Shown: positions 1 to 64,000 of the stretch, piece after piece
Numbering within the stretch: the stretch's first letter is position 1
Layout: each line of letters starts with the position of its first letter
Source of the DNA: Gluconobacter kondonii
GTDB lineage: Bacteria; Pseudomonadota; Alphaproteobacteria; Acetobacterales; Acetobacteraceae
DNA length: 64,000 nt
NCBI RefSeq assembly: GCF_002723995.1
Contig: NZ_BEWP01000005.1
Coordinates: forward strand, 1-64,000
Direction: 5' to 3'
Notes under the pieces: generated by a model
Seen by the model: the letters and a program-made list of their open reading frames with translations, nothing else
Told to the model about the DNA's origin: nothing
Databases searched by the model: none
Program-made: the position numbers and the translations under genes

Positions 1-4
1 GCCT

Positions 5-1198
5 TCAGGCCGGATCGTCGATCGGACGTTCATAAAGCCGATAGCGCTTGTACGGCTCAGGCACGATGCTTTCTGCCAGATTACGCATGTTGGAATCAGA
101 GGCCTGAATCCAGCCCAGCTCCACCCAGGAATAGGGCAGGGACTTCCGGCGGCGCATCAGTTCGGCAATCGCCAGAGACGGCAGAAGCGCCCCCAGAACG
201 GTGCCACGCAGACGCTGCGTCACACCGAGCAGAATGACTCGTGCCGAATGAAAGCGATGCGTCGTCAGCCGGGCCGCAAGCTTCACCCAACCCAGAGGCG
301 AAGGCGAACCACCCAGATCACCAGCAATGTCGTAAAGATTGGGAACCACCAGCGCCATGGCGACGGGTTCAGCATCCTGATCGATCTGGACGTAATGTTC
401 AGGACGAAGCACCGGACCAAGCTGCTTGATCATGGCCTTCATTTCGTAATCCTGAAGCGGTACGAAATTGAACTTGTCGCTCCAGGCATCATTGTAAAGC
501 TGACGCAGGATTTCGCCCTGCTCGGCAATCTGCTTCTTCGACAGACGCCTGATGGCAATGGAGCCGAGTCGGCCTTCACCAATTTTCAGATCGCCCGGAA
601 CCTTGAAACGCGATTCCGTCTGATCATCGAGATCGAGCTTATAGCTCAAAAGGTCTTCAACGGGCGTATAGCCCGCGTCTTCAACCAGTTTCCCCATCAG
701 GCGCGGATGCCAAGGCATGGCGACCATCAGGGGCTGGTCCTGCCCTTCGATCATCAGGCCGGATTCGCCATTGCCGCTCAGCGTCACCGGCCCGCGCATT
801 GTCTGCATGCCCTGAAGACGCAGCCAGTTCCGGGCCGTCTCCAGCAGTGCGCTGACGACACTGCCTTCAGGAACGGCATCCAGCGCCCCGAAACAGCCGA
901 TTTTCATGCCCCAGTGCTCAATGGCACGATGGTCCACGATTGCCGCAATGCGCCCCACAGCCGTGTTTCCACGCCATGCCAGAAAATAGCGGATGCTCGC
1001 ATGGCGAAAAATCGGCGCTTTTTTCGGGTTCAGCAGATCATCCTGTTCCATGTCGAAAGCCGGGACAAAACCCGCCATTCCGGCATAGATACGACGCGGA
1101 AGCGTCGTGAACAGTTTGAGATCAGCCCGCGTCGTCACTGGCCGAACCACAAGATCATCATGCGGCGCAGGGATGTCAGTCCTGTCGGGCAGTGTCAT
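5..1198 (-). CDS. GNAT-like uncharacterised protein
   Basis: This is a roughly 397-residue protein with an N-terminal stretch typical of acyl-CoA N-acyltransferase-fold proteins (VGRIAAIVDH near residue 85) and a second GNAT-like half further on. No substrate can be read from the sequence. The frame stays open to an ATG at 1264. I prefer the ATG at 1198 because the residues before it look like non-coding filler and an AGAGG lies upstream, although its spacing is long. An ATG at 1231 is also possible. It is transcribed divergently from the dehydrogenase gene at 1338. The stop lies five bases inside the window, so the gene is complete. The fold assignment is moderate and the function unknown. 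Confidence 0.6.
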   Translation of the reverse strand: MTLPDRTDIPAPHDDLVVRPVTTRADLKLFTTLPRRIYAGMAGFVPAFDMEQDDLLNPKKAPIFRHASIRYFLAWRGNTAVGRIAAIVDHRAIEHWGMKIGCFGALDAVPEGSVVSALLETARNWLRLQGMQTMRGPVTLSGNGESGLMIEGQDQPLMVAMPWHPRLMGKLVEDAGYTPVEDLLSYKLDLDDQTESRFKVPGDLKIGEGRLGSIAIRRLSKKQIAEQGEILRQLYNDAWSDKFNFVPLQDYEMKAMIKQLGPVLRPEHYVQIDQDAEPVAMALVVPNLYDIAGDLGGSPSPLGWVKLAARLTTHRFHSARVILLGVTQRLRGTVLGALLPSLAIAELMRRRKSLPYSWVELGWIQASDSNMRNLAESIVPEPYKRYRLYERPIDDPA

Positions 1199-1337
1199 AA
1201 TGGCAGGTGTACCTCTGATCGAAAAAAACATCCCGTCCAGCGGGCTGATGTGCCAGTACGGCACGGGGTCGCATCTTGTTGCATGGGAGGGCTATACCCT
1301 TCCAGCCCCGATCCGACCACGAATAAAGCGGTTTTCC

Positions 1338-2141
1338 ATGCCAGAGACTTCTGTTTCCTCTTCCAGCGCCCCGTTTCACGTCCTCATTACCGGAGGATCG
1401 AGCGGGATCGGCGCCGCTCTGGCGCTCCACTACGCCCGTCCGGGAACACATCTGACGCTTTGGGGCCGCAATCCCAAACGCCTTGCAGACATTGCCGCAC
1501 AGGTCGTCCGTAAAGGCGCCTCGGCAGACATTCTGTCCCTCGATCTGTGCCGCACGGACGACGCTCTGGATGCTCTGCGAAAAACAGACGACGCGCGAAA
1601 AATCGATATTCTGATTCTGGGGGCGGGACTGGGCGATATCCGTCCCGAAGGCGCCCTGACGGAAACAGCCGAACAGGTCCGCGACATCTCTCTTGTCAAC
1701 TTCACAACCCCTGCGACCCTTGCCACCGAAATGGCCTCACGTATGGCTGTCCGAAAAGAAGGCCGGATCGCACTGGTAGGGTCCGTCGCGGCGTTCCACG
1801 ATCTTCCGGTTGCAACAGCCTATAGCGGCTCAAAAGCCGGTCTGGCACGCTTCAGCACGGCCCTGCATGCCGCCATGACTCCGCATCATGTTTCTGTCAC
1901 CCTGATTTCTCCGGGTTACGTCGACACACCGATGAGCCAACGGCTCGAAGGAGCACGACCTTTCCTCGTCTCCTCAAAACGCGCTGCCCGCATGATCGCA
2001 CGCGCCATCGGGCAGGGCAGGGCGCACCTGCTTTTCCCTTGGCCTTTCGCCATAGCCCGGGTTCTTGAAATGATCATGCCACGCGCCATCGTTCACCGAC
2101 TGCTACGAACCGCAGAAGTCCGACAGCGGCCCGCTCGCTGA
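1338..2141 (+). CDS. short-chain dehydrogenase/reductase (SDR)
   Basis: This is a classical SDR oxidoreductase of 267 residues. The NAD(P)-binding TGGSSGIG motif is at residues 18-25, the catalytic Ser is about 149 in GSVAAF, and the catalytic Tyr162 and Lys166 are in YSGSK. A GYVDTPMS segment follows, as expected for the substrate loop. An Arg just after the first strand (WGRNPKR) suggests NADPH preference, which is an inference. The frame is open upstream to 1107, but the ATG at 1338 puts the Rossmann motif at the normal distance from the N terminus. The C terminus is basic and slightly longer than a minimal SDR. The substrate is not predictable. Confidence 0.85.
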   Translation: MPETSVSSSSAPFHVLITGGSSGIGAALALHYARPGTHLTLWGRNPKRLADIAAQVVRKGASADILSLDLCRTDDALDALRKTDDARKIDILILGAGLGDIRPEGALTETAEQVRDISLVNFTTPATLATEMASRMAVRKEGRIALVGSVAAFHDLPVATAYSGSKAGLARFSTALHAAMTPHHVSVTLISPGYVDTPMSQRLEGARPFLVSSKRAARMIARAIGQGRAHLLFPWPFAIARVLEMIMPRAIVHRLLRTAEVRQRPAR

Positions 2142-2252
2142 ATTACGACTTCCATCACATCCGGAACTTGACGCGGAGGAACCGGTAGGCAACTGCTGCA
2201 CACAGAAAAAGCGCGGGCCGCCGGCCAGCATCGCCAGAGGACTTGAGGTGCC

Positions 2253-3221
2253 ATGAGGGAAATCGTCGCCGTCGATATCGGTGGAACGCACGCACGTTTT
2301 GCAATCGCGACCATCGAGGATGGCAAGGTCATCACACTGGGTGAGGCCACGACACTGAAATGTGCGGAACATGGCAGTCTGGCGCTGGCCTGGGAAACAT
2401 TCGGCCGCTCCCTGAATCGTGACCTGCCGCGCGAAGCCGGTATTGCGGTCGCCTGTCCGGTCAGTGGAGAAATCCTCAAACTGACCAACAATCCGTGGAT
2501 CATCCAGCCCAGCCAACTCGCCGCGCGCCTGCATCTCGATAATTTCGTGCTGGTCAATGATTTTGGAGCTGTGGCCCATGCCGTAGCACAGGTCGATTCA
2601 TCCTATATGAAACATCTGTGTGGGCCAGATATCGACCTTCCCACCGAAGGTGCCATCACGATTGTAGGGCCGGGAACCGGACTGGGTGCTGCGTGCCTCC
2701 TTCGTCGCAACGACCGGTATTTCGTGATGGAAACCGAGGGTGGTCATCTGGACTATCCTCCCCTCGACGAACTGGAAGACAAAATTCTTAAAGCCCTGCG
2801 TCTGCGCTTTCGCCGCGTTTCCGCAGAGCGGATTGTCTCTGGTCCGGGACTAACCAATCTTTATGAAGTCATTGCGGAAATACAGGGCTGGCCCATTACC
2901 CTGCGTGACAACCGCACCCTGTGGCAGAACGCCCTCGACGGCTCGGACACCGTGGCCGTTGCCGCACTGGAACGCTTCTGCCTGAGCTTGGGCGCAGTCT
3001 CCGGCGATCTGGCACTCGCGCACGGAGCACGAGGCGTCGTGATTGGTGGTGGACTGGGCCTGCGACTTGCAGACAGCCTCGGCCATTCCGGATTTGCCGA
3101 ACGCTTCGTCGCAAAAGGGCGTTTCGAGACAATGATGACCGAGATGCCGGTCAAGATCATCACCCACCCACAACCCGGCCTGTTCGGAGCCGCCGCCGCA
3201 TATGCGGAAGCCCATCCGTAA
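2253..3221 (+). CDS. glk: glucokinase
   Basis: This is an ATP-dependent glucokinase of the proteobacterial Glk family (322 residues, normal length), phosphorylating cytoplasmic glucose to glucose 6-phosphate. The phosphate-binding DIGGTHAR is at residues 8-15, the probable catalytic Asp103 is in VNDFGA, a second phosphate loop is GPGTGLGAA, and the glucose-contacting ETEGGHLD follows. A GAGGTGCC Shine-Dalgarno-like stretch directly precedes the ATG. In acetic acid bacteria most glucose is oxidised in the periplasm, so this enzyme would feed the smaller intracellular pentose-phosphate flux (family and group knowledge). A 12-bp inverted repeat follows the stop codon. Confidence 0.92.
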   Translation: MREIVAVDIGGTHARFAIATIEDGKVITLGEATTLKCAEHGSLALAWETFGRSLNRDLPREAGIAVACPVSGEILKLTNNPWIIQPSQLAARLHLDNFVLVNDFGAVAHAVAQVDSSYMKHLCGPDIDLPTEGAITIVGPGTGLGAACLLRRNDRYFVMETEGGHLDYPPLDELEDKILKALRLRFRRVSAERIVSGPGLTNLYEVIAEIQGWPITLRDNRTLWQNALDGSDTVAVAALERFCLSLGAVSGDLALAHGARGVVIGGGLGLRLADSLGHSGFAERFVAKGRFETMMTEMPVKIITHPQPGLFGAAAAYAEAHP

Positions 3222-3232
3222 CACGGCAATAT

Positions 3233-3267
3233 CTTGGATTTCCGAAGACGACCTCCGGAAATCCAAG
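3233..3267. repeat. 12-bp perfect inverted repeat after glk
   Basis: CTTGGATTTCCG at 3233-3244 is the exact reverse complement of CGGAAATCCAAG at 3256-3267, with an 11-nt loop. It starts 12 bases after the glk stop. There is no following T-run, so it is not a canonical intrinsic terminator on either strand. It could be a 3'-end stabilising hairpin or a protein site. Confidence 0.7.
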
Positions 3268-3281
3268 CACTGACATCAAAG

Positions 3282-3306
3282 AAAAAAACGCCTTATTTTT
3301 GGCGTT
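3282..3306 (-). terminator. intrinsic terminator of the tailspike-like gene
   Basis: On the minus strand the arms AACGCC and GGCGTT (3301-3306 and 3287-3292) flank an 8-nt A-rich loop and run directly into seven T residues. The hairpin abuts the stop codon of the gene ending at 3308. Confidence 0.8.
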
Positions 3307-3307
3307 C

Positions 3308-6154
3308 TCAATACAGATTGGCGGTTACAGCGCCGATATAGAACGTACATTTCGGAAGGGATTCCGTATCCAGAATCAACGCGACATGCGTGGCAAACGC
3401 AGGCGCACCGGCCCCTATCGTGTCTGTTTCCAATTCACCGGGAGTTCCCGGATTTCCCAGATATCCCGGTGATGTCCCATGAGAGAGCCATTTGGTATAA
3501 CCGGCTTTTGGAACGTGGATATCGTCCTCACCACAGAACAGATTGGCCCCGCCAAAAGTAGCTCTTCCGAACTGGTCCGACCCGATCACCTGCACAAAGA
3601 ATGTTCGGAAATATAGAACCGCCAGATCCGCATCATCTGTGGGCATGACGTCATTGGTTGAGACGGCTCCCGTCGACAGGTCATAAGGAAACAGGACATT
3701 GAGCGCGATGTTCCCAGACTGGTATTTCTCAATCGGGACGCAAATGACAATTCTGTCGTTCCGGCTCTGCCCCTGCGTCTGAACCTTCAGAGACGCCGGA
3801 TAGCCATTAAACATATAGTCCGTCGAAAGTGCGGCGCTGGCCCCTTGGGACGTCCATTGGTCAATCCCCGCAACATCCTCCGAATAAAGACCGCCCGTCA
3901 GTCCGACGCCTCCATTCAGCGTCAGAACGCTTTTTGATTGCGGAATGAAAAACCCGGCCAGACCCAGCGGATCGGAAGTCCAGTTATTGTATGTCCCGAC
4001 ATTGGCGTTGCCGGTGTTGACCGAACTCCTGATCTTAAGCTGACCCGGCCCACGCAAAGCCCTGCCATCCGCACAGGTCAGATTGTAAAGCTGCGTCTCG
4101 TGGAAAATCATCTGAGACATATTAGTTTCGAGAAAGACCGGTGGGCCGGGGAAGTTTGCGTGATTGCCCGCCCCGAGGAACATGCCGCCGTGGCAGATGA
4201 TCGCACCGCTGCCTTTGCAGTGATAAAGCGGTTTGTCATACGCAGACGGCCCCATCATCTCCATGTGGCAGCCATGGGTCTCGATGCGTCCGGCATTATT
4301 GATGATGCACTGGTCCGAGTAATCCAGCGACGTGCCATAGAAGGTAAATTCACCGCCACCTGGATTATTGATGATGCAGGCGGAATTTCCCAGACTTCCG
4401 CCATACCATCTGTAATTCTCACCGGCGTTGATGCTGCCCTGAAGAAATTGAACACAAACCCCACAATCACCGACGGAAAAATCCCAATATTCTGACAGAT
4501 ACGCACCGCTGCCGTAGTTTATGCCAACGCCAAATGAATTGACGCTGCCTGTCTGAAAACTCTGAACGGTCCCGTCTATGTTTTCATAGGAATTGTACCA
4601 GATGCCGATGAGACCTGAATCTCTTCCCGGTCCGTTGATGGAAAAACCCTTGGTCAGCAACCCCAGAGGGTAATGCTCTGTCGCACCATCTCTCGTGGAT
4701 AATACCGCCGCATTCCGGTTCAGCTTCGTCACCGAGAACCGGGTGAATGTGGCGTTTACATACCCGGACACGGACACGACCACGAACTGCGTACTGTCTT
4801 CGGGCACATACAGAGGCACGGAAATCGAACCTGTCACCGGAACATCTGACAGATTGGACAGGGTGACGCTCGGACCCTGCATGACCCAGCTGGACTGCCC
4901 CGATCCGGGACTACCGCTGTTGACGCCCAGACCGATGCTGCCCGGCTGGCTGTTCAGCATGGCATACGACCCGCCGAGTGTGCAGGAATACTCGATCTCG
5001 AACGTATATGCGCCCTTGGGAAGCGTCAGCTTCTGCCCGAACTGGTTCCAGTGCCCGGTTGCCGTGGACATGCTGTTGTTGTCAGAGGCAGCAATCGTCG
5101 CAGTGGTGTTGGACAGGGTGTAGGTGCCGGTGCGACCTGTGCCCGTGCCGAAGCCCGTGATCGTGGTTTGCGTACCGAGTTTCCACTGCGAATCATACAG
5201 AGGGTCCCCGACCTTGATGTCAGGGTTTCCCGTCATGGCCGTCACGGTCAGAACGCCGCCCGACACAGACCCCGTGATCTGGGTTGCATTCGCCGGATCA
5301 GTATAGACCGCCATACCCTTCTCGAAGACGACATCCGTGATCTGGGCGGGAGAATAGATTGACGCATTGACGAACGCACCGCTGGCATTGCCGGTCGCAA
5401 ACGTGGGGTCGTCAATATACTCCATAACCGTGTTCACGGCCTTTAGCGCCGTAAAATCCAGTATGGAGTTCGTGAAATCCCCGAACGACGTCCCCGAAAT
5501 CCAGATCAGAGGATTGTCGTCCAGCGCGACCGCATCATTACACATGATGTAATGCAGCGCAGGCGAACTGATGCCCTGGCCGGAATTGCAGACGGTCTGG
5601 ATGGCGACAAAATCGAACTCCTGATCCAGACTATAGGCAATCGGAAAGACCGCCTGAGCCTCGGCCAGCGTCGAAAAATAGCCGGACAGTTTGTGACTGT
5701 TCCCGTCACCAACGGCGCCAAACCATTGCGGATTGAGGCCACCCTGATAGACGCGCCGATACGTGGTCCCGCCAGCCGTCACGATAATGGTGCCGAAATC
5801 TGACACACCAGCTTCCGAAGAGCGGACGAAGAGACCTGCCGCGCCACGCCTTAGATCCGTACCGTCCCAGGACGTCAGCATGACCGCAGCCGGCGATGTC
5901 GTGAGCGCCAGAAACTCTGCGATCGAAGCCACACTGGCGCGGATGCTGGAAGCCAGCACATCCGCAACACTAGCCCCATCGAGCGTGCTGGCCGCATCGA
6001 TGGTGCCGGACTGGATCGACTGCCGGATCGACTGGCCCCCGTCTGCATCCACTTTGTTGCCAAGAGCTGCGGCGACCTGCGTCGACTTGACCAGATCGGC
6101 CAGAACCCCCGTGTCGACCACAGATTTCCAGGGAGGCGTGAAATTCTGAACCAT
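3308..6154 (-). CDS. phage tailspike/tail-fibre-like beta-helix protein
   Basis: This is a large protein of about 948 residues, rich in Gly, Ser, Thr and Asn with few charged residues. WFGAVGDG at residues 144-151 is the usual opening of a pectin-lyase-type parallel beta-helix in phage tailspikes and related glycan-binding proteins. Roughly residues 480-680 show the irregular short-strand pattern expected of such a helix. The first 140 residues would be the particle-binding head domain by analogy. The ATG at 6154 has AGGA seven bases upstream. The frame continues open to 6283 through a hydrophobic extension, which I consider less likely. No capsid, terminase, tail-tube or lysis gene is nearby, so this is an orphan. 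The enzymatic activity and receptor are unknown. Confidence 0.65.
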   Translation of the reverse strand: MVQNFTPPWKSVVDTGVLADLVKSTQVAAALGNKVDADGGQSIRQSIQSGTIDAASTLDGASVADVLASSIRASVASIAEFLALTTSPAAVMLTSWDGTDLRRGAAGLFVRSSEAGVSDFGTIIVTAGGTTYRRVYQGGLNPQWFGAVGDGNSHKLSGYFSTLAEAQAVFPIAYSLDQEFDFVAIQTVCNSGQGISSPALHYIMCNDAVALDDNPLIWISGTSFGDFTNSILDFTALKAVNTVMEYIDDPTFATGNASGAFVNASIYSPAQITDVVFEKGMAVYTDPANATQITGSVSGGVLTVTAMTGNPDIKVGDPLYDSQWKLGTQTTITGFGTGTGRTGTYTLSNTTATIAASDNNSMSTATGHWNQFGQKLTLPKGAYTFEIEYSCTLGGSYAMLNSQPGSIGLGVNSGSPGSGQSSWVMQGPSVTLSNLSDVPVTGSISVPLYVPEDSTQFVVVSVSGYVNATFTRFSVTKLNRNAAVLSTRDGATEHYPLGLLTKGFSINGPGRDSGLIGIWYNSYENIDGTVQSFQTGSVNSFGVGINYGSGAYLSEYWDFSVGDCGVCVQFLQGSINAGENYRWYGGSLGNSACIINNPGGGEFTFYGTSLDYSDQCIINNAGRIETHGCHMEMMGPSAYDKPLYHCKGSGAIICHGGMFLGAGNHANFPGPPVFLETNMSQMIFHETQLYNLTCADGRALRGPGQLKIRSSVNTGNANVGTYNNWTSDPLGLAGFFIPQSKSVLTLNGGVGLTGGLYSEDVAGIDQWTSQGASAALSTDYMFNGYPASLKVQTQGQSRNDRIVICVPIEKYQSGNIALNVLFPYDLSTGAVSTNDVMPTDDADLAVLYFRTFFVQVIGSDQFGRATFGGANLFCGEDDIHVPKAGYTKWLSHGTSPGYLGNPGTPGELETDTIGAGAPAFATHVALILDTESLPKCTFYIGAVTANLY

Positions 6155-6296
6155 CAGACAATCCTGTTCTTTAGTGTCAGGGGGAGCAATGAGACCGAGA
6201 ACGAGCGCGCGCTGGACGTTTGAGAGCGTCACCCTGACCACGCAAGACAGCGCCGTGGCCAGCACGATGCCGGTTTCATGCATGGGGATTTTTCAT

Positions 6297-6322
6297 AAAA
6301 AAAAGCCGCCCGGGTGGGCGGC
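6297..6322 (-). terminator. strong intrinsic terminator upstream of the tailspike-like gene
   Basis: On the minus strand GCCGCCC (6316-6322) and GGGCGGC (6305-6311) form a 7-bp G+C stem with a 4-nt loop, followed by eight T residues. It would end leftward transcription coming from tRNA-Cys and the AT-rich region before the tailspike-like gene. Confidence 0.85.
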
Positions 6323-6436
6323 TTCAGCAAGAAAGCTTAGGAAGATAAGGCTTATACCTTGGTCCAAGCAGAAATTATTCAAATTGATTTTTATATATTA
6401 TGGGCACCACCAGAGTATATTCCCTAGATGTTTATA

Positions 6437-6455
6437 GAATGAAAATTTCATTCTC
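6437..6455. promoter_or_regulatory. 19-bp palindrome, possible operator
   Basis: AGAATGAAA and TTTCATTCT are exact inverted 9-mers around a single central base (6446). The symmetry and length fit a dimeric repressor site. No regulator gene is adjacent, so the binding protein is unknown. Confidence 0.45.
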
Positions 6456-6484
6456 ATTATGCCTATATCGTACATTATCTACAG

Positions 6485-6503
6485 TATTGCGTTGAACGCA
6501 ATA
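6485..6503. promoter_or_regulatory. second 19-bp palindrome, possible operator
   Basis: TATTGCGTT and AACGCAATA are exact inverted 9-mers around one central base (6494). It has the same 9-1-9 design as the palindrome centred at 6446, with centres 48 bp apart, but a different sequence. Confidence 0.45.
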
Positions 6504-6591
6504 GATTTTTTAATTTGATGCCACAGCAACAAATCCACGGTTTTGAAAAACCGATCGGAGAGTGATTAATTTTTGGGGTTAAAATTGTCTC

Positions 6592-6665
6592 TGGAGGTCC
6601 GGGCGGGAATCGAACCCACATACGCGGATTTGCAGTCCGCTACATCACCATTCTGCCACCGGACC
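6592..6665 (-). tRNA. tRNA-Cys (GCA)
   Basis: The cloverleaf closes with a 7-bp acceptor stem GGTCCGG/CCGGACC, a T arm containing GGTTCGATT, and an anticodon loop CTGCAAA giving anticodon GCA. The discriminator is U, the identity base of tRNA-Cys, and the 3' CCA is encoded. The 3' end points toward the orphan tailspike-like gene, which is the usual side for element integration. Confidence 0.95.
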
Positions 6666-6682
6666 TCGATGGAGACAAGCGC

Positions 6683-6711
6683 TATATCTCTCTTAGCGCC
6701 TGAAGGGTCAA
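6683..6711 (-). promoter_or_regulatory. promoter of tRNA-Cys
   Basis: Read on the minus strand there is a TTGACC -35 (6706-6711), a 17-bp spacer and a GATATA -10 (6683-6688), placing the start a few bases before the tRNA 5' end at 6665. Confidence 0.65.
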
Positions 6712-6821
6712 GACAGATAATTGATCTTCAGAAGGATTTTTCTTCTTCTCTCGAACAGGCTATTAAGAACTGATTCACATAACACTGTGATATAGTGCAG
6801 ACTTCAAGAGCAGGAAATCTC

Positions 6822-8279
6822 ATGACTTCAGGGTGCAATGGCGCGACAAAACTGACGACTCCCCTTGGGTTGGGTCTGCTGTCGCTTCTCCTGAGCGGAA
6901 CTGCTCTTGCCCAAAAATACGATGGTAGCGGTTCGCCGAATTTCATTCCGCACACGCTGCAAGAAGCCCTCTCAACAGCTTATCTGACCAATCCGACGCT
7001 GCGGGAAGAGCGGGCCCATCTGCGGGCAACGGACGAACAGGTTCCTACTGCACTGGCAGGCTGGCGCCCGACCGTTCAGACGGGCATGAATCTGACGTAT
7101 TATGATGGAAGTACAAATTACGCTTCCAGCGGCGGCTATCTCGGCAGTTCCCGACGTTATCAGACACCCGGATATACGGGCAGCGTCACCATTACCCAGC
7201 CACTCTATCAGGGCGGAAAAACCGTTGCTGGTGTTCACGCCGCAACGAACCAGATCATGGCAGAACGCGCCCATCTGATCCAGACTGAACAGGACGTCTT
7301 TAGCAACGTTGTCAATGCCTATGTCGGCATTATCGAAGACGAACAGCTATTACAGATCGCGATTAACAACGAACATGTCCTGCAACAGCAGGTTGAGGCA
7401 ACTCAGGAACGTTTTCACGTTGGCGAAATCACCCGGACCGACGTCGCACAGGCACAAGCTGCACTCGCAAGCGCTACTGCCGAAAGGCAACAAGCCGAAG
7501 GAACCCTACAGAGCGCTCAGGCGACCTATCTTCAAGTCGTCGGAATCGCGGCATATCCCAATCTGGAGCCGCCTCAACCGCTGAATCTTCCCGTGCATAG
7601 TGAACAGGAAGCAGTTGCTGTCGCAGTACAGAACAATCCTCAAGTCGTAAACGCGCTCTTTGCTGAGGCTCAGCGCAAAGATAATGTTTCTGTTCAGATT
7701 TCGCAGATCATGCCCAAGGTCTCTGCAAGCCTCAACTACCAGCACGCCGTCAATCAAGGGTACGGTAACTCCCTTCAGGATAATAAATTCGGTGAAATCG
7801 AATTTTCCATTCCTCTTTATCAAGGAGGGTCGGAATACGCTGCAATCCGGGGAGCCCGCCAGGACGCGCAGGCTGCTCATCGGGAAGTCGACGTACAGCG
7901 CAGAACAGCCCTGCAAAAAGCTGCCTCAAGCTGGCAGCAAATGGTGGCCTACAAACAATCCATTTCCAGTGATCGCATGGCCATTTCCGCAAATGTGATT
8001 GCACTCGATGGCGTGGAGCGTCAGGCCCTTGTCGGAACAAGCACCACTCTCGCCGTTCTCCAGCAGCAGCAAACTCTACTGCAATCCCAGAGAACACTTG
8101 TTCAGCACCTTTCAAACCTTGTCACATCTTCTTATGCAGTTGCCGCCTCAATCGGACGACTGACCGCGGTAGACCTCAAGCTGGGTGTCCCGCTTTATAA
8201 TGAAAAAGCTTATTATAACGCGGTCAAGAACAAGCTCTGGGGCATGAACGACTACGCGATCAATCAGCCAGGCCGATAA
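6822..8279 (+). CDS. TolC-family outer membrane efflux protein
   Basis: This is an outer-membrane channel of the TolC/OEP family, about 485 residues, which would trimerise and pair with an inner-membrane exporter. A signal peptide covers about residues 1-31 and ends in GTALA. The mature part opens with the conserved LQEALSTAYLTNPTL and contains two OEP repeats, each with long helical stretches rich in Gln and Ala. The repeat signatures ITQPLYQGG and FSIPLYQGGSEYAAIR mark the strand entrances. I chose the ATG at 6822 because AGGA lies seven bases upstream; a GTG at 6795 is in frame. No adaptor or pump gene is adjacent. The gene is followed by the PopZ-like gene and valS. Confidence 0.88.
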   Translation: MTSGCNGATKLTTPLGLGLLSLLLSGTALAQKYDGSGSPNFIPHTLQEALSTAYLTNPTLREERAHLRATDEQVPTALAGWRPTVQTGMNLTYYDGSTNYASSGGYLGSSRRYQTPGYTGSVTITQPLYQGGKTVAGVHAATNQIMAERAHLIQTEQDVFSNVVNAYVGIIEDEQLLQIAINNEHVLQQQVEATQERFHVGEITRTDVAQAQAALASATAERQQAEGTLQSAQATYLQVVGIAAYPNLEPPQPLNLPVHSEQEAVAVAVQNNPQVVNALFAEAQRKDNVSVQISQIMPKVSASLNYQHAVNQGYGNSLQDNKFGEIEFSIPLYQGGSEYAAIRGARQDAQAAHREVDVQRRTALQKAASSWQQMVAYKQSISSDRMAISANVIALDGVERQALVGTSTTLAVLQQQQTLLQSQRTLVQHLSNLVTSSYAVAASIGRLTAVDLKLGVPLYNEKAYYNAVKNKLWGMNDYAINQPGR

Positions 8280-8308
8280 TTTTTAAACAAACGGAATATT
8301 CGAAATCT

Positions 8309-8836
8309 ATGACCTCTTCTGATTTGAACCAGCCTGAACAACACGATGACGAAGCCATGACGGACGTTTTAAGCTCCATTAGGCGCATTCTTCATGACGA
8401 TCCTGCTTCGGCCGGGACAACCGAGGAGAGACAAGGCATGGCACACCACGAAGAAGAACTGACACTCGACAGTTCCATGATGGTGACGCCGCCAACGCCC
8501 TCTGTAACGACCAGTCCCACTTCGACAGCCACCCCGGCAACAACCGACATGACAACGACACCTCACATAGAAACCGTGCAGAGCCGGAATGATCTGATGA
8601 ACGCCCAGACAGTTGCAGCGGCAGAGCGCTCTCTCGATGAACTGCATGCCGCATTCAGTGGCACGACTCCCTTTGCGCCGGATACTGTCATCAGTCGCGG
8701 GAGCGGCCTGACAATCGAAGATATGGTTCGTAGCGAAGTGCGTAGCATGGTCCGGACATGGCTGGACGCGCACCTGCCATCACTGGTTGAAATTCTTGTC
8801 CGTGCAGAAATTGCCCGTCTGCGTCCACGGGAGTAA
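8309..8836 (+). CDS. DUF2497 / PopZ-like polar organising protein
   Basis: This is a 175-residue acidic protein. The N-terminal helix (TDVLSSIRRILHDD, near residue 20), a central Thr/Pro/Ser-rich disordered linker (about 50-100) and a C-terminal helical block (IEDMVRSEVRSMVRTWLDAHLPSLVEILVR in part) match the PopZ architecture. PopZ self-assembles at the cell pole and anchors the chromosome origin in Caulobacter and relatives (family knowledge). The position directly upstream of valS is the conserved alphaproteobacterial one and supports the call. The linker is short, as in many non-Caulobacter homologues. Whether it is polar here is not known. Confidence 0.8.
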   Translation: MTSSDLNQPEQHDDEAMTDVLSSIRRILHDDPASAGTTEERQGMAHHEEELTLDSSMMVTPPTPSVTTSPTSTATPATTDMTTTPHIETVQSRNDLMNAQTVAAAERSLDELHAAFSGTTPFAPDTVISRGSGLTIEDMVRSEVRSMVRTWLDAHLPSLVEILVRAEIARLRPRE

Positions 8837-8891
8837 GAAGGGGGGTGGAAGAGCATTCTTCCACCTGCTGTACTGACTGTCCTGGATAACC

Positions 8892-11558
8892 ATGCTCGAA
8901 AAAAGCTTCGTCCCCGCCGACCATGAAAACGCCCTCTACGATGCGTGGGAGAAAAGCGGCGCTTTCCGGGCTCACCCCGACAGACCCGGTGAGCCTTTTT
9001 CGATCATGTTTCCCCCGCCAAACGTCACGGGAACGCTTCACCTCGGCCATTCGCTGAACTTCGTCCTTCAGGACATGCTCATCCGTTGGAAACGTCAGGA
9101 AGGCTTCAATGTCCTCTGGCAACCGGGAACAGACCATGCCGGAATTGCGACACAGATGGTTGTCGAGCGCGCCTTGGACAAGGAAGGCACCAGCAGAACC
9201 GCTCTGGGACGCGAAGGTTTTCTCGAGCGCGTCTGGGACTGGAAGCAAGAATACGGTGGCACCATCGTCCAGCAGCTTCGCAAACTCGGCGCTTCGGCGG
9301 ACTGGGAGCGTGAGCGTTTCACAATGGACGAAGGACTGTCCCGCGCGGTCCGTAAGGTGTTCGTCACCCTTTACAAGGAAGGGTTGATCTACCGCGACCG
9401 ACGGCTGGTCAACTGGGATCCGAAGTTCCGATCTGCCATATCGGATCTGGAAGTAGAGAACCACGAGACCAAAGGGTCCATGTGGTACATTCGCTATCCG
9501 CTGGAAGACGGGCGGACCATCACTGTCGCCACAACGCGTCCGGAAACAATGCTTGGCGACGTCGCAGTCGCTGTTCATCCCGAAGATGAACGTTATGCTG
9601 ACATGATCGGCAAGACCGTAATTCTGCCCCTGACAGGGCGCCGTATTCCAGTTGTCGCCGATCTGTATTCCGATCCTGAAAAAGGCACAGGTGCCGTCAA
9701 GATCACGCCAGCCCATGATTTCAACGATTTTGAAGTCGGCAAGCGTCACGATCTCCCGGCTCTGACGGTTCTCGATGAAACTGCCTGTCTCTGGATCGAA
9801 GAAATCCGGCCTGAACTGCAGGATATTGACGGGCTCGCTTCGGTCGCATTCGTCGAAACCCTGAATGGCCTGAGCCGTGAAGAGGGCCGCAAGCAGGTCG
9901 TCGCCGAGCTTGAGCGCCTGGAATGGCTGGAAAAAATCGAGCCGCACAAGCTTCAGGTTCCCCATGCAGAACGTGGCGGGGCCATCGTTGAGCCGCGCCT
10001 GACGCTCCAGTGGTACTGCGATGCCAAGACACTGTCTGGCCCTGCGGTTGAAGCTGTCGAAAGCGGAAAGATCGCGTTTGAACCACGCCAGTGGGAAAAC
10101 ACATTCCATGCCTGGATGCGCGATATCCAGCCCTGGTGCATCAGCCGCCAGCTCTGGTGGGGGCATCGCATCCCGGCCTGGTATGGCACGGACGGCAAAG
10201 TTTATGTTGCCGAAAACGAGCAAGAGGCTCAGGCCCAGGCCGGTGAAGGCGTGAAGCTCTCACAGGATGAAGACGTTCTGGACACCTGGTTCAGCTCCGC
10301 GCTCTGGCCATTCACCACGCTCGGCTGGCCGGACAAAACGGAAGAATTGGCGCGCTATTATCCGACGAGTGTTCTTGTCACAGGCTTTGACATTATTTTC
10401 TTCTGGGTTGCCCGGATGATGATGATGGGGCTTCACTTCATGGACGATGTTCCGTTCCGAACCGTCCTGATTCATGGGCTGGTCCGGGACGAAAAAGGAC
10501 AGAAAATGTCCAAGTCCAAGGGTAATGGTCTGGACCCGCTGGATCTCGTTGCCGAGTTCGGAGCCGATGCGACGCGCCTTGCGATCTGTGCGGGGACAGG
10601 GCCGGGCCGGGATATCAAGCTCGGGCGCAAGCGGGTTGAGGAACATCGCGCGTTCATTACCAAGCTCTGGAATGCCGCTCGCTTCCTTGAAATGAACGGG
10701 GCGACACCGACGGAAGGCTTTGATCCGGCGAGCGTCAAGAGTGCGCTTGGGCGCTGGATCCTGACGGAAGCTAACGATGCCGTGGCTGAAGCTGGACGCG
10801 CGCTTTCGGCCTATCGTTTCGATGAATATGCCAACTGCTGCTACCGCTTTGTCTGGAGCCGGTTCTGTGACTGGTTCGTGGAATTCTCGAAGCCCGTCTT
10901 TGCTGCGGAGAACGCAGAGACCATCGAACTGCGGGCCGTCAGCGCGCATGTTCTGGGGCTGATCCTGCGTCTGATGCAGCCGGTTATTCCGTTCGTGACG
11001 GCCACGCTGTGGAAAGAACTGGGCTATGCGGGGGCTTTTGAAGACAGCCGCTGGCCGGAACCTATGCAGGTTGATCAGGCGGATGCAGCCCGGTCGGAAC
11101 TGGACTGGGTTATTCGTCTGATCAGTGATGTGCGGACCGTGCGTTCGGAAATGAACATTCCACCTTCGCAGAAAGCACCGCTTCTGCTGCGGGATGCGAC
11201 TGCGGAAAATCTGGGTCGTGCCCACACCTGGGCGGAAGCCATTGGCCGGATGGCGCGGGTGTCAGAAGTTGGCGTTGTGGGAGAGGATGCGCCCCGTAAC
11301 GCGGCACAGATCGTTCTGGACGAGGCCACTGTTTTCATTCCGCTCGAAGGGCTGATTGATCTGGACGCGGAGCGGGCACGTCTCGCCAAGGAAACGACCC
11401 GGATCGAAGGCGAAATTCTCAAAGTGACACGCAAGCTGGATAATGTGGACTTCATCGCCCGCGCCAAACCGGAGGTCGTGGAGGAAAATCGGGATCGTCT
11501 GACATCATTCCAGAGCGATCTCGCTCGCCTTAAAGCGGCTCTGGGGCGCCTTGCCTGA
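8892..11558 (+). CDS. valS: valine--tRNA ligase
   Basis: This is a class I aminoacyl-tRNA synthetase of 888 residues charging tRNA-Val. The HIGH-type motif HLGH starts at residue 50 within PPPNVTGTLHLGH, and the KMSKS loop is at about 538-542. Between them is the CP1 editing domain (TTRPETMLGDVAVAVHP near 215). The anticodon-binding domain and a C-terminal coiled-coil arm (about 825-885) complete the normal order. Its stop codon is overlapped by the start of the next gene. Confidence 0.97.
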   Translation: MLEKSFVPADHENALYDAWEKSGAFRAHPDRPGEPFSIMFPPPNVTGTLHLGHSLNFVLQDMLIRWKRQEGFNVLWQPGTDHAGIATQMVVERALDKEGTSRTALGREGFLERVWDWKQEYGGTIVQQLRKLGASADWERERFTMDEGLSRAVRKVFVTLYKEGLIYRDRRLVNWDPKFRSAISDLEVENHETKGSMWYIRYPLEDGRTITVATTRPETMLGDVAVAVHPEDERYADMIGKTVILPLTGRRIPVVADLYSDPEKGTGAVKITPAHDFNDFEVGKRHDLPALTVLDETACLWIEEIRPELQDIDGLASVAFVETLNGLSREEGRKQVVAELERLEWLEKIEPHKLQVPHAERGGAIVEPRLTLQWYCDAKTLSGPAVEAVESGKIAFEPRQWENTFHAWMRDIQPWCISRQLWWGHRIPAWYGTDGKVYVAENEQEAQAQAGEGVKLSQDEDVLDTWFSSALWPFTTLGWPDKTEELARYYPTSVLVTGFDIIFFWVARMMMMGLHFMDDVPFRTVLIHGLVRDEKGQKMSKSKGNGLDPLDLVAEFGADATRLAICAGTGPGRDIKLGRKRVEEHRAFITKLWNAARFLEMNGATPTEGFDPASVKSALGRWILTEANDAVAEAGRALSAYRFDEYANCCYRFVWSRFCDWFVEFSKPVFAAENAETIELRAVSAHVLGLILRLMQPVIPFVTATLWKELGYAGAFEDSRWPEPMQVDQADAARSELDWVIRLISDVRTVRSEMNIPPSQKAPLLLRDATAENLGRAHTWAEAIGRMARVSEVGVVGEDAPRNAAQIVLDEATVFIPLEGLIDLDAERARLAKETTRIEGEILKVTRKLDNVDFIARAKPEVVEENRDRLTSFQSDLARLKAALGRLA

Positions 11559-12432
11559 TTTCAGAACATCCGCCAGCCTTGCTGCTGTCATTCTTGCCGT
11601 TATGGCGGGGATGGCGACAGCAAGACCGCTGCCGGAGGGACGAAGCCTTGAGCATGCTGCCATAGCGGGCGAGCATCTTGATGTTTCGGTCTTCAAACCT
11701 GCATCCTGCACGATCAGGGCGATCCTGATCGTGCTGGCCGGAAAAGAGCGCGATAGCGCGACGTATCGCGACAACACTATTCCACTGGCCAGACATGAAT
11801 GCAGTCTGGTGTTCGCGCCTAATTTTCCCTTATCGCGATTTCCTGTCCAACAGTATCAGCGTGGGGGATTTCCGATTTTATCACAAAGGGCGGCTCCAGC
11901 GTCCCTGTATATGAAACCACTGGAGCAGTGGGCTCGAAACATTTCTGATGAGCCGCATCTTCCGATCATTCTGATTGGGCACTCCGCAGGGGCACAATAT
12001 CTGGAGCGGGTCGCAGCCTATGTTCCCGGCGAGGAAGTCATGACGGTCATCATGAATCCTGCCACCTACGTCGAACCGGAGACGGAAACCCCCGTTCCAT
12101 ACGGGTTTCATAACTGGCCTGAAGCGGCCAGCCTCCCGGACCTCAAGCGCTATCTCTCCCGGAATATCGCAATCATTCTGGGCGCTGACGATACCACACC
12201 TTCGTTACCCAATGAGCGCGTCCCCGACGCTGCGGGGCAGGGGCGCAACCATCTGGAACGCGGACAGTGGGCCTATGCCCAAGCCCGCGAACAGGCTGAG
12301 AGGCTCAATGTGCCCTTTGGCTGGACGATTATGCTCGTCCCGGCAACGGGACATGTTGCGTCCAAAATGCTGGCGTCCGCCGAATTGCAGGACGCCGTGG
12401 AGAATGCGATCAGGTCCGCGTCTTCACGATGA
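11551..12432 (+). CDS. secreted alpha/beta hydrolase
   Basis: This is a 293-residue protein with an N-terminal signal peptide (hydrophobic core about 9-22, probable cleavage after ATA). The nucleophile elbow GHSAG places Ser145 as the probable catalytic serine, and a His near the C terminus (ATGHVASK) is the likely catalytic histidine. The probable TTG start at 11551 overlaps the last codons of valS by eight bases, implying translational coupling; the only in-frame ATGs are inside the signal peptide. Its 3' end overlaps ilvD convergently by 23 bases. The substrate is unknown; it resembles serine esterase/lipase-like periplasmic proteins. Confidence 0.7.
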
Positions 12433-14281
12433 TCTGAGACAGATCGCGTACGGCGCCATGAGCTGCGCTTGTGGTCATGGCGGCATAGGCCTGAAGGGCT
12501 TTTGAAACGACGCGCTCGCGGTTGGGCTTCCACGCATCTGCGCCACGTGCATTCATCCGCTCCCGCCGATCGGCGATATCGGCATCCGAAACAGCGAGAT
12601 GCAGGCCGCGCTTGGGGATGTCGATCTCGATCCGGTCGCCGTCCTCGACCAGTCCGATCAGGCCGCCTTCAGCGGCTTCGGGGGACATGTGGCCGATGGA
12701 CAGACCCGAGCTTCCGCCTGAGAAACGGCCATCCGTAATGAGCGCGCAGACCTTGCCCAGACCCTTCGATTTCAGATAGCTCGTCGGATACAGCATTTCC
12801 TGCATGCCGGGGCCACCTTTGGGGCCTTCGTAGCGGATGACCACGACGTCACCGGCCACGATGCGATTGCCGAGGATGGCGGCCACGGCATCATCCTGAC
12901 TTTCGAAGACGCGCGCCGTTCCCGTGAAGATCAGGATACTGGCTTCGACACCGGCTGTTTTGACGATTGCGCCATCTTCGGCAAGGTTGCCGTAGAGCAC
13001 GGCCAAACCGCCATCCTGCGAGAAGGCATGTGCCTTGTCGCGCAGAACACCGGCTTCACGGTCCTGATCCAGTTCGTGATAGCGGCTGGACTGCGAAAAG
13101 GCGTGGACGGTTCGGACATTTCCGGGAGCGGCCTTGAACAGATGCGCGGCTTGCGCATCGCCGTTCAGAATGTCCCACTTTTTTAGCGCATCGCCGAGCG
13201 TGGGCGCATGGACGGTCGGGACGCTCGTGTCGATCAGGCCCGCGCGGTCCAGTTCACCCAGAATGGCAGGAATGCCGCCTGCGCGATGGACGTCTTCCAT
13301 ATGCACGTCGTTCTTGGCCGGAGCGACCTTGCACAGATTGGGCACACGGCGCGAGAGGCGGTCGATATCGTGCATATGGAAGTCAACGCCGCCTTCGCTG
13401 GCGGCAGCGAGAAGATGCAAAACCGTGTTGGTCGAGCCGCCCATGGCGATATCAAGCGTCATGGCGTTCTCGAAAGCCGCACGCGTGGCAATGTTGCGGG
13501 GCAGGGCGGAGGCGTCGTCCTGTTCGTACCAGCGACGTGCCAGTTCCACGACCAGACGCCCGGCGCTCAGGAACAGTTCGCGGCGGTCGCTGTGCGTGGC
13601 GAGCAGGGAGCCGTTGCCGGGCAGGGACAGGCCGAGCGCTTCGGTTAGGCAGTTCATGGAATTGGCGGTGAACATGCCCGAACACGACCCGCAGGTCGGG
13701 CAGGCGGAGCGTTCGATCTGCTCTGATTCGCTGTCGGAGACTTCCGGATCGGCCGCAGCCACCATCGAATCAACAAGGTCCAGCTTACGCGTCACACCGG
13801 GGCCGTTGATCTTGCCCGCTTCCATCGGGCCACCCGAGACGAACACAACGGGGATGTTCAGGCGCATGGACGCCATCAGCATGCCCGGCGTGATCTTGTC
13901 GCAGTTGCTGATGCAGACGATGGCATCCGCGCAATGGGCGTTGACCATGTATTCCACGGAATCTGCGATCAGCTCACGCGAAGGCAGGGAATACAGCATT
14001 CCGCCATGGCCCATCGCGATGCCGTCATCGACTGCGATCGTGTTGAATTCCTTGGCAATTCCGCCAACCTCTTCGATCGCGGACGCCACCAGACTGCCCA
14101 TGTCTTTCAGATGGACATGGCCGGGGACGAACTGCGTGAAGGAGTTGGCAATGGCAATAATGGGTTTGCCGAAATCGCCGTCCTTCATGCCCGTCGCCCG
14201 CCAGAGCGCACGGGCGCCCGCCATGTTGCGGCCGTGAGTGGTGGTGCGGGAGCGATAGGCAGGCATGGAACAAACTTTCAT
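12410..14281 (-). CDS. ilvD: dihydroxy-acid dehydratase
   Basis: This enzyme of branched-chain amino acid and pantothenate synthesis dehydrates 2,3-dihydroxy-3-methylbutanoate or the pentanoate homologue to the 2-oxo acid. At about 623 residues it is the long, enterobacterial-type form. The conserved opening ([19 protein letters not shown]) is intact, and the Fe-S ligand cysteines appear in [11 protein letters not shown] and [11 protein letters not shown]. The start is one of two in-frame ATGs, 14281 or 14266; the second gives the more usual N terminus. It is divergent from the ester hydrolase gene and stands alone, without ilvC or ilvBN. Confidence 0.96.
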
Positions 14282-14418
14282 GACGGAATAAGGCCCTGAT
14301 CCATAGCGAATCAAACGCGCGGAAGCCAGTGCAGGAAAGATATGAAAACCGGTGCGTGCTGCTCTTGCCCGAAAGTCTCCGTCCGGTCCAAACTCGGAAC
14401 AAAGATCAGGAGCCCTTT

Positions 14419-16362
14419 GTGAGACGTCATTTTCTGAGCCTCGGCACAGCTCTGGCCGTAACCTGTCTGTATGCAGCACAGGCCGCCGAACCCACTTCCA
14501 GCCTGCCGGTCACACCGGACATGATCCAGACTGGCAGCGATATTCCTGCCCATGTCAGCATGCCACCGGTCGATCGCGACTATATCAAGCGCGACGTCAT
14601 GATTCCGATGCGCGACGGGATCAAGCTCCATACCGTCATCGTTATTCCCAAAAACGCCAAAAATGCGCCGATGCTTCTGACGCGCACGCCCTACAATGCC
14701 AGCGAGCGCGCCAGCCGCGATGCGGATGCGAAAACCATGCGCGCGCTCCTGCCGCAGGGAGACGACGTGTTCGTGGATGGGGGCTATATCCGCATTTTTC
14801 AGGATATTCGCGGCAAATACGGCTCACAGGGCGACTATGTCATGACGCGGCCCCCGATCGGTCCGCTGAACCCGACGAAGACGGATGACACGACCGATGC
14901 TTGGGATACGATCGACTGGCTGGTTAAGAATGTGCCGCAGGGGAATGGCCGCGTTGGCATGACCGGATCGTCCTATGAGGGCTGGACGGTCGTCATGGCG
15001 CTGCTGGACCCGCACCCGGCTCTGAAGGTTGCCTCTCCGGAAAGCCCGATGGTCGATGGCTGGATGGGCGACGACTGGTTCCATTACGGCGCATTCCGCC
15101 AGCCCAGTCTGGATTATTTTGCCGCTCAGATGGCGGCCGCGGGCTCCGGTGTTTCGCTCGACCGTCCTGACGAGGATGACTACACGACGTTCCTTGCGGA
15201 TGTTTCCACAGGCAATTTCGCGACGAAAGCCGGGCTGGACCAGTTCCCTTGGTGGCGCCGCACGAAAGCGCATCCGGCCTATGACGCGTTCTGGCAGGAT
15301 CAGGCGCTGGATCAGCTGATCGTGAAAAAGCCGCTCAAGGTTCCGACCATCTGGGAACAGGGACTGTGGGATCAGGAAGACATGTGGGGCGCGATCCATT
15401 CCTGGATGAACCTCAAGGCGCATCATACGCAGGTTCCGAACATTCTCGTCATGGGGCCGTGGCGCCATAGCGGTGTGAATTATGATGGCTCCACGCTCGG
15501 TCCGCTGCATTTCAATGGCGATACGGCGCTGTGGTATCGCGCCACTGTCATGCGTCCGTTCTTCGACCACTATCTGAAAGACGCGCCCGATCCGCATCTG
15601 GACGAAGCCATTATCTACAATACCGGCGAGAACCACTGGGACCACTTCCGCAACTGGCTGAGCGACTGTGGCACGTCGTGCTTGCAGAAAGGTGAGCGCC
15701 TGTATCTCCAGCCGGACCATGGTCTTGCGTTCAAGCGCACCTTGCCCGGAACGGACAGCTATGTGGCCGATCCAGCGCATCCGGTGCCGTTTGTCGAGCG
15801 TCCTTACATGATGGACGGAGATCCTCGCTGGAAGCCTTGGCTTGTGTCAGATCAGCGCTTTGCTGAGAGCCGCCCGGATGTCCTGACCTACGAGACTCCC
15901 GTTCTTGATGCGCCGGTTCGGGTTTCGGGCGTACCGACGGCGGATCTGTTCGCTTCGACCACCGGAACGGATGCGGACTGGGTCGTGAAGATCATCGACG
16001 TCCAGCCCGGTCACACGCCGGACAATCCCAAAATGGGCGGGTATGAGCTTCCGATGTCCATGGATATTTTCCGCGGCCGTTACCGGCAGAATTTTGCTCA
16101 TCCGTCCGCCATTCCGGCGGGACAGGTGCAGGAATACCACTTCACGCTTCCGGCCATGAACCATGTGTTCCTCAAGGGACACCGGATCATGATCCAGATC
16201 CAGTCGAGCTGGTTCCCGCTCTATGACCGCAATCCCCAGACCTTCGTGCCGAACATTTTCGACGCCAAGGCACCGGAGTACCGTGCGGCCACACAGACTA
16301 TCCACCGGGGTGGCGACCATGCCAGCGCCGTCTGGCTCCCAGTCGTCACGGCAGCACCGTAA
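14419..16362 (+). CDS. alpha-amino acid ester hydrolase-like (CocE/NonD) enzyme
   Basis: This is an exported serine hydrolase of 647 residues in the X-Pro dipeptidyl-peptidase/CocE superfamily. The signal peptide runs to about residue 23 (AAQAAEP). The triad is Ser185 in GSSYEG, Asp318 and His350 in GPWRHSG. Asp219, Glu320 and Asp321 correspond to the carboxylate cluster that binds the substrate amino group in alpha-amino acid ester hydrolases (AEH), judged from remembered spacing in the Xanthomonas enzyme. The C-terminal part is the jelly-roll domain. A GTG at 14419 with AGGAG six to seven bases upstream gives the signal peptide; the longer in-frame start at 14329 does not. AEHs act on amino acid esters and beta-lactams with an alpha-amino acyl chain. 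The natural substrate is unknown. Confidence 0.85.
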
Positions 16363-16392
16363 TTTATTCAGCAAACTCGTCAGACAGGTTCG

Positions 16393-16419
16393 GCCTCCCC
16401 ATATGGGGAGGCTGTCCTT
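16393..16419 (+). terminator. hairpin after the ester hydrolase gene
   Basis: GCCTCCCC (16393-16400) and GGGGAGGC (16405-16412) form an 8-bp stem around ATAT, followed by TGTCCTTTT. The T-run is short, so this is a moderate intrinsic terminator. It lies just before the msrA ribosome binding site. Confidence 0.6.
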
Positions 16420-16435
16420 TTAACGGAGCATCATC

Positions 16436-16990
16436 ATGACGACCCCGTCTTCCAACCTGTCCTCCATTCTCCTTGGCGCAGGCTGCTTCTGGTGCGTCGA
16501 GGCCGTCTTTACGGGCCTGCGCGGCATTATTTCGGCTGAGCCGGGCTACGCTGGCGGCAGTGTTGAAAACCCGAGCTATGAAGACGTTTGCACAGGCCGG
16601 ACGGGCCATGCCGAAGTTGTGAAAGTCGTGTTCGATCCGGCCGAAATCGGTTTGGAGGACGTACTCCGCGTGTTCTTCACGACCCATGATCCCACACAGC
16701 TCAACCGTCAGGGTAACGATATCGGTACGCAGTATCGGTCCGTTATTTTTGGCGATGCCGTCCAGCAGGACACTGCCAGAAAAGTTCTGGATGAAATTAC
16801 TGCGGAGGGTCTGTGGCCGGAGCCGATCGTCACCTCCATTGAAGGTCCGGCCCATTTCTGGCCCGCTGAGGAAAAGCATCACGATTATTTCGCCCGCAAC
16901 CCGCAGACCGCCTATTGTGCAGCCGTCGTGGCGCCCAAGGTTGCCAAGGCGCGCAAGCTCTATCGGGATCGTCTCAAACAGCCGGACTGA
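16436..16990 (+). CDS. msrA: peptide methionine sulfoxide reductase A
   Basis: MsrA reduces the S-epimer of methionine sulfoxide in proteins and free methionine. The protein is 184 residues, with the catalytic Cys17 in GAGCFWC and the conserved GYAGG and YEDVCTGRTGHAEVV segments. Additional Cys residues (about 53 and 162) could act as resolving cysteines. There is no signal peptide, so it is cytoplasmic. No msrB is nearby. Confidence 0.96.
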   Translation: MTTPSSNLSSILLGAGCFWCVEAVFTGLRGIISAEPGYAGGSVENPSYEDVCTGRTGHAEVVKVVFDPAEIGLEDVLRVFFTTHDPTQLNRQGNDIGTQYRSVIFGDAVQQDTARKVLDEITAEGLWPEPIVTSIEGPAHFWPAEEKHHDYFARNPQTAYCAAVVAPKVAKARKLYRDRLKQPD

Positions 16991-17041
16991 CAGGCGCGGG
17001 GTGCTTTGTCATGGCACATTTTTCGGATAACGTGACAAACC

Positions 17042-18424
17042 ATGACAGAAACTCCCGTCTTTCCCACACTCCGTACCCGTCAGGCCCGTTACGCAGCGGG
17101 CGTGGCACTCCGCAAAACTGTCAAGCGCAGCAGCCACGCGCTTTGGACGCCTCCAGCCACACGGCCCGATCCGATCGGAATTCTGCTGGGGCAGGGAAAG
17201 AGCCGGATTGCGGACCTGCTTCCCATCCGCCATCAGCGCATGAAAGCCTCGCCCTTCGCATTCCTGCGTGGTGCCGCGGCCATTATGGCCTCGGACCTGT
17301 CCTTCACACCCGCGACCGGGATTCGCGTTCAGTCCTGCGGAGACTGCCATCTCGATAATTTCGGCTGCTATCCATCTCCGGAAGGGCTGCCCGTTTTCGA
17401 TATCAATGATTTCGACGAGACGGCACCGGCGACATTCGAGTGGGATCTCAAACGTCTGGCAACCAGCCTTGTGCTGGCCGGGCGCGAGGCGTCCTTGTCT
17501 GAAAAGCACTGTCGCCGTCTGGCCGTTTCCGCTGTCCGGCAGTATGTCGAAGAAATTGCGCGCCTGTCGGAATTGACGCCGCTTCAGGCCTGGAATGTGC
17601 GGATTGATCTGCGGGCCGTCATAGACGGCATCAAGGACAATACGACGCGTACGGGCATGATGGAGAAAATCCAGTCACAACTTGGGGCTATTTCCGGTCA
17701 TTTCGGGATGATCGACCCCAAGTCCTCGGTGCGCTTGAAGGAGCACCCGCCCTTCGTCACGCGCCTGCCACAGCATAACGATATCGTCCGTGGCGCCTTT
17801 GCGCGCTATGTCAGCGATCTGCCGCCCGAGCGCAGGATCGTGCTGGAACGCTATGCACTGCAGGACGTGCTGTTCAAGGTTGTGGGGATTGGCAGCGTCG
17901 GGACATTCTGTGCGCTCGGGCTCTTCACCACAGCGGATCATGAACCACTCATCCTTCAGATCAAGGAAGCCCAGACATCCGTGCTTGAGCCCTTTCAGGG
18001 CGCGGTGGACCTTCCCAATCACGGGGAGCGCGTCGTGACGGGGCAGCGGATCATGCAGGCCAGTTCAGACACATTTCTGGGCTGGACCCAGACTACGGGC
18101 AAACACACAACGTCCCAGACGGGCCGCAAGGCTGGCGGGGGCCGGGACTTCTATGTCCGTCAGACCAAGGATGTGCGTCTGGCCATGATCGGCGAGAAAA
18201 TCGAGAACGCTCTTCTGCCCGAATATGCGGCGTTATGTGGACGCACGCTTGGGCGGTCGCATGGCCGATCGGCCGATCTTTCGCTGCTGGCGGGTTATCT
18301 GGGGAAAGGCCAGTCCTTTGCCTCCGCCATTGCCGATTTTGCGGTTCGTTACGCCGATCAGAGCGAAAAGGACTGGAAAGCCTTCACGCAGGCGATTGCG
18401 GACAAGCGCGTCTGCTGTGCTTGA
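17042..18424 (+). CDS. DUF2252 family protein
   Basis: This is a 460-residue cytoplasmic protein of the DUF2252 family, whose members show kinase-like conserved residues but have no established function. The family signature GDCHLDNFG (near 100) followed by DINDFDE (about 120) and a WDLKRLATSL helix is clear; these resemble the catalytic and metal-binding loops of aminoglycoside-phosphotransferase-like kinases (inference). A C-terminal YADQSEKDW segment is also typical. It starts 51 bases after msrA and may share its transcript. Its 3' end faces the ABC transporter ATPase gene, four bases apart. Confidence 0.8.
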   Translation: MTETPVFPTLRTRQARYAAGVALRKTVKRSSHALWTPPATRPDPIGILLGQGKSRIADLLPIRHQRMKASPFAFLRGAAAIMASDLSFTPATGIRVQSCGDCHLDNFGCYPSPEGLPVFDINDFDETAPATFEWDLKRLATSLVLAGREASLSEKHCRRLAVSAVRQYVEEIARLSELTPLQAWNVRIDLRAVIDGIKDNTTRTGMMEKIQSQLGAISGHFGMIDPKSSVRLKEHPPFVTRLPQHNDIVRGAFARYVSDLPPERRIVLERYALQDVLFKVVGIGSVGTFCALGLFTTADHEPLILQIKEAQTSVLEPFQGAVDLPNHGERVVTGQRIMQASSDTFLGWTQTTGKHTTSQTGRKAGGGRDFYVRQTKDVRLAMIGEKIENALLPEYAALCGRTLGRSHGRSADLSLLAGYLGKGQSFASAIADFAVRYADQSEKDWKAFTQAIADKRVCCA

Positions 18425-18427
18425 GGT

Positions 18428-19741
18428 TTACTCCTCGTTTTCCAGATGGAAGCGGTCGGACTCTTCGTCGTAGTCGAAGAGTTCGGCATAGCGGGCCCAG
18501 CCGATCGCCGTGGTGAGAGTCTGGCGGGCGTAATCAGGCGACATGCTCTCTTCCATCGCTTTGCGGAAACGCGCGGCATCCACGACGTGGCTTGAACGCT
18601 CGTCGAGCGTGCCGCGGATGGAGCGGAGCAGGGGCAGGTGATGGAGCAATGCAGTCCGCATCAGGTCCTTGCGGGTGTCGGAATCGCCTTCGACAAACGC
18701 CTGACCATCGGGCGTAAGCAGGATGTCGCCATCTTCCAGTTCCGCCAAATCCAGAAGCTGAAGGGATTCCCCGAGCGGCAGCAGGTCATCGAGCGTCATC
18801 TGAAGCCGCTGCGCCAGTTCCGGCAGATCCGCACGACCGGATAGCGGTTCGCTTTGCAGCACTTCCATCAGCCCGACCAGAACCTCCACGGCGAGATCGG
18901 GCAGGACGATGGAGAAGGGTGGCAGGCTTTCACCTGAGCCGGAATTTGACTGCACCAGCTCTGCTTCAGACACGATCGGAGCACGACGGGTCATCAACGT
19001 GTAGATCTGATCCACGAAGCGGCGGAAATCTTCGTCCTCACGGTTACGGGGATGGGGGAAGGGCACCGCAATCTCGTGCGTGACGCGGCCGGGGCTGGAG
19101 GAGAAAATGAGGATGCGGTCACACATCAGAACGGCTTCCTCGATCCCGTGCGTCGCCAGAAGCATGGCCTTGAGGGGCAGGCGTTTTTCGTCCCACAATT
19201 CGATGAGGTCGGTACGCAGGTTTTCCGCACTCAGCATGTCCAGCGCCGAAAACGGCTCGTCCAGCAGCAGCAGCGACGGCTGAAGCGCCAGGGCTCGGGC
19301 GAAAGAGACGCGCTGACTGAGAGCGTCTGACAGTTCTTTCGGATAGGCGTTTTCGTAGCCTTCAAGCCCCATGACCGCGATGGCAGCATCCGTCATGGCT
19401 TCGCGTTCTGCCCGCGGCAGACGGCGCATTTCCAGACCAAGAGCCACATTCTGCCGCAGCGTGAGCCAAGGAAACAGCGCACCGGACTGAAAGACGGTCG
19501 CCACGCCATCCAGCGGGCCGGCCACGGGCATGTCCTGCCAGAGCACCTCTCCCGACACCGGCGGAGTCAGTCCCGCCATGATCCGCAGCAGGGAGGATTT
19601 CCCCGACCCCGACCGTCCGAGAAGGCCGAGGATTTCTCCGGCTCTCACATCGAAGCTGATGTGATCGAGCACGACCAGATCCGTGCTGCTCTCCTTAAGA
19701 TAAGTCTGGCGACATTCGCGAAGGGACAGAAGGGATTTCAT
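18428..19741 (-). CDS. ABC transporter ATP-binding protein, NitT/TauT type with C-terminal extension
   Basis: This is a 437-residue ATPase. The nucleotide-binding domain (about 1-245) has Walker A GRSGSGKSS with Lys48, Walker B LLLLDEPFSALD and the H-loop LATHGIEEA. The signature motif, normally LSGG(M/Q), reads LSDAL at residues 137-141, so both glycines are replaced. The C-terminal 170 residues match the AAA-associated domain found on some nitrate/sulfonate-type ATPases. It lies 38 bases downstream of the permease gene and forms its operon. The substrate is unknown, and no periplasmic binding protein is encoded nearby. Confidence 0.85.
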   Translation of the reverse strand: MKSLLSLRECRQTYLKESSTDLVVLDHISFDVRAGEILGLLGRSGSGKSSLLRIMAGLTPPVSGEVLWQDMPVAGPLDGVATVFQSGALFPWLTLRQNVALGLEMRRLPRAEREAMTDAAIAVMGLEGYENAYPKELSDALSQRVSFARALALQPSLLLLDEPFSALDMLSAENLRTDLIELWDEKRLPLKAMLLATHGIEEAVLMCDRILIFSSSPGRVTHEIAVPFPHPRNREDEDFRRFVDQIYTLMTRRAPIVSEAELVQSNSGSGESLPPFSIVLPDLAVEVLVGLMEVLQSEPLSGRADLPELAQRLQMTLDDLLPLGESLQLLDLAELEDGDILLTPDGQAFVEGDSDTRKDLMRTALLHHLPLLRSIRGTLDERSSHVVDAARFRKAMEESMSPDYARQTLTTAIGWARYAELFDYDEESDRFHLENEE

Positions 19742-19779
19742 GGATCTGGAATTTCAGCCTGAGGTTCAGAGGGTATATT

Positions 19780-21423
19780 TTAGAGAGTATATTTTTGGGC
19801 CGCATTCACGGCGAGAGGTTGTAGGATCAGACGGTCGAGCAGCATGGACAGCAGCGTCAGCAGCATCAGGGCAAGGATCTGCGCGCCCAAGGCCCCGCCG
19901 AGCACTTCGGACAGCAGTGTGGCGCCCAGACCGCTATCGGACGGCACGAAAGCCTCTGCCACCATCACAGCATTCCAGACCGGCACCACAGCCGTCAGCA
20001 AACCGCCGCAGAGTTCGGGGGCGATGGCGGGCAGAAGCAGCCTGCGCCACAGGAGTAAACCTCGCAGTCTCAGGCCGGTGGCGACCTGTCGCAGTCCTGA
20101 AGGAATAGCTTTTGCTGCGTCCAGCACCACGATCCCGACCAGCCAGTGTGCGCCCAGAAAAAGCAGCACGATCGCGGAATTGAGACCCAGTTCCCGACAC
20201 AGCGGATAGAGCAGGACAGCCGGAAAAAGTCCGCAGGCCGCGGCAGCATTTCGGCAGACATTGCGTAGGGACGCCCGGCTTTCGCTGATGAGCAGCCCCA
20301 AGGGGACCCACACCAGAAGACACAGGACCAGCGTTCCACAGACATGCGACAGCGTCAGGATACTCTCGGTGAGGTCCGAGGGAACAAGCGGCAGTAAGCC
20401 CGCATGGTAGATCGCGTAAACCAGCACAAACAGCGAAAGGACCGGAAGGATCGCTCGGGGGAACTCGCGGGCAGCCACGTCCTGTTCGGGAAGAATGCTC
20501 CGGGGGCGCCCGATCCGCCAGTTTCCGATCCAGGCGAGAGCCTCGCCCAATGTTCCGCTGAGCCAGAGCATCGGTTTTGTCCGACGCCAGATCCTCAGCA
20601 GCCAGGACTGGGGGCGAGGGCGCTCCTCCAGAGGACCTTCCGGCCGGTAACGCTGCGCCCAGCCCAGAACCGGGCGCATGACGGCCTGATCGACGAGAAG
20701 GATCAGCAGAAGAATGACGAGCGAGATTTCGACAATTCTGAGCGGGTGGTGATCCAGCATGGCGTGGAGAACTGCTGCACCACATCCTCCATCCGTCCGA
20801 TGGCTCATCAGCATCATCAGACCTTCCGCAGCCAGAAGGCGCACCCAGAACGCCGGCATGGACTGCATGGCCCTGAAGGTCGTCAGCGGTACTGCGACGG
20901 GAATCTGCAATCGCCAGAAACGCTGCCATCCTGTCATCCGCAGGCCGGTGGCCACTTCGTCGAGGGCGGGTGGGAGCGTATCTTCCGCATCCAGAACAGC
21001 CGTGACGATCCGCCAGATCATGCTGGAGGCCGCAACCAGAACGATGGTCACAGAAGCAGGGAAAATAGCCGCGAAGATCCCGATCAGGCCGAGACCCGGA
21101 ACGGCCCGTGCAACCGAGAGAGCGGGGATCAGGAACGCTCTGAAACGCGGCCACTGACATGCGGCTCCGGATATGAGCAGGGAGAGGATCACAACGGTCA
21201 TGAGCGCCAGAGCGACATGCAGCAGGGTCAGGACTGCGGCGCTCCAAACGCCGACAGAGATACTTGGCAATGCCCCCGATACGACCGGGACCGCCGGAGC
21301 GTGTCGAACCACAAGGAGCGCGATTGCGGCGGCACAGAACAGGATCGAAAGCTCGACGCCGCTCATGCGCTGGCGCCAGCGATGCATGATCCGCAGGGGC
21401 ATGGCCATCGGGCTGCCCGTCAT
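19780..21423 (-). CDS. ABC transporter permease, two fused permease units
   Basis: This is a 547-residue inner-membrane protein holding two BPD-type permease units in tandem, about 70-265 and 335-540. Both carry an EAA loop that docks on the ATPase: EVATGLRMTG near 165 and QVATGLRLRG near 445. A fused double permease plus one ATPase with a C-terminal extension is a recognised arrangement within the nitrate/taurine-type group. No substrate-binding gene is present. The leader before the ATG contains two overlapping alternative hairpins. Confidence 0.85.
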   Translation of the reverse strand: MTGSPMAMPLRIMHRWRQRMSGVELSILFCAAAIALLVVRHAPAVPVVSGALPSISVGVWSAAVLTLLHVALALMTVVILSLLISGAACQWPRFRAFLIPALSVARAVPGLGLIGIFAAIFPASVTIVLVAASSMIWRIVTAVLDAEDTLPPALDEVATGLRMTGWQRFWRLQIPVAVPLTTFRAMQSMPAFWVRLLAAEGLMMLMSHRTDGGCGAAVLHAMLDHHPLRIVEISLVILLLILLVDQAVMRPVLGWAQRYRPEGPLEERPRPQSWLLRIWRRTKPMLWLSGTLGEALAWIGNWRIGRPRSILPEQDVAAREFPRAILPVLSLFVLVYAIYHAGLLPLVPSDLTESILTLSHVCGTLVLCLLVWVPLGLLISESRASLRNVCRNAAAACGLFPAVLLYPLCRELGLNSAIVLLFLGAHWLVGIVVLDAAKAIPSGLRQVATGLRLRGLLLWRRLLLPAIAPELCGGLLTAVVPVWNAVMVAEAFVPSDSGLGATLLSEVLGGALGAQILALMLLTLLSMLLDRLILQPLAVNAAQKYTL

Positions 21424-21453
21424 GGTGCGTGCTGTCCTCGTTCCTGATGGAAA

Positions 21454-21484
21454 CCAGAGGTTAAAAAAAGACCTCTGGAAGTCT
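21454..21484 (-). promoter_or_regulatory. overlapping alternative hairpins between dut and the ABC permease
   Basis: Read leftward, AGACTT/AGGTCT (21479-21484 with 21469-21474) forms a 6-bp stem directly followed by a run of seven T residues, a plausible terminator. The same bases can instead pair as CCAGAGGT/ACCTCTGG (21471-21478 with 21454-21461), 8 bp, placing the T-run in the loop. The two structures exclude each other, like a terminator and an antiterminator. Confidence 0.45.
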
Positions 21485-21515
21485 CAAGTGTTTTTTGCAT
21501 GCCAGCAAGCCAAGA

Positions 21516-21971
21516 TCAGTGGCCGGTGCTGCCAAAACCGCTGTGACCCCGCGCGGTCTCGTCCAGTGTCTCGACTTCTGACCAGCGCAGACGGGAGACG
21601 GGGGCCAGAACGCCCTGTGCGATCCGGGTGCCACGCTCGACCGTAAAGGGTTCGGTGCCCGCGTTCATGACGATGATGCGAAGTTCGCCGCGATAGTCTT
21701 CGTCGATGGTGCCGGGCGAATTGGGCAGGGTAATGCCGTGCTTGAGCGCCAGCCCCGAGCGCGGACGGACCTGAAGCTCGTAGGCAGGCGGCAGGGCGAT
21801 GCACAGCCCGGTCGGGACGAGGACGCGCTCACCCGGAGCGATCGTCAAAGGCGCATCCACAGCGGCCAGAAAATCGAATCCTGCGGCCCCGGCAGTGGCG
21901 TAGGCAGGGAGGGGAAGCCCCTCGGAATGAGGCAGGCGCGTGATGCGCACATCAATCAGGTCTGTCGTCAT
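21516..21971 (-). CDS. dut: dUTP diphosphatase
   Basis: dUTPase hydrolyses dUTP to dUMP and pyrophosphate, keeping uracil out of DNA and supplying dTMP synthesis. At 151 residues it is the trimeric all-beta form. The motifs are visible in order: AGFDFLAA (motif 1), RSGLALKHG (2), [14 protein letters not shown] (3) and the C-terminal Gly-rich arm [11 protein letters not shown] (5). It follows coaBC by 19 bases and is part of the ubiE-coaBC-dut run. Confidence 0.96.
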
Positions 21972-21990
21972 GACCCTGTCTTACCCCGGA

Positions 21991-23190
21991 TTATGCACCC
22001 TGTGAAAGCGGGTTGACGAAGAACGCGACAATCCGTTCAACGAGCTGTTCCGCAACGTCGGTCTTGTCCATTTCCGGCCAGCTTTGCAGGCCATGATCGT
22101 CAATCAGGCTGACCGTATTGCGCATCGCACCGAACACGCCATGACGGACATCATTGGCCACCAGCCAGTCACATCCCTTACGCAGCCGTTTGGCCTGCGC
22201 GTTTTGCAGCACATCGTCCGTCTCGGCGGCAAAACCCACGACAAGGCGCGGACGCTGAGGCGAACGGCAGAGCGTTGCCAGAATGTCTGGGTTCTCCACC
22301 AGTTCAAGCGTGGGAGGCCCGCCGCCAGTTTTCTTGATTTTGCCGGAGGCGATGTCTTTTGCACGCCAGTCGCTGACGGCTGCCGTGCAGATTACGACAT
22401 CGGCTGGCAGAGCGGCTTCACAGGCGGCGAGCATCTCGCGCGCGGTCTGGACCGGAATGCGGCGTACGCCCTCGGGGACAGGAATCGAAACCGGACCACT
22501 AACGAGCGTGACGGTCGCGCCCCGCTTCGCCAGAGCCGCCGCGATGGCATAGCCCTGCCGTCCTGAAGAATGGTTTGACAGGAAGCGCACGGGATCGAGC
22601 GGCTCGACCGTCGGGCCTGCCGTCACCAGAACATGACGTCCGGAGAGGGACTGGTCGGGCGTCAGAAGACGCAGAATCGCATCGCGGATAACCGGAGGTT
22701 CGCTCAGACGTCCGGCGCCGACTTCGCCACAAGCCATGCTGCCCACATCAGGGCCGATCACGGAAACGCCGCGTGCCTCCAGCAGCTTCAGATTGGCCTG
22801 TGTGGCGGGGTGCTCCCACATCCGCACATTCATGGCCGGGGCCAGCAGAATGGGGGACGTGGTCGCGAGAAGCAGTGTGGTCGGCAGATCATCCGCCAGC
22901 CCATGGGCCATACGCGCCATAATGTTGGCTGTGGCGGGGCAGACAACGACCAGATCCGCGCTTCGGGCCAAGGCGATATGGCCGATTTCGCTTTCCTGCG
23001 TGGGTTCGAACAGCGCGTCATGAACACGCTCGCCCGCCAGCGTTTCAAGGCTGAGCGGCGTGACGAACGCCTTCGCTGCTTCGGTCATGACGGGCGTGAC
23101 GGCAATACCATCCGCCCGCAGCAGGCGCACGAGTTCGAGCGCCCGGAACGCCGCGATGCCTCCCGAGACGATCAGCAGGACGCGGCGCAT
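21991..23190 (-). CDS. coaBC: bifunctional phosphopantothenoylcysteine decarboxylase/phosphopantothenate--cysteine ligase
   Basis: This catalyses two steps of coenzyme A synthesis. The 399-residue protein has an N-terminal flavin-dependent CoaC domain (about 1-180, with GHIALAR for the active-site His and the PAMNVRMW substrate motif) and a C-terminal CoaB ligase domain (about 185-399, with TAGPTVEPLDPVR and KIKKTGG). The ATG at 23190 is chosen because the flavodoxin-like strand follows immediately; the frame is open to 23271 inside ubiE. It begins four bases after the ubiE stop. Confidence 0.95.
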   Translation of the reverse strand: MRRVLLIVSGGIAAFRALELVRLLRADGIAVTPVMTEAAKAFVTPLSLETLAGERVHDALFEPTQESEIGHIALARSADLVVVCPATANIMARMAHGLADDLPTTLLLATTSPILLAPAMNVRMWEHPATQANLKLLEARGVSVIGPDVGSMACGEVGAGRLSEPPVIRDAILRLLTPDQSLSGRHVLVTAGPTVEPLDPVRFLSNHSSGRQGYAIAAALAKRGATVTLVSGPVSIPVPEGVRRIPVQTAREMLAACEAALPADVVICTAAVSDWRAKDIASGKIKKTGGGPPTLELVENPDILATLCRSPQRPRLVVGFAAETDDVLQNAQAKRLRKGCDWLVANDVRHGVFGAMRNTVSLIDDHGLQSWPEMDKTDVAEQLVERIVAFFVNPLSQGA

Positions 23191-23194
23191 GGCC

Positions 23195-23983
23195 TTACAG
23201 ACGCCAGCCGGAATGGATGGCGGCGATGCCACCCGACAGGTTGCGGTACTGGACCTGCTCCAGCCCGGCATCGCGCATCATCTGGGCCAACGTTTCCTGA
23301 TCGGGGAACATGCGGATGCTCTCGGCGAGATACTGGTAGCTCTCGGAGTCCTTGGCGATGATCTGGCCCATTTTGGGAAGAACCTGAAAGGACCAGAGAT
23401 CGTAAATCGGTGCGAGGGCCGCGATCTCAACCTGCGAAAATTCGAGGCAGAAGAAGCGTCCGCCCGGCTTGAGAACGCGACGCGCCTCCCGAAGAACTGC
23501 CAGCTTGTCTGTGCAGTTGCGCAGGCCAAAGGCAATCGTCACGCGATCGACGGAACAGTCGGGGAGAGGGATGGCTTCCGCGTCCACGACACAGACCTCG
23601 ATCTTGCCGATCAGCCCGGCCTTGATGGCGCGGTCACGCCCGACGGACAGCATGGCGGCATTGATGTCGGACAGGATGGCCGGGCCACCTCCAGCACGCA
23701 GCCAGCCAAACGTGATGTCACCCGTACCGCCTGCCAGATCCAGCAGCTTCATGTTGGGGCGCGGGTTAAGCATCCCAACGAAAATGCGCTTCCAGACGCG
23801 ATGAATTCCCAGCGACATCACGTCATTCATGATGTCGTATTTCCCGGCGACGCTCTCGAACACCTCCCGGACCATCGTCTTTTTCTGGCCACGCGGGACA
23901 TTGCGGTAGCCGAAATCGATGGTGTCCTCGACATGTTCGGAGGACTGGAAGGGCGAGGCGTTGTGTTCTGCGCTATCGGTCAT
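23195..23983 (-). CDS. ubiE: demethylubiquinone/demethylmenaquinone methyltransferase
   Basis: This is a SAM-dependent C-methyltransferase of ubiquinone synthesis (262 residues). The AdoMet-binding LDLAGGTGDIT (near 80), the conserved YDIMNDVMSLGIHRVWK opening region and the FGLRNCTDK motif identify UbiE. Acetic acid bacteria depend on ubiquinone for membrane-bound periplasmic dehydrogenases (group knowledge). I take the ATG at 23983, with mutM starting divergently only 30 bases away, so their promoters must overlap. It is followed by coaBC with a four-base gap. Confidence 0.95.
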   Translation of the reverse strand: MTDSAEHNASPFQSSEHVEDTIDFGYRNVPRGQKKTMVREVFESVAGKYDIMNDVMSLGIHRVWKRIFVGMLNPRPNMKLLDLAGGTGDITFGWLRAGGGPAILSDINAAMLSVGRDRAIKAGLIGKIEVCVVDAEAIPLPDCSVDRVTIAFGLRNCTDKLAVLREARRVLKPGGRFFCLEFSQVEIAALAPIYDLWSFQVLPKMGQIIAKDSESYQYLAESIRMFPDQETLAQMMRDAGLEQVQYRNLSGGIAAIHSGWRL

Positions 23984-24013
23984 GGGGCAATCGATATATC
24001 GTTGAGGCCAGCC

Positions 24014-24847
24014 ATGCCAGAGCTTCCAGAAGTCGAAACCGTCATGCGCGGGTTTCGTGATGCCTTTGAAGGGCATCGAATCAGCCATGTTTCCGTCAAC
24101 CGCCCCGATCTTCGATGGCCGTTTCCCGCAGATCTGCGGGAGAAGCTGGAAGGTCAGCGCGTCCTCTCCTTCCGCAGACGCGCGAAGTATATTCTCATGC
24201 GTCTTGAAGGCGGCTGGAGTATGCTGCTGCATCTGGGTATGTCGGGCCGACTCACGATCGGCAGGGCCGGGACGAATGCGACTCCGCCAGCACATGAACA
24301 TCTAGTTCTGGAGACGGACAGCGGTGCGCGGGCAGGGCTTGTCGATCCCCGGCGCTTTGGCAGCGTCGATCTTGTTCGCACAGGCAAAGAGGAGGATCAT
24401 CGCCTTCTCGCGCATCTGGGCATGGAGCCTCTTTCTCCCACCATGATGGGACAGGCACTGACGGAGCTGTTTCGGGGCAGGCGTACACCGGTTAAATCCG
24501 CTTTACTGGATCAGAAGCTGATTGCGGGTCTGGGCAATATCTATGTCTGCGAAGCCCTGTTCCGCTGCGGCATTCATCCCGAACGACAGGCCTGCACACT
24601 GACCAATGTTGAGACGCAGGCTCTTTCAGAGGCCATTCCACAGATTCTGGAGCAGGCGATCGCGTCCGGGGGGTCGTCCCTGCGCGACTATGTGCAAGCT
24701 GACGGCACCAAAGGCGGCTTTCAGGATCTGCATCTTGTCTATGGCCGCGAAGGAGCGCCCTGTCCGAATTGCGGGGATGCCAGTCCGATCCAGCGCATCA
24801 CGCAGTCCGGGCGTTCGACGTTCTTCTGCCCGACCTGCCAGAAATAA
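24014..24847 (+). CDS. mutM: formamidopyrimidine-DNA glycosylase
   Basis: This bifunctional glycosylase/AP lyase removes 8-oxoguanine and formamidopyrimidines. In the 277-residue protein the N terminus PELPEVE supplies the catalytic Pro1/Glu2 after Met removal. The helix-two-turn-helix (about 150-200) and the C-terminal zinc finger (CPNC ... CPTC) are intact, as is QADGTKGGFQ. The ATG at 24014 is required to expose Pro2; the longer upstream frame antisense to ubiE is not coding. Confidence 0.97.
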   Translation: MPELPEVETVMRGFRDAFEGHRISHVSVNRPDLRWPFPADLREKLEGQRVLSFRRRAKYILMRLEGGWSMLLHLGMSGRLTIGRAGTNATPPAHEHLVLETDSGARAGLVDPRRFGSVDLVRTGKEEDHRLLAHLGMEPLSPTMMGQALTELFRGRRTPVKSALLDQKLIAGLGNIYVCEALFRCGIHPERQACTLTNVETQALSEAIPQILEQAIASGGSSLRDYVQADGTKGGFQDLHLVYGREGAPCPNCGDASPIQRITQSGRSTFFCPTCQK

Positions 24848-24906
24848 CCGCGGAGAGAAGCGAGGGCGGAAAGATGCCCCCATCCTGTGTAAAATGTGCA
24901 AAACGC

Positions 24907-24935
24907 TTGACGGGACCCGCCAGAGGGGAGTAGAG
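24907..24935 (+). promoter_or_regulatory. probable rpsT promoter
   Basis: TTGACG (24907-24912) is followed after 17 bp by GTAGAG (24930-24935). The -35 is good and the -10 weak. It lies about 50 bases before the rpsT start codon. Confidence 0.4.
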
Positions 24936-24983
24936 GGCGCCAACCATTTACGCGACCAAAACGCAAAGTGAACCGAAAGATCC

Positions 24984-25253
24984 ATGGCAAACACAGCTTC
25001 TGCCCGTAAGCGCATCCGTCAGAATGAACGTCGCCGTGAGCGCAACGTCGCCCGCATGTCCCGTATGCGTACGTTCATCAAGAAGGTCGAACTCGCCATC
25101 CAGTCCGGCGACAAGTCCGCTGCTGCGGAAGCCTTCAAGGTTGCACAGCCGGAAATGCAGCGCGCAGCAGGCAAGGGCGTGATCGCAAAGAACACGATCA
25201 GCCGCAAGCTGTCCCGCCTGTCCGCTCGCGTAAAGGCTCTGGCAACCGCCTGA
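24984..25253 (+). CDS. rpsT: 30S ribosomal protein bS20
   Basis: This is a small basic ribosomal protein of 89 residues. The [17 protein letters not shown] opening and the [19 protein letters not shown]-terminal helix are typical of bS20, which binds 16S rRNA. It is followed by a strong intrinsic terminator and, as in many alphaproteobacteria, precedes dnaA. Confidence 0.97.
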
Positions 25254-25276
25254 GCTTCACCTTCGGGTTGGAACTG

Positions 25277-25312
25277 AAGAACGCGCTCCCCTCAAGGAGC
25301 GCGTTCTTTTTT
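25277..25312 (+). terminator. intrinsic terminator of rpsT
   Basis: GAACGCGCTCC (25279-25289) pairs with GGAGCGCGTTC (25296-25306) as an 11-bp stem with a 6-nt loop, followed by TTTTTT. The flanking AA/TT extend the stem by two pairs. Confidence 0.93.
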
Positions 25313-25586
25313 GACTGCGCCCCAGAATTTTTTCCGAGCATCTGACTTGGGGTTGCTTATGGGGAACACCCCCATGACATCCCGCTGAACCCTTCGTGTT
25401 CCAGCTTGCTTCGGGCAGAACGGACGCCTATCCTGAGCGTTCGACAAAAAAATATCGGATGTCTGGCTCTCCGGGATTTTCCTGCGTTCCTGATGCGGAT
25501 TTTCTGTCGAGAGCACAACCGCCCTGCGCGCAGGGACCAACAACTGATGCCCGCGTGCTGCGGGACTGGATATGAAAGGGGGTACA
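25313..25586. other. dnaA leader region
   Basis: These 274 bases lie between the rpsT terminator and dnaA. There is a small ATGGGG/CCCCAT inverted repeat at 25359-25375 and a candidate promoter at 25406-25434. I see no match to the DnaA box consensus TTATNCACA on either strand and no cluster of AT-rich 13-mers, so nothing here identifies a replication origin. Confidence 0.5.
25406..25434 (+). promoter_or_regulatory. candidate dnaA promoter
   Basis: TTGCTT (25406-25411), a 17-bp spacer and TATCCT (25429-25434) resemble a sigma-70-type promoter. The leader to the dnaA start would be about 145 nt. Confidence 0.4.
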
Positions 25587-27011
25587 ATGGTGGAAAACGC
25601 TCAGTATCTGGACGCCAGCGCCTCCGCCCCCGGTTCGACGACACCGCTTGAGACCGCCTGGGTCCGCGTTCGTGAGAAACTGAAGAGTGAGGTTGGCGAG
25701 GTCGAATACCGGACATGGCTCCGGCAGATCGTTCTGGGGCCACTCGACGAAGATGAACTGACTCTCTATCTGCCCACGCGATTCCTCCGCGATTGGGTTC
25801 GCAGCCAGTATGAGGAGCGTCTTCAGACGCTCTGGCGGACTGAGCGCGAAGACATCAAAGGCGTGGAGCTTCAGGTCAAGCGAGGGCTACCCGAAGTTCC
25901 GGCGGACGACGTCGAAGACTCGGACGACACAACAGGTCTTTCCAGTGAGACTGCGCCACAAAGCGCTGTGTCCGAGAGCCGGAGCGATCTGGCCGTCCCG
26001 CTTGATCCGCGCTTCACGTTCGACACCTTCATCGTCGGCAAGCCGAACGAATTCGCCTATGCCTGTGCGCGTCGTGTGGCCGAAAAGCCATCAAGCCCCG
26101 GCTTCAATCCGCTGTTTCTGTATGGCGGCGTAGGTCTCGGCAAGACGCACCTGATGCACGCCATCGGCACGGAACTAACCCGCACCGGCAAGGTCTCCGT
26201 GGCTTATATGTCTGCGGAAAAGTTCATGTACCGCTTCATCGCGGCGATCCGTTCGCAGTCCACGATGGAATTCAAGGAACAGCTCCGGTCCGTTGACGTG
26301 CTGATGATCGACGATCTTCAGTTTTTGATCGGCAAAGACAACACGCAGGAAGAATTCTTCCATACGTTCAATGCTCTTGTGGATGCTGGCCGCCAGATCA
26401 TCGTCAGTGCCGACAAGAGCCCGTCTGACCTCTCCGGACTTGAGGACCGTCTGCGGACCCGTCTGGGCTGCGGCATGGTCGCGGATATCCATGCCACGAC
26501 CTTCGAGCTGCGCATTTCCATTCTGGAAGCCAAGGCCAAAGCTTCGGGCACGCATGTTCCGTCAAAGGTTCTGGAATATCTCGCCCACAAGATCACGACC
26601 AATGTCCGTGAGCTTGAAGGGGCGCTCAATCGTCTGATCGCCCATGCCGATCTCGTTGGCCGCCCGGTGACACTCGATACGACGCAGGATGTTCTCAAGG
26701 ACATGCTAAAAGCCCACGATCGCCGCGTCACGATCGAGGAAATCCAGCGCAAGGTTTCCGAGCACTGGAATATCCGCCTGACGGACATGTCCTCTGCCCG
26801 CCGCGCGCGCGCCGTCGCTCGCCCGCGTCAGGTCGCCATGTATCTGGCCAAACAGTTGACAAGCCGCTCGCTGCCGGAAATCGGACGCAAATTCGGCAAC
26901 CGCGATCACACGACGGTCATGCATGCCGTCAACCGCGTGACCGAGCTGATGGATCAGGATACGTCCTTTGCCGAAGACGTAGAACTGCTGCGCCGGATGC
27001 TCGAAGGCTGA
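25587..27011 (+). CDS. dnaA: chromosomal replication initiator protein DnaA
   Basis: DnaA binds origin boxes and melts the origin in its ATP form. The protein is 474 residues. Domain I is about 10-90, a Ser/Asp-rich linker about 95-135, and the AAA+ domain about 140-360 with Walker A GGVGLGKTH and Walker B LMIDDLQF. Domain IV ends in the DNA-binding signature RDHTTVMHAVNRV. I choose the ATG at 25587 because AAAGGGGG ends about five bases before it; an in-frame ATG at 25572 is upstream of that site. Confidence 0.96.
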   Translation: MVENAQYLDASASAPGSTTPLETAWVRVREKLKSEVGEVEYRTWLRQIVLGPLDEDELTLYLPTRFLRDWVRSQYEERLQTLWRTEREDIKGVELQVKRGLPEVPADDVEDSDDTTGLSSETAPQSAVSESRSDLAVPLDPRFTFDTFIVGKPNEFAYACARRVAEKPSSPGFNPLFLYGGVGLGKTHLMHAIGTELTRTGKVSVAYMSAEKFMYRFIAAIRSQSTMEFKEQLRSVDVLMIDDLQFLIGKDNTQEEFFHTFNALVDAGRQIIVSADKSPSDLSGLEDRLRTRLGCGMVADIHATTFELRISILEAKAKASGTHVPSKVLEYLAHKITTNVRELEGALNRLIAHADLVGRPVTLDTTQDVLKDMLKAHDRRVTIEEIQRKVSEHWNIRLTDMSSARRARAVARPRQVAMYLAKQLTSRSLPEIGRKFGNRDHTTVMHAVNRVTELMDQDTSFAEDVELLRRMLEG

Positions 27012-27021
27012 CCTCCGCCAG

Positions 27022-27054
27022 CCCCCGATCCCTCTCTTTCCCGAGGGGCGGGGG
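27022..27054 (+). terminator. G+C hairpin between dnaA and dnaN
   Basis: CCCCCG (27022-27027) pairs with CGGGGG (27049-27054) and CCCTC (27030-27034) with GAGGG (27043-27047). The stem is strong with a small internal bulge, but no T-run follows. It could be a weak terminator or an mRNA-processing or stability element before dnaN. Confidence 0.4.
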
Positions 27055-27101
27055 TCTGCTAGGTTCTCTCAATTAATTCAAGATCTTCCCCGAGGCCCGG
27101 A

Positions 27102-28226
27102 ATGAAATTCAAGGTTGACCGTACCCTGCTGCAACGGGCTCTGGCGCATATTCATGGCGTTGCGGAAAAGCGGAATACCATTCCCATTCTGGCCAACGTT
27201 CTGATGAGCTTTGAGGGCGATGTTCTGCGCCTGACGGCCACGGATATGGAAATCGCCGTCGTGGAAGATGTTCCCGCGACGGGCGAGCGCTCCGGCTCTA
27301 CCACTGTGCCTGCTGCGGTGCTTTTCGAAATTGTCCGCAAACTGCCGGATGGTGTGGCACTTGAGTTCGATCATCAGGACAGCGAAGCGCCGCTCGCCCT
27401 GCGTGCGGGCCGTTATGCCACCAGCCTAAACGTCCTCCCGGTCGACGACTTCCCGGCTATGGTCGCCGGAGATCTGCCGCATCGTTTCTCGCTTCCCGCA
27501 GCAACACTGCGCGGTCTGATCGACCGCACCAAATTCGCGATTTCAAACGAAGAAACCCGCTACTACCTGAACGGTATCTATCTGCACGTCGCGGAAAATG
27601 CGGCCACTCCGATGTTGCGCGCCGTCGCCACGGACGGTCATCGTCTGGCGCGTGTTGAGACAGATCTGCCCGAAGGCGCGCGTGGCATGCCGGGCGTCAT
27701 TATTCCGCGCAAGACGGTTAACGAACTGCGCAAGCTGCTGGATGAAGGAGCAGCCGATCTGGAAGTCTCCCTGTCCGACACACGCATCCAGTTTCAGGCC
27801 GGGCCAGTCCTTCTGACTTCCAAGCTGATCGACGGAACCTTCCCGGAATATGAGCGCGTTATTCCGAAGGGCAATGACCGCATCCTGCGCGTCGGCAAGC
27901 GTGATTTCGCAGCGGCTGTCGGTCGCGTCGCGGCCATCAGCCAGGAGCGGTCGCGTCCGGTCAAACTGTCTGTCACGCAAAACATGCTCAACCTCTCCGC
28001 CACCAGCCCCGATCAGGGCGTGGCGCATGAGGAACTGGACGAAAACGCCGTCTCCTACGATGCCGCACCCATCGAAATCGGCTTTCAGGCGCGTTACCTG
28101 ACGGACATTACCGATCAGATCGACGTGGAAGTGGAATTCGCATTTTCCGACAGTTCCGCGCCCACCATCGTACGTGACACGGCGTCGCCTTCGGCGCTGT
28201 ATGTTCTGATGCCCATGCGGGTCTGA
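27102..28226 (+). CDS. dnaN: DNA polymerase III beta subunit (sliding clamp)
   Basis: This is the processivity clamp of the replicase and a loading platform for many repair proteins. It is 374 residues, the normal length, with three clamp repeats. The N-terminal KFKVDRTLLQRAL, the central RAVATDGHRLAR and the C-terminal VLMPMRV tail that lines the protein-binding pocket are all present. It sits between dnaA and recF in the conserved order. Confidence 0.97.
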   Translation: MKFKVDRTLLQRALAHIHGVAEKRNTIPILANVLMSFEGDVLRLTATDMEIAVVEDVPATGERSGSTTVPAAVLFEIVRKLPDGVALEFDHQDSEAPLALRAGRYATSLNVLPVDDFPAMVAGDLPHRFSLPAATLRGLIDRTKFAISNEETRYYLNGIYLHVAENAATPMLRAVATDGHRLARVETDLPEGARGMPGVIIPRKTVNELRKLLDEGAADLEVSLSDTRIQFQAGPVLLTSKLIDGTFPEYERVIPKGNDRILRVGKRDFAAAVGRVAAISQERSRPVKLSVTQNMLNLSATSPDQGVAHEELDENAVSYDAAPIEIGFQARYLTDITDQIDVEVEFAFSDSSAPTIVRDTASPSALYVLMPMRV

Positions 28227-28239
28227 ACACGAGCCACGA

Positions 28240-29343
28240 TTGAAACTCATCCGGCTCGCGCTGACGGATTTCCGGAACTATACCCACAGCGTCTGGGCCC
28301 CGGATGCCTCCATTCTGGTCCTGACGGGAGAGAACGGGTCCGGAAAGACCAATCTGCTGGAAGCCGTTTCCATGCTGGCCCCCGGGCGCGGATTAAGGGG
28401 CGCGCCACTTCCTGCCCTGTGTCGTACGGGAGCAGAACGATGGGGCGTTGCGGCGACGCTCCAGTCCGGCCTGGATGAATTCCGGATCGGAACAGGAAGT
28501 GAGTTAAACGAAAAACAGCGCCGGACATTCCGGCTCGACGGCGAAAACATCCGCTCTCAGGCCGCAATCGGCCAAAGATTTTCCTGTGTCTGGCTGACCC
28601 CGCAGATGGATCGGCTTTTTCAAGAAGGCTCCAGCGGTCGGCGGCGCTTTCTGGATCGGCTGGTCATGGCCCTCTCTCCCGATCATGGTCGCCAGATTGC
28701 CGCCCATGACCGCTCGGTTGTCAGTCGGAACAGGGTTCTGGCGGATCGCCCGACCGAGACAGCCTGGCTCGCGTCCATTGAAGATTCCATCGCCCGGCAT
28801 GCGGTTGCGGCCTCTGCAGCCCGCCTCGCACTCGTTGAGAGTATGAACGCACATCCATTTGAGAATAATGGATTTTCTGCCAGCACATTGCATCTGGACT
28901 GCGCCGTTTCCAACCGCCTGGCATCTCAACCCGCTCTGGACGTCGAAGACTGGATCAGAAACAGTCTTCAGCAATCCCGCACTGAAGACCGGCAACGCGC
29001 CACCACGTCCATCGGGGCGCACAGGACCGATTTCACCCTTTCGGACACTGCCACGGGACGTCCTGCAGAACTCTCCAGCAGCGGTCAGCAGAAAGTCATG
29101 CTGACTGGCACAATTCTGTCCCACGCGCGGCTGATGACACAGGAACGGGGGCAGGCTCCCGCTATCCTGCTGGATGAACCTCTGGTCCATCTGGACGAAA
29201 CCCGCCGCTTCGCCCTTCTCGACAGTCTTGCGAAACTGCAGGCCCCCGTTCTGATTACCGGTACGGACCACGCGCCTTTTGCAGCACTCGAAGGCCGGGC
29301 CCAGTTTTTTTCGGTCAGGAACGGAAGCATATCTCCGGCCTGA
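28240..29343 (+). CDS. recF: DNA replication and repair protein RecF
   Basis: This SMC-like ATPase helps load RecA at single-strand gaps. It is 367 residues, with Walker A GENGSGKTN near residue 30, the ABC-like signature ELSSSGQQK and Walker B AILLDEPLVHLD. The start is a TTG at 28240, 13 bases after dnaN, giving the family N terminus (KLIRLALTDFRNY). No ATG or GTG lies at an equivalent position. Confidence 0.94.
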   Translation: MKLIRLALTDFRNYTHSVWAPDASILVLTGENGSGKTNLLEAVSMLAPGRGLRGAPLPALCRTGAERWGVAATLQSGLDEFRIGTGSELNEKQRRTFRLDGENIRSQAAIGQRFSCVWLTPQMDRLFQEGSSGRRRFLDRLVMALSPDHGRQIAAHDRSVVSRNRVLADRPTETAWLASIEDSIARHAVAASAARLALVESMNAHPFENNGFSASTLHLDCAVSNRLASQPALDVEDWIRNSLQQSRTEDRQRATTSIGAHRTDFTLSDTATGRPAELSSSGQQKVMLTGTILSHARLMTQERGQAPAILLDEPLVHLDETRRFALLDSLAKLQAPVLITGTDHAPFAALEGRAQFFSVRNGSISPA

Positions 29344-29365
29344 CGCACGCCCACCGCTGGTCTAA

Positions 29366-32654
<3,289 letters not shown>

Positions 32655-32667
32655 GCGAGCACTCGAA

Positions 32668-32691
32668 CGAATTGCAATAATCGGCAATTCG
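32668..32691. repeat. 8-bp inverted repeat before glmU
   Basis: CGAATTGC (32668-32675) and GCAATTCG (32684-32691) are exact inverted copies with an 8-nt loop. No T-run follows, so a terminator role is doubtful. It lies between the DUF3108 gene and glmU. Confidence 0.45.
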
Positions 32692-32757
32692 AAGTGATGA
32701 CACAGTCTGCGGGCTTCGTTTGACGCGGACCCGTGGTTTGGATACCCCGGGCAGGAC

Positions 32758-34092
32758 ATGACCGACACAACCCATCGCACCACTGCCATCATTCTCGCTG
32801 CGGGCCTCGGCACACGCATGAAATCCCGCCTACCAAAGGCGCTGCATCGTCTGGGCAACCAGCCCATGATCAATCACCTCATCACAACTGCCCGGCAGGT
32901 CTTCGATGATGTGGTCGTCGTCACGGGACCGGATATGCCGGAACTCGAAGAGGCTGTCCGTCCGTTCAGAACCGTCACGCAGGTCGAACGGCTCGGCACG
33001 GCGCACGCAGCCAATGCAGCGCGGGACCTGTTCGGGGATGGGGATATTGCTGTTCTTTATGCTGATAATCCGCTGATTACCGCCGAGACCATGGAACGCC
33101 TGCTTGCGGCCCGTAGAGAGGGTGCCAGTCTGGCGCTTCTGGGAATGCGTCCAGCCGTTCCGGGACGTTATGGCAGGATTGTCGAAGACCACGGCAAGGT
33201 CGTGAAAATCGTCGAGTTCAAGGACGCGACTGAAGACGAACGCAGCATCACCCTTTGCAATGCTGGTGTCATGTGTGCCGGAGCAGAGGATTTCCGGAAC
33301 TGGCTGGAGAACGTTCGTAACGACAATGCTCAGGGCGAATATTACCTGACGGATGTCGTTGAAATGGCCGCTAAAGCCGGTTCAGTTGTTTGTGTGGAAG
33401 CGCCTGAAGACGAACTGGCTGGCGTCAATTCCCGCTCTGAACTCGCACGCGCCGAGGCAACCCTCCAGACGCGCCTGCGAAATGCTGCGATGGATGCTGG
33501 AGTGACATTGGTTGCGCCGGATACCGTCTTCTTCAGCACGGACACTGTTCTGGAATCTGACGTGACGGTCGAGCCGAACGTCTTTTTCGGGCCGGGTGTG
33601 ACTGTTCGCTCAGGCGCGCTTATTCGTGCCTTTTCTCATCTTGAGGGGTGCACGGTTGGTGAAGCTGCGCTGATCGGTCCTTACGCCCGGCTGCGTCCCG
33701 GAACGGTCTGTGCCGCTCAAACACATGTAGGCAATTTCGTCGAGCTCAAGAACGTGGAACTGGGCGAGGGCGCAAAGGCCAACCATCTGACCTATCTGGG
33801 CGATGCTTCGGTCGGACGCGGCACCAATGTCGGGGCGGGGACAATCACCTGCAATTATGATGGCGTTTTCAAACATCGAACCATCATCGGGGAACGGGTT
33901 TTCGTCGGCTCGGACGCCATTCTCGTGGCTCCCGTAACCATCGGTGACGATGCACTCGTGGGCGCGGGCAGTGTGATTACGGATGATGTGCCTGCCGGTG
34001 ACCTGGCTCTGGGCCGGACGCGCCAAACACTGAAAGCCGGACGCGGCCTTCATATCAAACAGTCTCTTAAAGCTCGGAAGGAACAGGGCTGA
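32758..34092 (+). CDS. glmU: bifunctional N-acetylglucosamine-1-phosphate uridyltransferase/glucosamine-1-phosphate acetyltransferase
   Basis: GlmU makes UDP-GlcNAc, the precursor of peptidoglycan and LPS, from glucosamine 1-phosphate, acetyl-CoA and UTP. In this 444-residue protein the N-terminal pyrophosphorylase domain (about 1-225) carries LAAGLGTRMKSRLPK. The C-terminal left-handed beta helix (about 245-444) carries the acetyltransferase residues near GAGTITCNYDG. Its TGA stop overlaps the glmS ATG by one base, so the two UDP-GlcNAc genes form a coupled pair. Confidence 0.96.
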   Translation: MTDTTHRTTAIILAAGLGTRMKSRLPKALHRLGNQPMINHLITTARQVFDDVVVVTGPDMPELEEAVRPFRTVTQVERLGTAHAANAARDLFGDGDIAVLYADNPLITAETMERLLAARREGASLALLGMRPAVPGRYGRIVEDHGKVVKIVEFKDATEDERSITLCNAGVMCAGAEDFRNWLENVRNDNAQGEYYLTDVVEMAAKAGSVVCVEAPEDELAGVNSRSELARAEATLQTRLRNAAMDAGVTLVAPDTVFFSTDTVLESDVTVEPNVFFGPGVTVRSGALIRAFSHLEGCTVGEAALIGPYARLRPGTVCAAQTHVGNFVELKNVELGEGAKANHLTYLGDASVGRGTNVGAGTITCNYDGVFKHRTIIGERVFVGSDAILVAPVTIGDDALVGAGSVITDDVPAGDLALGRTRQTLKAGRGLHIKQSLKARKEQG

Positions 34093-35918
34093 TGTGCGGT
34101 ATCTGCGGTATTGTCGGACACAAGCCTGCCAGCCCGATCGCCTTCGAGGCGCTGCGACGCCTGGAGTATCGCGGATATGATTCTGCCGGGATCGCGACCC
34201 TGACAGCGTCCGGCGATATCGAACGTCGTCGCGCTGCGGGTAAGCTCGATAATCTGGAGCGCGTTCTCAAAGAGCATCCGCTGCACGGCACCACGGCCAT
34301 CGGTCATACCCGTTGGGCAACGCATGGCGCTCCCACCGAAAACAACGCCCACCCCCATGAAGCCGGGCGTGTGGCAATCGTTCATAACGGCATTATCGAG
34401 AACTTCGCAGCCCTTAAGGAAGAACTAGAAGCGAAAGGGCGTGTGTTTCGGACCGAAACGGATTCCGAAACCGTCGCCCATCTGGTCGATGACTATCTGG
34501 AGCAGGGACTGCCGCCCCGGGAAGCCGCGTTTGAGGCTATCAAGCAACTGGAAGGGGCCTATGCCATCGCCATGATCTTCAAGGATCATGAAGGCCTGCT
34601 GATTGGCGCCCGCCACGGGGCACCGCTGGCTGTCGGCTACGGTGACGGCGAGATGTTTCTGGGCTCAGACAGCATTGCACTGGCGCCCATGGCCCGGAAA
34701 ATGACCTATCTCGAAGACGGGGACTGGTGCGAACTCACAACCGATAGCGTCAGAATTTTCGACATGACGGGCTCTGAAGTCAGCCGTCCGGTTCAGGACC
34801 TCACCTTCATGGCAGGGCAGGTCGGCAAGGATGGTTACCGGCACTACATGGAGAAGGAACTCCATGAACATCCGGTCGCCATCGGGCAGACGCTGAAACG
34901 GATTACGGACCCGGCCTCCAAGCGCATTACGCTGCCGCCGATGCCGTTCGATCCGGCGCAGGTTCCGCGCATCACCATCACGGCCTGCGGTTCCGCCTAT
35001 TATGCCGGGATGGTCGGCCGATACTGGCTGGAATCCCTTGCGCTCATTCCGGTGGAAATCGATGTTGCGTCCGAAATGCGCTACCGCGAACCGCCCCAGC
35101 CGGACAAAGGCGTGGCGCTGCTGATTTCACAGTCCGGCGAGACCGCCGATACGCTGGGTGTTCTGCGCAGCCTCAAAAAAGCCGGTCAGAGCATTGTCTC
35201 GGTTCTGAATGTCGAACACTCTACAATCGGGCGGGAGAGCGATCTCGTTCTAGGCATGGATGCAGGGCCGGAAATTTCCGTTGCTTCGACCAAGGCCTTC
35301 ACCGCGCAGCTTTCCGTTCTGGCAGCACTGGCGATCGAATTCGCCCGTGCGCGTGGGACGATGGATCAGGCCCGCGAAGAACGTCTGACGGCGAGCCTGC
35401 TGGATCTGCCGTCGCGGGCAGCAGAAGTTTTTACCCGCACCAAGGACATTCAGGCTATGGCCGCTCTCGTGGCGCAGGCGCGTGATGTCCTGTATCTGGG
35501 ACGTGGGATTTGTACGCCGATTGCCTTTGAAGGCGCCTTAAAATTAAAAGAAATCAGTTACATCCATGCCGAAGCTTACGCTGCGGGTGAACTGAAACAC
35601 GGTCCGATCAGCCTGATCGACCAGACCGTTCCAGTCGTCGCAATTGCCCCATCCACAATCCTGTTCGACAAAACGCTGTCCAACCTTCAGGAAGCGAAAG
35701 CACGGGGTGGGCGCATTCTTGTCTTCACCGATGCGGCAGGTGCCAAGCGCCTTGAGGGCGTGGCGGAACAGATCGTCATCATGCCCGATGTGGACGCTTT
35801 CGTCGCACCGATCCTGTACGCCATTCCCGTTCAGATGCTGGCCTATGAAGTCGCTCTTTTGAAAGGCACGGATGTGGATCAGCCGCGCAATCTTGCGAAA
35901 TCCGTAACGGTCGAGTGA
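34092..35918 (+). CDS. glmS: glutamine--fructose-6-phosphate aminotransferase (isomerizing)
   Basis: GlmS forms glucosamine 6-phosphate from fructose 6-phosphate and glutamine. In this 608-residue protein the N-terminal Cys after Met (CGICGIVG) is the glutaminase nucleophile. The amidotransferase domain covers about 1-220. Two SIS sugar-isomerase domains follow (ACGSAYYAGMV and SQSGETADTL in the first, GRGICTPIAFEGALKLKE in the second). The C-terminal NLAKSVTVE is the family tail. No glmS ribozyme is possible because glmU immediately precedes it. Confidence 0.97.
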   Translation: MCGICGIVGHKPASPIAFEALRRLEYRGYDSAGIATLTASGDIERRRAAGKLDNLERVLKEHPLHGTTAIGHTRWATHGAPTENNAHPHEAGRVAIVHNGIIENFAALKEELEAKGRVFRTETDSETVAHLVDDYLEQGLPPREAAFEAIKQLEGAYAIAMIFKDHEGLLIGARHGAPLAVGYGDGEMFLGSDSIALAPMARKMTYLEDGDWCELTTDSVRIFDMTGSEVSRPVQDLTFMAGQVGKDGYRHYMEKELHEHPVAIGQTLKRITDPASKRITLPPMPFDPAQVPRITITACGSAYYAGMVGRYWLESLALIPVEIDVASEMRYREPPQPDKGVALLISQSGETADTLGVLRSLKKAGQSIVSVLNVEHSTIGRESDLVLGMDAGPEISVASTKAFTAQLSVLAALAIEFARARGTMDQAREERLTASLLDLPSRAAEVFTRTKDIQAMAALVAQARDVLYLGRGICTPIAFEGALKLKEISYIHAEAYAAGELKHGPISLIDQTVPVVAIAPSTILFDKTLSNLQEAKARGGRILVFTDAAGAKRLEGVAEQIVIMPDVDAFVAPILYAIPVQMLAYEVALLKGTDVDQPRNLAKSVTVE

Positions 35919-35996
35919 AGAATTTTCCTATTCGGAGAGCTTATTTTTCATTCATTATAACGGTATGGACCATGAAACACTAAAAGGGACGTAAAG

Positions 35997-38963
35997 ATGG
36001 GTGGAGACGCAATATCCGGAACGCCAGCCGGAAATTCAGGCCTTTCCCCCAGCGCCCCCGAAATCGTCCTGCGTGAAGCTTTCGTCAGAAGGCTGAACGA
36101 GCAGGGCTTTGAAGGCGATATCGACCTGCGAGTTTCCTCGCGGCTCATTTCTTCCACCGATAACAGCATTTATCAGCGTCTCCCGGCTGCGGTCATTCAC
36201 CCGCGCACCGGCGAAGACCTCAACCGGGCCGTGAAAGCAGCTTCTGAAGGCGATCTGACGCTCGCAATCCGGGGCGGCGGCACTGGCACCAACGGCCAGT
36301 CCCTGACCGATGGCGTCGTGGTTGACGTCTCACGCCATCTGGACCGGATCCTCGATTTCGATGCCGCAGCAGGGACGGTCACCGTTGAACCGGGCGTTAT
36401 TCTGGCGCGGCTCAACGCCTTTCTGAAACCCCATGGTTTTTTCTTTCCGCCAACCGTCTCAACCGCCACCCGCGCCACGATCGGGGGGATGATTGCGACG
36501 GATGCTTCTGGCAAAGGCTCACGGATCTATGGCAGAACATCCGACTATATCGAGGCGATGGATGTCGTCCTCGCGGATGGAAGCGATCTTGCAGTTGGCC
36601 ACCTGACTGCTGAAAAGCTGCAAGACGCAATGACCGGAACCGGGCTTGCCGCCCGGGCTTATCTCGAGGTCCACCGGGTTGTTACGGAACGTGCGGACGA
36701 AATCCGACGCGTTTTCCCGGACATGAATCGTGGTCTGACCGGATACAATCTGCAGAATATCCTGCTCGAAGACGGGAGCTTTCATCTCGCACGGCTTCTG
36801 GCGGGATCGGAAGGCACGCTTGCCCTGACCAAGAAGGTCGTTCTGCACGTCAGACGACTGCCGAAATACCGCCAGCTTATCGTCGTCCGCTATGCCAGCT
36901 TCAATGAGACCCTGCGAGACGTCCAGACCCTTTTGCCCGCCAATCCCGCCGCCGTTGAAGTGCTGGATGACCGTGTTCTCGCCAAGGCCCAGCAGGATGT
37001 GACATGGCATGCCCTTGAACGCGTTCTGGGCAATACGTCAGCTCTTCCGGTCAAGGGAATGAGCTTCGTCGAATTCGTGGGAGACGATCTGGAAGTCCTG
37101 AAAGAGCAGATGGCTCATGCTGTTGGGCTTCTTGAAAGCTCTCCGCACAAACCCATTGATTATAAAGCAGTTTCTGATCCGGAAATCATTGCGAACCTCT
37201 GGACCCTCCGGGAAAAATCTGTGGGTCTGCTCGGTCGTCCGGACGGTCACAAGCAGGGTGTTCCTTTCGTCGAGGATACAGCCGTTCCTCCCGAAGTTCT
37301 GCCCGAGTATGTCAGCGAGTTCCGCGACATTCTGGATGGATATGGCCTGTCTTATGGCATGTTTGGGCATGCAGACGTCGGCTGCCTGCATGTACGCCCG
37401 TTTCTGGACATGCTGACGGCTGAAGACCGGGCGCTGATCCGGCCAATTTCTGATGCCGTGGCTGAGTTGACGAAGCGTTATGGCGGTCTGCTCTGGGGGG
37501 AACACGGTCGGGGGTTCCGCGGGGAATTTTCGCCACTGTTTTTCGGCGAAACGCTTTTCGAGGAACTTTGCCGCATCAAGGATGTCTTTGATCCCAAAGA
37601 TATTTTTAATCGCGGCAAGCTGGCCCCGGGTGGAGCAGGTTATCCCGTTGACCGGATTGATGGCATCCCCTTCAAGGGCGCGTTTGACGAGGAGATCACA
37701 CCTTCGCTGCATGAATCTTACGGCCTGTCCGTAAGCTGCAACGGCAATGGTGCCTGTTTCAACCGCGAGCCGGACATGGCCATGTGTCCGTCTTACAAGA
37801 TTACGAAAGACCGGTCGCAGTCTCCGAAAGGCCGCGCCCTGCTGCTGCGAAGCTGGGCAAGACTGCGCTCTTTAGCGGAAGATGCTCCAGATCGAGGGAT
37901 GCTTCCTGCTCTGACAGAAGAGCTCAAGGCCTCGCTGGACACCTGCCTGTCGTGCAAAGCCTGCGCCACGCAATGTCCGATCCGCGTGGATATTCCGTCC
38001 ATGCGTTCCAAATTTCTCTCAACCTATTTTCGTGAAAACCGCAGGCCGGTAAGGGATTATATCGTCTACTGGTTGGAACCGCTTCTGGCAGCAGGACGAA
38101 CAACTCCCAAGCTCGCCAACTTCCTGATGCACAACCCCGCATCGCAAGCCGTTCTGTCCCGTCTGGGGCTGGTGGATCTTCCGCATCTGCGACCAGCGCG
38201 ACTAAAGGAGGGTAGTCAAGTCAGCCGGTCGTGGCTGCAACGCAACCGGAGCAATCCGCGCGCTGTCATCGTGATGCAGGATTCCTTCACCGGCAGCTTT
38301 GATGGGGGGCTTGTTGAGAAGGTTCATGCGCTCCTGACGCAGCTCGGGTTCGATGCGAAACTCACGCCTGTCTGGCACAATGGCAAAGCACGTCATGTTC
38401 TGGGGTTTCGCCAAGGCTTTGGCGTAACCGCACGCGCGACCCTGAAGAAATTGAGGGCACTGGCCGAGTTCGATATTCCTGTCGTTTCGCTGGATGCAGC
38501 AACCGGTCTCATGTTCACACAGGAATACCGGGAAGTAGCGGGAAACAGCCCGATACCGGCAGTTCTTCCGCTGGAGGTTTTTCTACGGCAACAGATCGGG
38601 CAGGGAACCTTGCAACCACTTCCGTCCAGTCGTGACAAGCCTCGTATGACCGTGATTTCGCATTGCACGGAACAGGCCGCCCGTCCCGAAAGTGCCGGAG
38701 ACTGGGCTTTTGTCCTTCAGCATTATGGTGTGCCGGTGGAGGCTGGGAAAGCAGGCTGTTGTGGCATGGCCGGGCTGTTCGGGCATCAGAGGGAACATGC
38801 CGGAATGTCACGGGATATGTTTGAACAGAACTGGGCCAGGAAAGTTGAGGCACCGGTTCTCGCGACGGGGTTTTCGTGCCGCTGTCAGACCGAGCGCATG
38901 GCCGGGCTCCGTCCGTCCCATCCTGCAGAAACGCTGATTTCCATTTTGCAGGAACGCTTGTGA
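35997..38963 (+). CDS. YdiJ-type FAD-linked dehydrogenase fused to Fe-S subunit
   Basis: This 988-residue flavoprotein resembles E. coli YdiJ, reported as a D-2-hydroxyglutarate dehydrogenase; that activity here is inferred from the family. The order is: FAD-binding PCMH domain (about 45-270, with IRGGGTGTNGQS), FAD-oxidase C-terminal domain (to about 560), two cysteine clusters starting at Cys581 and Cys650 (the second CLSCKACATQCP, ferredoxin-like), then a CCG-type domain (HCTEQAARP, GCCGMAG). Such enzymes pass electrons to quinone or a carrier. AAAGGGACG lies before the ATG. The gene stands alone, 78 bases after glmS. Confidence 0.85.
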   Translation: MGGDAISGTPAGNSGLSPSAPEIVLREAFVRRLNEQGFEGDIDLRVSSRLISSTDNSIYQRLPAAVIHPRTGEDLNRAVKAASEGDLTLAIRGGGTGTNGQSLTDGVVVDVSRHLDRILDFDAAAGTVTVEPGVILARLNAFLKPHGFFFPPTVSTATRATIGGMIATDASGKGSRIYGRTSDYIEAMDVVLADGSDLAVGHLTAEKLQDAMTGTGLAARAYLEVHRVVTERADEIRRVFPDMNRGLTGYNLQNILLEDGSFHLARLLAGSEGTLALTKKVVLHVRRLPKYRQLIVVRYASFNETLRDVQTLLPANPAAVEVLDDRVLAKAQQDVTWHALERVLGNTSALPVKGMSFVEFVGDDLEVLKEQMAHAVGLLESSPHKPIDYKAVSDPEIIANLWTLREKSVGLLGRPDGHKQGVPFVEDTAVPPEVLPEYVSEFRDILDGYGLSYGMFGHADVGCLHVRPFLDMLTAEDRALIRPISDAVAELTKRYGGLLWGEHGRGFRGEFSPLFFGETLFEELCRIKDVFDPKDIFNRGKLAPGGAGYPVDRIDGIPFKGAFDEEITPSLHESYGLSVSCNGNGACFNREPDMAMCPSYKITKDRSQSPKGRALLLRSWARLRSLAEDAPDRGMLPALTEELKASLDTCLSCKACATQCPIRVDIPSMRSKFLSTYFRENRRPVRDYIVYWLEPLLAAGRTTPKLANFLMHNPASQAVLSRLGLVDLPHLRPARLKEGSQVSRSWLQRNRSNPRAVIVMQDSFTGSFDGGLVEKVHALLTQLGFDAKLTPVWHNGKARHVLGFRQGFGVTARATLKKLRALAEFDIPVVSLDAATGLMFTQEYREVAGNSPIPAVLPLEVFLRQQIGQGTLQPLPSSRDKPRMTVISHCTEQAARPESAGDWAFVLQHYGVPVEAGKAGCCGMAGLFGHQREHAGMSRDMFEQNWARKVEAPVLATGFSCRCQTERMAGLRPSHPAETLISILQERL

Positions 38964-39071
38964 AAACAGGGCGTTGATAACGACATCGCACCTCTGGACG
39001 CGTAGGGTCCGAACTGTAACAGTGTTGCCCGATCTCAAAAGGCTCATCTTTGCCAGCAGGCCCTGTGGAGT

Positions 39072-39701
39072 ATGAACGTCATGTCTTCCCTTCCGTCCCA
39101 GATTTACGCCGTTGTTGACCAGCCCCGCTGGGTGGAACGGCTTGGCGGAGCCGGGCTGCGATTCATCGAGCTTTATCTCCGGGATCTGTCTGAAGAGGAC
39201 GTTCGGGCACAAGCTTTGCTGGCTCAGGAACTTGCGGCACGTTTCAATGTGTCTCTCGCGTTGAACCGCTACTGGCAGACTGCCATCGAACTGGGTTATG
39301 AGTGGCTGCATCTTGGGCCGGAAGATCTGGAAACCGCTGATCTGGAGGCGATCCGGACCGCAGGTATCAGATTTGGTATCTCGACCCATACCCGTCAGGA
39401 ACTGGAAACGGCTTTGGCCTGCAAGCCGGATTACATTTCCTTTGGTCCTGTCTGGTCCACGGAGCTTCGAGGCGTGAAGCTGACGGGCAGGGGTCTGGAA
39501 CAATTGGCGGAATGGCGGGAGCTGTGCGGAGATGTGCCGCTGGTGGCCATCGGAGGCCTCACAGTACCTCGACTGGCAGAGTGCCTTGAAGCCGGAGCGG
39601 ATACGGTGGCTGTGATGAGCGATTTCATCGGCCACTCAGACCCGGAAGGACAGGTCCGGCACTGGCTTGACGCCGTCTCCGAAGAATCCACCTCAACCTG
39701 A
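39072..39701 (+). CDS. divergent thiamine-phosphate synthase (ThiE/TenI) homologue
   Basis: This 209-residue protein has the overall layout of ThiE, a TIM barrel that joins the thiazole and pyrimidine halves of thiamine phosphate. Strands align well: IYAVVDQPRWVERL, HLGPEDL, DYISFGPVWST and AIGGLTVPR. Several positions that bind pyrophosphate, Mg or pyrimidine in ThiE are changed: QLRxKD reads ELYLRD, NDYW reads NRYW, HLGQED reads HLGPED, and the PTxTK segment reads STELRG. A thiamine role is therefore uncertain. ATGs at 39072 and 39081 both occur; GGAG lies close upstream. No other thi gene is nearby. Confidence 0.65.
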   Translation: MNVMSSLPSQIYAVVDQPRWVERLGGAGLRFIELYLRDLSEEDVRAQALLAQELAARFNVSLALNRYWQTAIELGYEWLHLGPEDLETADLEAIRTAGIRFGISTHTRQELETALACKPDYISFGPVWSTELRGVKLTGRGLEQLAEWRELCGDVPLVAIGGLTVPRLAECLEAGADTVAVMSDFIGHSDPEGQVRHWLDAVSEESTST

Positions 39702-39750
39702 AACATACCACCTCGTCTGCGGACGATCTGATGAAAGAGCCGAGACAACG

Positions 39751-42324
39751 ATGATGGTGACAGGACTGGCAGCCGTACTCCTAGCGCTTGCGTTCCTGCT
39801 CACGCTTGTCAGCATCATTCAGCCTCTCGCAAAGCGTCTTGAAATTTCAGAAGCTGTGCTGCTGGCTCTGACGGGGATCGGGCTGGGGCTGGTTGCGTCA
39901 CTGATCGTGCGATCCTCTGCGACCGATCTTCTGGACGGCGCGGCGGAAGCGTTGATCTATTTTCCAGTCAACAGCGAAGCCTTCCTGCTGATTTTCCTGC
40001 CCATTCTGGTTTTCCAGGGTGCAATGGCCATTGATGTGCGCCGTCTGGCCCATGAGACGGCGACGGTCCTTCTTCTGGCGGTCGTGGCGGTGATTGTGTC
40101 CACGGCTACGATCGGCTTTGCGCTCTATCCTTTTGCCAAACAGAGCCTTGTTGTCTGCCTACTTCTGGGATCGATCGTAGCGACGACCGATCCGTCCGCC
40201 GTGGCTGGAATTTTCCGTGAAATTGGTGCTGCATCCCGCCTGACACGCCTCGTTGAAGGAGAAGCGCTCCTGAACGATGCTGCGGCCATTTCGATCTTCT
40301 CGATCCTGCTTGCCGCTGTCACCTCCCATCACCAGATTCATCCGACAGAAGCCCTGATGGACTTTATGACGGCCTTTATCGGAGCCATCGTGGTCGGGGT
40401 CTGTCTGGCGCGCCTGACATTGCTGTTGATTGCAGGACTTGGCGGGTCGGCGGCTTCGGAAGTCACACTGACGCTGGCGCTTCCTTATGCCGTTTATATC
40501 CTGTGCGATGAAATGCTCGGCTTCTCGGGAGTTGTGGCAACAGCCGCCGCAGGCTTGACCGTTTCCGCTTACGGGCCGTCCACCTTCCGCCCGCAAGTTT
40601 GGCGTTTTCTGAACGAGATGTGGGAACAGCTCGTTTTCTGGGCCGGTTCGCTCGTCTTCCTTCTGGCGGCCATGCTGGTTCCACGCCTGCTGATCGGCAT
40701 GACGAAATGGGATTTCGTGCTGATCCTGATTGCGAGTGTGGCTGGTCTGATCGCGCGCTCTGCCGTGATTTTCGGCATGCTGCCTCTTTTGGCCATTACA
40801 AAACTGTCGCCACCCGTTCCAAATCCTTTCAAGGCCACGATGGCCTGGGGTGGTATTCGCGGCGCCATCACACTTGCCCTGGCCCTTGCCGTGACGGAGA
40901 ACCAGAGCGTTTCCAGCCCTGTGGCCCATTTCGTCGGTATCATCGCCACGGGCTTTGTTCTCATCACGCTTCTGATCAACGGCACGACGCTGCGGGCCTT
41001 GGTTCTGTTCTTCAAACTGGATCAGCTTTCCCCCATCGATCAGGCCATTCGCCAGCAAATCGTGGGGATTGGTCTGGGTGAAGTCGCGGAGCGGACGCGG
41101 GAACTGTCTGAAGAACTCGGCTTTAGTGAGCAGACACGCGCCGGTGTTATCAGCCGTCTTGAACGTCGCGCCGAAAAGGAGAGGGCGGCCAATAATTTTG
41201 AGTCTGCCCTAAGCGACCGTAACCGCGTCAATATCGCCCTAATTACCATCGCCAATCAGGAACGCTCCCTGCTGCTGGACCTGTTTCGGATTCAGGGGCT
41301 GTCTCGCCGTGTGATGGAAACATTGCTGAGAACGGCGGAATCCATGGCGGATGGCGCCAGACTGGAGGGGCGTTATGGCTATGTGCGCGCGCTCAAGCGA
41401 CGTCTTCAGCCTTCATTGCGCTTTCGGATCGCGCAGGGACTTCATAGTCGTCTGCATATTGATGAGCCCCTGACGAACTGCATGATGGAGCGGTTCGAGA
41501 TGCTCATCATCGCGCATCTCGTCTCGCTTTCGCTTCAGCGCTTCGTTCGCCAGCGCATGGAACCCACACTCGGTCCGCGTATCACGGAAATCGTGGCTGA
41601 AGTGCTCGGCCGTCAGCGCAAACTGCTAGATGATGCGCTTGAAACACTTCGCCTACATTATTCCGGCTATTCCGAAGCTCTGGAAAGCCGCATCCTGCGG
41701 CAGATCGCCCTGCGTCTCGAAGATGAAGAATATGATGCTCTTGAAGCCGATAGTCTGATTTCCGAAGAGCTTCACCGCGAGTTGCATCGTGAGATCGAAC
41801 GTCAGCGGGCACGACTTGATGCGCCGCTACGCTTTAATCTGAAAAGCGGCATCGAACAGCGGCTCCGGGCTTTTCCGGCATTCAATGGCGTTCCGGACAG
41901 TGTGCTGCAAAAGCTGTCCTCCAAGGTTTCGATGCACTTCGTCTCACCGGGGGAAATGCTGTTCAAACGGGGCCAGCGCGTTCGTGTGGTCTACGCTCAG
42001 GTCGCGGGGCTGGCTGAAGTCAATCTGGCCGAGCAGGAGATCCTGTTCGGTAGTGGAGATCTGATCGGAGCGGCCTCCGTTATCCGCAACGAGGCCATGC
42101 CCGGCACCGTCCGTTCCCTTCAGTTCAGCCATCTTCTGGCCATTCCGCGACCGGTTTTCGAAAAGCTGATCCGGGATTACCCCATTGTTCAGCGCCTTAT
42201 TATCCAGCGCAGCAAGAAGAGAGCAGACGGACTTCTGATGCCTGTCACAGTCCGCACGCTGGACGGAGACGCGATCTCAACGACCTCCGCCGCAGAGATG
42301 CGCCATCTGGTTTCGCCGCCTTAA
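39751..42324 (+). CDS. CPA1-type Na+/H+ antiporter with C-terminal cNMP-binding-like domain
   Basis: This 857-residue protein has about twelve membrane segments (residues 1-425) of the cation:proton antiporter-1 family, with the conserved DPSAVAGI and GEALLNDAAAI transport motifs. A long helical cytosolic region (about 430-740) follows, then a Crp/cyclic-nucleotide-binding-like fold (about 755-835, FVSPGEMLFKRGQRV). The architecture resembles plant SOS1 and some bacterial NhaP-like antiporters and suggests ligand- or pH-gated Na+ or K+ export (inference). The start is the ATG at 39751, since the frame upstream overlaps the preceding gene. It overlaps the POT-like gene convergently by four bases. 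Confidence 0.85.
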   Translation: MMVTGLAAVLLALAFLLTLVSIIQPLAKRLEISEAVLLALTGIGLGLVASLIVRSSATDLLDGAAEALIYFPVNSEAFLLIFLPILVFQGAMAIDVRRLAHETATVLLLAVVAVIVSTATIGFALYPFAKQSLVVCLLLGSIVATTDPSAVAGIFREIGAASRLTRLVEGEALLNDAAAISIFSILLAAVTSHHQIHPTEALMDFMTAFIGAIVVGVCLARLTLLLIAGLGGSAASEVTLTLALPYAVYILCDEMLGFSGVVATAAAGLTVSAYGPSTFRPQVWRFLNEMWEQLVFWAGSLVFLLAAMLVPRLLIGMTKWDFVLILIASVAGLIARSAVIFGMLPLLAITKLSPPVPNPFKATMAWGGIRGAITLALALAVTENQSVSSPVAHFVGIIATGFVLITLLINGTTLRALVLFFKLDQLSPIDQAIRQQIVGIGLGEVAERTRELSEELGFSEQTRAGVISRLERRAEKERAANNFESALSDRNRVNIALITIANQERSLLLDLFRIQGLSRRVMETLLRTAESMADGARLEGRYGYVRALKRRLQPSLRFRIAQGLHSRLHIDEPLTNCMMERFEMLIIAHLVSLSLQRFVRQRMEPTLGPRITEIVAEVLGRQRKLLDDALETLRLHYSGYSEALESRILRQIALRLEDEEYDALEADSLISEELHRELHREIERQRARLDAPLRFNLKSGIEQRLRAFPAFNGVPDSVLQKLSSKVSMHFVSPGEMLFKRGQRVRVVYAQVAGLAEVNLAEQEILFGSGDLIGAASVIRNEAMPGTVRSLQFSHLLAIPRPVFEKLIRDYPIVQRLIIQRSKKRADGLLMPVTVRTLDGDAISTTSAAEMRHLVSPP

Positions 42325-43748
42325 AGAGCCGGGGGTAGGGTCTCTTTTTCGGGAGCCAGCAGATCGCGGAACCGGAGCGCGCAGAACCCAAGAATGACCG
42401 CCGCTAGCAGAGCGGCTCCAGAGTGCAGCAGCCAGAACGAGACGTCGGAAATACGACCCAGAAGTGTTGCGAGCTTTCCAATCAGAAGATTGGAGAGAAA
42501 CAGATGCAGCGAAAAGCAGGCCACGAGAATGGTGTTGACGCTCACGGGAGCAGCCCGGGAGAAAAGGGCCATTCCGATCGCATAGCTCATCGAAAAGCCG
42601 ATATCATTAACGATGTGAAAAGCCAGCCCCCAGAGCAGGCTGACTTGATGTAGGCCCGGGCTGATCCATGATCCCAAAGCCAGCAGCAGGGGACCGAATG
42701 CCCCGATAAAAGTACCCAGTGCGACTTTCGTAATCTCGGAAAGATCCTGCCGCCGCCGGGAATAGGCTTTCCAGAACCACAGAACAGCCACAGCACATAG
42801 GGTACTGATGAAGCCGTCCAGAGAGATCAGATCGCTCACCGGCATTTCGTGCCCCAGAAGACGAAGCTGGAAGTGCTCGCGTCCCCAGAGCAGATAACCG
42901 TCAAAAATTTCGGAGTTCGGGACAGCTCCAACTGCCATAACCGGCACAAGCGCCAGAAGCAGCCAGACTGTCTTTTTTTCCTGTGACGTCAGGGCAGGGC
43001 GTGTGCGTTTTGAAATGCTCGCATCATGAGGCGTCAGATGGACGGTGAGGTCAGAGGCAGGAAGCCAACGACGGCCAAAAAGATAGACGACGAGCCCGAT
43101 CAGCATGCCAACGCCCGCGGCCAGAAAGCCCCAGTGCCATTCGATCTGCGCTAGGCTTGCACATAATATCGGCGACACGATGACGGCAACCTGAAGTCCC
43201 ATCATATAAATCTGATAGGCGTCCGAACGTCTCCGGTCATCCAGGGCATAAAGCGCGCCAACCTGCGCCCGCAATCCTCCCGCCATGCCAAGACCTGCAA
43301 GCAGAAAACCCAGAGCCAGCACAAAACTCCAGTCGAATGACAGCAGGAAATGGCCCACCGTCATCAGAACTGCTCCAAGAAGAATGGTGCGTGTCTGACC
43401 GAGGACACGGTCTGCAAGAAAGCCACCAAGGAGAGGGGTGGCATAGATCAGAGCCAGAAAAAGCCCCGTAATCGCTCCCGCCAGCGCCCTCGGTCCAACT
43501 GGCGCATATAAGGCCGAAACAAATGCTTCAAGCGGCGCCAGACCAAATACATGTCCGGAATGGTCGGGCTGAAGCAGATGATCCGTGAGATAAAGCGCAA
43601 GGATGGCCTGCATGCCATAAAGCGAAAATCCGACCCAGCCCTCCGTCAGTGTTAACACCCACAACCCGATGGGATGCCCCCAGAGTTCACGTTGTCTTGA
43701 GGGAGCAAACGGTTCGATGACGGGGGAAGCAGGAAGGATCTCGGTCAT
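42321..43748 (-). CDS. POT/PTR-like MFS transporter
   Basis: This is a 475-residue inner-membrane transporter of the major facilitator superfamily with about 12-14 membrane segments. It is closest in pattern to proton-coupled oligopeptide transporters (LYGMQAILALYLTDHLL in helix 1, the GGFLADRVLGQTRTILLG loop). The POT helix-1 motif ExxERFxYYG appears as EGWVGFSLYG, so the second Glu and the Arg thought to couple protons are missing. The substrate is therefore uncertain. Its promoter would lie in the region carrying the palindrome array. Confidence 0.7.
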   Translation of the reverse strand: MTEILPASPVIEPFAPSRQRELWGHPIGLWVLTLTEGWVGFSLYGMQAILALYLTDHLLQPDHSGHVFGLAPLEAFVSALYAPVGPRALAGAITGLFLALIYATPLLGGFLADRVLGQTRTILLGAVLMTVGHFLLSFDWSFVLALGFLLAGLGMAGGLRAQVGALYALDDRRRSDAYQIYMMGLQVAVIVSPILCASLAQIEWHWGFLAAGVGMLIGLVVYLFGRRWLPASDLTVHLTPHDASISKRTRPALTSQEKKTVWLLLALVPVMAVGAVPNSEIFDGYLLWGREHFQLRLLGHEMPVSDLISLDGFISTLCAVAVLWFWKAYSRRRQDLSEITKVALGTFIGAFGPLLLALGSWISPGLHQVSLLWGLAFHIVNDIGFSMSYAIGMALFSRAAPVSVNTILVACFSLHLFLSNLLIGKLATLLGRISDVSFWLLHSGAALLAAVILGFCALRFRDLLAPEKETLPPAL

Positions 43749-43823
43749 GCAGCCTCAGTGATGCAGGGGAGGAAGATCCTGCGTAACGGCAGAAACCCGC
43801 GGAGGTAAAGAGGAGAGATGCCT

Positions 43824-44029
43824 ATGGCGAAATGCCATCATCTAGCTGAAGTGGCATTTTGCCATTAAATCTTCAGGCCAAAATTCCCATGGCAAATTGC
43901 CATTAATCATATTTGTGGCAATTTGCCATGGACATCAGATCAATACTAGGAACGCGATCTGCATCTCAAAAATCCGTTTCAAAGGCGCCGAAAATCTGGG
44001 GCAATGGGGTGATGATGGCATTTTGCCAT
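43824..44029. repeat. array of five 15-bp palindromes, consensus RTGGCAWWTTGCCAT
   Basis: The 563-base gap between the POT-like gene and the porin contains five near-identical palindromes: 43824-43838 (ATGGCGAAATGCCAT), 43851-43865 (GTGGCATTTTGCCAT), 43889-43903 (ATGGCAAATTGCCAT, perfect 7-1-7), 43915-43929 (GTGGCAATTTGCCAT) and 44015-44029 (ATGGCATTTTGCCAT). Start-to-start steps are 27, 38, 26 and 100 bases. The first copy is 76 bases upstream of the POT-like start, and the last 283 bases upstream of the porin start. They look like a multi-site operator for a dimeric regulator, or iterons. No regulator gene adjoins. The remaining bases of the gap (44030-44311) are moderately AT-rich without a clear feature. 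Confidence 0.85.
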
Positions 44030-44311
44030 AGAATAAATTCTGAAATTCGATGGGTTCAATGCGTTGGGCACAAGCTGAAAGATTTGAAATCCAGCATGAA
44101 TCAGAGGCGGGATCTGCGACACACGAATGTCGTATAAGATATATTATGCCAACTTATATGTCTGGAAACTCTAAATTTCTGACTTTTTTGTGAGAACACG
44201 TCCTATTGTTGCGAAGAATGTCTTCTTTCGCGCTAGGAAAAGCGTTGTAGTCCATTTTACCGTTGAGCGCGCGTTGCGATCATCGGCATATCCGCGGGAG
44301 CGGCTGTTTAT

Positions 44312-45946
44312 ATGTCATCTATGTCCCTGTGCCGACTGAGTCTTCTGGGAAGCACATTCTGCGTTGCTGTACTCTCCGCCCTCCCGACCGTCGCACGGGC
44401 CGATGATTATACGGAACTGCTAGACATCCTTCGCGCCAAGGGCAGCCTGAGCCGTTCTGAATATAACGTGCTGCTGTCGCATCATCAGCATCATGCCCAT
44501 CCATCGCTTCAGCGTGACGATGATGGATCGTCTCCGGCTCCCGCAAAACATCGCAACCGTTACATGCGCTATGGACCCCAGAACGAAGGCAGCAGCCTTG
44601 ATGCTCCGCCGGACGTGACAACCATTGCCGCAGTCTCCGCAGCGCGCCGTGCCGCCATGGAAGCCTCGGCGAGCGCACAGGACGCGCGCAACTCTCTGAT
44701 GGAAGCACGCAGGACGTATAATCCGGACAGCATCGTGCGCGTGAAGCCCTATGTCGCGGGCAAAGGCGTTACGATTCAAGCGGGCCAGATCGACATCAAC
44801 ATTTCCGGCTTCGTCAACGCGTACTATACCTATAACAGTCCGAGCGGCGGCCGCCCTGTCGCGGGCGGCGTTTCTACCGGCAGCAGCGGGTTCGATTCGT
44901 CGTCCGTCCGTAACGGCCTTCTGCCGGGTGGTCTGATCCTGAAGCTGAACACGGTACAGGAAGGCATCAAACTGGGCGCCGTGTTCGGCATGTATCCCGG
45001 CATCAATAACAACGACCCCAGCACTTTCAACGCCAATTCTGGTGGTAGCCCGGTGGGCCTTGGAACAGCCGGCCTCGATTTCCGTCAGGTTTTCATGACT
45101 GCGGGAACCGACGAACTCGGTACAGTCAAGTTGGGTCGTGATATTGCGCTGTTTGCGTCGGATGCCATCCTGAACGATGCCACGCTTCTCAGCGTCGGCA
45201 GCACCGGCAGCAATGCCAATCCGGCCAATACGTCTCTCGGCCGCATTGGCGTCGGTTACGTTTATACCGACTGGCTTCCGCAGATCACCTATATCTCACC
45301 GAAATGGAAAGGCTTTCAGGCTTCCGTCGGTGTCATGACACCGCTTGACGAATATAACTTCGCAGGCGGCGGCCTTTCCGCGACGACGACCCAGCACAGT
45401 TCGCCCATGCTTCAGGGCAAGGTCACCTATGACGGCAATATCGCTGGCTTTACGACACGCTTCTGGAGCAGCTTTCTCGTTCAGCACCAGCAGAACCTTA
45501 CCAGCGCGACCCTTGGCAGCAACAGCCGCAAGGGCACGACGGTCGAGGCCGGAGACGTGGGCGTCAAAGTTTCACGCGGTCCGTTTGAAGGTGTTGCGTA
45601 TTATTACTATGGCAGCGGCCTCGGCACGACGGGGCTCTTCTTCGACGGTGTTTCGGCGCAGGGGCGCAAGCGTGATTCGGAAGGCTACTACGTTCAGGCG
45701 GCCTACAAGATCCTACCGAAGCTCAAGGTTGTCGGCAGCTATGGTGTCAGCAATCTCTATCAGGCCCCCGGCGAAGACAATCCATCCATGGTCCGCCGCA
45801 ACCAGTCTGAAGTCGGAGCAGTTTATTACAATCTGACGGACTGGTTCACGCTGGTGGGTGAATACGCCCACACGGAATCCGATGCCCATGGCACTGCACA
45901 TGAGAGCGACCACACGATGTCGGCCGGTGCGATGATGACATTCTGA
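44312..45946 (+). CDS. outer membrane porin
   Basis: This is a 544-residue exported protein. The signal peptide reaches about residue 30 (PTVARA). A short helical, His-rich linker (about 50-70) and an Ala-rich helical stretch (about 105-130) come first, likely a periplasmic or trimerisation segment. A long series of amphipathic beta strands of porin type follows and ends with Phe (AMMTF), the usual outer-membrane insertion signal. The alternative ATG at 44321 would also give a good signal peptide. It is divergent from the POT-like transporter and followed by a hairpin terminator. Substrate specificity is unknown. Confidence 0.8.
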   Translation: MSSMSLCRLSLLGSTFCVAVLSALPTVARADDYTELLDILRAKGSLSRSEYNVLLSHHQHHAHPSLQRDDDGSSPAPAKHRNRYMRYGPQNEGSSLDAPPDVTTIAAVSAARRAAMEASASAQDARNSLMEARRTYNPDSIVRVKPYVAGKGVTIQAGQIDINISGFVNAYYTYNSPSGGRPVAGGVSTGSSGFDSSSVRNGLLPGGLILKLNTVQEGIKLGAVFGMYPGINNNDPSTFNANSGGSPVGLGTAGLDFRQVFMTAGTDELGTVKLGRDIALFASDAILNDATLLSVGSTGSNANPANTSLGRIGVGYVYTDWLPQITYISPKWKGFQASVGVMTPLDEYNFAGGGLSATTTQHSSPMLQGKVTYDGNIAGFTTRFWSSFLVQHQQNLTSATLGSNSRKGTTVEAGDVGVKVSRGPFEGVAYYYYGSGLGTTGLFFDGVSAQGRKRDSEGYYVQAAYKILPKLKVVGSYGVSNLYQAPGEDNPSMVRRNQSEVGAVYYNLTDWFTLVGEYAHTESDAHGTAHESDHTMSAGAMMTF

Positions 45947-45953
45947 TACCGCA

Positions 45954-45988
45954 GGACCGGGCGATGCTCCCTGCCCGGTCCTTTATTA
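45954..45988 (+). terminator. intrinsic terminator of the porin gene
   Basis: GGACCGGGC (45954-45962) and GCCCGGTCC (45973-45981) form a 9-bp stem with a 10-nt loop, followed by TTTATTA. It also separates the porin from the minus-strand operon ending at 45993. Confidence 0.75.
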
Positions 45989-45992
45989 CACC

Positions 45993-46784
45993 CTAGAGTT
46001 CGAGAACCATTCCGTCATAGGCAGGCTCAACACCCTCGGGTAGTGTTTTGCACAAGGTCTGATAGTCCATGTCCGGGCCCATATGGGTCAAAATGACGTG
46101 CTCTACGCCAAGACGCTCGCGCCATTCCAGCACGCGCTCGAGCCACGCATGGGCTGGGTGTGGATCATACTGGAAGCAGTCCACAATCCAGGTCTGCACC
46201 CCTTCGAGTAGCGACAGGGTTTCGTCCGAAAGTGTTTCGACATCTGTGCTGTAGGCAAAATTACCACATCGTACGCCCAGAGACGTGATCCGCCCGTGAC
46301 GCTGTTCGAAAATCTGAGCGTTAAGTCCGGGAAACGAAACCGTCTCTGCAGCCTGCACAATCCGTTCATCGAAGACCGGCCGATAGAAGTCTGGCCCCTT
46401 CCAAGGCGCGAATGCATAGGCATAGCGAAGGCGCAGCTCTTCGAGCACATCCTGTGTCGCCAACAATGGCAGCGGCGTTCCGATCACGCGGTTGATGGCG
46501 CGCAATTCGTCCAGACCGCCGATGTGATCGCTATGCGGATGTGTATAGAGGACCGCATGAACATGGCTCAGACCACAATTCAGCATCTGATCCCGAAAAT
46601 CCGGTCCTGAATCCACAAGAAGTCGAAACCCGCCCTCACCTTCGATCACGATTGAGGAGCGGGTACGACGGTTGCGCGGCTCGGCGGGGTCGCAGGCGCC
46701 CCAGATCCCCGTCTGTGGCCCCTCCTCGCCCCCGATCATCGGAACGCCAGCGGAGCCGCCACATCCAAGGATCGTCACCTTCAT
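45993..46784 (-). CDS. MBL-fold metallo-hydrolase (PhnP-like)
   Basis: This 263-residue cytoplasmic metallo-beta-lactamase-fold enzyme has the metal-binding motif THPHSDHIGG (near 83) and a CGGSAGVPMIGG opening shared with the PhnP/phosphodiesterase-like group. The second His (GHI-type THMGPD near the C terminus) is present. Its start overlaps the tatD stop by four bases, a common pairing in alphaproteobacteria. The likely activity is phosphodiester hydrolysis, but the substrate is unknown. Confidence 0.85.
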   Translation of the reverse strand: MKVTILGCGGSAGVPMIGGEEGPQTGIWGACDPAEPRNRRTRSSIVIEGEGGFRLLVDSGPDFRDQMLNCGLSHVHAVLYTHPHSDHIGGLDELRAINRVIGTPLPLLATQDVLEELRLRYAYAFAPWKGPDFYRPVFDERIVQAAETVSFPGLNAQIFEQRHGRITSLGVRCGNFAYSTDVETLSDETLSLLEGVQTWIVDCFQYDPHPAHAWLERVLEWRERLGVEHVILTHMGPDMDYQTLCKTLPEGVEPAYDGMVLEL

Positions 46785-47566
46785 GCAGCGATCCTCGTGA
46801 ACAGACGGCGGGCGTTTTCGGTCGTGATTCGTGTGATATCTGCGAGAGAAACACCGCGCTCCTCTGCCAGCCGTGCTGCCGTATGCGCGACATAACCCGG
46901 TGTGTTGGGCTTTCCGCGTTTCGGGACAGGCGCGAGATACGGACTGTCCGTCTCAACCAGAAGACGATCTTCCGGCACCATCCTTGCAACTTCGCGGATT
47001 TCCTCGCATTTCGGGAAGGTCAGCAGGCCGGAAAAGCTGATATAGCCCCCCAGTTCCAGAGCCGCTTCCGCCAGTTTTGGACCGGACGCAAAGCAGTGAA
47101 TCAGGAACGGAAATGTGCCCTTCGCATGCTCTTCGCGCAGGATGGCAATCATATCGTCGTCGGCGTTGCGGGTGTGGATAACGACCGGCAGCCCCGTCTG
47201 GCGCGCAGCCACGATATGGGTTCGGAACGCGGCGTGCTGGGCGGGTTTAGCCTCATCGTCGCTATGGAAATAATCCAGCCCGGTCTCCCCGATCGCTACC
47301 ACGCAAGGCGCTTCGGTTTTAGCAACAAGCTCCTCAACCGACGGCAGACGCTCCTCACCCGCATAATCAGGGTGAATGCCGATCGCACACCAGATCCGCA
47401 ACTCCGGCGTATCATGCTGGGTCAGGGCAATCTGCGTGTCTGCTTTGGAAAACCGCGTTCCGATCGTGATCATTCCGGACAGGCCCGCTTCCCGAGCCTG
47501 CTCGAAAGCAGGCGCGAGGTCGTCAAGCTTGTCCAGATGACAGTGCGTGTCGATCAATCCCGTCAT
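46781..47566 (-). CDS. TatD-family metal-dependent DNase
   Basis: This 261-residue TIM-barrel metallohydrolase of the TatD family has members with 3'-exonuclease/AP-type activity in DNA repair. The metal ligands appear in DTHCHLD (N terminus), GETGLDYF (catalytic Glu), VIHTRNADDD, IHCFASG and ETDSPYLAP. It overlaps metG by four bases upstream and the MBL gene by four downstream, so it lies in the middle of a coupled operon. In E. coli the equivalent gene ycfH also follows tmk and holB. Confidence 0.93.
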   Translation of the reverse strand: MTGLIDTHCHLDKLDDLAPAFEQAREAGLSGMITIGTRFSKADTQIALTQHDTPELRIWCAIGIHPDYAGEERLPSVEELVAKTEAPCVVAIGETGLDYFHSDDEAKPAQHAAFRTHIVAARQTGLPVVIHTRNADDDMIAILREEHAKGTFPFLIHCFASGPKLAEAALELGGYISFSGLLTFPKCEEIREVARMVPEDRLLVETDSPYLAPVPKRGKPNTPGYVAHTAARLAEERGVSLADITRITTENARRLFTRIAA

Positions 47567-49113
47567 GCCTCTTCCTCGACGAAGCGCGGAAACAGGCCTT
47601 CGGGCTTGGGAAGTGTGCGGCCAGCCGGGAGCAGCGTTTCGAGGGCCGCGAATGTCCGCTCGTCGTCCTGCACGCCAAGCTGCGTAAGCATCTTGGCCAT
47701 TGTGTCCGGCATGAAGGGCTGGAGCATGGTTGCGATGCCGCGGATCATGTCCACAAGAACGCGCAGCACATCGGCCATCCGCTCGGGATCAGTCTTTTTC
47801 AAAGCCCAGGGGGCCTGACGGTCGATGTAGGAGTTAGCGGCGCGAATGACCTTCCAGACTTCCTCCAGCGCATCCGTAATCGCCTTGCGCTCGATCTGTT
47901 CGGACATGATCGTCGGCAAAAGCGTTGCCATCGCCAGCATAGCCTGATCGTCTTCGGTCAACGTTCCACGCGCGGGCAGAATACCGTCCAGATTACGGGC
48001 CACCTGACTCAGCGTGCGCTGGCACAGATTGCCGAGATCGTTGGCGAGTTCGACATTCGTACGCGTGATCATGGAGCGACGGCTGAAATTGGAATCGCCG
48101 CCGAACGGCACTTCGCGCATCAGGAAGAAGCGCAGCGCATCCAGCCCGAATTCGTCGGCAAGCGCCTTCGGATCAAGGACATTGCCGAGAGACTTGCTCA
48201 TCTTCTCGCCCTCGACCGTCCACCAGCCATGGGCAAAGACGCTTTTTGGCAGATCGATGCCAGCTGCCATCAGAAATGCGGGCCAGTACACGCAGTGGAA
48301 GCGAGCGATTTCCTTGCCGACGACATGGATGTTGGCAGGCCAGAACTTCGCACGAGGATCATCAAGATCAGGATAGCCCACGGCCGTCAGGTAATTCGCC
48401 AACGCGTCGAACCAGACATACATGACATGATCCGGATCGTTCGGAACCGGAACACCCCATTTGAAACTCGTGCGGCTGACGGACAGGTCACGAAGCCCCT
48501 GACGCACAAAGCTCTCGATCTCACGGCGCGGGCCAACGGGGCCGATGAAGTCGGGATTGTCTTCGTACAGCTTCAGGAGGCGGTCCTGAAAATCGGACAG
48601 ACGGAAGAAGTAGGATGGCTCCTTGACGCGCTCGACCGGCGCACCGGACGGAGCCACGAATGTTCCATCGGGCTTCTTGACCAGTTCGTCTTCGCCAATG
48701 AAGGCTTCATCGCGGGTAGAATACCAGCCCTCATAAGCGCCCAGATAGATATGCCCGTTCGCCGTAACCTTCTCCCACAGCGCCTTGGCCGCGCCCTTGT
48801 GACGCTCCTCGGTGGTGCGGATGAATTCGTCGGTCGAGATCGCCATATCCTTCTGCATCTGGCGGAAGGAGGCCGAAACCTCATCGGCATAAGCCTGCGG
48901 CTCCATGCCCTTGGCCACAGCGGTCTGCTCGACCTTCTGGCCATGCTCGTCCGTCCCGCTGACGAACAGGACCTCTTCGCCATTCAGGCGATGGAAGCGC
49001 GCCAGAACGTCGGCCGCGATGGAGGTGTAGGCATGCCCGATATGCGGAGCGCCGTTCACATAGAAGATCGGGGTCGTGATGGTGAAGCGCCGCGTCATGT
49101 CCACTCGTTTCAT
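47563..49113 (-). CDS. metG: methionine--tRNA ligase
   Basis: This class I synthetase charges elongator and initiator tRNA-Met (516 residues). The HIGH-type motif is HIGH in GAPHIGHAYT near residue 24, the KMSKS motif is in GEKMSKSLGN, and the anticodon-binding Trp-containing helix bundle covers about 380-510. It is the short form without the C-terminal dimerisation domain. Starts at 49113 and 49098 are both in frame. It is 15 bases downstream of holB. Confidence 0.96.
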   Translation of the reverse strand: MKRVDMTRRFTITTPIFYVNGAPHIGHAYTSIAADVLARFHRLNGEEVLFVSGTDEHGQKVEQTAVAKGMEPQAYADEVSASFRQMQKDMAISTDEFIRTTEERHKGAAKALWEKVTANGHIYLGAYEGWYSTRDEAFIGEDELVKKPDGTFVAPSGAPVERVKEPSYFFRLSDFQDRLLKLYEDNPDFIGPVGPRREIESFVRQGLRDLSVSRTSFKWGVPVPNDPDHVMYVWFDALANYLTAVGYPDLDDPRAKFWPANIHVVGKEIARFHCVYWPAFLMAAGIDLPKSVFAHGWWTVEGEKMSKSLGNVLDPKALADEFGLDALRFFLMREVPFGGDSNFSRRSMITRTNVELANDLGNLCQRTLSQVARNLDGILPARGTLTEDDQAMLAMATLLPTIMSEQIERKAITDALEEVWKVIRAANSYIDRQAPWALKKTDPERMADVLRVLVDMIRGIATMLQPFMPDTMAKMLTQLGVQDDERTFAALETLLPAGRTLPKPEGLFPRFVEEEA

Positions 49114-49128
49114 AACGCCCTGACCATC

Positions 49129-50052
49129 TCAGCTGCCGGAAGCGAGTTCCGCTGCCTGACGGATGGCCTGGGCCTTGTCCAGATTGAAGCCTTCGGTCTG
49201 ACGCCTTAGCGTGTCCAGTTCAGAACACTGCCGCGCCGCCAGATCGGCCTTTGCAAGATCCCCATGTCGCGCTGCCGAGCGCGCACGGTCTGCCAGTCCT
49301 TCGCCTAGCAAATCGCAGAGCAATGCGAAACCTTCCGCTTCTTTTGCAATACGTTCGCTCAGGGCCATGGTTGCCGAAGCGCGCACCTGTCCGCCAAGGA
49401 TTTCCGCCACAAACGCTGCAATCGCCCCGTCCCGATCGTGCGAGAGAAAGAGTGCCCGGCCCGGCGATCCGTGGGCGCGCGCCAACACATCCACAGAAAT
49501 GGCGGGCAGTGCAGCGCGCATATCCGCGTCGGACAGCGCGGACAGGGTAAGCATCCGGCACCGGCTGCGGATCGTAGGCAGGAGCGCACCCGGAGCAGAC
49601 GTCGTCAGCAGCAGGACGCAGCGTGGGGGCGGCTCTTCAAGGATCTTGAGCAGGGCGTTGGCTGCGAACCGGTTCAGATATTCCGCCCCATCCACAATCA
49701 CCACGCGCCAGCCGCCTTCGGTCGCTGTGTGATGCAGGAAGGTCTGGACCGGACGGACATCGGCCGCCGTGATTTCGCCTCGCAGACGGCCTTTTTTCTC
49801 GTCTACGGCCCGCGAGATTTCCAGCAGGTCCCCGTGTGTGGACGCTGCGATGCGCCGCGCCGGTGCCGAGTCCGGATTTTCCGCATTCAACAGCAGCCGG
49901 GCCAGACGGAAGGCCAGCGTCGCCTTGCCAATCCCTGCCGGACCGCAGATCAACCAGGCATGATGCAGCTTGCCGGTGGCCAGAGCCTGCCGAAACGTCG
50001 TTTCGGCCTCAGAGTGACCGTACAGATCCAGAGTGTGACGCGGGTCGCTCAC
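49129..50052 (-). CDS. holB: DNA polymerase III delta' subunit
   Basis: This is a clamp-loader subunit that helps place the DnaN ring on DNA. The 307-residue protein has an AAA+ fold with a P-loop variant GPAGIGKATLAF near residue 40 and a sensor/SRC-like region LLLTTSAPGALLPTIRSRC. The zinc-finger cysteines usual in E. coli HolB are largely absent, as in many alphaproteobacteria. Its start overlaps the tmk stop (ATGA, 50049-50052). Confidence 0.93.
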   Translation of the reverse strand: MSDPRHTLDLYGHSEAETTFRQALATGKLHHAWLICGPAGIGKATLAFRLARLLLNAENPDSAPARRIAASTHGDLLEISRAVDEKKGRLRGEITAADVRPVQTFLHHTATEGGWRVVIVDGAEYLNRFAANALLKILEEPPPRCVLLLTTSAPGALLPTIRSRCRMLTLSALSDADMRAALPAISVDVLARAHGSPGRALFLSHDRDGAIAAFVAEILGGQVRASATMALSERIAKEAEGFALLCDLLGEGLADRARSAARHGDLAKADLAARQCSELDTLRRQTEGFNLDKAQAIRQAAELASGS

Positions 50053-50693
50053 ACGCCCTGAACCATCAGGCGGTTCTGCACCGCTTGTAGAAGAGCTGCA
50101 CTGACGGCTTCCGGCGTCTGTCCAGCATCCACACGTTTCACACGCAATGGGTCAGCTGAGGCAATCGCGTCAAATCCAGCCAGAACGCGTTCGTGAAACG
50201 CTTCTGCCTGACCTTCGTAACGATCCGTCTGGCCGCCGCGGGCATTCAGACGTTCAAGCGCCTGTGCCCGAGGCAGTTCCAGCATGAGCGTCAGATCCGG
50301 CTCGAAATTCACGAGTTTGCGCGCACCATTCAGAAACGCCAGAACCTCGGGTGAACCCTGCCCAACGCCATAGCCCTGATAGGCAAGCGTCGAGTCATGG
50401 AAGCGGTCACACACCACGATCTCACCGCGCTCCAGCGCCGGGAGAATGGCGTTATCGAGATGGTCCGAACGCGCCGCCATGTGCATCAGGATTTCCGCCC
50501 GCCAGGACAGATCAACTTTCCCAAACAGCAGCAAGTTGCGAATTTCTTCCGCGCCCGGCGTGCCACCGGGCTCCCGTGTCAGAAGGACGTTATGTCCCTC
50601 CACGCGCAGGGCTTCGGCCAAAAGGCGGGCCTGCGTGGATTTCCCCGCGCCCTCACCGCCTTCAAGCGTAATGAACAGTCCTGTTCCAGCCAT
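50049..50693 (-). CDS. tmk: thymidylate kinase
   Basis: Tmk phosphorylates dTMP to dTDP (214 residues). The P-loop is LEGGEGAGKSTQ near residue 10, the DR(F/Y)-type motif is CDRFHDSTLAYQG, and a LID-region Arg-rich helix (RAQALERLNARGGQTDRYE) follows. With dut in the same window it covers two steps of dTTP supply, although the genes are in different operons. It is four bases downstream of dacC and overlaps holB by four. Confidence 0.96.
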   Translation of the reverse strand: MAGTGLFITLEGGEGAGKSTQARLLAEALRVEGHNVLLTREPGGTPGAEEIRNLLLFGKVDLSWRAEILMHMAARSDHLDNAILPALERGEIVVCDRFHDSTLAYQGYGVGQGSPEVLAFLNGARKLVNFEPDLTLMLELPRAQALERLNARGGQTDRYEGQAEAFHERVLAGFDAIASADPLRVKRVDAGQTPEAVSAALLQAVQNRLMVQGV

Positions 50694-50697
50694 CCCC

Positions 50698-51972
50698 TTA
50701 CTGCGCGGGGCCGTGGCCCAGACGCGTCATGGCGCGGGCGACCAGTCCAAGTTTCGCTACCGATTCGCCAGCCTCAAGCGGGACGCGGATATCGGCCATG
50801 TTCGGGGCGGAAATCACGAGCGCGCCACAAACCTGCCCCTTCGTCACCGGGGCAATCACCGGCGAGGCATAGTCCACGGCAATATGCGAACGCTGCTGCC
50901 AGCCGACGGGCAGCGTCATGACGATATCCGCACCGGCAACCAGCGGAACCTGACGACGCTCGCCCATCCAGACGGGAGCGGAATCCACGACCTGCCCACG
51001 ACGGAACAGCGTGGCATTTTCGAAATTCGCAAACGCCCAGAACATCAGCCGCTCGCCCTCATGCGCGCGCTCGTTGCTCGACGACGTGCCGTTGATGACA
51101 ACAATCACGCGGTTGCCATTGCGCTTGGAACTGGCACAGAGGCCAAACCCGCCTGCATCGGTGTGACCGGTCTTCAGGCCGTCAGCGAGGCCCTTGTCGA
51201 CCAGCACGTTCCGGTTGCCCTGACGGATGTGGTTGTAGGTGAACTCAAGCTCGCCGAAATAATGGTAATATTGCGGGAAATCACGGATCAGATGCGAGGC
51301 CACCGTCGCTACATCGCGGGCCGTCATGTAGTGGCCGTCCGCCGGAAGGCCCGTTACGTTGAGGAAGTGCGAGTTCATCATGCCGAGCTTCGGCGCTTCC
51401 TCGTTCATCATCGCGACGAAGCGTTCTTCAGACCCGGCGATACCTTCTGCAAGCACGATACAGGCATCATTGCCGGACTGGATCAGCATACCCTGAATGA
51501 GGTCGGACACCAGAACGCTCTGGCCCAGCGGCACGAACATCTTGGAGCCCTGTGTGCGCCAGGCTTTCTCGCTGACCGGCAGGCTCTGTTCCAGACGGAG
51601 ACGCCCAGTAGCCAGCATGCCGAACACGATGTAGGCCGTCATCATCTTCGTCAGCGAAGACGGGGCCATACGCTCGTCAGATGCCTTGTCGAGCAGGACC
51701 GCGCCCGTGTCGTAATCCACGACATAGGCCCAGCGCGCCACGGTATCGAACGGGCCGATCGGCGTATTCGCGGGCGTTCCAGCCGGAGCCTCGGCCACAG
51801 GGGCCGCAGCAGCTTTCGCAGCGTGAGCCGCATGGTGGTGCGGGCGGGCAAACGCCTTCAGGGGTCCCGCAAAAGAAGCACAGGCCGCGATGCCTGCCAC
51901 CCCACCGAAAAGAGAGCGTCTAGTCCGCACGTTCGTCCCCAGTTCCACGGCCTTCAGACAACGGGCCGTCAT
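50698..51972 (-). CDS. dacC: D-alanyl-D-alanine carboxypeptidase (PBP5/6 family)
   Basis: This is a periplasmic low-molecular-weight penicillin-binding protein that trims the terminal D-Ala of peptidoglycan stem peptides. It is about 424 residues. An Ala/His-rich stretch (about 40-70) follows the signal region. The three active-site motifs are SSLTKMM (SxxK), SGND (SxN) and KTGHTDAG (KTG). The C-terminal PBP5-type domain is present. The ATG at 51972 overlaps the rlpA stop as ATGA, which decides the start; the open frame continues upstream to 52074. The symbol dacC is a family-level assignment. Confidence 0.9.
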   Translation of the reverse strand: MTARCLKAVELGTNVRTRRSLFGGVAGIAACASFAGPLKAFARPHHHAAHAAKAAAAPVAEAPAGTPANTPIGPFDTVARWAYVVDYDTGAVLLDKASDERMAPSSLTKMMTAYIVFGMLATGRLRLEQSLPVSEKAWRTQGSKMFVPLGQSVLVSDLIQGMLIQSGNDACIVLAEGIAGSEERFVAMMNEEAPKLGMMNSHFLNVTGLPADGHYMTARDVATVASHLIRDFPQYYHYFGELEFTYNHIRQGNRNVLVDKGLADGLKTGHTDAGGFGLCASSKRNGNRVIVVINGTSSSNERAHEGERLMFWAFANFENATLFRRGQVVDSAPVWMGERRQVPLVAGADIVMTLPVGWQQRSHIAVDYASPVIAPVTKGQVCGALVISAPNMADIRVPLEAGESVAKLGLVARAMTRLGHGPAQ

Positions 51973-52853
51973 TCCACAATGATCCGCGCGCCCTCTACCC
52001 CGCACAGGCGGGTGTGGTCCAGTGCCGCATCGGCCTGTGCGATGTCGGCATAGGGTCCACCAAGAACGCGCCACTCCAGTCCAGCACCTTCGGAGGCGTG
52101 CAGAACCGTACCGTTACAGCGCAGGGCGACACCTGCTGCTGCCGCATGGCCGGAAAATATTCCCATCAGGACATACAACCCCGACGGCCCCGGACTGCCC
52201 TGCATCCATGTCGCGGGCAGCGGCCCAACGGCCGCGGATGCCTTCGCCGAAGACGAGTCGTTGCCATAGACATGCGAAGACCCGTCACTGAGCGATGTTT
52301 CGCGCACTTCGCCTACCGGTGCGGCGGAAATGCTCTGCGCGGCGGGTCTTCCCCCCAGCCCTTCCGCCAGCGTGCGGCTGGCCGCCTCATCTTCAATCAC
52401 CTCAACGGGCGTGTCTGCGGTCATAACCAGCAGGTCAGCCGCTTTCGGAGAGAGTGCAATAATGCGCCCCTGCCCCTCTGGTCCACGATCTGTCAGGCGG
52501 ATGCGCACGATCCGCCCGTTCAGCAGATTGCGGACGCTGACGATCGCCGGGAGTTGGAGCGTCTGATGCGCGCCCGTCATGCTTTCTGCCGCCCAGATTT
52601 CCCCGTCAGCACTCAGGCCGGAAGCAGGCGCGTTCTGGCGCGTCGCCAGACCGGTCATGCGATAATCAAACTGCTCGCTTGGGTAGAACCATCCCTGTGC
52701 ACCATGCCACGCAGCACCCAGTTCGTAATGCGGATGCGCAACAGGCGCAGGTTCGTCGCGATGACACGCACCCAGAACCGGCAGAAGGGCCAGAACGGCC
52801 CCGCAATTACGCAGAAACAATGCCAGTCCCCAGAAGCCCGACGCCCAGCGCAT
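51969..52853 (-). CDS. rlpA: RlpA-like septal lipoprotein with C-terminal SPOR-like region
   Basis: RlpA proteins are outer-membrane lipoproteins of the division site that act on denuded glycan strands in some species. In this 294-residue protein the lipobox VLGAC near residue 30 gives a lipid-anchored Cys. The double-psi barrel region (about 70-150) has GEIWAAESMTGAHQTL and VRLTDRGP-type strands (RIRLTDRGPEGQGR). The C-terminal part (about 225-294) has the alternating pattern of a SPOR domain. The 3' end overlaps dacC and the 5' end overlaps mltB by 47 bases. Confidence 0.85.
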   Translation of the reverse strand: MRWASGFWGLALFLRNCGAVLALLPVLGACHRDEPAPVAHPHYELGAAWHGAQGWFYPSEQFDYRMTGLATRQNAPASGLSADGEIWAAESMTGAHQTLQLPAIVSVRNLLNGRIVRIRLTDRGPEGQGRIIALSPKAADLLVMTADTPVEVIEDEAASRTLAEGLGGRPAAQSISAAPVGEVRETSLSDGSSHVYGNDSSSAKASAAVGPLPATWMQGSPGPSGLYVLMGIFSGHAAAAGVALRCNGTVLHASEGAGLEWRVLGGPYADIAQADAALDHTRLCGVEGARIIVE

Positions 52854-53814
52854 AATAATCCGACGGGTTATACCGGCGGATCACGTTGAAGTTGTGATAG
52901 ACCATGAAAGCCTGCGTTCCCGGACCATCGGGCTGCACGACAGCGCCCTTCACGTCCCGGCGCGAGAATGCCGTCCCGTCTGCCCGGCGCACGCCCAGCG
53001 CCATCCATTCCCCCAGTGTCCGCTGGCGGGTCCGACCGGTTTCATTTTTGTCGAGCGCTTTGGTGAGGATGATTTCCTGACCCCATGGTTCATTGACCTG
53101 CCAGCCGGACTTTCCGAGATAATTGGCGATGGACGCGAACACGTCTGCTTCCGACGTCCAGATATTGCGCTTGCCGTCTCCGTCCCCGTCCGCCGCATAG
53201 CGCAGATAAGCACTGGGCATGAACTGCGCCTGCCCCATGGCCCCGGCATAGCTGCCGATCATGGCCGCAGGGGCAATATCGCCATCATTGAGGATCTGGA
53301 GCGCTTTCATGAGCTCGTTACGGAAAAATGCCGAGCGTCGTCCGTCATAGGCCAGCGTCGCGAGTGCATCGATGACGGAATATGTCCCGTCATGGGCACC
53401 AAAACCCGACTCGAGCCCCCAGATTCCCATAACGGCACGGTCGTCACATCCGAAACGTGCGCTTACAGGAGACATCACGGACTGCTGGGCGGCATAGACG
53501 CTCCGGCCCTTCGCAAAGCGCGACTCCGGCAGAACGCGATCGCGATACTGCGCCCAGGTCAGGGTGAACTCCGGCTGATGGCGGTCCAGCTTGAGGACGG
53601 AGGCATTGGGGATGCGGGTCAGGGTGAGAGCCTGTGAGACGATCGACGGCGCGATCCCCTGTGCCAGAGCCTGCGTCCGGACGCTGTCGAGAAAAGCGGC
53701 ATAACTCTGCGCTGGTGTCTGGGCGGCAGCCTGCGCTCTGGCAGAAGAAAGTCCCACTGCGGCCGAACCGGCAGCGGAGGTCAGGGTAGCAAGCAGATGA
53801 CGTCTTTGAAGCAC
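52807..53814 (-). CDS. mltB: MltB-type lytic murein transglycosylase
   Basis: This periplasmic enzyme cleaves peptidoglycan glycan strands with 1,6-anhydro product formation. The protein is about 335 residues from the GTG at 53814. The N-terminal QRRHLLATL and following Ala-rich core form a signal peptide with a twin-Arg look. The catalytic Glu is in GIWGLESGFGAHDG, the fold motif YAGAMGQAQFMPSAYL follows, and the YNPSDYYALGVGLL C terminus is typical of MltB. The frame stays open to 53967, but residues there do not look like a signal. It is the first gene of the operon. Confidence 0.87.
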   Translation of the reverse strand: MLQRRHLLATLTSAAGSAAVGLSSARAQAAAQTPAQSYAAFLDSVRTQALAQGIAPSIVSQALTLTRIPNASVLKLDRHQPEFTLTWAQYRDRVLPESRFAKGRSVYAAQQSVMSPVSARFGCDDRAVMGIWGLESGFGAHDGTYSVIDALATLAYDGRRSAFFRNELMKALQILNDGDIAPAAMIGSYAGAMGQAQFMPSAYLRYAADGDGDGKRNIWTSEADVFASIANYLGKSGWQVNEPWGQEIILTKALDKNETGRTRQRTLGEWMALGVRRADGTAFSRRDVKGAVVQPDGPGTQAFMVYHNFNVIRRYNPSDYYALGVGLLGTGIVSA

Positions 53815-54007
53815 GGTCAGGACCAGTCCCTTACAGGGAAAAATGATAGGACACACGCTAGCAATCCGCAGCCCGGACCGCCAGCCTCGCCAGAACTCTG
53901 TCAGCACTCTCGCAGAGCATTCGCGCCGAAATATGGCACGGCAAGATTGTGGTTGGCGCGCTGGCATGCGAAACCGGCGACTGAATGTTCATGGACTCCC
54001 CCCACTC

Positions 54008-54574
54008 ATGATCGCCATCGGCCCCGCCATGGCCTCGCAGCCAGCATGGCTGAAGGCGGCCACAATCATTGTGGGCACCTTCATCCTTGAAGACGTGGCC
54101 ACGGTGCTCTCCGCCATCGCGGCCCGCGCGGGCGAGGTCAGTGTTCCGCTGGCTCTGGGCGCGCTCTATTTCGGCGTGGCGGTCGGAGATCTTGGCCTGT
54201 ACGGCCTCGGGGCGGCAGGTGCGCGTTGGCCTTATCTCAGACGCTTTCTGACACTGCCGAAGCGCGAACGCACGCAGGACTGGTTCAGCACGAATGTCAT
54301 CCGCATCGTCGCCATCTCCCGTTTCGTGCCCGGCGCCAGGCTTCCGCTCTATACCGCCTGCGGTTTTTTCCACGCGCCGTTCCTGCGTTTTGCCCTGACC
54401 GCCGTTCTGGCTACGCTGGTATGGACGACGTGTCTTTTCCTGCTCGCCATGCGGGTCGGCGGCTGGCTTCTTGCCCATCAGGGCGGCTGGCGCTGGGCCG
54501 GACTGGCGGGGTTTGTCCTGTGTATCGTCGTCGTCGGGCATCTGATCGCCCGTCTCCAGACCGTGAGCAAATAA
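54008..54574 (+). CDS. DedA-family membrane protein
   Basis: This is a membrane protein of about 188 residues with the VTT/DedA fold. The first segment FILEDVATVLSAIAA carries the acidic residues conserved in DedA proteins, and the FVPGARLPLYTACG motif with its Arg is the reentrant-loop signature. Some DedA members (UptA) translocate undecaprenyl phosphate across the inner membrane; that role here is inferred. ATGs at 54008 and 54029 are both plausible. It lies five bases upstream of the ATP-grasp gene and is divergent from mltB. Confidence 0.82.
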   Translation: MIAIGPAMASQPAWLKAATIIVGTFILEDVATVLSAIAARAGEVSVPLALGALYFGVAVGDLGLYGLGAAGARWPYLRRFLTLPKRERTQDWFSTNVIRIVAISRFVPGARLPLYTACGFFHAPFLRFALTAVLATLVWTTCLFLLAMRVGGWLLAHQGGWRWAGLAGFVLCIVVVGHLIARLQTVSK

Positions 54575-54579
54575 CAGCA

Positions 54580-55644
54580 ATGTCCAAGTCAGAAGCCGAC
54601 CAGAACCCGCTTTCCCTTTTTGAATTCTGGCCCGGTTCCATCTTCTATACACCCATCGTCCTGTACTGGATCGTCATGGGGATCAAATACCGCGATCTCA
54701 GCATTTCCACGGCCGCCAACCCGCGCATCGAAACGGGCGGTCTGTGTGGTGAGAGCAAGTCGTCCATTCTCGACATGGGGGGCGCCACGGCGCAGTCCTT
54801 TATCGCGCCCTATGCTGTCTTCCGCAGCGGCAAAGGCGCAGACCATCGAGCTTTGGATGCCATGACGCGCAAGGGCCTGTCCTTTCCCGTCGTCATCAAG
54901 CCCGATATTGGCTGCAACGGCACGGGTGTGAAGCTCGTCCAGTCCCGCGAACAGCTTGAAACTGTTCTGCCGCAGTTTCCCGACGATGTGGACATGCTGG
55001 TTCAGGAACTCATCACCTATCCCGTCGAGGCCGGACTGTTCTACATCCGCCATCCCGACGAGCCGCGTGGCCGCATCACCTCTATCACTTACAAGGAAGC
55101 ACCGGTCCTGACGGGCGATGGCTTGTCGACGATTGAGGAACTGATCCTGAGCGACGCGCGCATGAGCCTCGTCCCGCAGATCTACCTGCCGCGCCTTGCA
55201 GGTCGGGAAAAGAACGTCCTTGCCAAAGGCGAGGAGATGTCACTGGTTTTTGCAGGCAATCACTGCAAGGGTTCCGTTTTCCGGGATGGGCGCGCCGATA
55301 CCACGGATGCGCTGACGGCCCGTCTGGATGCCATCATGCAGGACATACCGGATTTCCATTTCGGGCGTGTGGATGTGAAAGCCGCCTCCATCGAAGACCT
55401 GCGTCGTGGTGAGAATTTCCGGATTATCGAAATCAATGGTGTCGGCTCAGAAGCCACCCATATCTGGGACCGGCGGACGACGCTCTGGGAAGCCTATCGC
55501 GCCCAGTTCTCCCATTACCGCCAGACGTTCCTGATCGGTGCCGCCAACCGGGCGCGAGGCTGGAAAACGTCCGGCGCGTTCTCGATGCTGCATTCCTGGC
55601 GCAAACAGCGTCGCCTGCTGGCGTCCTATCCTCTGAACGACTGA
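54580..55644 (+). CDS. ATP-grasp protein with N-terminal membrane-like segment
   Basis: This 354-residue protein has an ATP-grasp ligase core: FPVVIKPDIGCNGTGV (near 105, the Lys/Gly-rich ATP loop), the MLVQELI hinge (near 145) and the metal-binding IIEINGVGSEATH with Glu/Asn (near 285). Residues about 15-35 are hydrophobic and may anchor it. ATP-grasp enzymes join a carboxylate to an amine or thiol. The product is unknown; it resembles D-Ala-D-Ala-ligase-like proteins but lacks that family's other motifs. The tight coupling to dedA suggests a joint membrane-linked role. Confidence 0.7.
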   Translation: MSKSEADQNPLSLFEFWPGSIFYTPIVLYWIVMGIKYRDLSISTAANPRIETGGLCGESKSSILDMGGATAQSFIAPYAVFRSGKGADHRALDAMTRKGLSFPVVIKPDIGCNGTGVKLVQSREQLETVLPQFPDDVDMLVQELITYPVEAGLFYIRHPDEPRGRITSITYKEAPVLTGDGLSTIEELILSDARMSLVPQIYLPRLAGREKNVLAKGEEMSLVFAGNHCKGSVFRDGRADTTDALTARLDAIMQDIPDFHFGRVDVKAASIEDLRRGENFRIIEINGVGSEATHIWDRRTTLWEAYRAQFSHYRQTFLIGAANRARGWKTSGAFSMLHSWRKQRRLLASYPLND

Positions 55645-55656
55645 CGAAAGCGGGCC

Positions 55657-56121
55657 TTACTGGCCCAGCTTGCCACCACCGAAAATATAATTGCTGACCT
55701 GCTGCTCCAGAGAGAGCTGATCCTGCGTATCGGTAATCTTGCCCTCGCTGGAGAGCGTCGTGCGGGAATGACCCGGCTGGATCTGCAGGGCGTTGTCCGC
55801 CGTCATGGTCGGGGCACCGATTCCCACAGCCGTATCCACCGGAAGATGCAGACGCTGGTCCACCGTAAAGGCAACATCCGCCATCTGCGTTCTGGGGTCG
55901 AGCTTAATGGACACGACGCGCCCCACCGGAACACCCGCGAGATCGACATTCGCGCCCGTATGAAGCCCGTTCGCGGAATTGAAGGCGGCGTGCAGGACCG
56001 AGCCCTGAAAATCCGGTCCCTTGCGCAGGGCGTTACCGTAAGCGAGGAATGTTCCGGCAATCGCCAGCACCAGACCACTGGCCAGGATGGCGCCCCCACG
56101 GCCGCTCAATGTTGACTGCAT
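55657..56121 (-). CDS. MlaD-like MCE domain protein
   Basis: This 154-residue protein has a single N-terminal membrane anchor (about 12-30, ILASGLVLAIAGTFLAYG) and one MCE domain (about 38-120, including VDLAGVPVGRVVSIKLD). MlaD hexamers form a lipid tunnel between inner-membrane MlaFE and periplasmic MlaC to keep phospholipids out of the outer leaflet (family knowledge). The C-terminal SLEQQVSNYIFGGGKL segment is the usual MlaD tail. No mlaE, mlaF or mlaC gene is nearby, so it is separated from its partners. Confidence 0.85.
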   Translation of the reverse strand: MQSTLSGRGGAILASGLVLAIAGTFLAYGNALRKGPDFQGSVLHAAFNSANGLHTGANVDLAGVPVGRVVSIKLDPRTQMADVAFTVDQRLHLPVDTAVGIGAPTMTADNALQIQPGHSRTTLSSEGKITDTQDQLSLEQQVSNYIFGGGKLGQ

Positions 56122-56279
56122 GCCAGCCTCGCCTTCCGGAAAATCTTGAACAGATCGGGAGTTAGTCCTCCCATGACCGACCGGTCAAGGCTACATCCGT
56201 GGTTGCGTCGATTGTAACCATCGGGCAAGTGATCTCTTTTCCGCCTTTGTAAACGAAGGCTTTCACCGAGACAGGCTCC

Positions 56280-57122
56280 ATGACGCTTCTCCAAGCCCTC
56301 ATTCTCGCCGTCGTCCAGGGAATTACCGAACCTTTTCCGGTAAGCAGCCTTGGTCATGCCGTTCTGCTTCCTGCGCTGCTGCACTGGGATCTGGATGAGC
56401 ACGCACCGACGTTCCTGCCGTTCCTGACCATGCTGCATGTCGGAACACTGGTCGCACTGGCAGGTGTGTTCTGGAAAGACTGGGTGGCTATTCTGACCGG
56501 AATGATGGGCCGTCATGGTCGCCACGCCCAGATGGATGCGATTCGGGTCTTCCTGCTCCTCGTCATCGCCACCATTCCCGCCGTACTGGTCGGCTGGCTT
56601 CTGGAACATCGTCTGCGGAATGTTTTCGGCTCCCCCATCGCTGTCGCAGGTTTCCTGATCCTCAATGGCTTCCTGCTGATGGCGACCGAGTGGCTCCGTC
56701 GCCAGAAAGGCCAGCGCGACCATCGCCCCATTTCGACCCTTGCCCCGAAAGATGCTGCCATCATCGGCGTCTGGCAGTGCCTTGCCCTTCTGCCCGGCCT
56801 GTCCCGCTCCGGTGCCACCATGAATGGCGGTCTTCTGCGGGGGCTGGACCACGAAACGGCTGCGCGCTTCTCCCTGCTGATGGCCCAGCCCATCGTGCTG
56901 GCTGCCACGGTCCGTGAAGCCTGGCAGATGCGCCACATGACGATCTCCCATGATGTCATGGTGCAGTGCGTCGCAGGTGCCATCGTCGCCGGAATCACTG
57001 CGCTGATCTGCTCGCTTCTGATGTTGCGCTTCTTCCGCAACCATGACGGCTGGGCGCTCACACCGTTCGGCGTCTACTGCATCGTGGCCGGGGCGTTTTC
57101 CGCTGCCGTCATCCTTCTCTAA
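56280..57122 (+). CDS. uppP: undecaprenyl-diphosphate phosphatase
   Basis: UppP (BacA) dephosphorylates undecaprenyl pyrophosphate, recycling the peptidoglycan lipid carrier, and can give bacitracin resistance. It is 280 residues with about eight membrane segments. Both catalytic motifs are visible: QGITEPFPVSSLGH near residue 14 (Glu and His) and PGLSRSGATM near 175. The first reads EPFPVSS rather than the commoner EFLPISS, but the functional residues are retained. The DedA gene is close by. Confidence 0.94.
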   Translation: MTLLQALILAVVQGITEPFPVSSLGHAVLLPALLHWDLDEHAPTFLPFLTMLHVGTLVALAGVFWKDWVAILTGMMGRHGRHAQMDAIRVFLLLVIATIPAVLVGWLLEHRLRNVFGSPIAVAGFLILNGFLLMATEWLRRQKGQRDHRPISTLAPKDAAIIGVWQCLALLPGLSRSGATMNGGLLRGLDHETAARFSLLMAQPIVLAATVREAWQMRHMTISHDVMVQCVAGAIVAGITALICSLLMLRFFRNHDGWALTPFGVYCIVAGAFSAAVILL

Positions 57123-57160
57123 ACTTCCCAGTCGCCGTTTTTCGCGGCACATTACGGATC

Positions 57161-58702
57161 ATGCCAGCTTCGATACAATCTCCTCCTGACGTTTCCGGAT
57201 CAGGTCGCCGGAAGACCCTTGAACAGGTCCTGTTCGAAAACGATACGAACGGCCTCAAGCGCAGCCTGACGGCGACCCAACTGGTCATCCTCGGCGTCGG
57301 GTCCACGATCGGCGCTGGCATCTATGTCATGACCGGCACGGCGGCGGCCGAATATGCCGGTCCGTCCGTTCTGATCTCTTTCGTCATTGCCGCCCTCGCC
57401 TGCCTGTTCACGGCGTTTTCCTACGGCGAGCTGTCCTCGACGCTGCCTGTCTCGGGATCGGCCTATTCCTACGCCTATATCTCAATGGGCGAAAAAGTGG
57501 CCTGGATGGTCGGCTGGCTGCTGCTTCTGGAATACGGCATATCGTGTTCCGCCGTTGCCGCCGGTCTTTCAGGCTATGCCAGTTCCCTTCTGGGCATCAC
57601 CGGTTTTCATATCCCTGCGGCCTTGACCCATGCGACGCTTCAGCCTGTTGCAGGCACGGCCGGAGCACAGATCAGCGCAGGATGGCGCTTCGACCTGATC
57701 GGCTTCGTAGCAACGCTTCTCGTCACGGCCCTGCTCGTGCGCGGCATCGAGGAATCAGCCCGCGTCAACACCATGATCGTGGCGCTCAAGGTCGGCGTTC
57801 TGTTCGTCTTCGTAGCGTTTGGGATCGGTGCCATCAATCCGGCGAACTGGCATCCGTTCATCCCCCCCAGCGAAGGTGGGTTTCATTATGGCGTGCGCGG
57901 TATCTTTCGTGCGGCCTCAGTCATTTTCTTTGCCTATGTCGGGTTTGAAGCTGTTTCCACCGCTTCTGCCGAGGCCCGCAATCCCACGCGCGACGTGCCG
58001 ATCGGCATTATCGGCAGTCTGCTGATCTGCACGGTCGTCTATATGATCGTCGCCACGGTCCTGCTCGGGATCGTACCCTATCGTGAGCTGGACGTGCCCG
58101 ATCCGCTCGCGATTGCCGTGAAGATCATGCATACGCCCTGGCTGGCCCTGCTGGTCAATATCGGGGCCACGATCGGTCTGTGCTCGGTGCTGATGGGCCT
58201 GATGTATGCCCAGTCCCGCGTTCTGCTGACCATCAGCCGCGACGGCCTGATCCCGCAGATCTTTTCCGTCATCCATCCTCAGCTCCGCACACCGTGGATC
58301 GGCACGATCGTACTTGGCCTTGCCGTTGCCCTCATCACCGCGACACTGCCGATCGACATCATCAGCGACCTCGTATCCATCGGAACAGCAGCTGCGTTCG
58401 GAATTGTCTGCTTTACCGTGATCTGGCAGCGCAACACACGCCCGGACATTGTTCGCCCCTTCAGTGTCCCGCTGGGCGGTATCCGTATCCGCGGGTTCTG
58501 GATCGGTACGACACCTGCGCTGGGCATTCTGTTCTGTCTGGTGATGACCATCCCGCTGGTTTCAGACATGGTCAGCGCCGTCAGAAGCGGCAATCCAGTG
58601 CCGTTGATCCTTCTGGTGACCTATCTGGTTCTGGGCATCGCAACATACGTCTTCTACGGTCGCAGACACTCCAAAATGCGCCCCGAACTGCCTTTAGTCT
58701 GA
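57161..58702 (+). CDS. APC-family amino acid permease
   Basis: This 513-residue transporter has about twelve to fourteen membrane segments and belongs to the amino acid-polyamine-organocation superfamily, in the cationic amino acid transporter-like group. The helix-1 GSTIGAGIYVMTG substrate loop and the helix-6 FFAYVGFEAVST are intact. The exact amino acid cannot be read. It begins 38 bases after uppP and overlaps the mechanosensitive channel gene convergently by nine bases. Confidence 0.9.
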   Translation: MPASIQSPPDVSGSGRRKTLEQVLFENDTNGLKRSLTATQLVILGVGSTIGAGIYVMTGTAAAEYAGPSVLISFVIAALACLFTAFSYGELSSTLPVSGSAYSYAYISMGEKVAWMVGWLLLLEYGISCSAVAAGLSGYASSLLGITGFHIPAALTHATLQPVAGTAGAQISAGWRFDLIGFVATLLVTALLVRGIEESARVNTMIVALKVGVLFVFVAFGIGAINPANWHPFIPPSEGGFHYGVRGIFRAASVIFFAYVGFEAVSTASAEARNPTRDVPIGIIGSLLICTVVYMIVATVLLGIVPYRELDVPDPLAIAVKIMHTPWLALLVNIGATIGLCSVLMGLMYAQSRVLLTISRDGLIPQIFSVIHPQLRTPWIGTIVLGLAVALITATLPIDIISDLVSIGTAAAFGIVCFTVIWQRNTRPDIVRPFSVPLGGIRIRGFWIGTTPALGILFCLVMTIPLVSDMVSAVRSGNPVPLILLVTYLVLGIATYVFYGRRHSKMRPELPLV

Positions 58703-59893
58703 CGACATCGACGTGCTGCCCATTCCGGGGCCCATATAGCTTCCCGGCGGCGGCCGTCCGATCGGGGGCGCCATCTGCTCCCACGGGTCCTGCCCGCCCG
58801 GACCGGGCGGCATCATGGAAAAACGCGAACGTGGCAGTGCTTCGGGGCATTCATCACGGATCCGGGCGATGATCTTCTCACGGATATCACACCGCAGATC
58901 CCAGCTCTGAAGCGCCGTGCGTGCGCTGGCGATGATGCGGATAGACATAACATGCGCGTTGCAGTCGGCCACCTGCACGTCGAACACGCGCCCGTCCCAC
59001 AACGGGCAGCCCCGCACGATCTCATTCAGCATCTCACGGATTTTATCCATCGGCGCCTGATAATCGACCCACAGAAACACCACACCGATAATGGCTGCTG
59101 AATTATGCGTCCAGTTCTCGAACTGGTTCTCCAAAAAATACGAGATCGGCACGATATGCCGCCTCCAGTCCCAGACACGCAGCACCACATAAGTCGCGTT
59201 GATTTCTTCCACCCAGCACCAGTCGCCATTGATGATGATCAGATCTTCCATGCGGATCGGCTGCGTGAGTGCAATCTGTACGCCTGCGATCAGGTTCGTC
59301 AGAAGCCCCCGTGCTGACAGGCCGACGATCAGGGACGCCGCACCCGCTGAGGCGAACAGTGACAGTCCGTACTGCTTGACGGACGGGAACAGCATCAGGG
59401 CCGATGCTACCGTCACAATCCCCACCAGAATCTCTGTCAGCCGCCGCAGGACGCGGATCTGCGTCTGGTGTGAACGGATCATGATGTCGTCAGTCTGCTC
59501 CCGCGATGCGAGGCGGTTGAGATAGACCTCCGTCATGATCCGGAAGACCATGATCGCCGAGAAACCGAAGGTCAGGATCAGCAAAAAGAGCAAAGAGAGC
59601 TGAAAGTTATCTTCCTGCGCCGCCGTAAAACCTGTTGCAGCCGGGAGCGCTGAAAGCATGGCCAGCAGGGCGACCATCAGCCGCGTCGGCCTGCGCAGGG
59701 ACGAAACGATACGCCGGATCAACGCGGCCTTGCGCGATCCCGGGATTTTCAGAAGCTGTTTCGTGACAAGATTGCCGCAATAGAACGCCAGCACCCCCAC
59801 TACCACAAGCATCAACACCGAAACGACGGACGCTGGAAGCCAGGTGAAATAGGATCTTATGGCAAACAGGGTGCTGACAAAGTGCTGCATCAC
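58694..59893 (-). CDS. MscS-family mechanosensitive channel
   Basis: This 399-residue membrane protein has several N-terminal helices (about 15-190). The pore-lining TM3 follows (SLFASAGAASLIVGLSARGLLTNLIAGVQIAL region, with the Ala/Gly pattern of MscS), then the beta domain (RMEDLIIING) and the C-terminal alpha/beta domain. The last 45 residues are Pro/Gly/Met-rich and low in complexity, probably disordered. It would release solutes on hypo-osmotic shock. Confidence 0.9.
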   Translation of the reverse strand: MMQHFVSTLFAIRSYFTWLPASVVSVLMLVVVGVLAFYCGNLVTKQLLKIPGSRKAALIRRIVSSLRRPTRLMVALLAMLSALPAATGFTAAQEDNFQLSLLFLLILTFGFSAIMVFRIMTEVYLNRLASREQTDDIMIRSHQTQIRVLRRLTEILVGIVTVASALMLFPSVKQYGLSLFASAGAASLIVGLSARGLLTNLIAGVQIALTQPIRMEDLIIINGDWCWVEEINATYVVLRVWDWRRHIVPISYFLENQFENWTHNSAAIIGVVFLWVDYQAPMDKIREMLNEIVRGCPLWDGRVFDVQVADCNAHVMSIRIIASARTALQSWDLRCDIREKIIARIRDECPEALPRSRFSMMPPGPGGQDPWEQMAPPIGRPPPGSYMGPGMGSTSMSSD

Positions 59894-60048
59894 CAGATGA
59901 AAGACTCCTTGTATCGAGAGAAACTGAAAAAGCCCTGAAGGCCGGATTGATTGGAAAACCGTGACACCTCAAATGCCACGGGCAGCCGCAGGAATGCGAC
60001 CCGTAAAAAACATCTTATTTTATGCCGCATTTTCCTGAACCTAACGTG

Positions 60049-60077
60049 TTGACACCCGGAAAGATCCCCCTTAAAAC
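60049..60077 (+). promoter_or_regulatory. promoter of tRNA-Met
   Basis: A consensus TTGACA -35 (60049-60054), 17-bp spacer and TAAAAC -10 (60072-60077) are followed by a G+C-rich discriminator (CCCCGCC), typical of stringently controlled stable RNA promoters. The leader contains a GCCGGT/ACCGGC hairpin (60089-60103). Confidence 0.75.
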
Positions 60078-60108
60078 CCCGCCACAACGCCGGTTCGACC
60101 GGCAGGAT

Positions 60109-60183
60109 GGCGGTGTAGCTCAGTGGTAGAGCAGGGGAATCATAATCCCTTGGTCGGCGGTTCAAATCCGTCCACCGCTACCA
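60109..60183 (+). tRNA. tRNA-Met (CAT)
   Basis: The cloverleaf has acceptor GGCGGTG/CACCGCT (first pair G-U), a D arm GCTCAGTGGTAGAGC, anticodon loop ATCATAA with CAT, a T arm GGTTCAAAT and encoded CCA. The closed first acceptor pair and lack of three G-C pairs in the anticodon stem argue for elongator rather than initiator tRNA-Met. An Ile2 tRNA with modified C34 cannot be excluded by sequence alone. Confidence 0.93.
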
Positions 60184-60257
60184 TTCTTTTCCCTAAAAAT
60201 TCGTTTTTTCTGACCCATACGCTGCTGCGTGAGGTCATTTCCTGTAATCTACGGGAC

Positions 60258-61127
60258 ATGATCAAAAAACCCCTCGCCGTCGTGACCATGATTTATAATG
60301 AGCCTGAGCATCTTCAGGTCTGGCGACGTCATTATGGCGCACAGGCCGGGGAAAGCGCCTGTTATGTCATCGATCACGGTTCAGATGACGGGTGTACAGC
60401 CCATCTCGGACAGGTGAATGTCGTTCGAATTCCCCGCTCTCCACAGGACGACGAACGCCGCACCCGGGCGATCGGAAAATTCTGTGACAGTCTGCTCGAA
60501 TGGTATGACAGCGTCATCTATACGGATGTGGACGAAATCCTCCTCGCGGACCCCGCTTTCGTCCCTTCCCTGACTGAATTCGCGCTGCTGAACCGAAGCC
60601 CCGTGGTCACGGCGACAGGCTTTGACGTCATCCACCGTCCGGATGAGGAAGGCCCATTCGACTACAGCCGTCCCGTCTCTTTACAGCGCCGCCATCTCCG
60701 CTTTTCGAGCGCGATGTGCAAACCGGTCCTCACCCGCATTCCCATCACCTGGGCTCCGGGTTTCCACTGTTGCGAAGAAGCCGTCCCAAGCCTCTCCGCC
60801 CCCCTTTTCCTATTCCATCTGCGCTATGCCGATCTGGGATCGGGTCTGGCGCGGCTGGAACGGACCCGCAGGCAGCCCTGGGTATCGGAAGACGTCGGAC
60901 GTCATCAGCGCCTCGACAATACGGACTGGGAAAATATGCTGCTTGGAATGGCAGGACTGCCCAGAACGGAAAGCACGCTCGACCATCGAGACGAGCGCCT
61001 CATGCAGTGGCGCCAGCAGGTCGAGGACAGCACCCAGACGCGCCTGAACGACCTGTACCGCCTTGATCTGCATCTGAGCGGAACAGAACTCTGGCGCCTG
61101 CCAGACCGCTTCGTAGGGCGCGTCTGA
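60258..61127 (+). CDS. family 2-like glycosyltransferase
   Basis: This is a 289-residue cytoplasmic protein with a GT-A-like opening VVTMIYNEPEHLQVW and the metal-binding DVDEIL (near 93). The pattern fits the glycosyl transferase family 2 subset found in bacterial surface polysaccharide genes and in some GT92-like proteins. The central WAPGFHCCEEAVP region is Cys-containing. The donor and acceptor are unknown, and no polysaccharide cluster adjoins. The ATG at 60258 is the first after tRNA-Met that gives the nucleotide-binding strand; frames starting earlier run through the tRNA. Confidence 0.8.
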   Translation: MIKKPLAVVTMIYNEPEHLQVWRRHYGAQAGESACYVIDHGSDDGCTAHLGQVNVVRIPRSPQDDERRTRAIGKFCDSLLEWYDSVIYTDVDEILLADPAFVPSLTEFALLNRSPVVTATGFDVIHRPDEEGPFDYSRPVSLQRRHLRFSSAMCKPVLTRIPITWAPGFHCCEEAVPSLSAPLFLFHLRYADLGSGLARLERTRRQPWVSEDVGRHQRLDNTDWENMLLGMAGLPRTESTLDHRDERLMQWRQQVEDSTQTRLNDLYRLDLHLSGTELWRLPDRFVGRV

Positions 61128-61132
61128 GGCAC

Positions 61133-61165
61133 AAAAAAACCGGCTCCTTACGGGCCGGTCTTTTT
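61133..61165. terminator. bidirectional intrinsic terminator
   Basis: ACCGGC (61139-61144) and GCCGGT (61154-61159) flank a 9-nt loop. Seven A residues precede and five T residues follow the stem, so it can end both the glycosyltransferase (+) and DUF4167 (-) transcripts. Confidence 0.8.
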
Positions 61166-61187
61166 GAGGCGCTGAAGACAGAACGTC

Positions 61188-61670
61188 TTATTCTGCTTCG
61201 ACTTCCGCCGCACGACGATCATGATCTTCATCGGAGGAACGCTCCGAAGCATAGTCCCCTTCCTGCTCGGATGACGGGGCCTCGTCTTCACCGCGCTCGC
61301 CGCGCGATTCACGACGGTCTTCGTAAGCCCGCTGCCGCTGCTGCTGGCGCTCGTTACGTTCCTGCTGGCTTTTCTCAGCGGCCTGATTCATGGCGTTGAG
61401 AATACGGAAATAATGCTCCGCATGCTGGAAATAGGCTTCTGCAAGAATGCGGTCGCCAGTTCCGGTTGCGTCGCGGCCAAGCTGGAGATACTTCTCGAAC
61501 AGCTGCTGCGCCGTACCGCGGACCCTGAGATCAGGCCCGTTACTGTCAAACACATGGTTGCGGTTCAGAGGTGTCTGGGCATTACTGCTGCTACGTGACG
61601 GCCCACTGCCCGCACGATGATGCCGGCCTCTTATGCGCTTCATATTCATCGACCCGTGATGCACTTTCAT
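61188..61670 (-). CDS. DUF4167 protein
   Basis: This 160-residue protein has a basic N terminus (MKRIRGRHHRAG region), a conserved DUF4167 helical core (about 40-95, FDSNGPDLRVRGTAQQLFEKY and AEAYFQHAEHYFRIL) and a Glu/Arg/Gln-rich, probably disordered C terminus. The function is unknown; it usually lies near prmC and prfA in alphaproteobacteria, as here. ATGs at 61670, 61649 and 61643 are in frame; the last two give the conserved basic start. A weak TTGACT-N17-CTAAAG promoter-like pair lies upstream on this strand (61858-61886). Confidence 0.78.
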   Translation of the reverse strand: MKVHHGSMNMKRIRGRHHRAGSGPSRSSSNAQTPLNRNHVFDSNGPDLRVRGTAQQLFEKYLQLGRDATGTGDRILAEAYFQHAEHYFRILNAMNQAAEKSQQERNERQQQRQRAYEDRRESRGERGEDEAPSSEQEGDYASERSSDEDHDRRAAEVEAE

Positions 61671-61926
61671 GATGACGTGGACCGTTCTGCAAGCACAGAA
61701 AGTTCCGACCGCCGCTATCGAAAAAGACGTCTGTCTGTTCCGCTATGGCTGAACCCGGCTCAGCCAGTCTTCCATCGTCAGTGCAGGATGACATGAACGA
61801 TGGGCAAAGATACGCCTGAGAGTGTCTGTAAAACACCTTCAAATTCGTATGCATTGGCTTTAGCCATACCAAGTTCCGTCAGTCAAGCCAACGGTTTTTC
61901 GTTATCTCACGCCACTGTCTGCCTTC

Positions 61927-62772
61927 TTATGCAGGCAAATGCAGAACCAGCGCTCTTTCCACCCCCCCCAGATCTTTCCGACGCCCTACGTCCCGCAGTC
62001 CGTTTTGCACTCCAAGCGCAGACACATCATCGATCTGTCCGATCCCCATCTCAAAGATGGCATGCCCTCCCGGCACCAGCAGATCCGGCAGGGCTGCACA
62101 CAGAATACGATACGCTTCAAGCCCGTCTGGTCCACCATCAAGAGCCCGCGCGGGTTCATAACGCACAACTTCGGGCATCAGATCCGACAGATCACCGGTC
62201 TCGATATAAGGTGGGTTGGAGAGCACGATATCGAACCGGGCATTCAGGGCTTCCGCCCAGCTTCCGGCGAAAAAAACACTCCGTGGCCCAAGCCCCGTAC
62301 GAAGGGAATTGCGTCGCGCCAGAGCCGCAGCCCGAGGAGACAGATCAACGCCCACGCCTGTTGCCTGAGGGTATTCCGATAGGGCGGCGAGCAGCAGACA
62401 ACCCGTTCCCGTGCCCAGATCCAGAATAGACAACGGTGCATCCCGATCAGGGTGGATATCCAGCAACGCTTCGATCAGGGCCTCGCTGTCGGCACGGGGG
62501 ATCAGCGTGTCGCGCGCCGTCTCCAGCTCCAGTGTCCAAAAGCCCGTCTCGCCCGTGATGAACGCCAGGGGCTCCCGATTCAGTCTGCGTGTCAGGGCAT
62601 CGGCGAATCGTATCTGCTGGACGTCATCCACGCCATCCAGAGACAGCAATCCACCCAGATCCCGTCCTGTTGCCCAGCACAGCAGAAGCCGCGCTTCGCG
62701 ACGCGCATCCTCAATCCCGGCCTGCTCCAGCGCCTGTGAGGCCTCGCGCAAAAGATCATCTTTGGCCATCAT
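61927..62772 (-). CDS. prmC: peptide chain release factor N5-glutamine methyltransferase
   Basis: PrmC methylates the Gln of the GGQ motif in release factors RF1 and RF2, raising termination efficiency. The protein is about 281 residues. An N-terminal helical domain is followed by a SAM-binding LDLGTGTGCLL (near 120) and the catalytic NPPYIE (near 185). Tandem ATGs at 62772 and 62769 are used; a TTG two codons further up is unlikely. It is usually coupled to prfA, but here a plus-strand gene lies between. Confidence 0.93.
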   Translation of the reverse strand: MMAKDDLLREASQALEQAGIEDARREARLLLCWATGRDLGGLLSLDGVDDVQQIRFADALTRRLNREPLAFITGETGFWTLELETARDTLIPRADSEALIEALLDIHPDRDAPLSILDLGTGTGCLLLAALSEYPQATGVGVDLSPRAAALARRNSLRTGLGPRSVFFAGSWAEALNARFDIVLSNPPYIETGDLSDLMPEVVRYEPARALDGGPDGLEAYRILCAALPDLLVPGGHAIFEMGIGQIDDVSALGVQNGLRDVGRRKDLGGVERALVLHLPA

Positions 62773-62802
62773 CTTCAAAGCGAACCTGCTATAGTTGGTG
62801 TC

Positions 62803-63273
62803 ATGACGTCCAAACGTGCATTCCTCTTTTCCGCCCTGCTGCTTGGCTGCACACTCACGCCTGTTCAGGCACAGTCAGACCTGTCCAGAGAACTGCCCCC
62901 GTCCTTTACGGTAACGGACGAGCGTGCGCCCGAAGAAATTTCGGAAGTCTCGCGCCTCTATCTGGATGGCAATCTGGTTGCAACATTCAGACTTGGGCTG
63001 TCCAAGGCCCATGAGACGCAGACCATCGCGCTGCCGGTTGGCCGTTCCGACGTGGATTACGCCCTGTGCGGCGAAATCACCATTGTCCGGAATGGCCATC
63101 AGGAAACCCATCAGGTGAGCAGCGAAGGCCAGCTCCACCATCCTGAAGGCCATTCGCTCGACGCTGTGGGCAGCAATAATTTCACGGACTTCTTTCTGGT
63201 AGATTACGACGATGCCGCTGTTGCAACCCACCGGCATGGGCGTGCTGCCGTCTGCGCGACACCCAACACCTGA
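62803..63273 (+). CDS. secreted hypothetical protein
   Basis: I do not recognise this 156-residue protein. It has a clear signal peptide (hydrophobic core about 7-18, cleavage near VQAQ) with an LLLGC that might instead be a weak lipobox. The body has two Cys residues (in YALCGE and near the C-terminal AVCAT) that could pair, and several His (HHPEGH, THRHGR). It lies on the opposite strand between prfA and prmC, 30 bases from the prmC start and converging on prfA four bases apart. Confidence 0.65.
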   Translation: MTSKRAFLFSALLLGCTLTPVQAQSDLSRELPPSFTVTDERAPEEISEVSRLYLDGNLVATFRLGLSKAHETQTIALPVGRSDVDYALCGEITIVRNGHQETHQVSSEGQLHHPEGHSLDAVGSNNFTDFFLVDYDDAAVATHRHGRAAVCATPNT

Positions 63274-63276
63274 GGT

Positions 63277-64000
63277 TCAGAACCCTGCGGCGGCGAGCAG
63301 TTCCGTCTGTTCTTCCCGGGTCAGGGCGTCGATGATTTCGTCGAATTCACCGCTCATGATCCGGTCGATCTTGTAGAGCGTTAGATTGATCCTGTGGTCC
63401 GTCACGCGACCTTGCGGAAAATTATAGGTCCGGATGCGCTCCGAACGATCCCCCGTCCCGACCTGTGATTTCCGATCTGCGGCCCGCGTGGCATGAAGCT
63501 GTGCACGCTCGCGTTCGTAAAGCCGCGCGCGCAGGATCTTCAAAGCCTTGGCCTTGTTCTTGTGCTGGCTTTTCTCTTCCTGCATCGCCACCACAATGCC
63601 GCTGGGCATATGCGTAATGCGGACTGCACTTTCGGTCTTGTTGACGTGCTGACCACCCGCACCTGACGCCCGATAAACGTCAATCCGCAGGTCATCGTCA
63701 TTGATCGTGACATCAACCTCTTCGGCTTCCGGCAACACAGCAACGGTCACAGTCGAGGTATGGATGCGGCCTTGGCTTTCCGTGGCCGGAACGCGCTGCA
63801 CGCGGTGCACGCCGGATTCGTATTTCAGACGCGCGAAGACCGAGCGGCCTGAAATGGTCGCCATGCCTTCTTTAAGACCCGCAACTTCGTTTTCGGAATA
63901 TTCCATGACTTCGAAACGCCAGCCATTTTGCTCGGAAAAGCGGCGATAAGCATCGAACAGTTCCGCGGCGAACAAACCAGCCTCGTCGCCGCCAGCGGCA
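63277..64000 (-). CDS. prfA: peptide chain release factor 1 (3' part)
   Basis: This is the C-terminal part (about 241 residues) of RF1, which reads UAA and UAG stop codons. The gene runs off the right edge of the window, so its N terminus is missing. The peptidyl-hydrolase loop [12 protein letters not shown] is intact, with the Gln that PrmC methylates. The preceding RIDVYRAS and the following [13 protein letters not shown] are typical, and the codon-recognition domain is partly present. The tail [15 protein letters not shown] is normal. Confidence 0.95.

Follow-up and report, generated by a model that had tools for sequence, protein, structure and literature searches.

A tailspike gene standing alone beside tRNA-Cys in Gluconobacter kondonii, the probable remnant of a decayed prophage

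A 64-kb stretch of Gluconobacter kondonii DNA (the window) carries an intact tailspike gene that is probably what remains of a decayed prophage, its spike having been kept by selection; this is the account that we prefer. Comparison of its copies within the genus supports retention of the spike under purifying selection outside a working prophage, the mark of a domesticated gene. An earlier note on this DNA had described a lone tailspike-like gene of 948 residues on the 3′ side of tRNA-Cys with hairpins on both sides, and the ORF list, the tRNA and the hairpin scan agree with that description (Table 1). Its statement that no other phage gene is present is inexact, in that the spike is adjoined by 129 bp left over from a phage lysozyme gene that has suffered two internal deletions and a 1-nt insertion.

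The gene and its surroundings

The start of the spike was taken as the ATG at 6154; the ORF list has a 991-residue frame from 6283. The lysozyme relic is too short for tblastn and was recognised from the DNA. Terminator-like sites number seven in this stretch versus 3.4 expected from shuffles, and the hairpin 5′ of the relic is also found 5′ of lysozyme at loci L010, L018 and L046 and in the G000:C6 prophage. The second arm of the inverted repeat is, by eye, replaced by the tRNA end in many relatives with an empty site. The promoter consensus has a single match within 3200-6700, on the strand opposite to the spike gene.

Table 1. Features of the tRNA-Cys/glk region of the window.
Feature	Position	Strand	Evidence or remark
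glk (glucokinase), conserved neighbour	2253..3221	+	family match and genome comparison
Inverted repeat, glk/element interval	3233..3267	.	sequence
Terminator-like hairpin beyond the spike stop	3284..3309	-	terminator scan
Tailspike gene, 948 codons, intact	3308..6154	-	ORF, PHROG matches, relatives in the prophage slot after lysozyme
Residues 499-711, predicted right-handed beta-helix	4022..4660	-	confident part of domain model
Residues 138-213, like the N-terminal part of tailspikes 4ru4 and 4ru5	5516..5743	-	E 8e-16 and 3e-13
N-terminal ~75 residues, putative particle-attachment domain	5930..6154	-	alignment A1 and genus search
Lysozyme relic fused in frame to the spike	6155..6283	-	DNA comparison with intact relatives
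Terminator-like hairpin, 5′ of the lysozyme relic	6302..6325	-	terminator scan
tRNA-Cys (gca)	6592..6665	-	spike gene on its 3′ side
Outer-membrane efflux protein (TolC type), conserved neighbour	6795..8279	+	family match and genome comparison

Apart from the spike, no relative of a 107-protein structural reference set occurs within 8 kb, or as far as the contig start, which lies only 3.3 kb from the spike gene on the glk side, and no integrase is found among the ORFs of the tRNA-Cys/glk interval. Relatives show the integration core, the 3′ end of tRNA-Cys, twice; the second copy that the earlier note proposed to look for is absent from the 64-kb window, where a 20-nt core with up to 3 mismatches finds the tRNA copy only. 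An intact prophage at tRNA-Cys is rejected on these three grounds. A phage satellite is rejected on the absence from the window of integrase and regulatory genes between att sites. Tailocins are phage tail parts put to host use; unlike them, the window spike has no phage-structural relative within the same span, and sheath, tube and baseplate genes are missing, on which this candidate too was set aside.

Relatives and predicted fold of the spike

Four PHROG families match within residues 106-222 of the spike: the best (E 3.8e-13) is a family without known function, and the other three are tail families (best E 5.9e-10). Membership of a cellular enzyme family, which the earlier note held would tell against its reading, is rejected, since Pfam and NCBIfam give no match and, lone loci apart, the nearest relative sits in a prophage. 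This relative places the gene in the tail/lysis slot of a phage genome: in contig 12 of G. albidus NBRC 3250 (G002:C12) and in IMGVR_UViG_2773858035_000003, the one matching contig in IMG/VR, an 81% identical spike of 948 residues follows lysozyme. A secreted-looking protein and then a holin-like protein come next (by eye), and the whole lies amid tail, capsid and terminase-like genes, whereas the window spike is alone. Plasmids and named phages gave partial spike matches only. Among the sampled Acetobacteraceae, 10 of 397 genomes match the spike (E≤1e-10), and in eight the match is confined to the beta-helix or the N-terminus.

The ~75 N-terminal residues are common to prophage spikes of the genus and putatively serve in attachment to the particle, a role suggested by this distribution. 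The full-length single-chain model was unusable (pLDDT 37.6), and the fold rests on a domain model with a pLDDT of ~80 on average over residues 499-711. This model predicts a right-handed beta-helix like those of known phage depolymerases; it matches the Klebsiella K2-2 tailspike in fold (Z 21.6, rmsd 2.6, 235 residues). The solved tailspikes 4ru4 (gp49; LKA1 by phage search), 4ru5 (gp27), 8iqe (K2-2 TSP) and 5w6h (CBA120 TSP4) are, as a group, the closest known structures, with a sequence match over residues 138-213 (4ru4 and 4ru5) and a beta-helix fold match with Z about 21. The five best fold matches are only 11-14% identical, residues about 200-480 of the spike are unmatched, and Foldseek alone returned no PDB match at E≤0.001. 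Of the trimeric beta helix that the earlier note proposed to look for, the model shows the helix, as a single chain. From the model we infer that the spike binds a surface glycan and probably cleaves it; of the suggested glycan-binding or anti-receptor protein, it is the likeness to phage depolymerases that the prediction bears out.

The tRNA-Cys site and lone spikes across Gluconobacter

The comparison panel comprised 26 genomes of the genus, one per species. The tRNA-Cys/glk site is empty in 18 of the 26 (gap about 15-310 bp), so that the site varies between occupied and empty and the gene is not fixed. In G. cerevisiae (G005) the same spike is accompanied at this site by additional phage pieces and an intact lysozyme; the G. 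albidus prophage has the same lysozyme-spike order. The prophage, the G. cerevisiae remnant and the window form a decay series, which together with the empty sites upholds the idea of a relic of an integrated element. Two other species bear different spikes, making three spike types across four species at the one site; the G004 spike is known as two open pieces (166 and 306 residues) at two contig ends. G001, G009 and G016 carry a copy of the integration core on the glk side, where G025 has a degenerate copy (by eye). A 24-nt search pattern is so long that it misses the genuine second cores in G016 and G009, and the 20-nt core (up to 3 mismatches) was used instead; it finds both copies in G016 and no second copy in G. 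cerevisiae.

Lone spikes recur in the genus. Orphan loci, without structural neighbours, make up 10 of 22 for spikes versus 0/9 for capsid, 0/7 for tail-protein and 2/16 for terminase genes (Fisher p 0.002 for 10/22 against 0/16, also 0.002 against 2/32), counts that carry several biases. The 10/22 is biased upward because profile A1 was built partly from orphans, and it reduces to eight events since the G000/G005:C3 loci and the G002/G004 hutG loci are related and non-independent. The 107 reference proteins were delimited by eye in 13 prophage segments, and because some of these belong to loci later scored, those loci are prophage by construction; neighbour spans are shorter at contig ends. 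The 22 loci derive from 18 + 8 places, three common to both searches and two G004 contig-end places being merged by synteny. Eleven lacked a structural neighbour, from which G004:C11end was dropped because it lies at a contig end and its adjacent genes resemble those of other prophages. Four of the 16 terminase loci had no reference-set match: G007:C7 and G004:C14 have sheath-like neighbours by eye, and G002:C30 and G018:C110 (about 35% identity) have no structural neighbours. Two of the nine capsid loci show a single match each and have a satellite-like appearance. Seven of eight tail-protein places were checked (G017:C1:24044 left out), and alignment A5 is A4 minus row L104. The names holin, sheath, portal and hutG are by-eye readings.

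Lysozyme is intact in only one of the 10 orphan loci. The L010 lysozyme, which is intact, matches Pfam Phage_lysozyme; further relics occur at G005:C2 and at the tRNA-Cys site of G004, tblastn gave no lysozyme match at the hutG, G001, G016 and G003 spike loci, and a weak match at the G010 locus (E 0.002) falls outside the spike interval. The dN/dS of the window relic is 0.28 (95% CI 0.09-0.69), no more relaxed than the 0.27-0.32 of intact lysozyme pairs, and the relic therefore offers no decay clock.

That lone spikes are mobile single-gene cassettes, moved between tRNA sites by integrases acting in trans, is improbable. G016 has a lone spike of 714 residues between tRNA-Cys and the second core; in G010 tRNA-Glu is accompanied by an integrase gene and a spike, and no structural phage relative lies within 8 kb; and the three spike types at tRNA-Cys point the same way. 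But the window and G. cerevisiae copies have no second core, the lysozyme relics at three loci show longer ancestors, and the G010 locus, the only lone-spike locus with an integrase beside the spike, has no exact repeat of at least 11 nt of the tRNA-Glu end.

The sequence of events that we prefer, decay of a prophage with its spike kept, would run as follows. The founder would have been a temperate phage of the kind found in G. albidus C12, inserted at the tRNA-Cys 3′ end so that its lysozyme-spike end faced glk. Deletion of the part from integrase to tail, and of the far attachment site, would have given the G. cerevisiae state; later, short deletions would have cleared most of the lysozyme and every gene downstream of the spike, giving that of the window. 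The spike ORF and the stretch just before it would have been retained, arguably by selection, and the product would be a tailspike of beta-helix fold, with a cell-surface glycan as its ligand and probably its substrate. By comparison, PMC8566455 describes phiAP1, a temperate phage of acetic acid bacteria that likewise integrates at a tRNA 3′ end, but of another tRNA (tRNA-Ser) and as a whole active phage.

Selection on the spike and its possible roles

Pairwise Nei-Gojobori estimates between the window and G. cerevisiae copies, both at tRNA-Cys, give a spike dN/dS of 0.073 (95% CI 0.050-0.099) at a dS of 0.37, versus a dS of 0.43-0.49 for valS, tolC and glk; the window branch carries 11 nonsynonymous versus 81 synonymous changes. 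The description of the gene as kept is borne out by these low values. In G002 and G004 the lone copies linked to hutG have open frames and a dN/dS of 0.054 (0.039-0.071) at a dS of 0.81; their upstream junction is common, in a 4.1-kb block, and their downstream flanks differ. Prophage genes used as yardsticks give 0.037 (spike), 0.083 (tail protein) and 0.142 (tape measure), and lone-spike values fall within or below this range. Between the G004 spike at tRNA-Cys and the copy at the G004:C11 end the value is 0.208 over 306 codons. Under neutral simulation a frame stays free of stops with a probability of 0.02 per lineage. The low dN/dS could in part be a legacy of prophage life, because the tRNA-lysozyme spacer aligns poorly between the window and G. 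cerevisiae and two related prophages may have decayed independently. The timing of retention is better supported for the hutG pair, via its upstream junction only.

The same independent and recent decay would suit a neutral leftover, in which the glk-side end of the prophage was shielded, larger deletions hitting host genes, and the spike is intact as decay is recent. In G001 a prophage end adjoins glk, with apparent lysis and tail genes (by eye), and border shielding has been proposed for integrase genes in PMC7744054. We nonetheless judge this reading unlikely: the hutG orphans have kept open frames and a low dN/dS at high dS behind a common junction, and lysozyme, the spike's neighbour at the same border in prophages, has rarely survived in orphan loci, whereas no stop is reported inside the matched spike stretches (only 33-75 residues in the genus search).

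As to what was selected, the spike may be a spare receptor-binding protein fitted in trans to the particles of other resident prophages, for example that of G000:C6, a suggestion that we make tentatively and favour because the spike keeps the N-terminal domain of prophage spikes. Four proteins of the G000:C6 tail module are 84-92% identical to those of a prophage bearing the 948-residue spike type, and its own spike slot is filled by a different spike of 569 residues. For the lone spikes of G005, G004, G016, G001, G010 and G003 the trans role appears weak, since no cognate tail-protein match was found at E≤1e-5 in those six genomes.

These six count in favour of a host-domesticated glycan-active protein, which, released by lysis or exported, would trim exopolysaccharide of the host or its competitors, or mask a phage receptor. 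The constraint on lone copies of the 948-residue type and the predicted beta-helix, a fold common to polysaccharide-active enzymes, are consistent with such a role. So is a signal-peptide-like start in 11 of 20 genus spikes, lone ones included, versus 0 of 14 other phage proteins, by a crude in-house script applied at 20 of the 22 spike loci. By this rule, however, the window spike itself has no such start, and its N-terminal domain is under almost the same constraint as the remainder (dN/dS 0.09 vs 0.05-0.08), for which a purely cellular role gives no need; on balance we doubt a host role.

PMC7744054, which also relays Bobay et al., reports that tail-fibre genes are enriched in cryptic prophages and leaves the reason unexplained. 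As here, its cryptic prophages retained the receptor-binding gene and lost lytic genes; unlike that case, the present remnant is one intact gene that recurs in several species and for which dN/dS was estimated. A search of the open PMC literature, outside which most subscription papers lie, found no paper on an orphan tail fiber or orphan tailspike.

More broadly, and with considerable doubt, lone tailspikes at fixed tRNA sites may serve as a chromosomal reservoir, whose types would be exchanged between species, selected, and used in trans by prophage particles or by the cell on surface glycans. The locus is an unusually clean case of a receptor-binding gene outlasting its prophage. The remnant is a single gene, in a cultivable genus that offers relatives with an empty site and a resident prophage whose tail matches, and the question of why such genes are retained is thereby directly testable.

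Prophage origin and fold of the tailspike

The tailspike gene (spike) of the window, which opens contig C5 of the Gluconobacter genome G000, is intact and constrained, and it descends from a prophage by stepwise decay. Terminator-like hairpins flank it on both sides, and it is fused in frame to a phage lysozyme relic, the junctions of whose two deletions overlap by 8 nt on both sides. A spike 81% identical to it is found in a G. albidus prophage (G002:C12) and in IMGVR_UViG_2773858035_000003; its slot there follows the lysozyme, downstream of the tail genes. The prophage on contig C6 of the window's own genome, G000, matches the G. albidus prophage at 84-92% identity in its tail module (four proteins compared), with a different spike of 569 aa in the slot. 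In prophages at four loci a variable cargo slot lies between the tail-fibre gene and lysozyme; its contents include a Na+/H+ antiporter-like protein and an AAA ATPase weakly matching anti-phage ATPases, among others.

Features of the window and of related loci (L, loci drawn from the genus genomes)
Feature	Location	Positions	Strand	Remarks
Tailspike gene, 948 codons	window	3308-6154	minus	between glk and tRNA-Cys, on tRNA 3′ side
Phage lysozyme relic	window	6155-6283		upstream of spike; fragments left by two deletions and one inserted base
Inverted repeat after glk	window	3233-3267		by eye
Variable cargo slot	L018; L059; L046; L057	18442-19791; 17703-19748; 8241-9227; 16931-18653
Hairpin upstream of hutG-linked spikes	L013; L012	10250-10535; 9705-10000
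Spikes/tail fibers with signal-peptide-like start	L014; L061; L063; L016	7840-9957; 11005-13371; 6956-9289; 11072-13609
Further such starts	L060; L062; L051; L098	325-1863; 1054-3108; 17398-19542; 8200-10158
Integrase and spike at tRNA-Glu	L098 (G010:C10)	6556-10158
575-aa terminase-like protein	L143; L144	1495-3222; 5085-6812
Islands without tail genes	L150 (G022:C175); L151 (G001:C106)	4661-13727; 4692-13813

Every one of the 26 genus genomes searched, that of the window among them, has glk, and tRNA-Cys follows within about 15-310 bp in 18; the other eight have an occupied or broken site. The window spike occupies it in G000. In G. cerevisiae (G005) it holds this spike together with an intact lysozyme, a third protein that looks secreted and a truncated holin-like gene; in G004, a spike differing from the window's and split over two contig ends, plus a lysozyme fragment in two frames; in G016, a lone 714-aa spike with a copy of the integration core, the 3′ end of tRNA-Cys, on each side; in G001, a prophage end with lysis- and tail-like genes (by eye); and in G025, a degraded element that includes an integrase, its lysozyme being divided between two frames. 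The contig ends within about 580 bases in G009, which has a core copy with two mismatches, and within about 280 bases in G024. No second core copy was found in the window or G. cerevisiae, where the tRNA copy stands alone. By eye, both also carry an inverted repeat after glk; in many genomes with an empty site, the tRNA end stands where its second arm would be.

Four PHROG families, three of them tail families, match the window spike inside residues 106-222, and a sequence search matched residues 138-213 to the solved tailspikes 4ru4 and 4ru5; Pfam and NCBIfam searches gave no match. The full-length model was unusable (pLDDT 37.6). The model of a shorter domain, residues 480-800, had a mean pLDDT of 63.6; it was confident across most of 499-711 and shows a beta-helix. 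By VIA-align the best match was the Klebsiella K2-2 tailspike (Z 21.6, rmsd 2.6, 235 aligned), tied with CBA120 TSP4 (Z 21.1), followed by pectate lyases and pectin methylesterases (Z about 15-17), which are expected because the beta-helix is a common fold. With Foldseek alone, this model matched nothing in the PDB at E≤0.001, and the two viral matches were weakly named.

Evidence for selection on lone spikes, and their recurrence in the genus

Comparison of the window and G. cerevisiae spikes gave dN 0.027 and dS 0.372, a ratio of 0.073 (95% CI 0.050-0.099). Since this dS is near that of the flanking genes in the same genomes (glk 0.49, tolC 0.47, valS 0.43), the spike was probably inherited together with its site. 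With G. albidus as outgroup, and leaving out codons that differ in all three spikes, nonsynonymous changes number 11 on the window branch and 6 on that of G. cerevisiae, and synonymous ones 81 and 42, respectively; under a neutral substitution model the chance of no stop is 0.02 per lineage. Prophage yardsticks of dN/dS are 0.037 (spike), 0.083 (tail protein) and 0.142 (tape measure). Counter-evidence comes from the G004 tRNA-Cys spike, which gives 0.208 against a copy at the end of G004:C11.

A stronger case for selection comes from two other lone spikes, one each beside hutG in G002 and G004, which share 54-55% identity with the window spike; this pair gives dN/dS 0.054 (0.039-0.071) at dS 0.81. 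The two genomes share these spikes within a block of 4.1 kb that also takes in hutG and intergenic DNA; it is 84% identical and ends at the spike stop. Upstream, therefore, neither a tail gene nor a lysozyme gene was present when the copies diverged; the downstream flanks differ, so downstream content is undated. Because hutG identity is only about 68% between G004 and G000 and between G002 and G005, the block itself probably moved between species. A hairpin lies just upstream of both spikes; its outer stem, by eye, differs in sequence between G002 and G004 yet is kept, the changes being paired.

Profile searches, with the N-terminus and a C-terminal type as queries, located 22 spike loci, ten without a structural-set relative within 8 kb, a proportion biased upward by a profile built partly from such orphans. 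The ten lie at tRNA-Cys (four), tRNA-Arg (one), hutG (two), G001:C42 (one), in G010 at tRNA-Glu with an integrase, and in G003 among insertion sequences. The controls were orphaned in 0/9 (capsid), 0/7 checked (tail protein) and, after inspection, 2/16 (terminase) cases. Lysozyme, the spike's neighbor in prophages, is intact at one of the ten, and no stops were reported within the matched stretches of spikes. At the G010 locus, tRNA-Glu precedes a tyrosine-recombinase-like integrase and then a spike of 652 aa, and structural phage relatives are lacking in the vicinity; integrase and spike may form a mini-element or a remnant. Elsewhere, two islands lacking structural phage genes encode a protein of 575 aa that has about 35% identity with phage terminase, and two others carry, by eye, integrase, portal, protease, capsid and primase genes without tail genes, resembling in gene content capsid-forming phage satellites.

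Possible roles

Tail-fiber genes are enriched in incomplete prophages, an observation published without an explanation (PMC7744054). An open-access literature search brought up no case of lone tailspikes that are under constraint and recur at tRNA sites.

By a crude rule, signal-peptide-like starts occur in 11 of 20 Gluconobacter spikes, five of six other tail fibers and none of 14 other phage proteins. This is odd, because virion proteins are expected to assemble in the cytoplasm.

We infer that the window spike is expressed, trimeric and glycan-active. The phage role that we favor does not fit six lone-spike genomes (G005, G004, G016, G001, G010 and G003), in which no cognate tail protein match was found, and a host role for lone spikes is therefore nearly as likely. 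Our choice is guided by the N-terminal domain, which stays constrained (dN/dS 0.09), and by the cognate tail in G000. We tentatively suggest, with rather less than even confidence, that the window spike may be a spare receptor-binding protein for the particles of other resident prophages, a role which fits G000 and G002.
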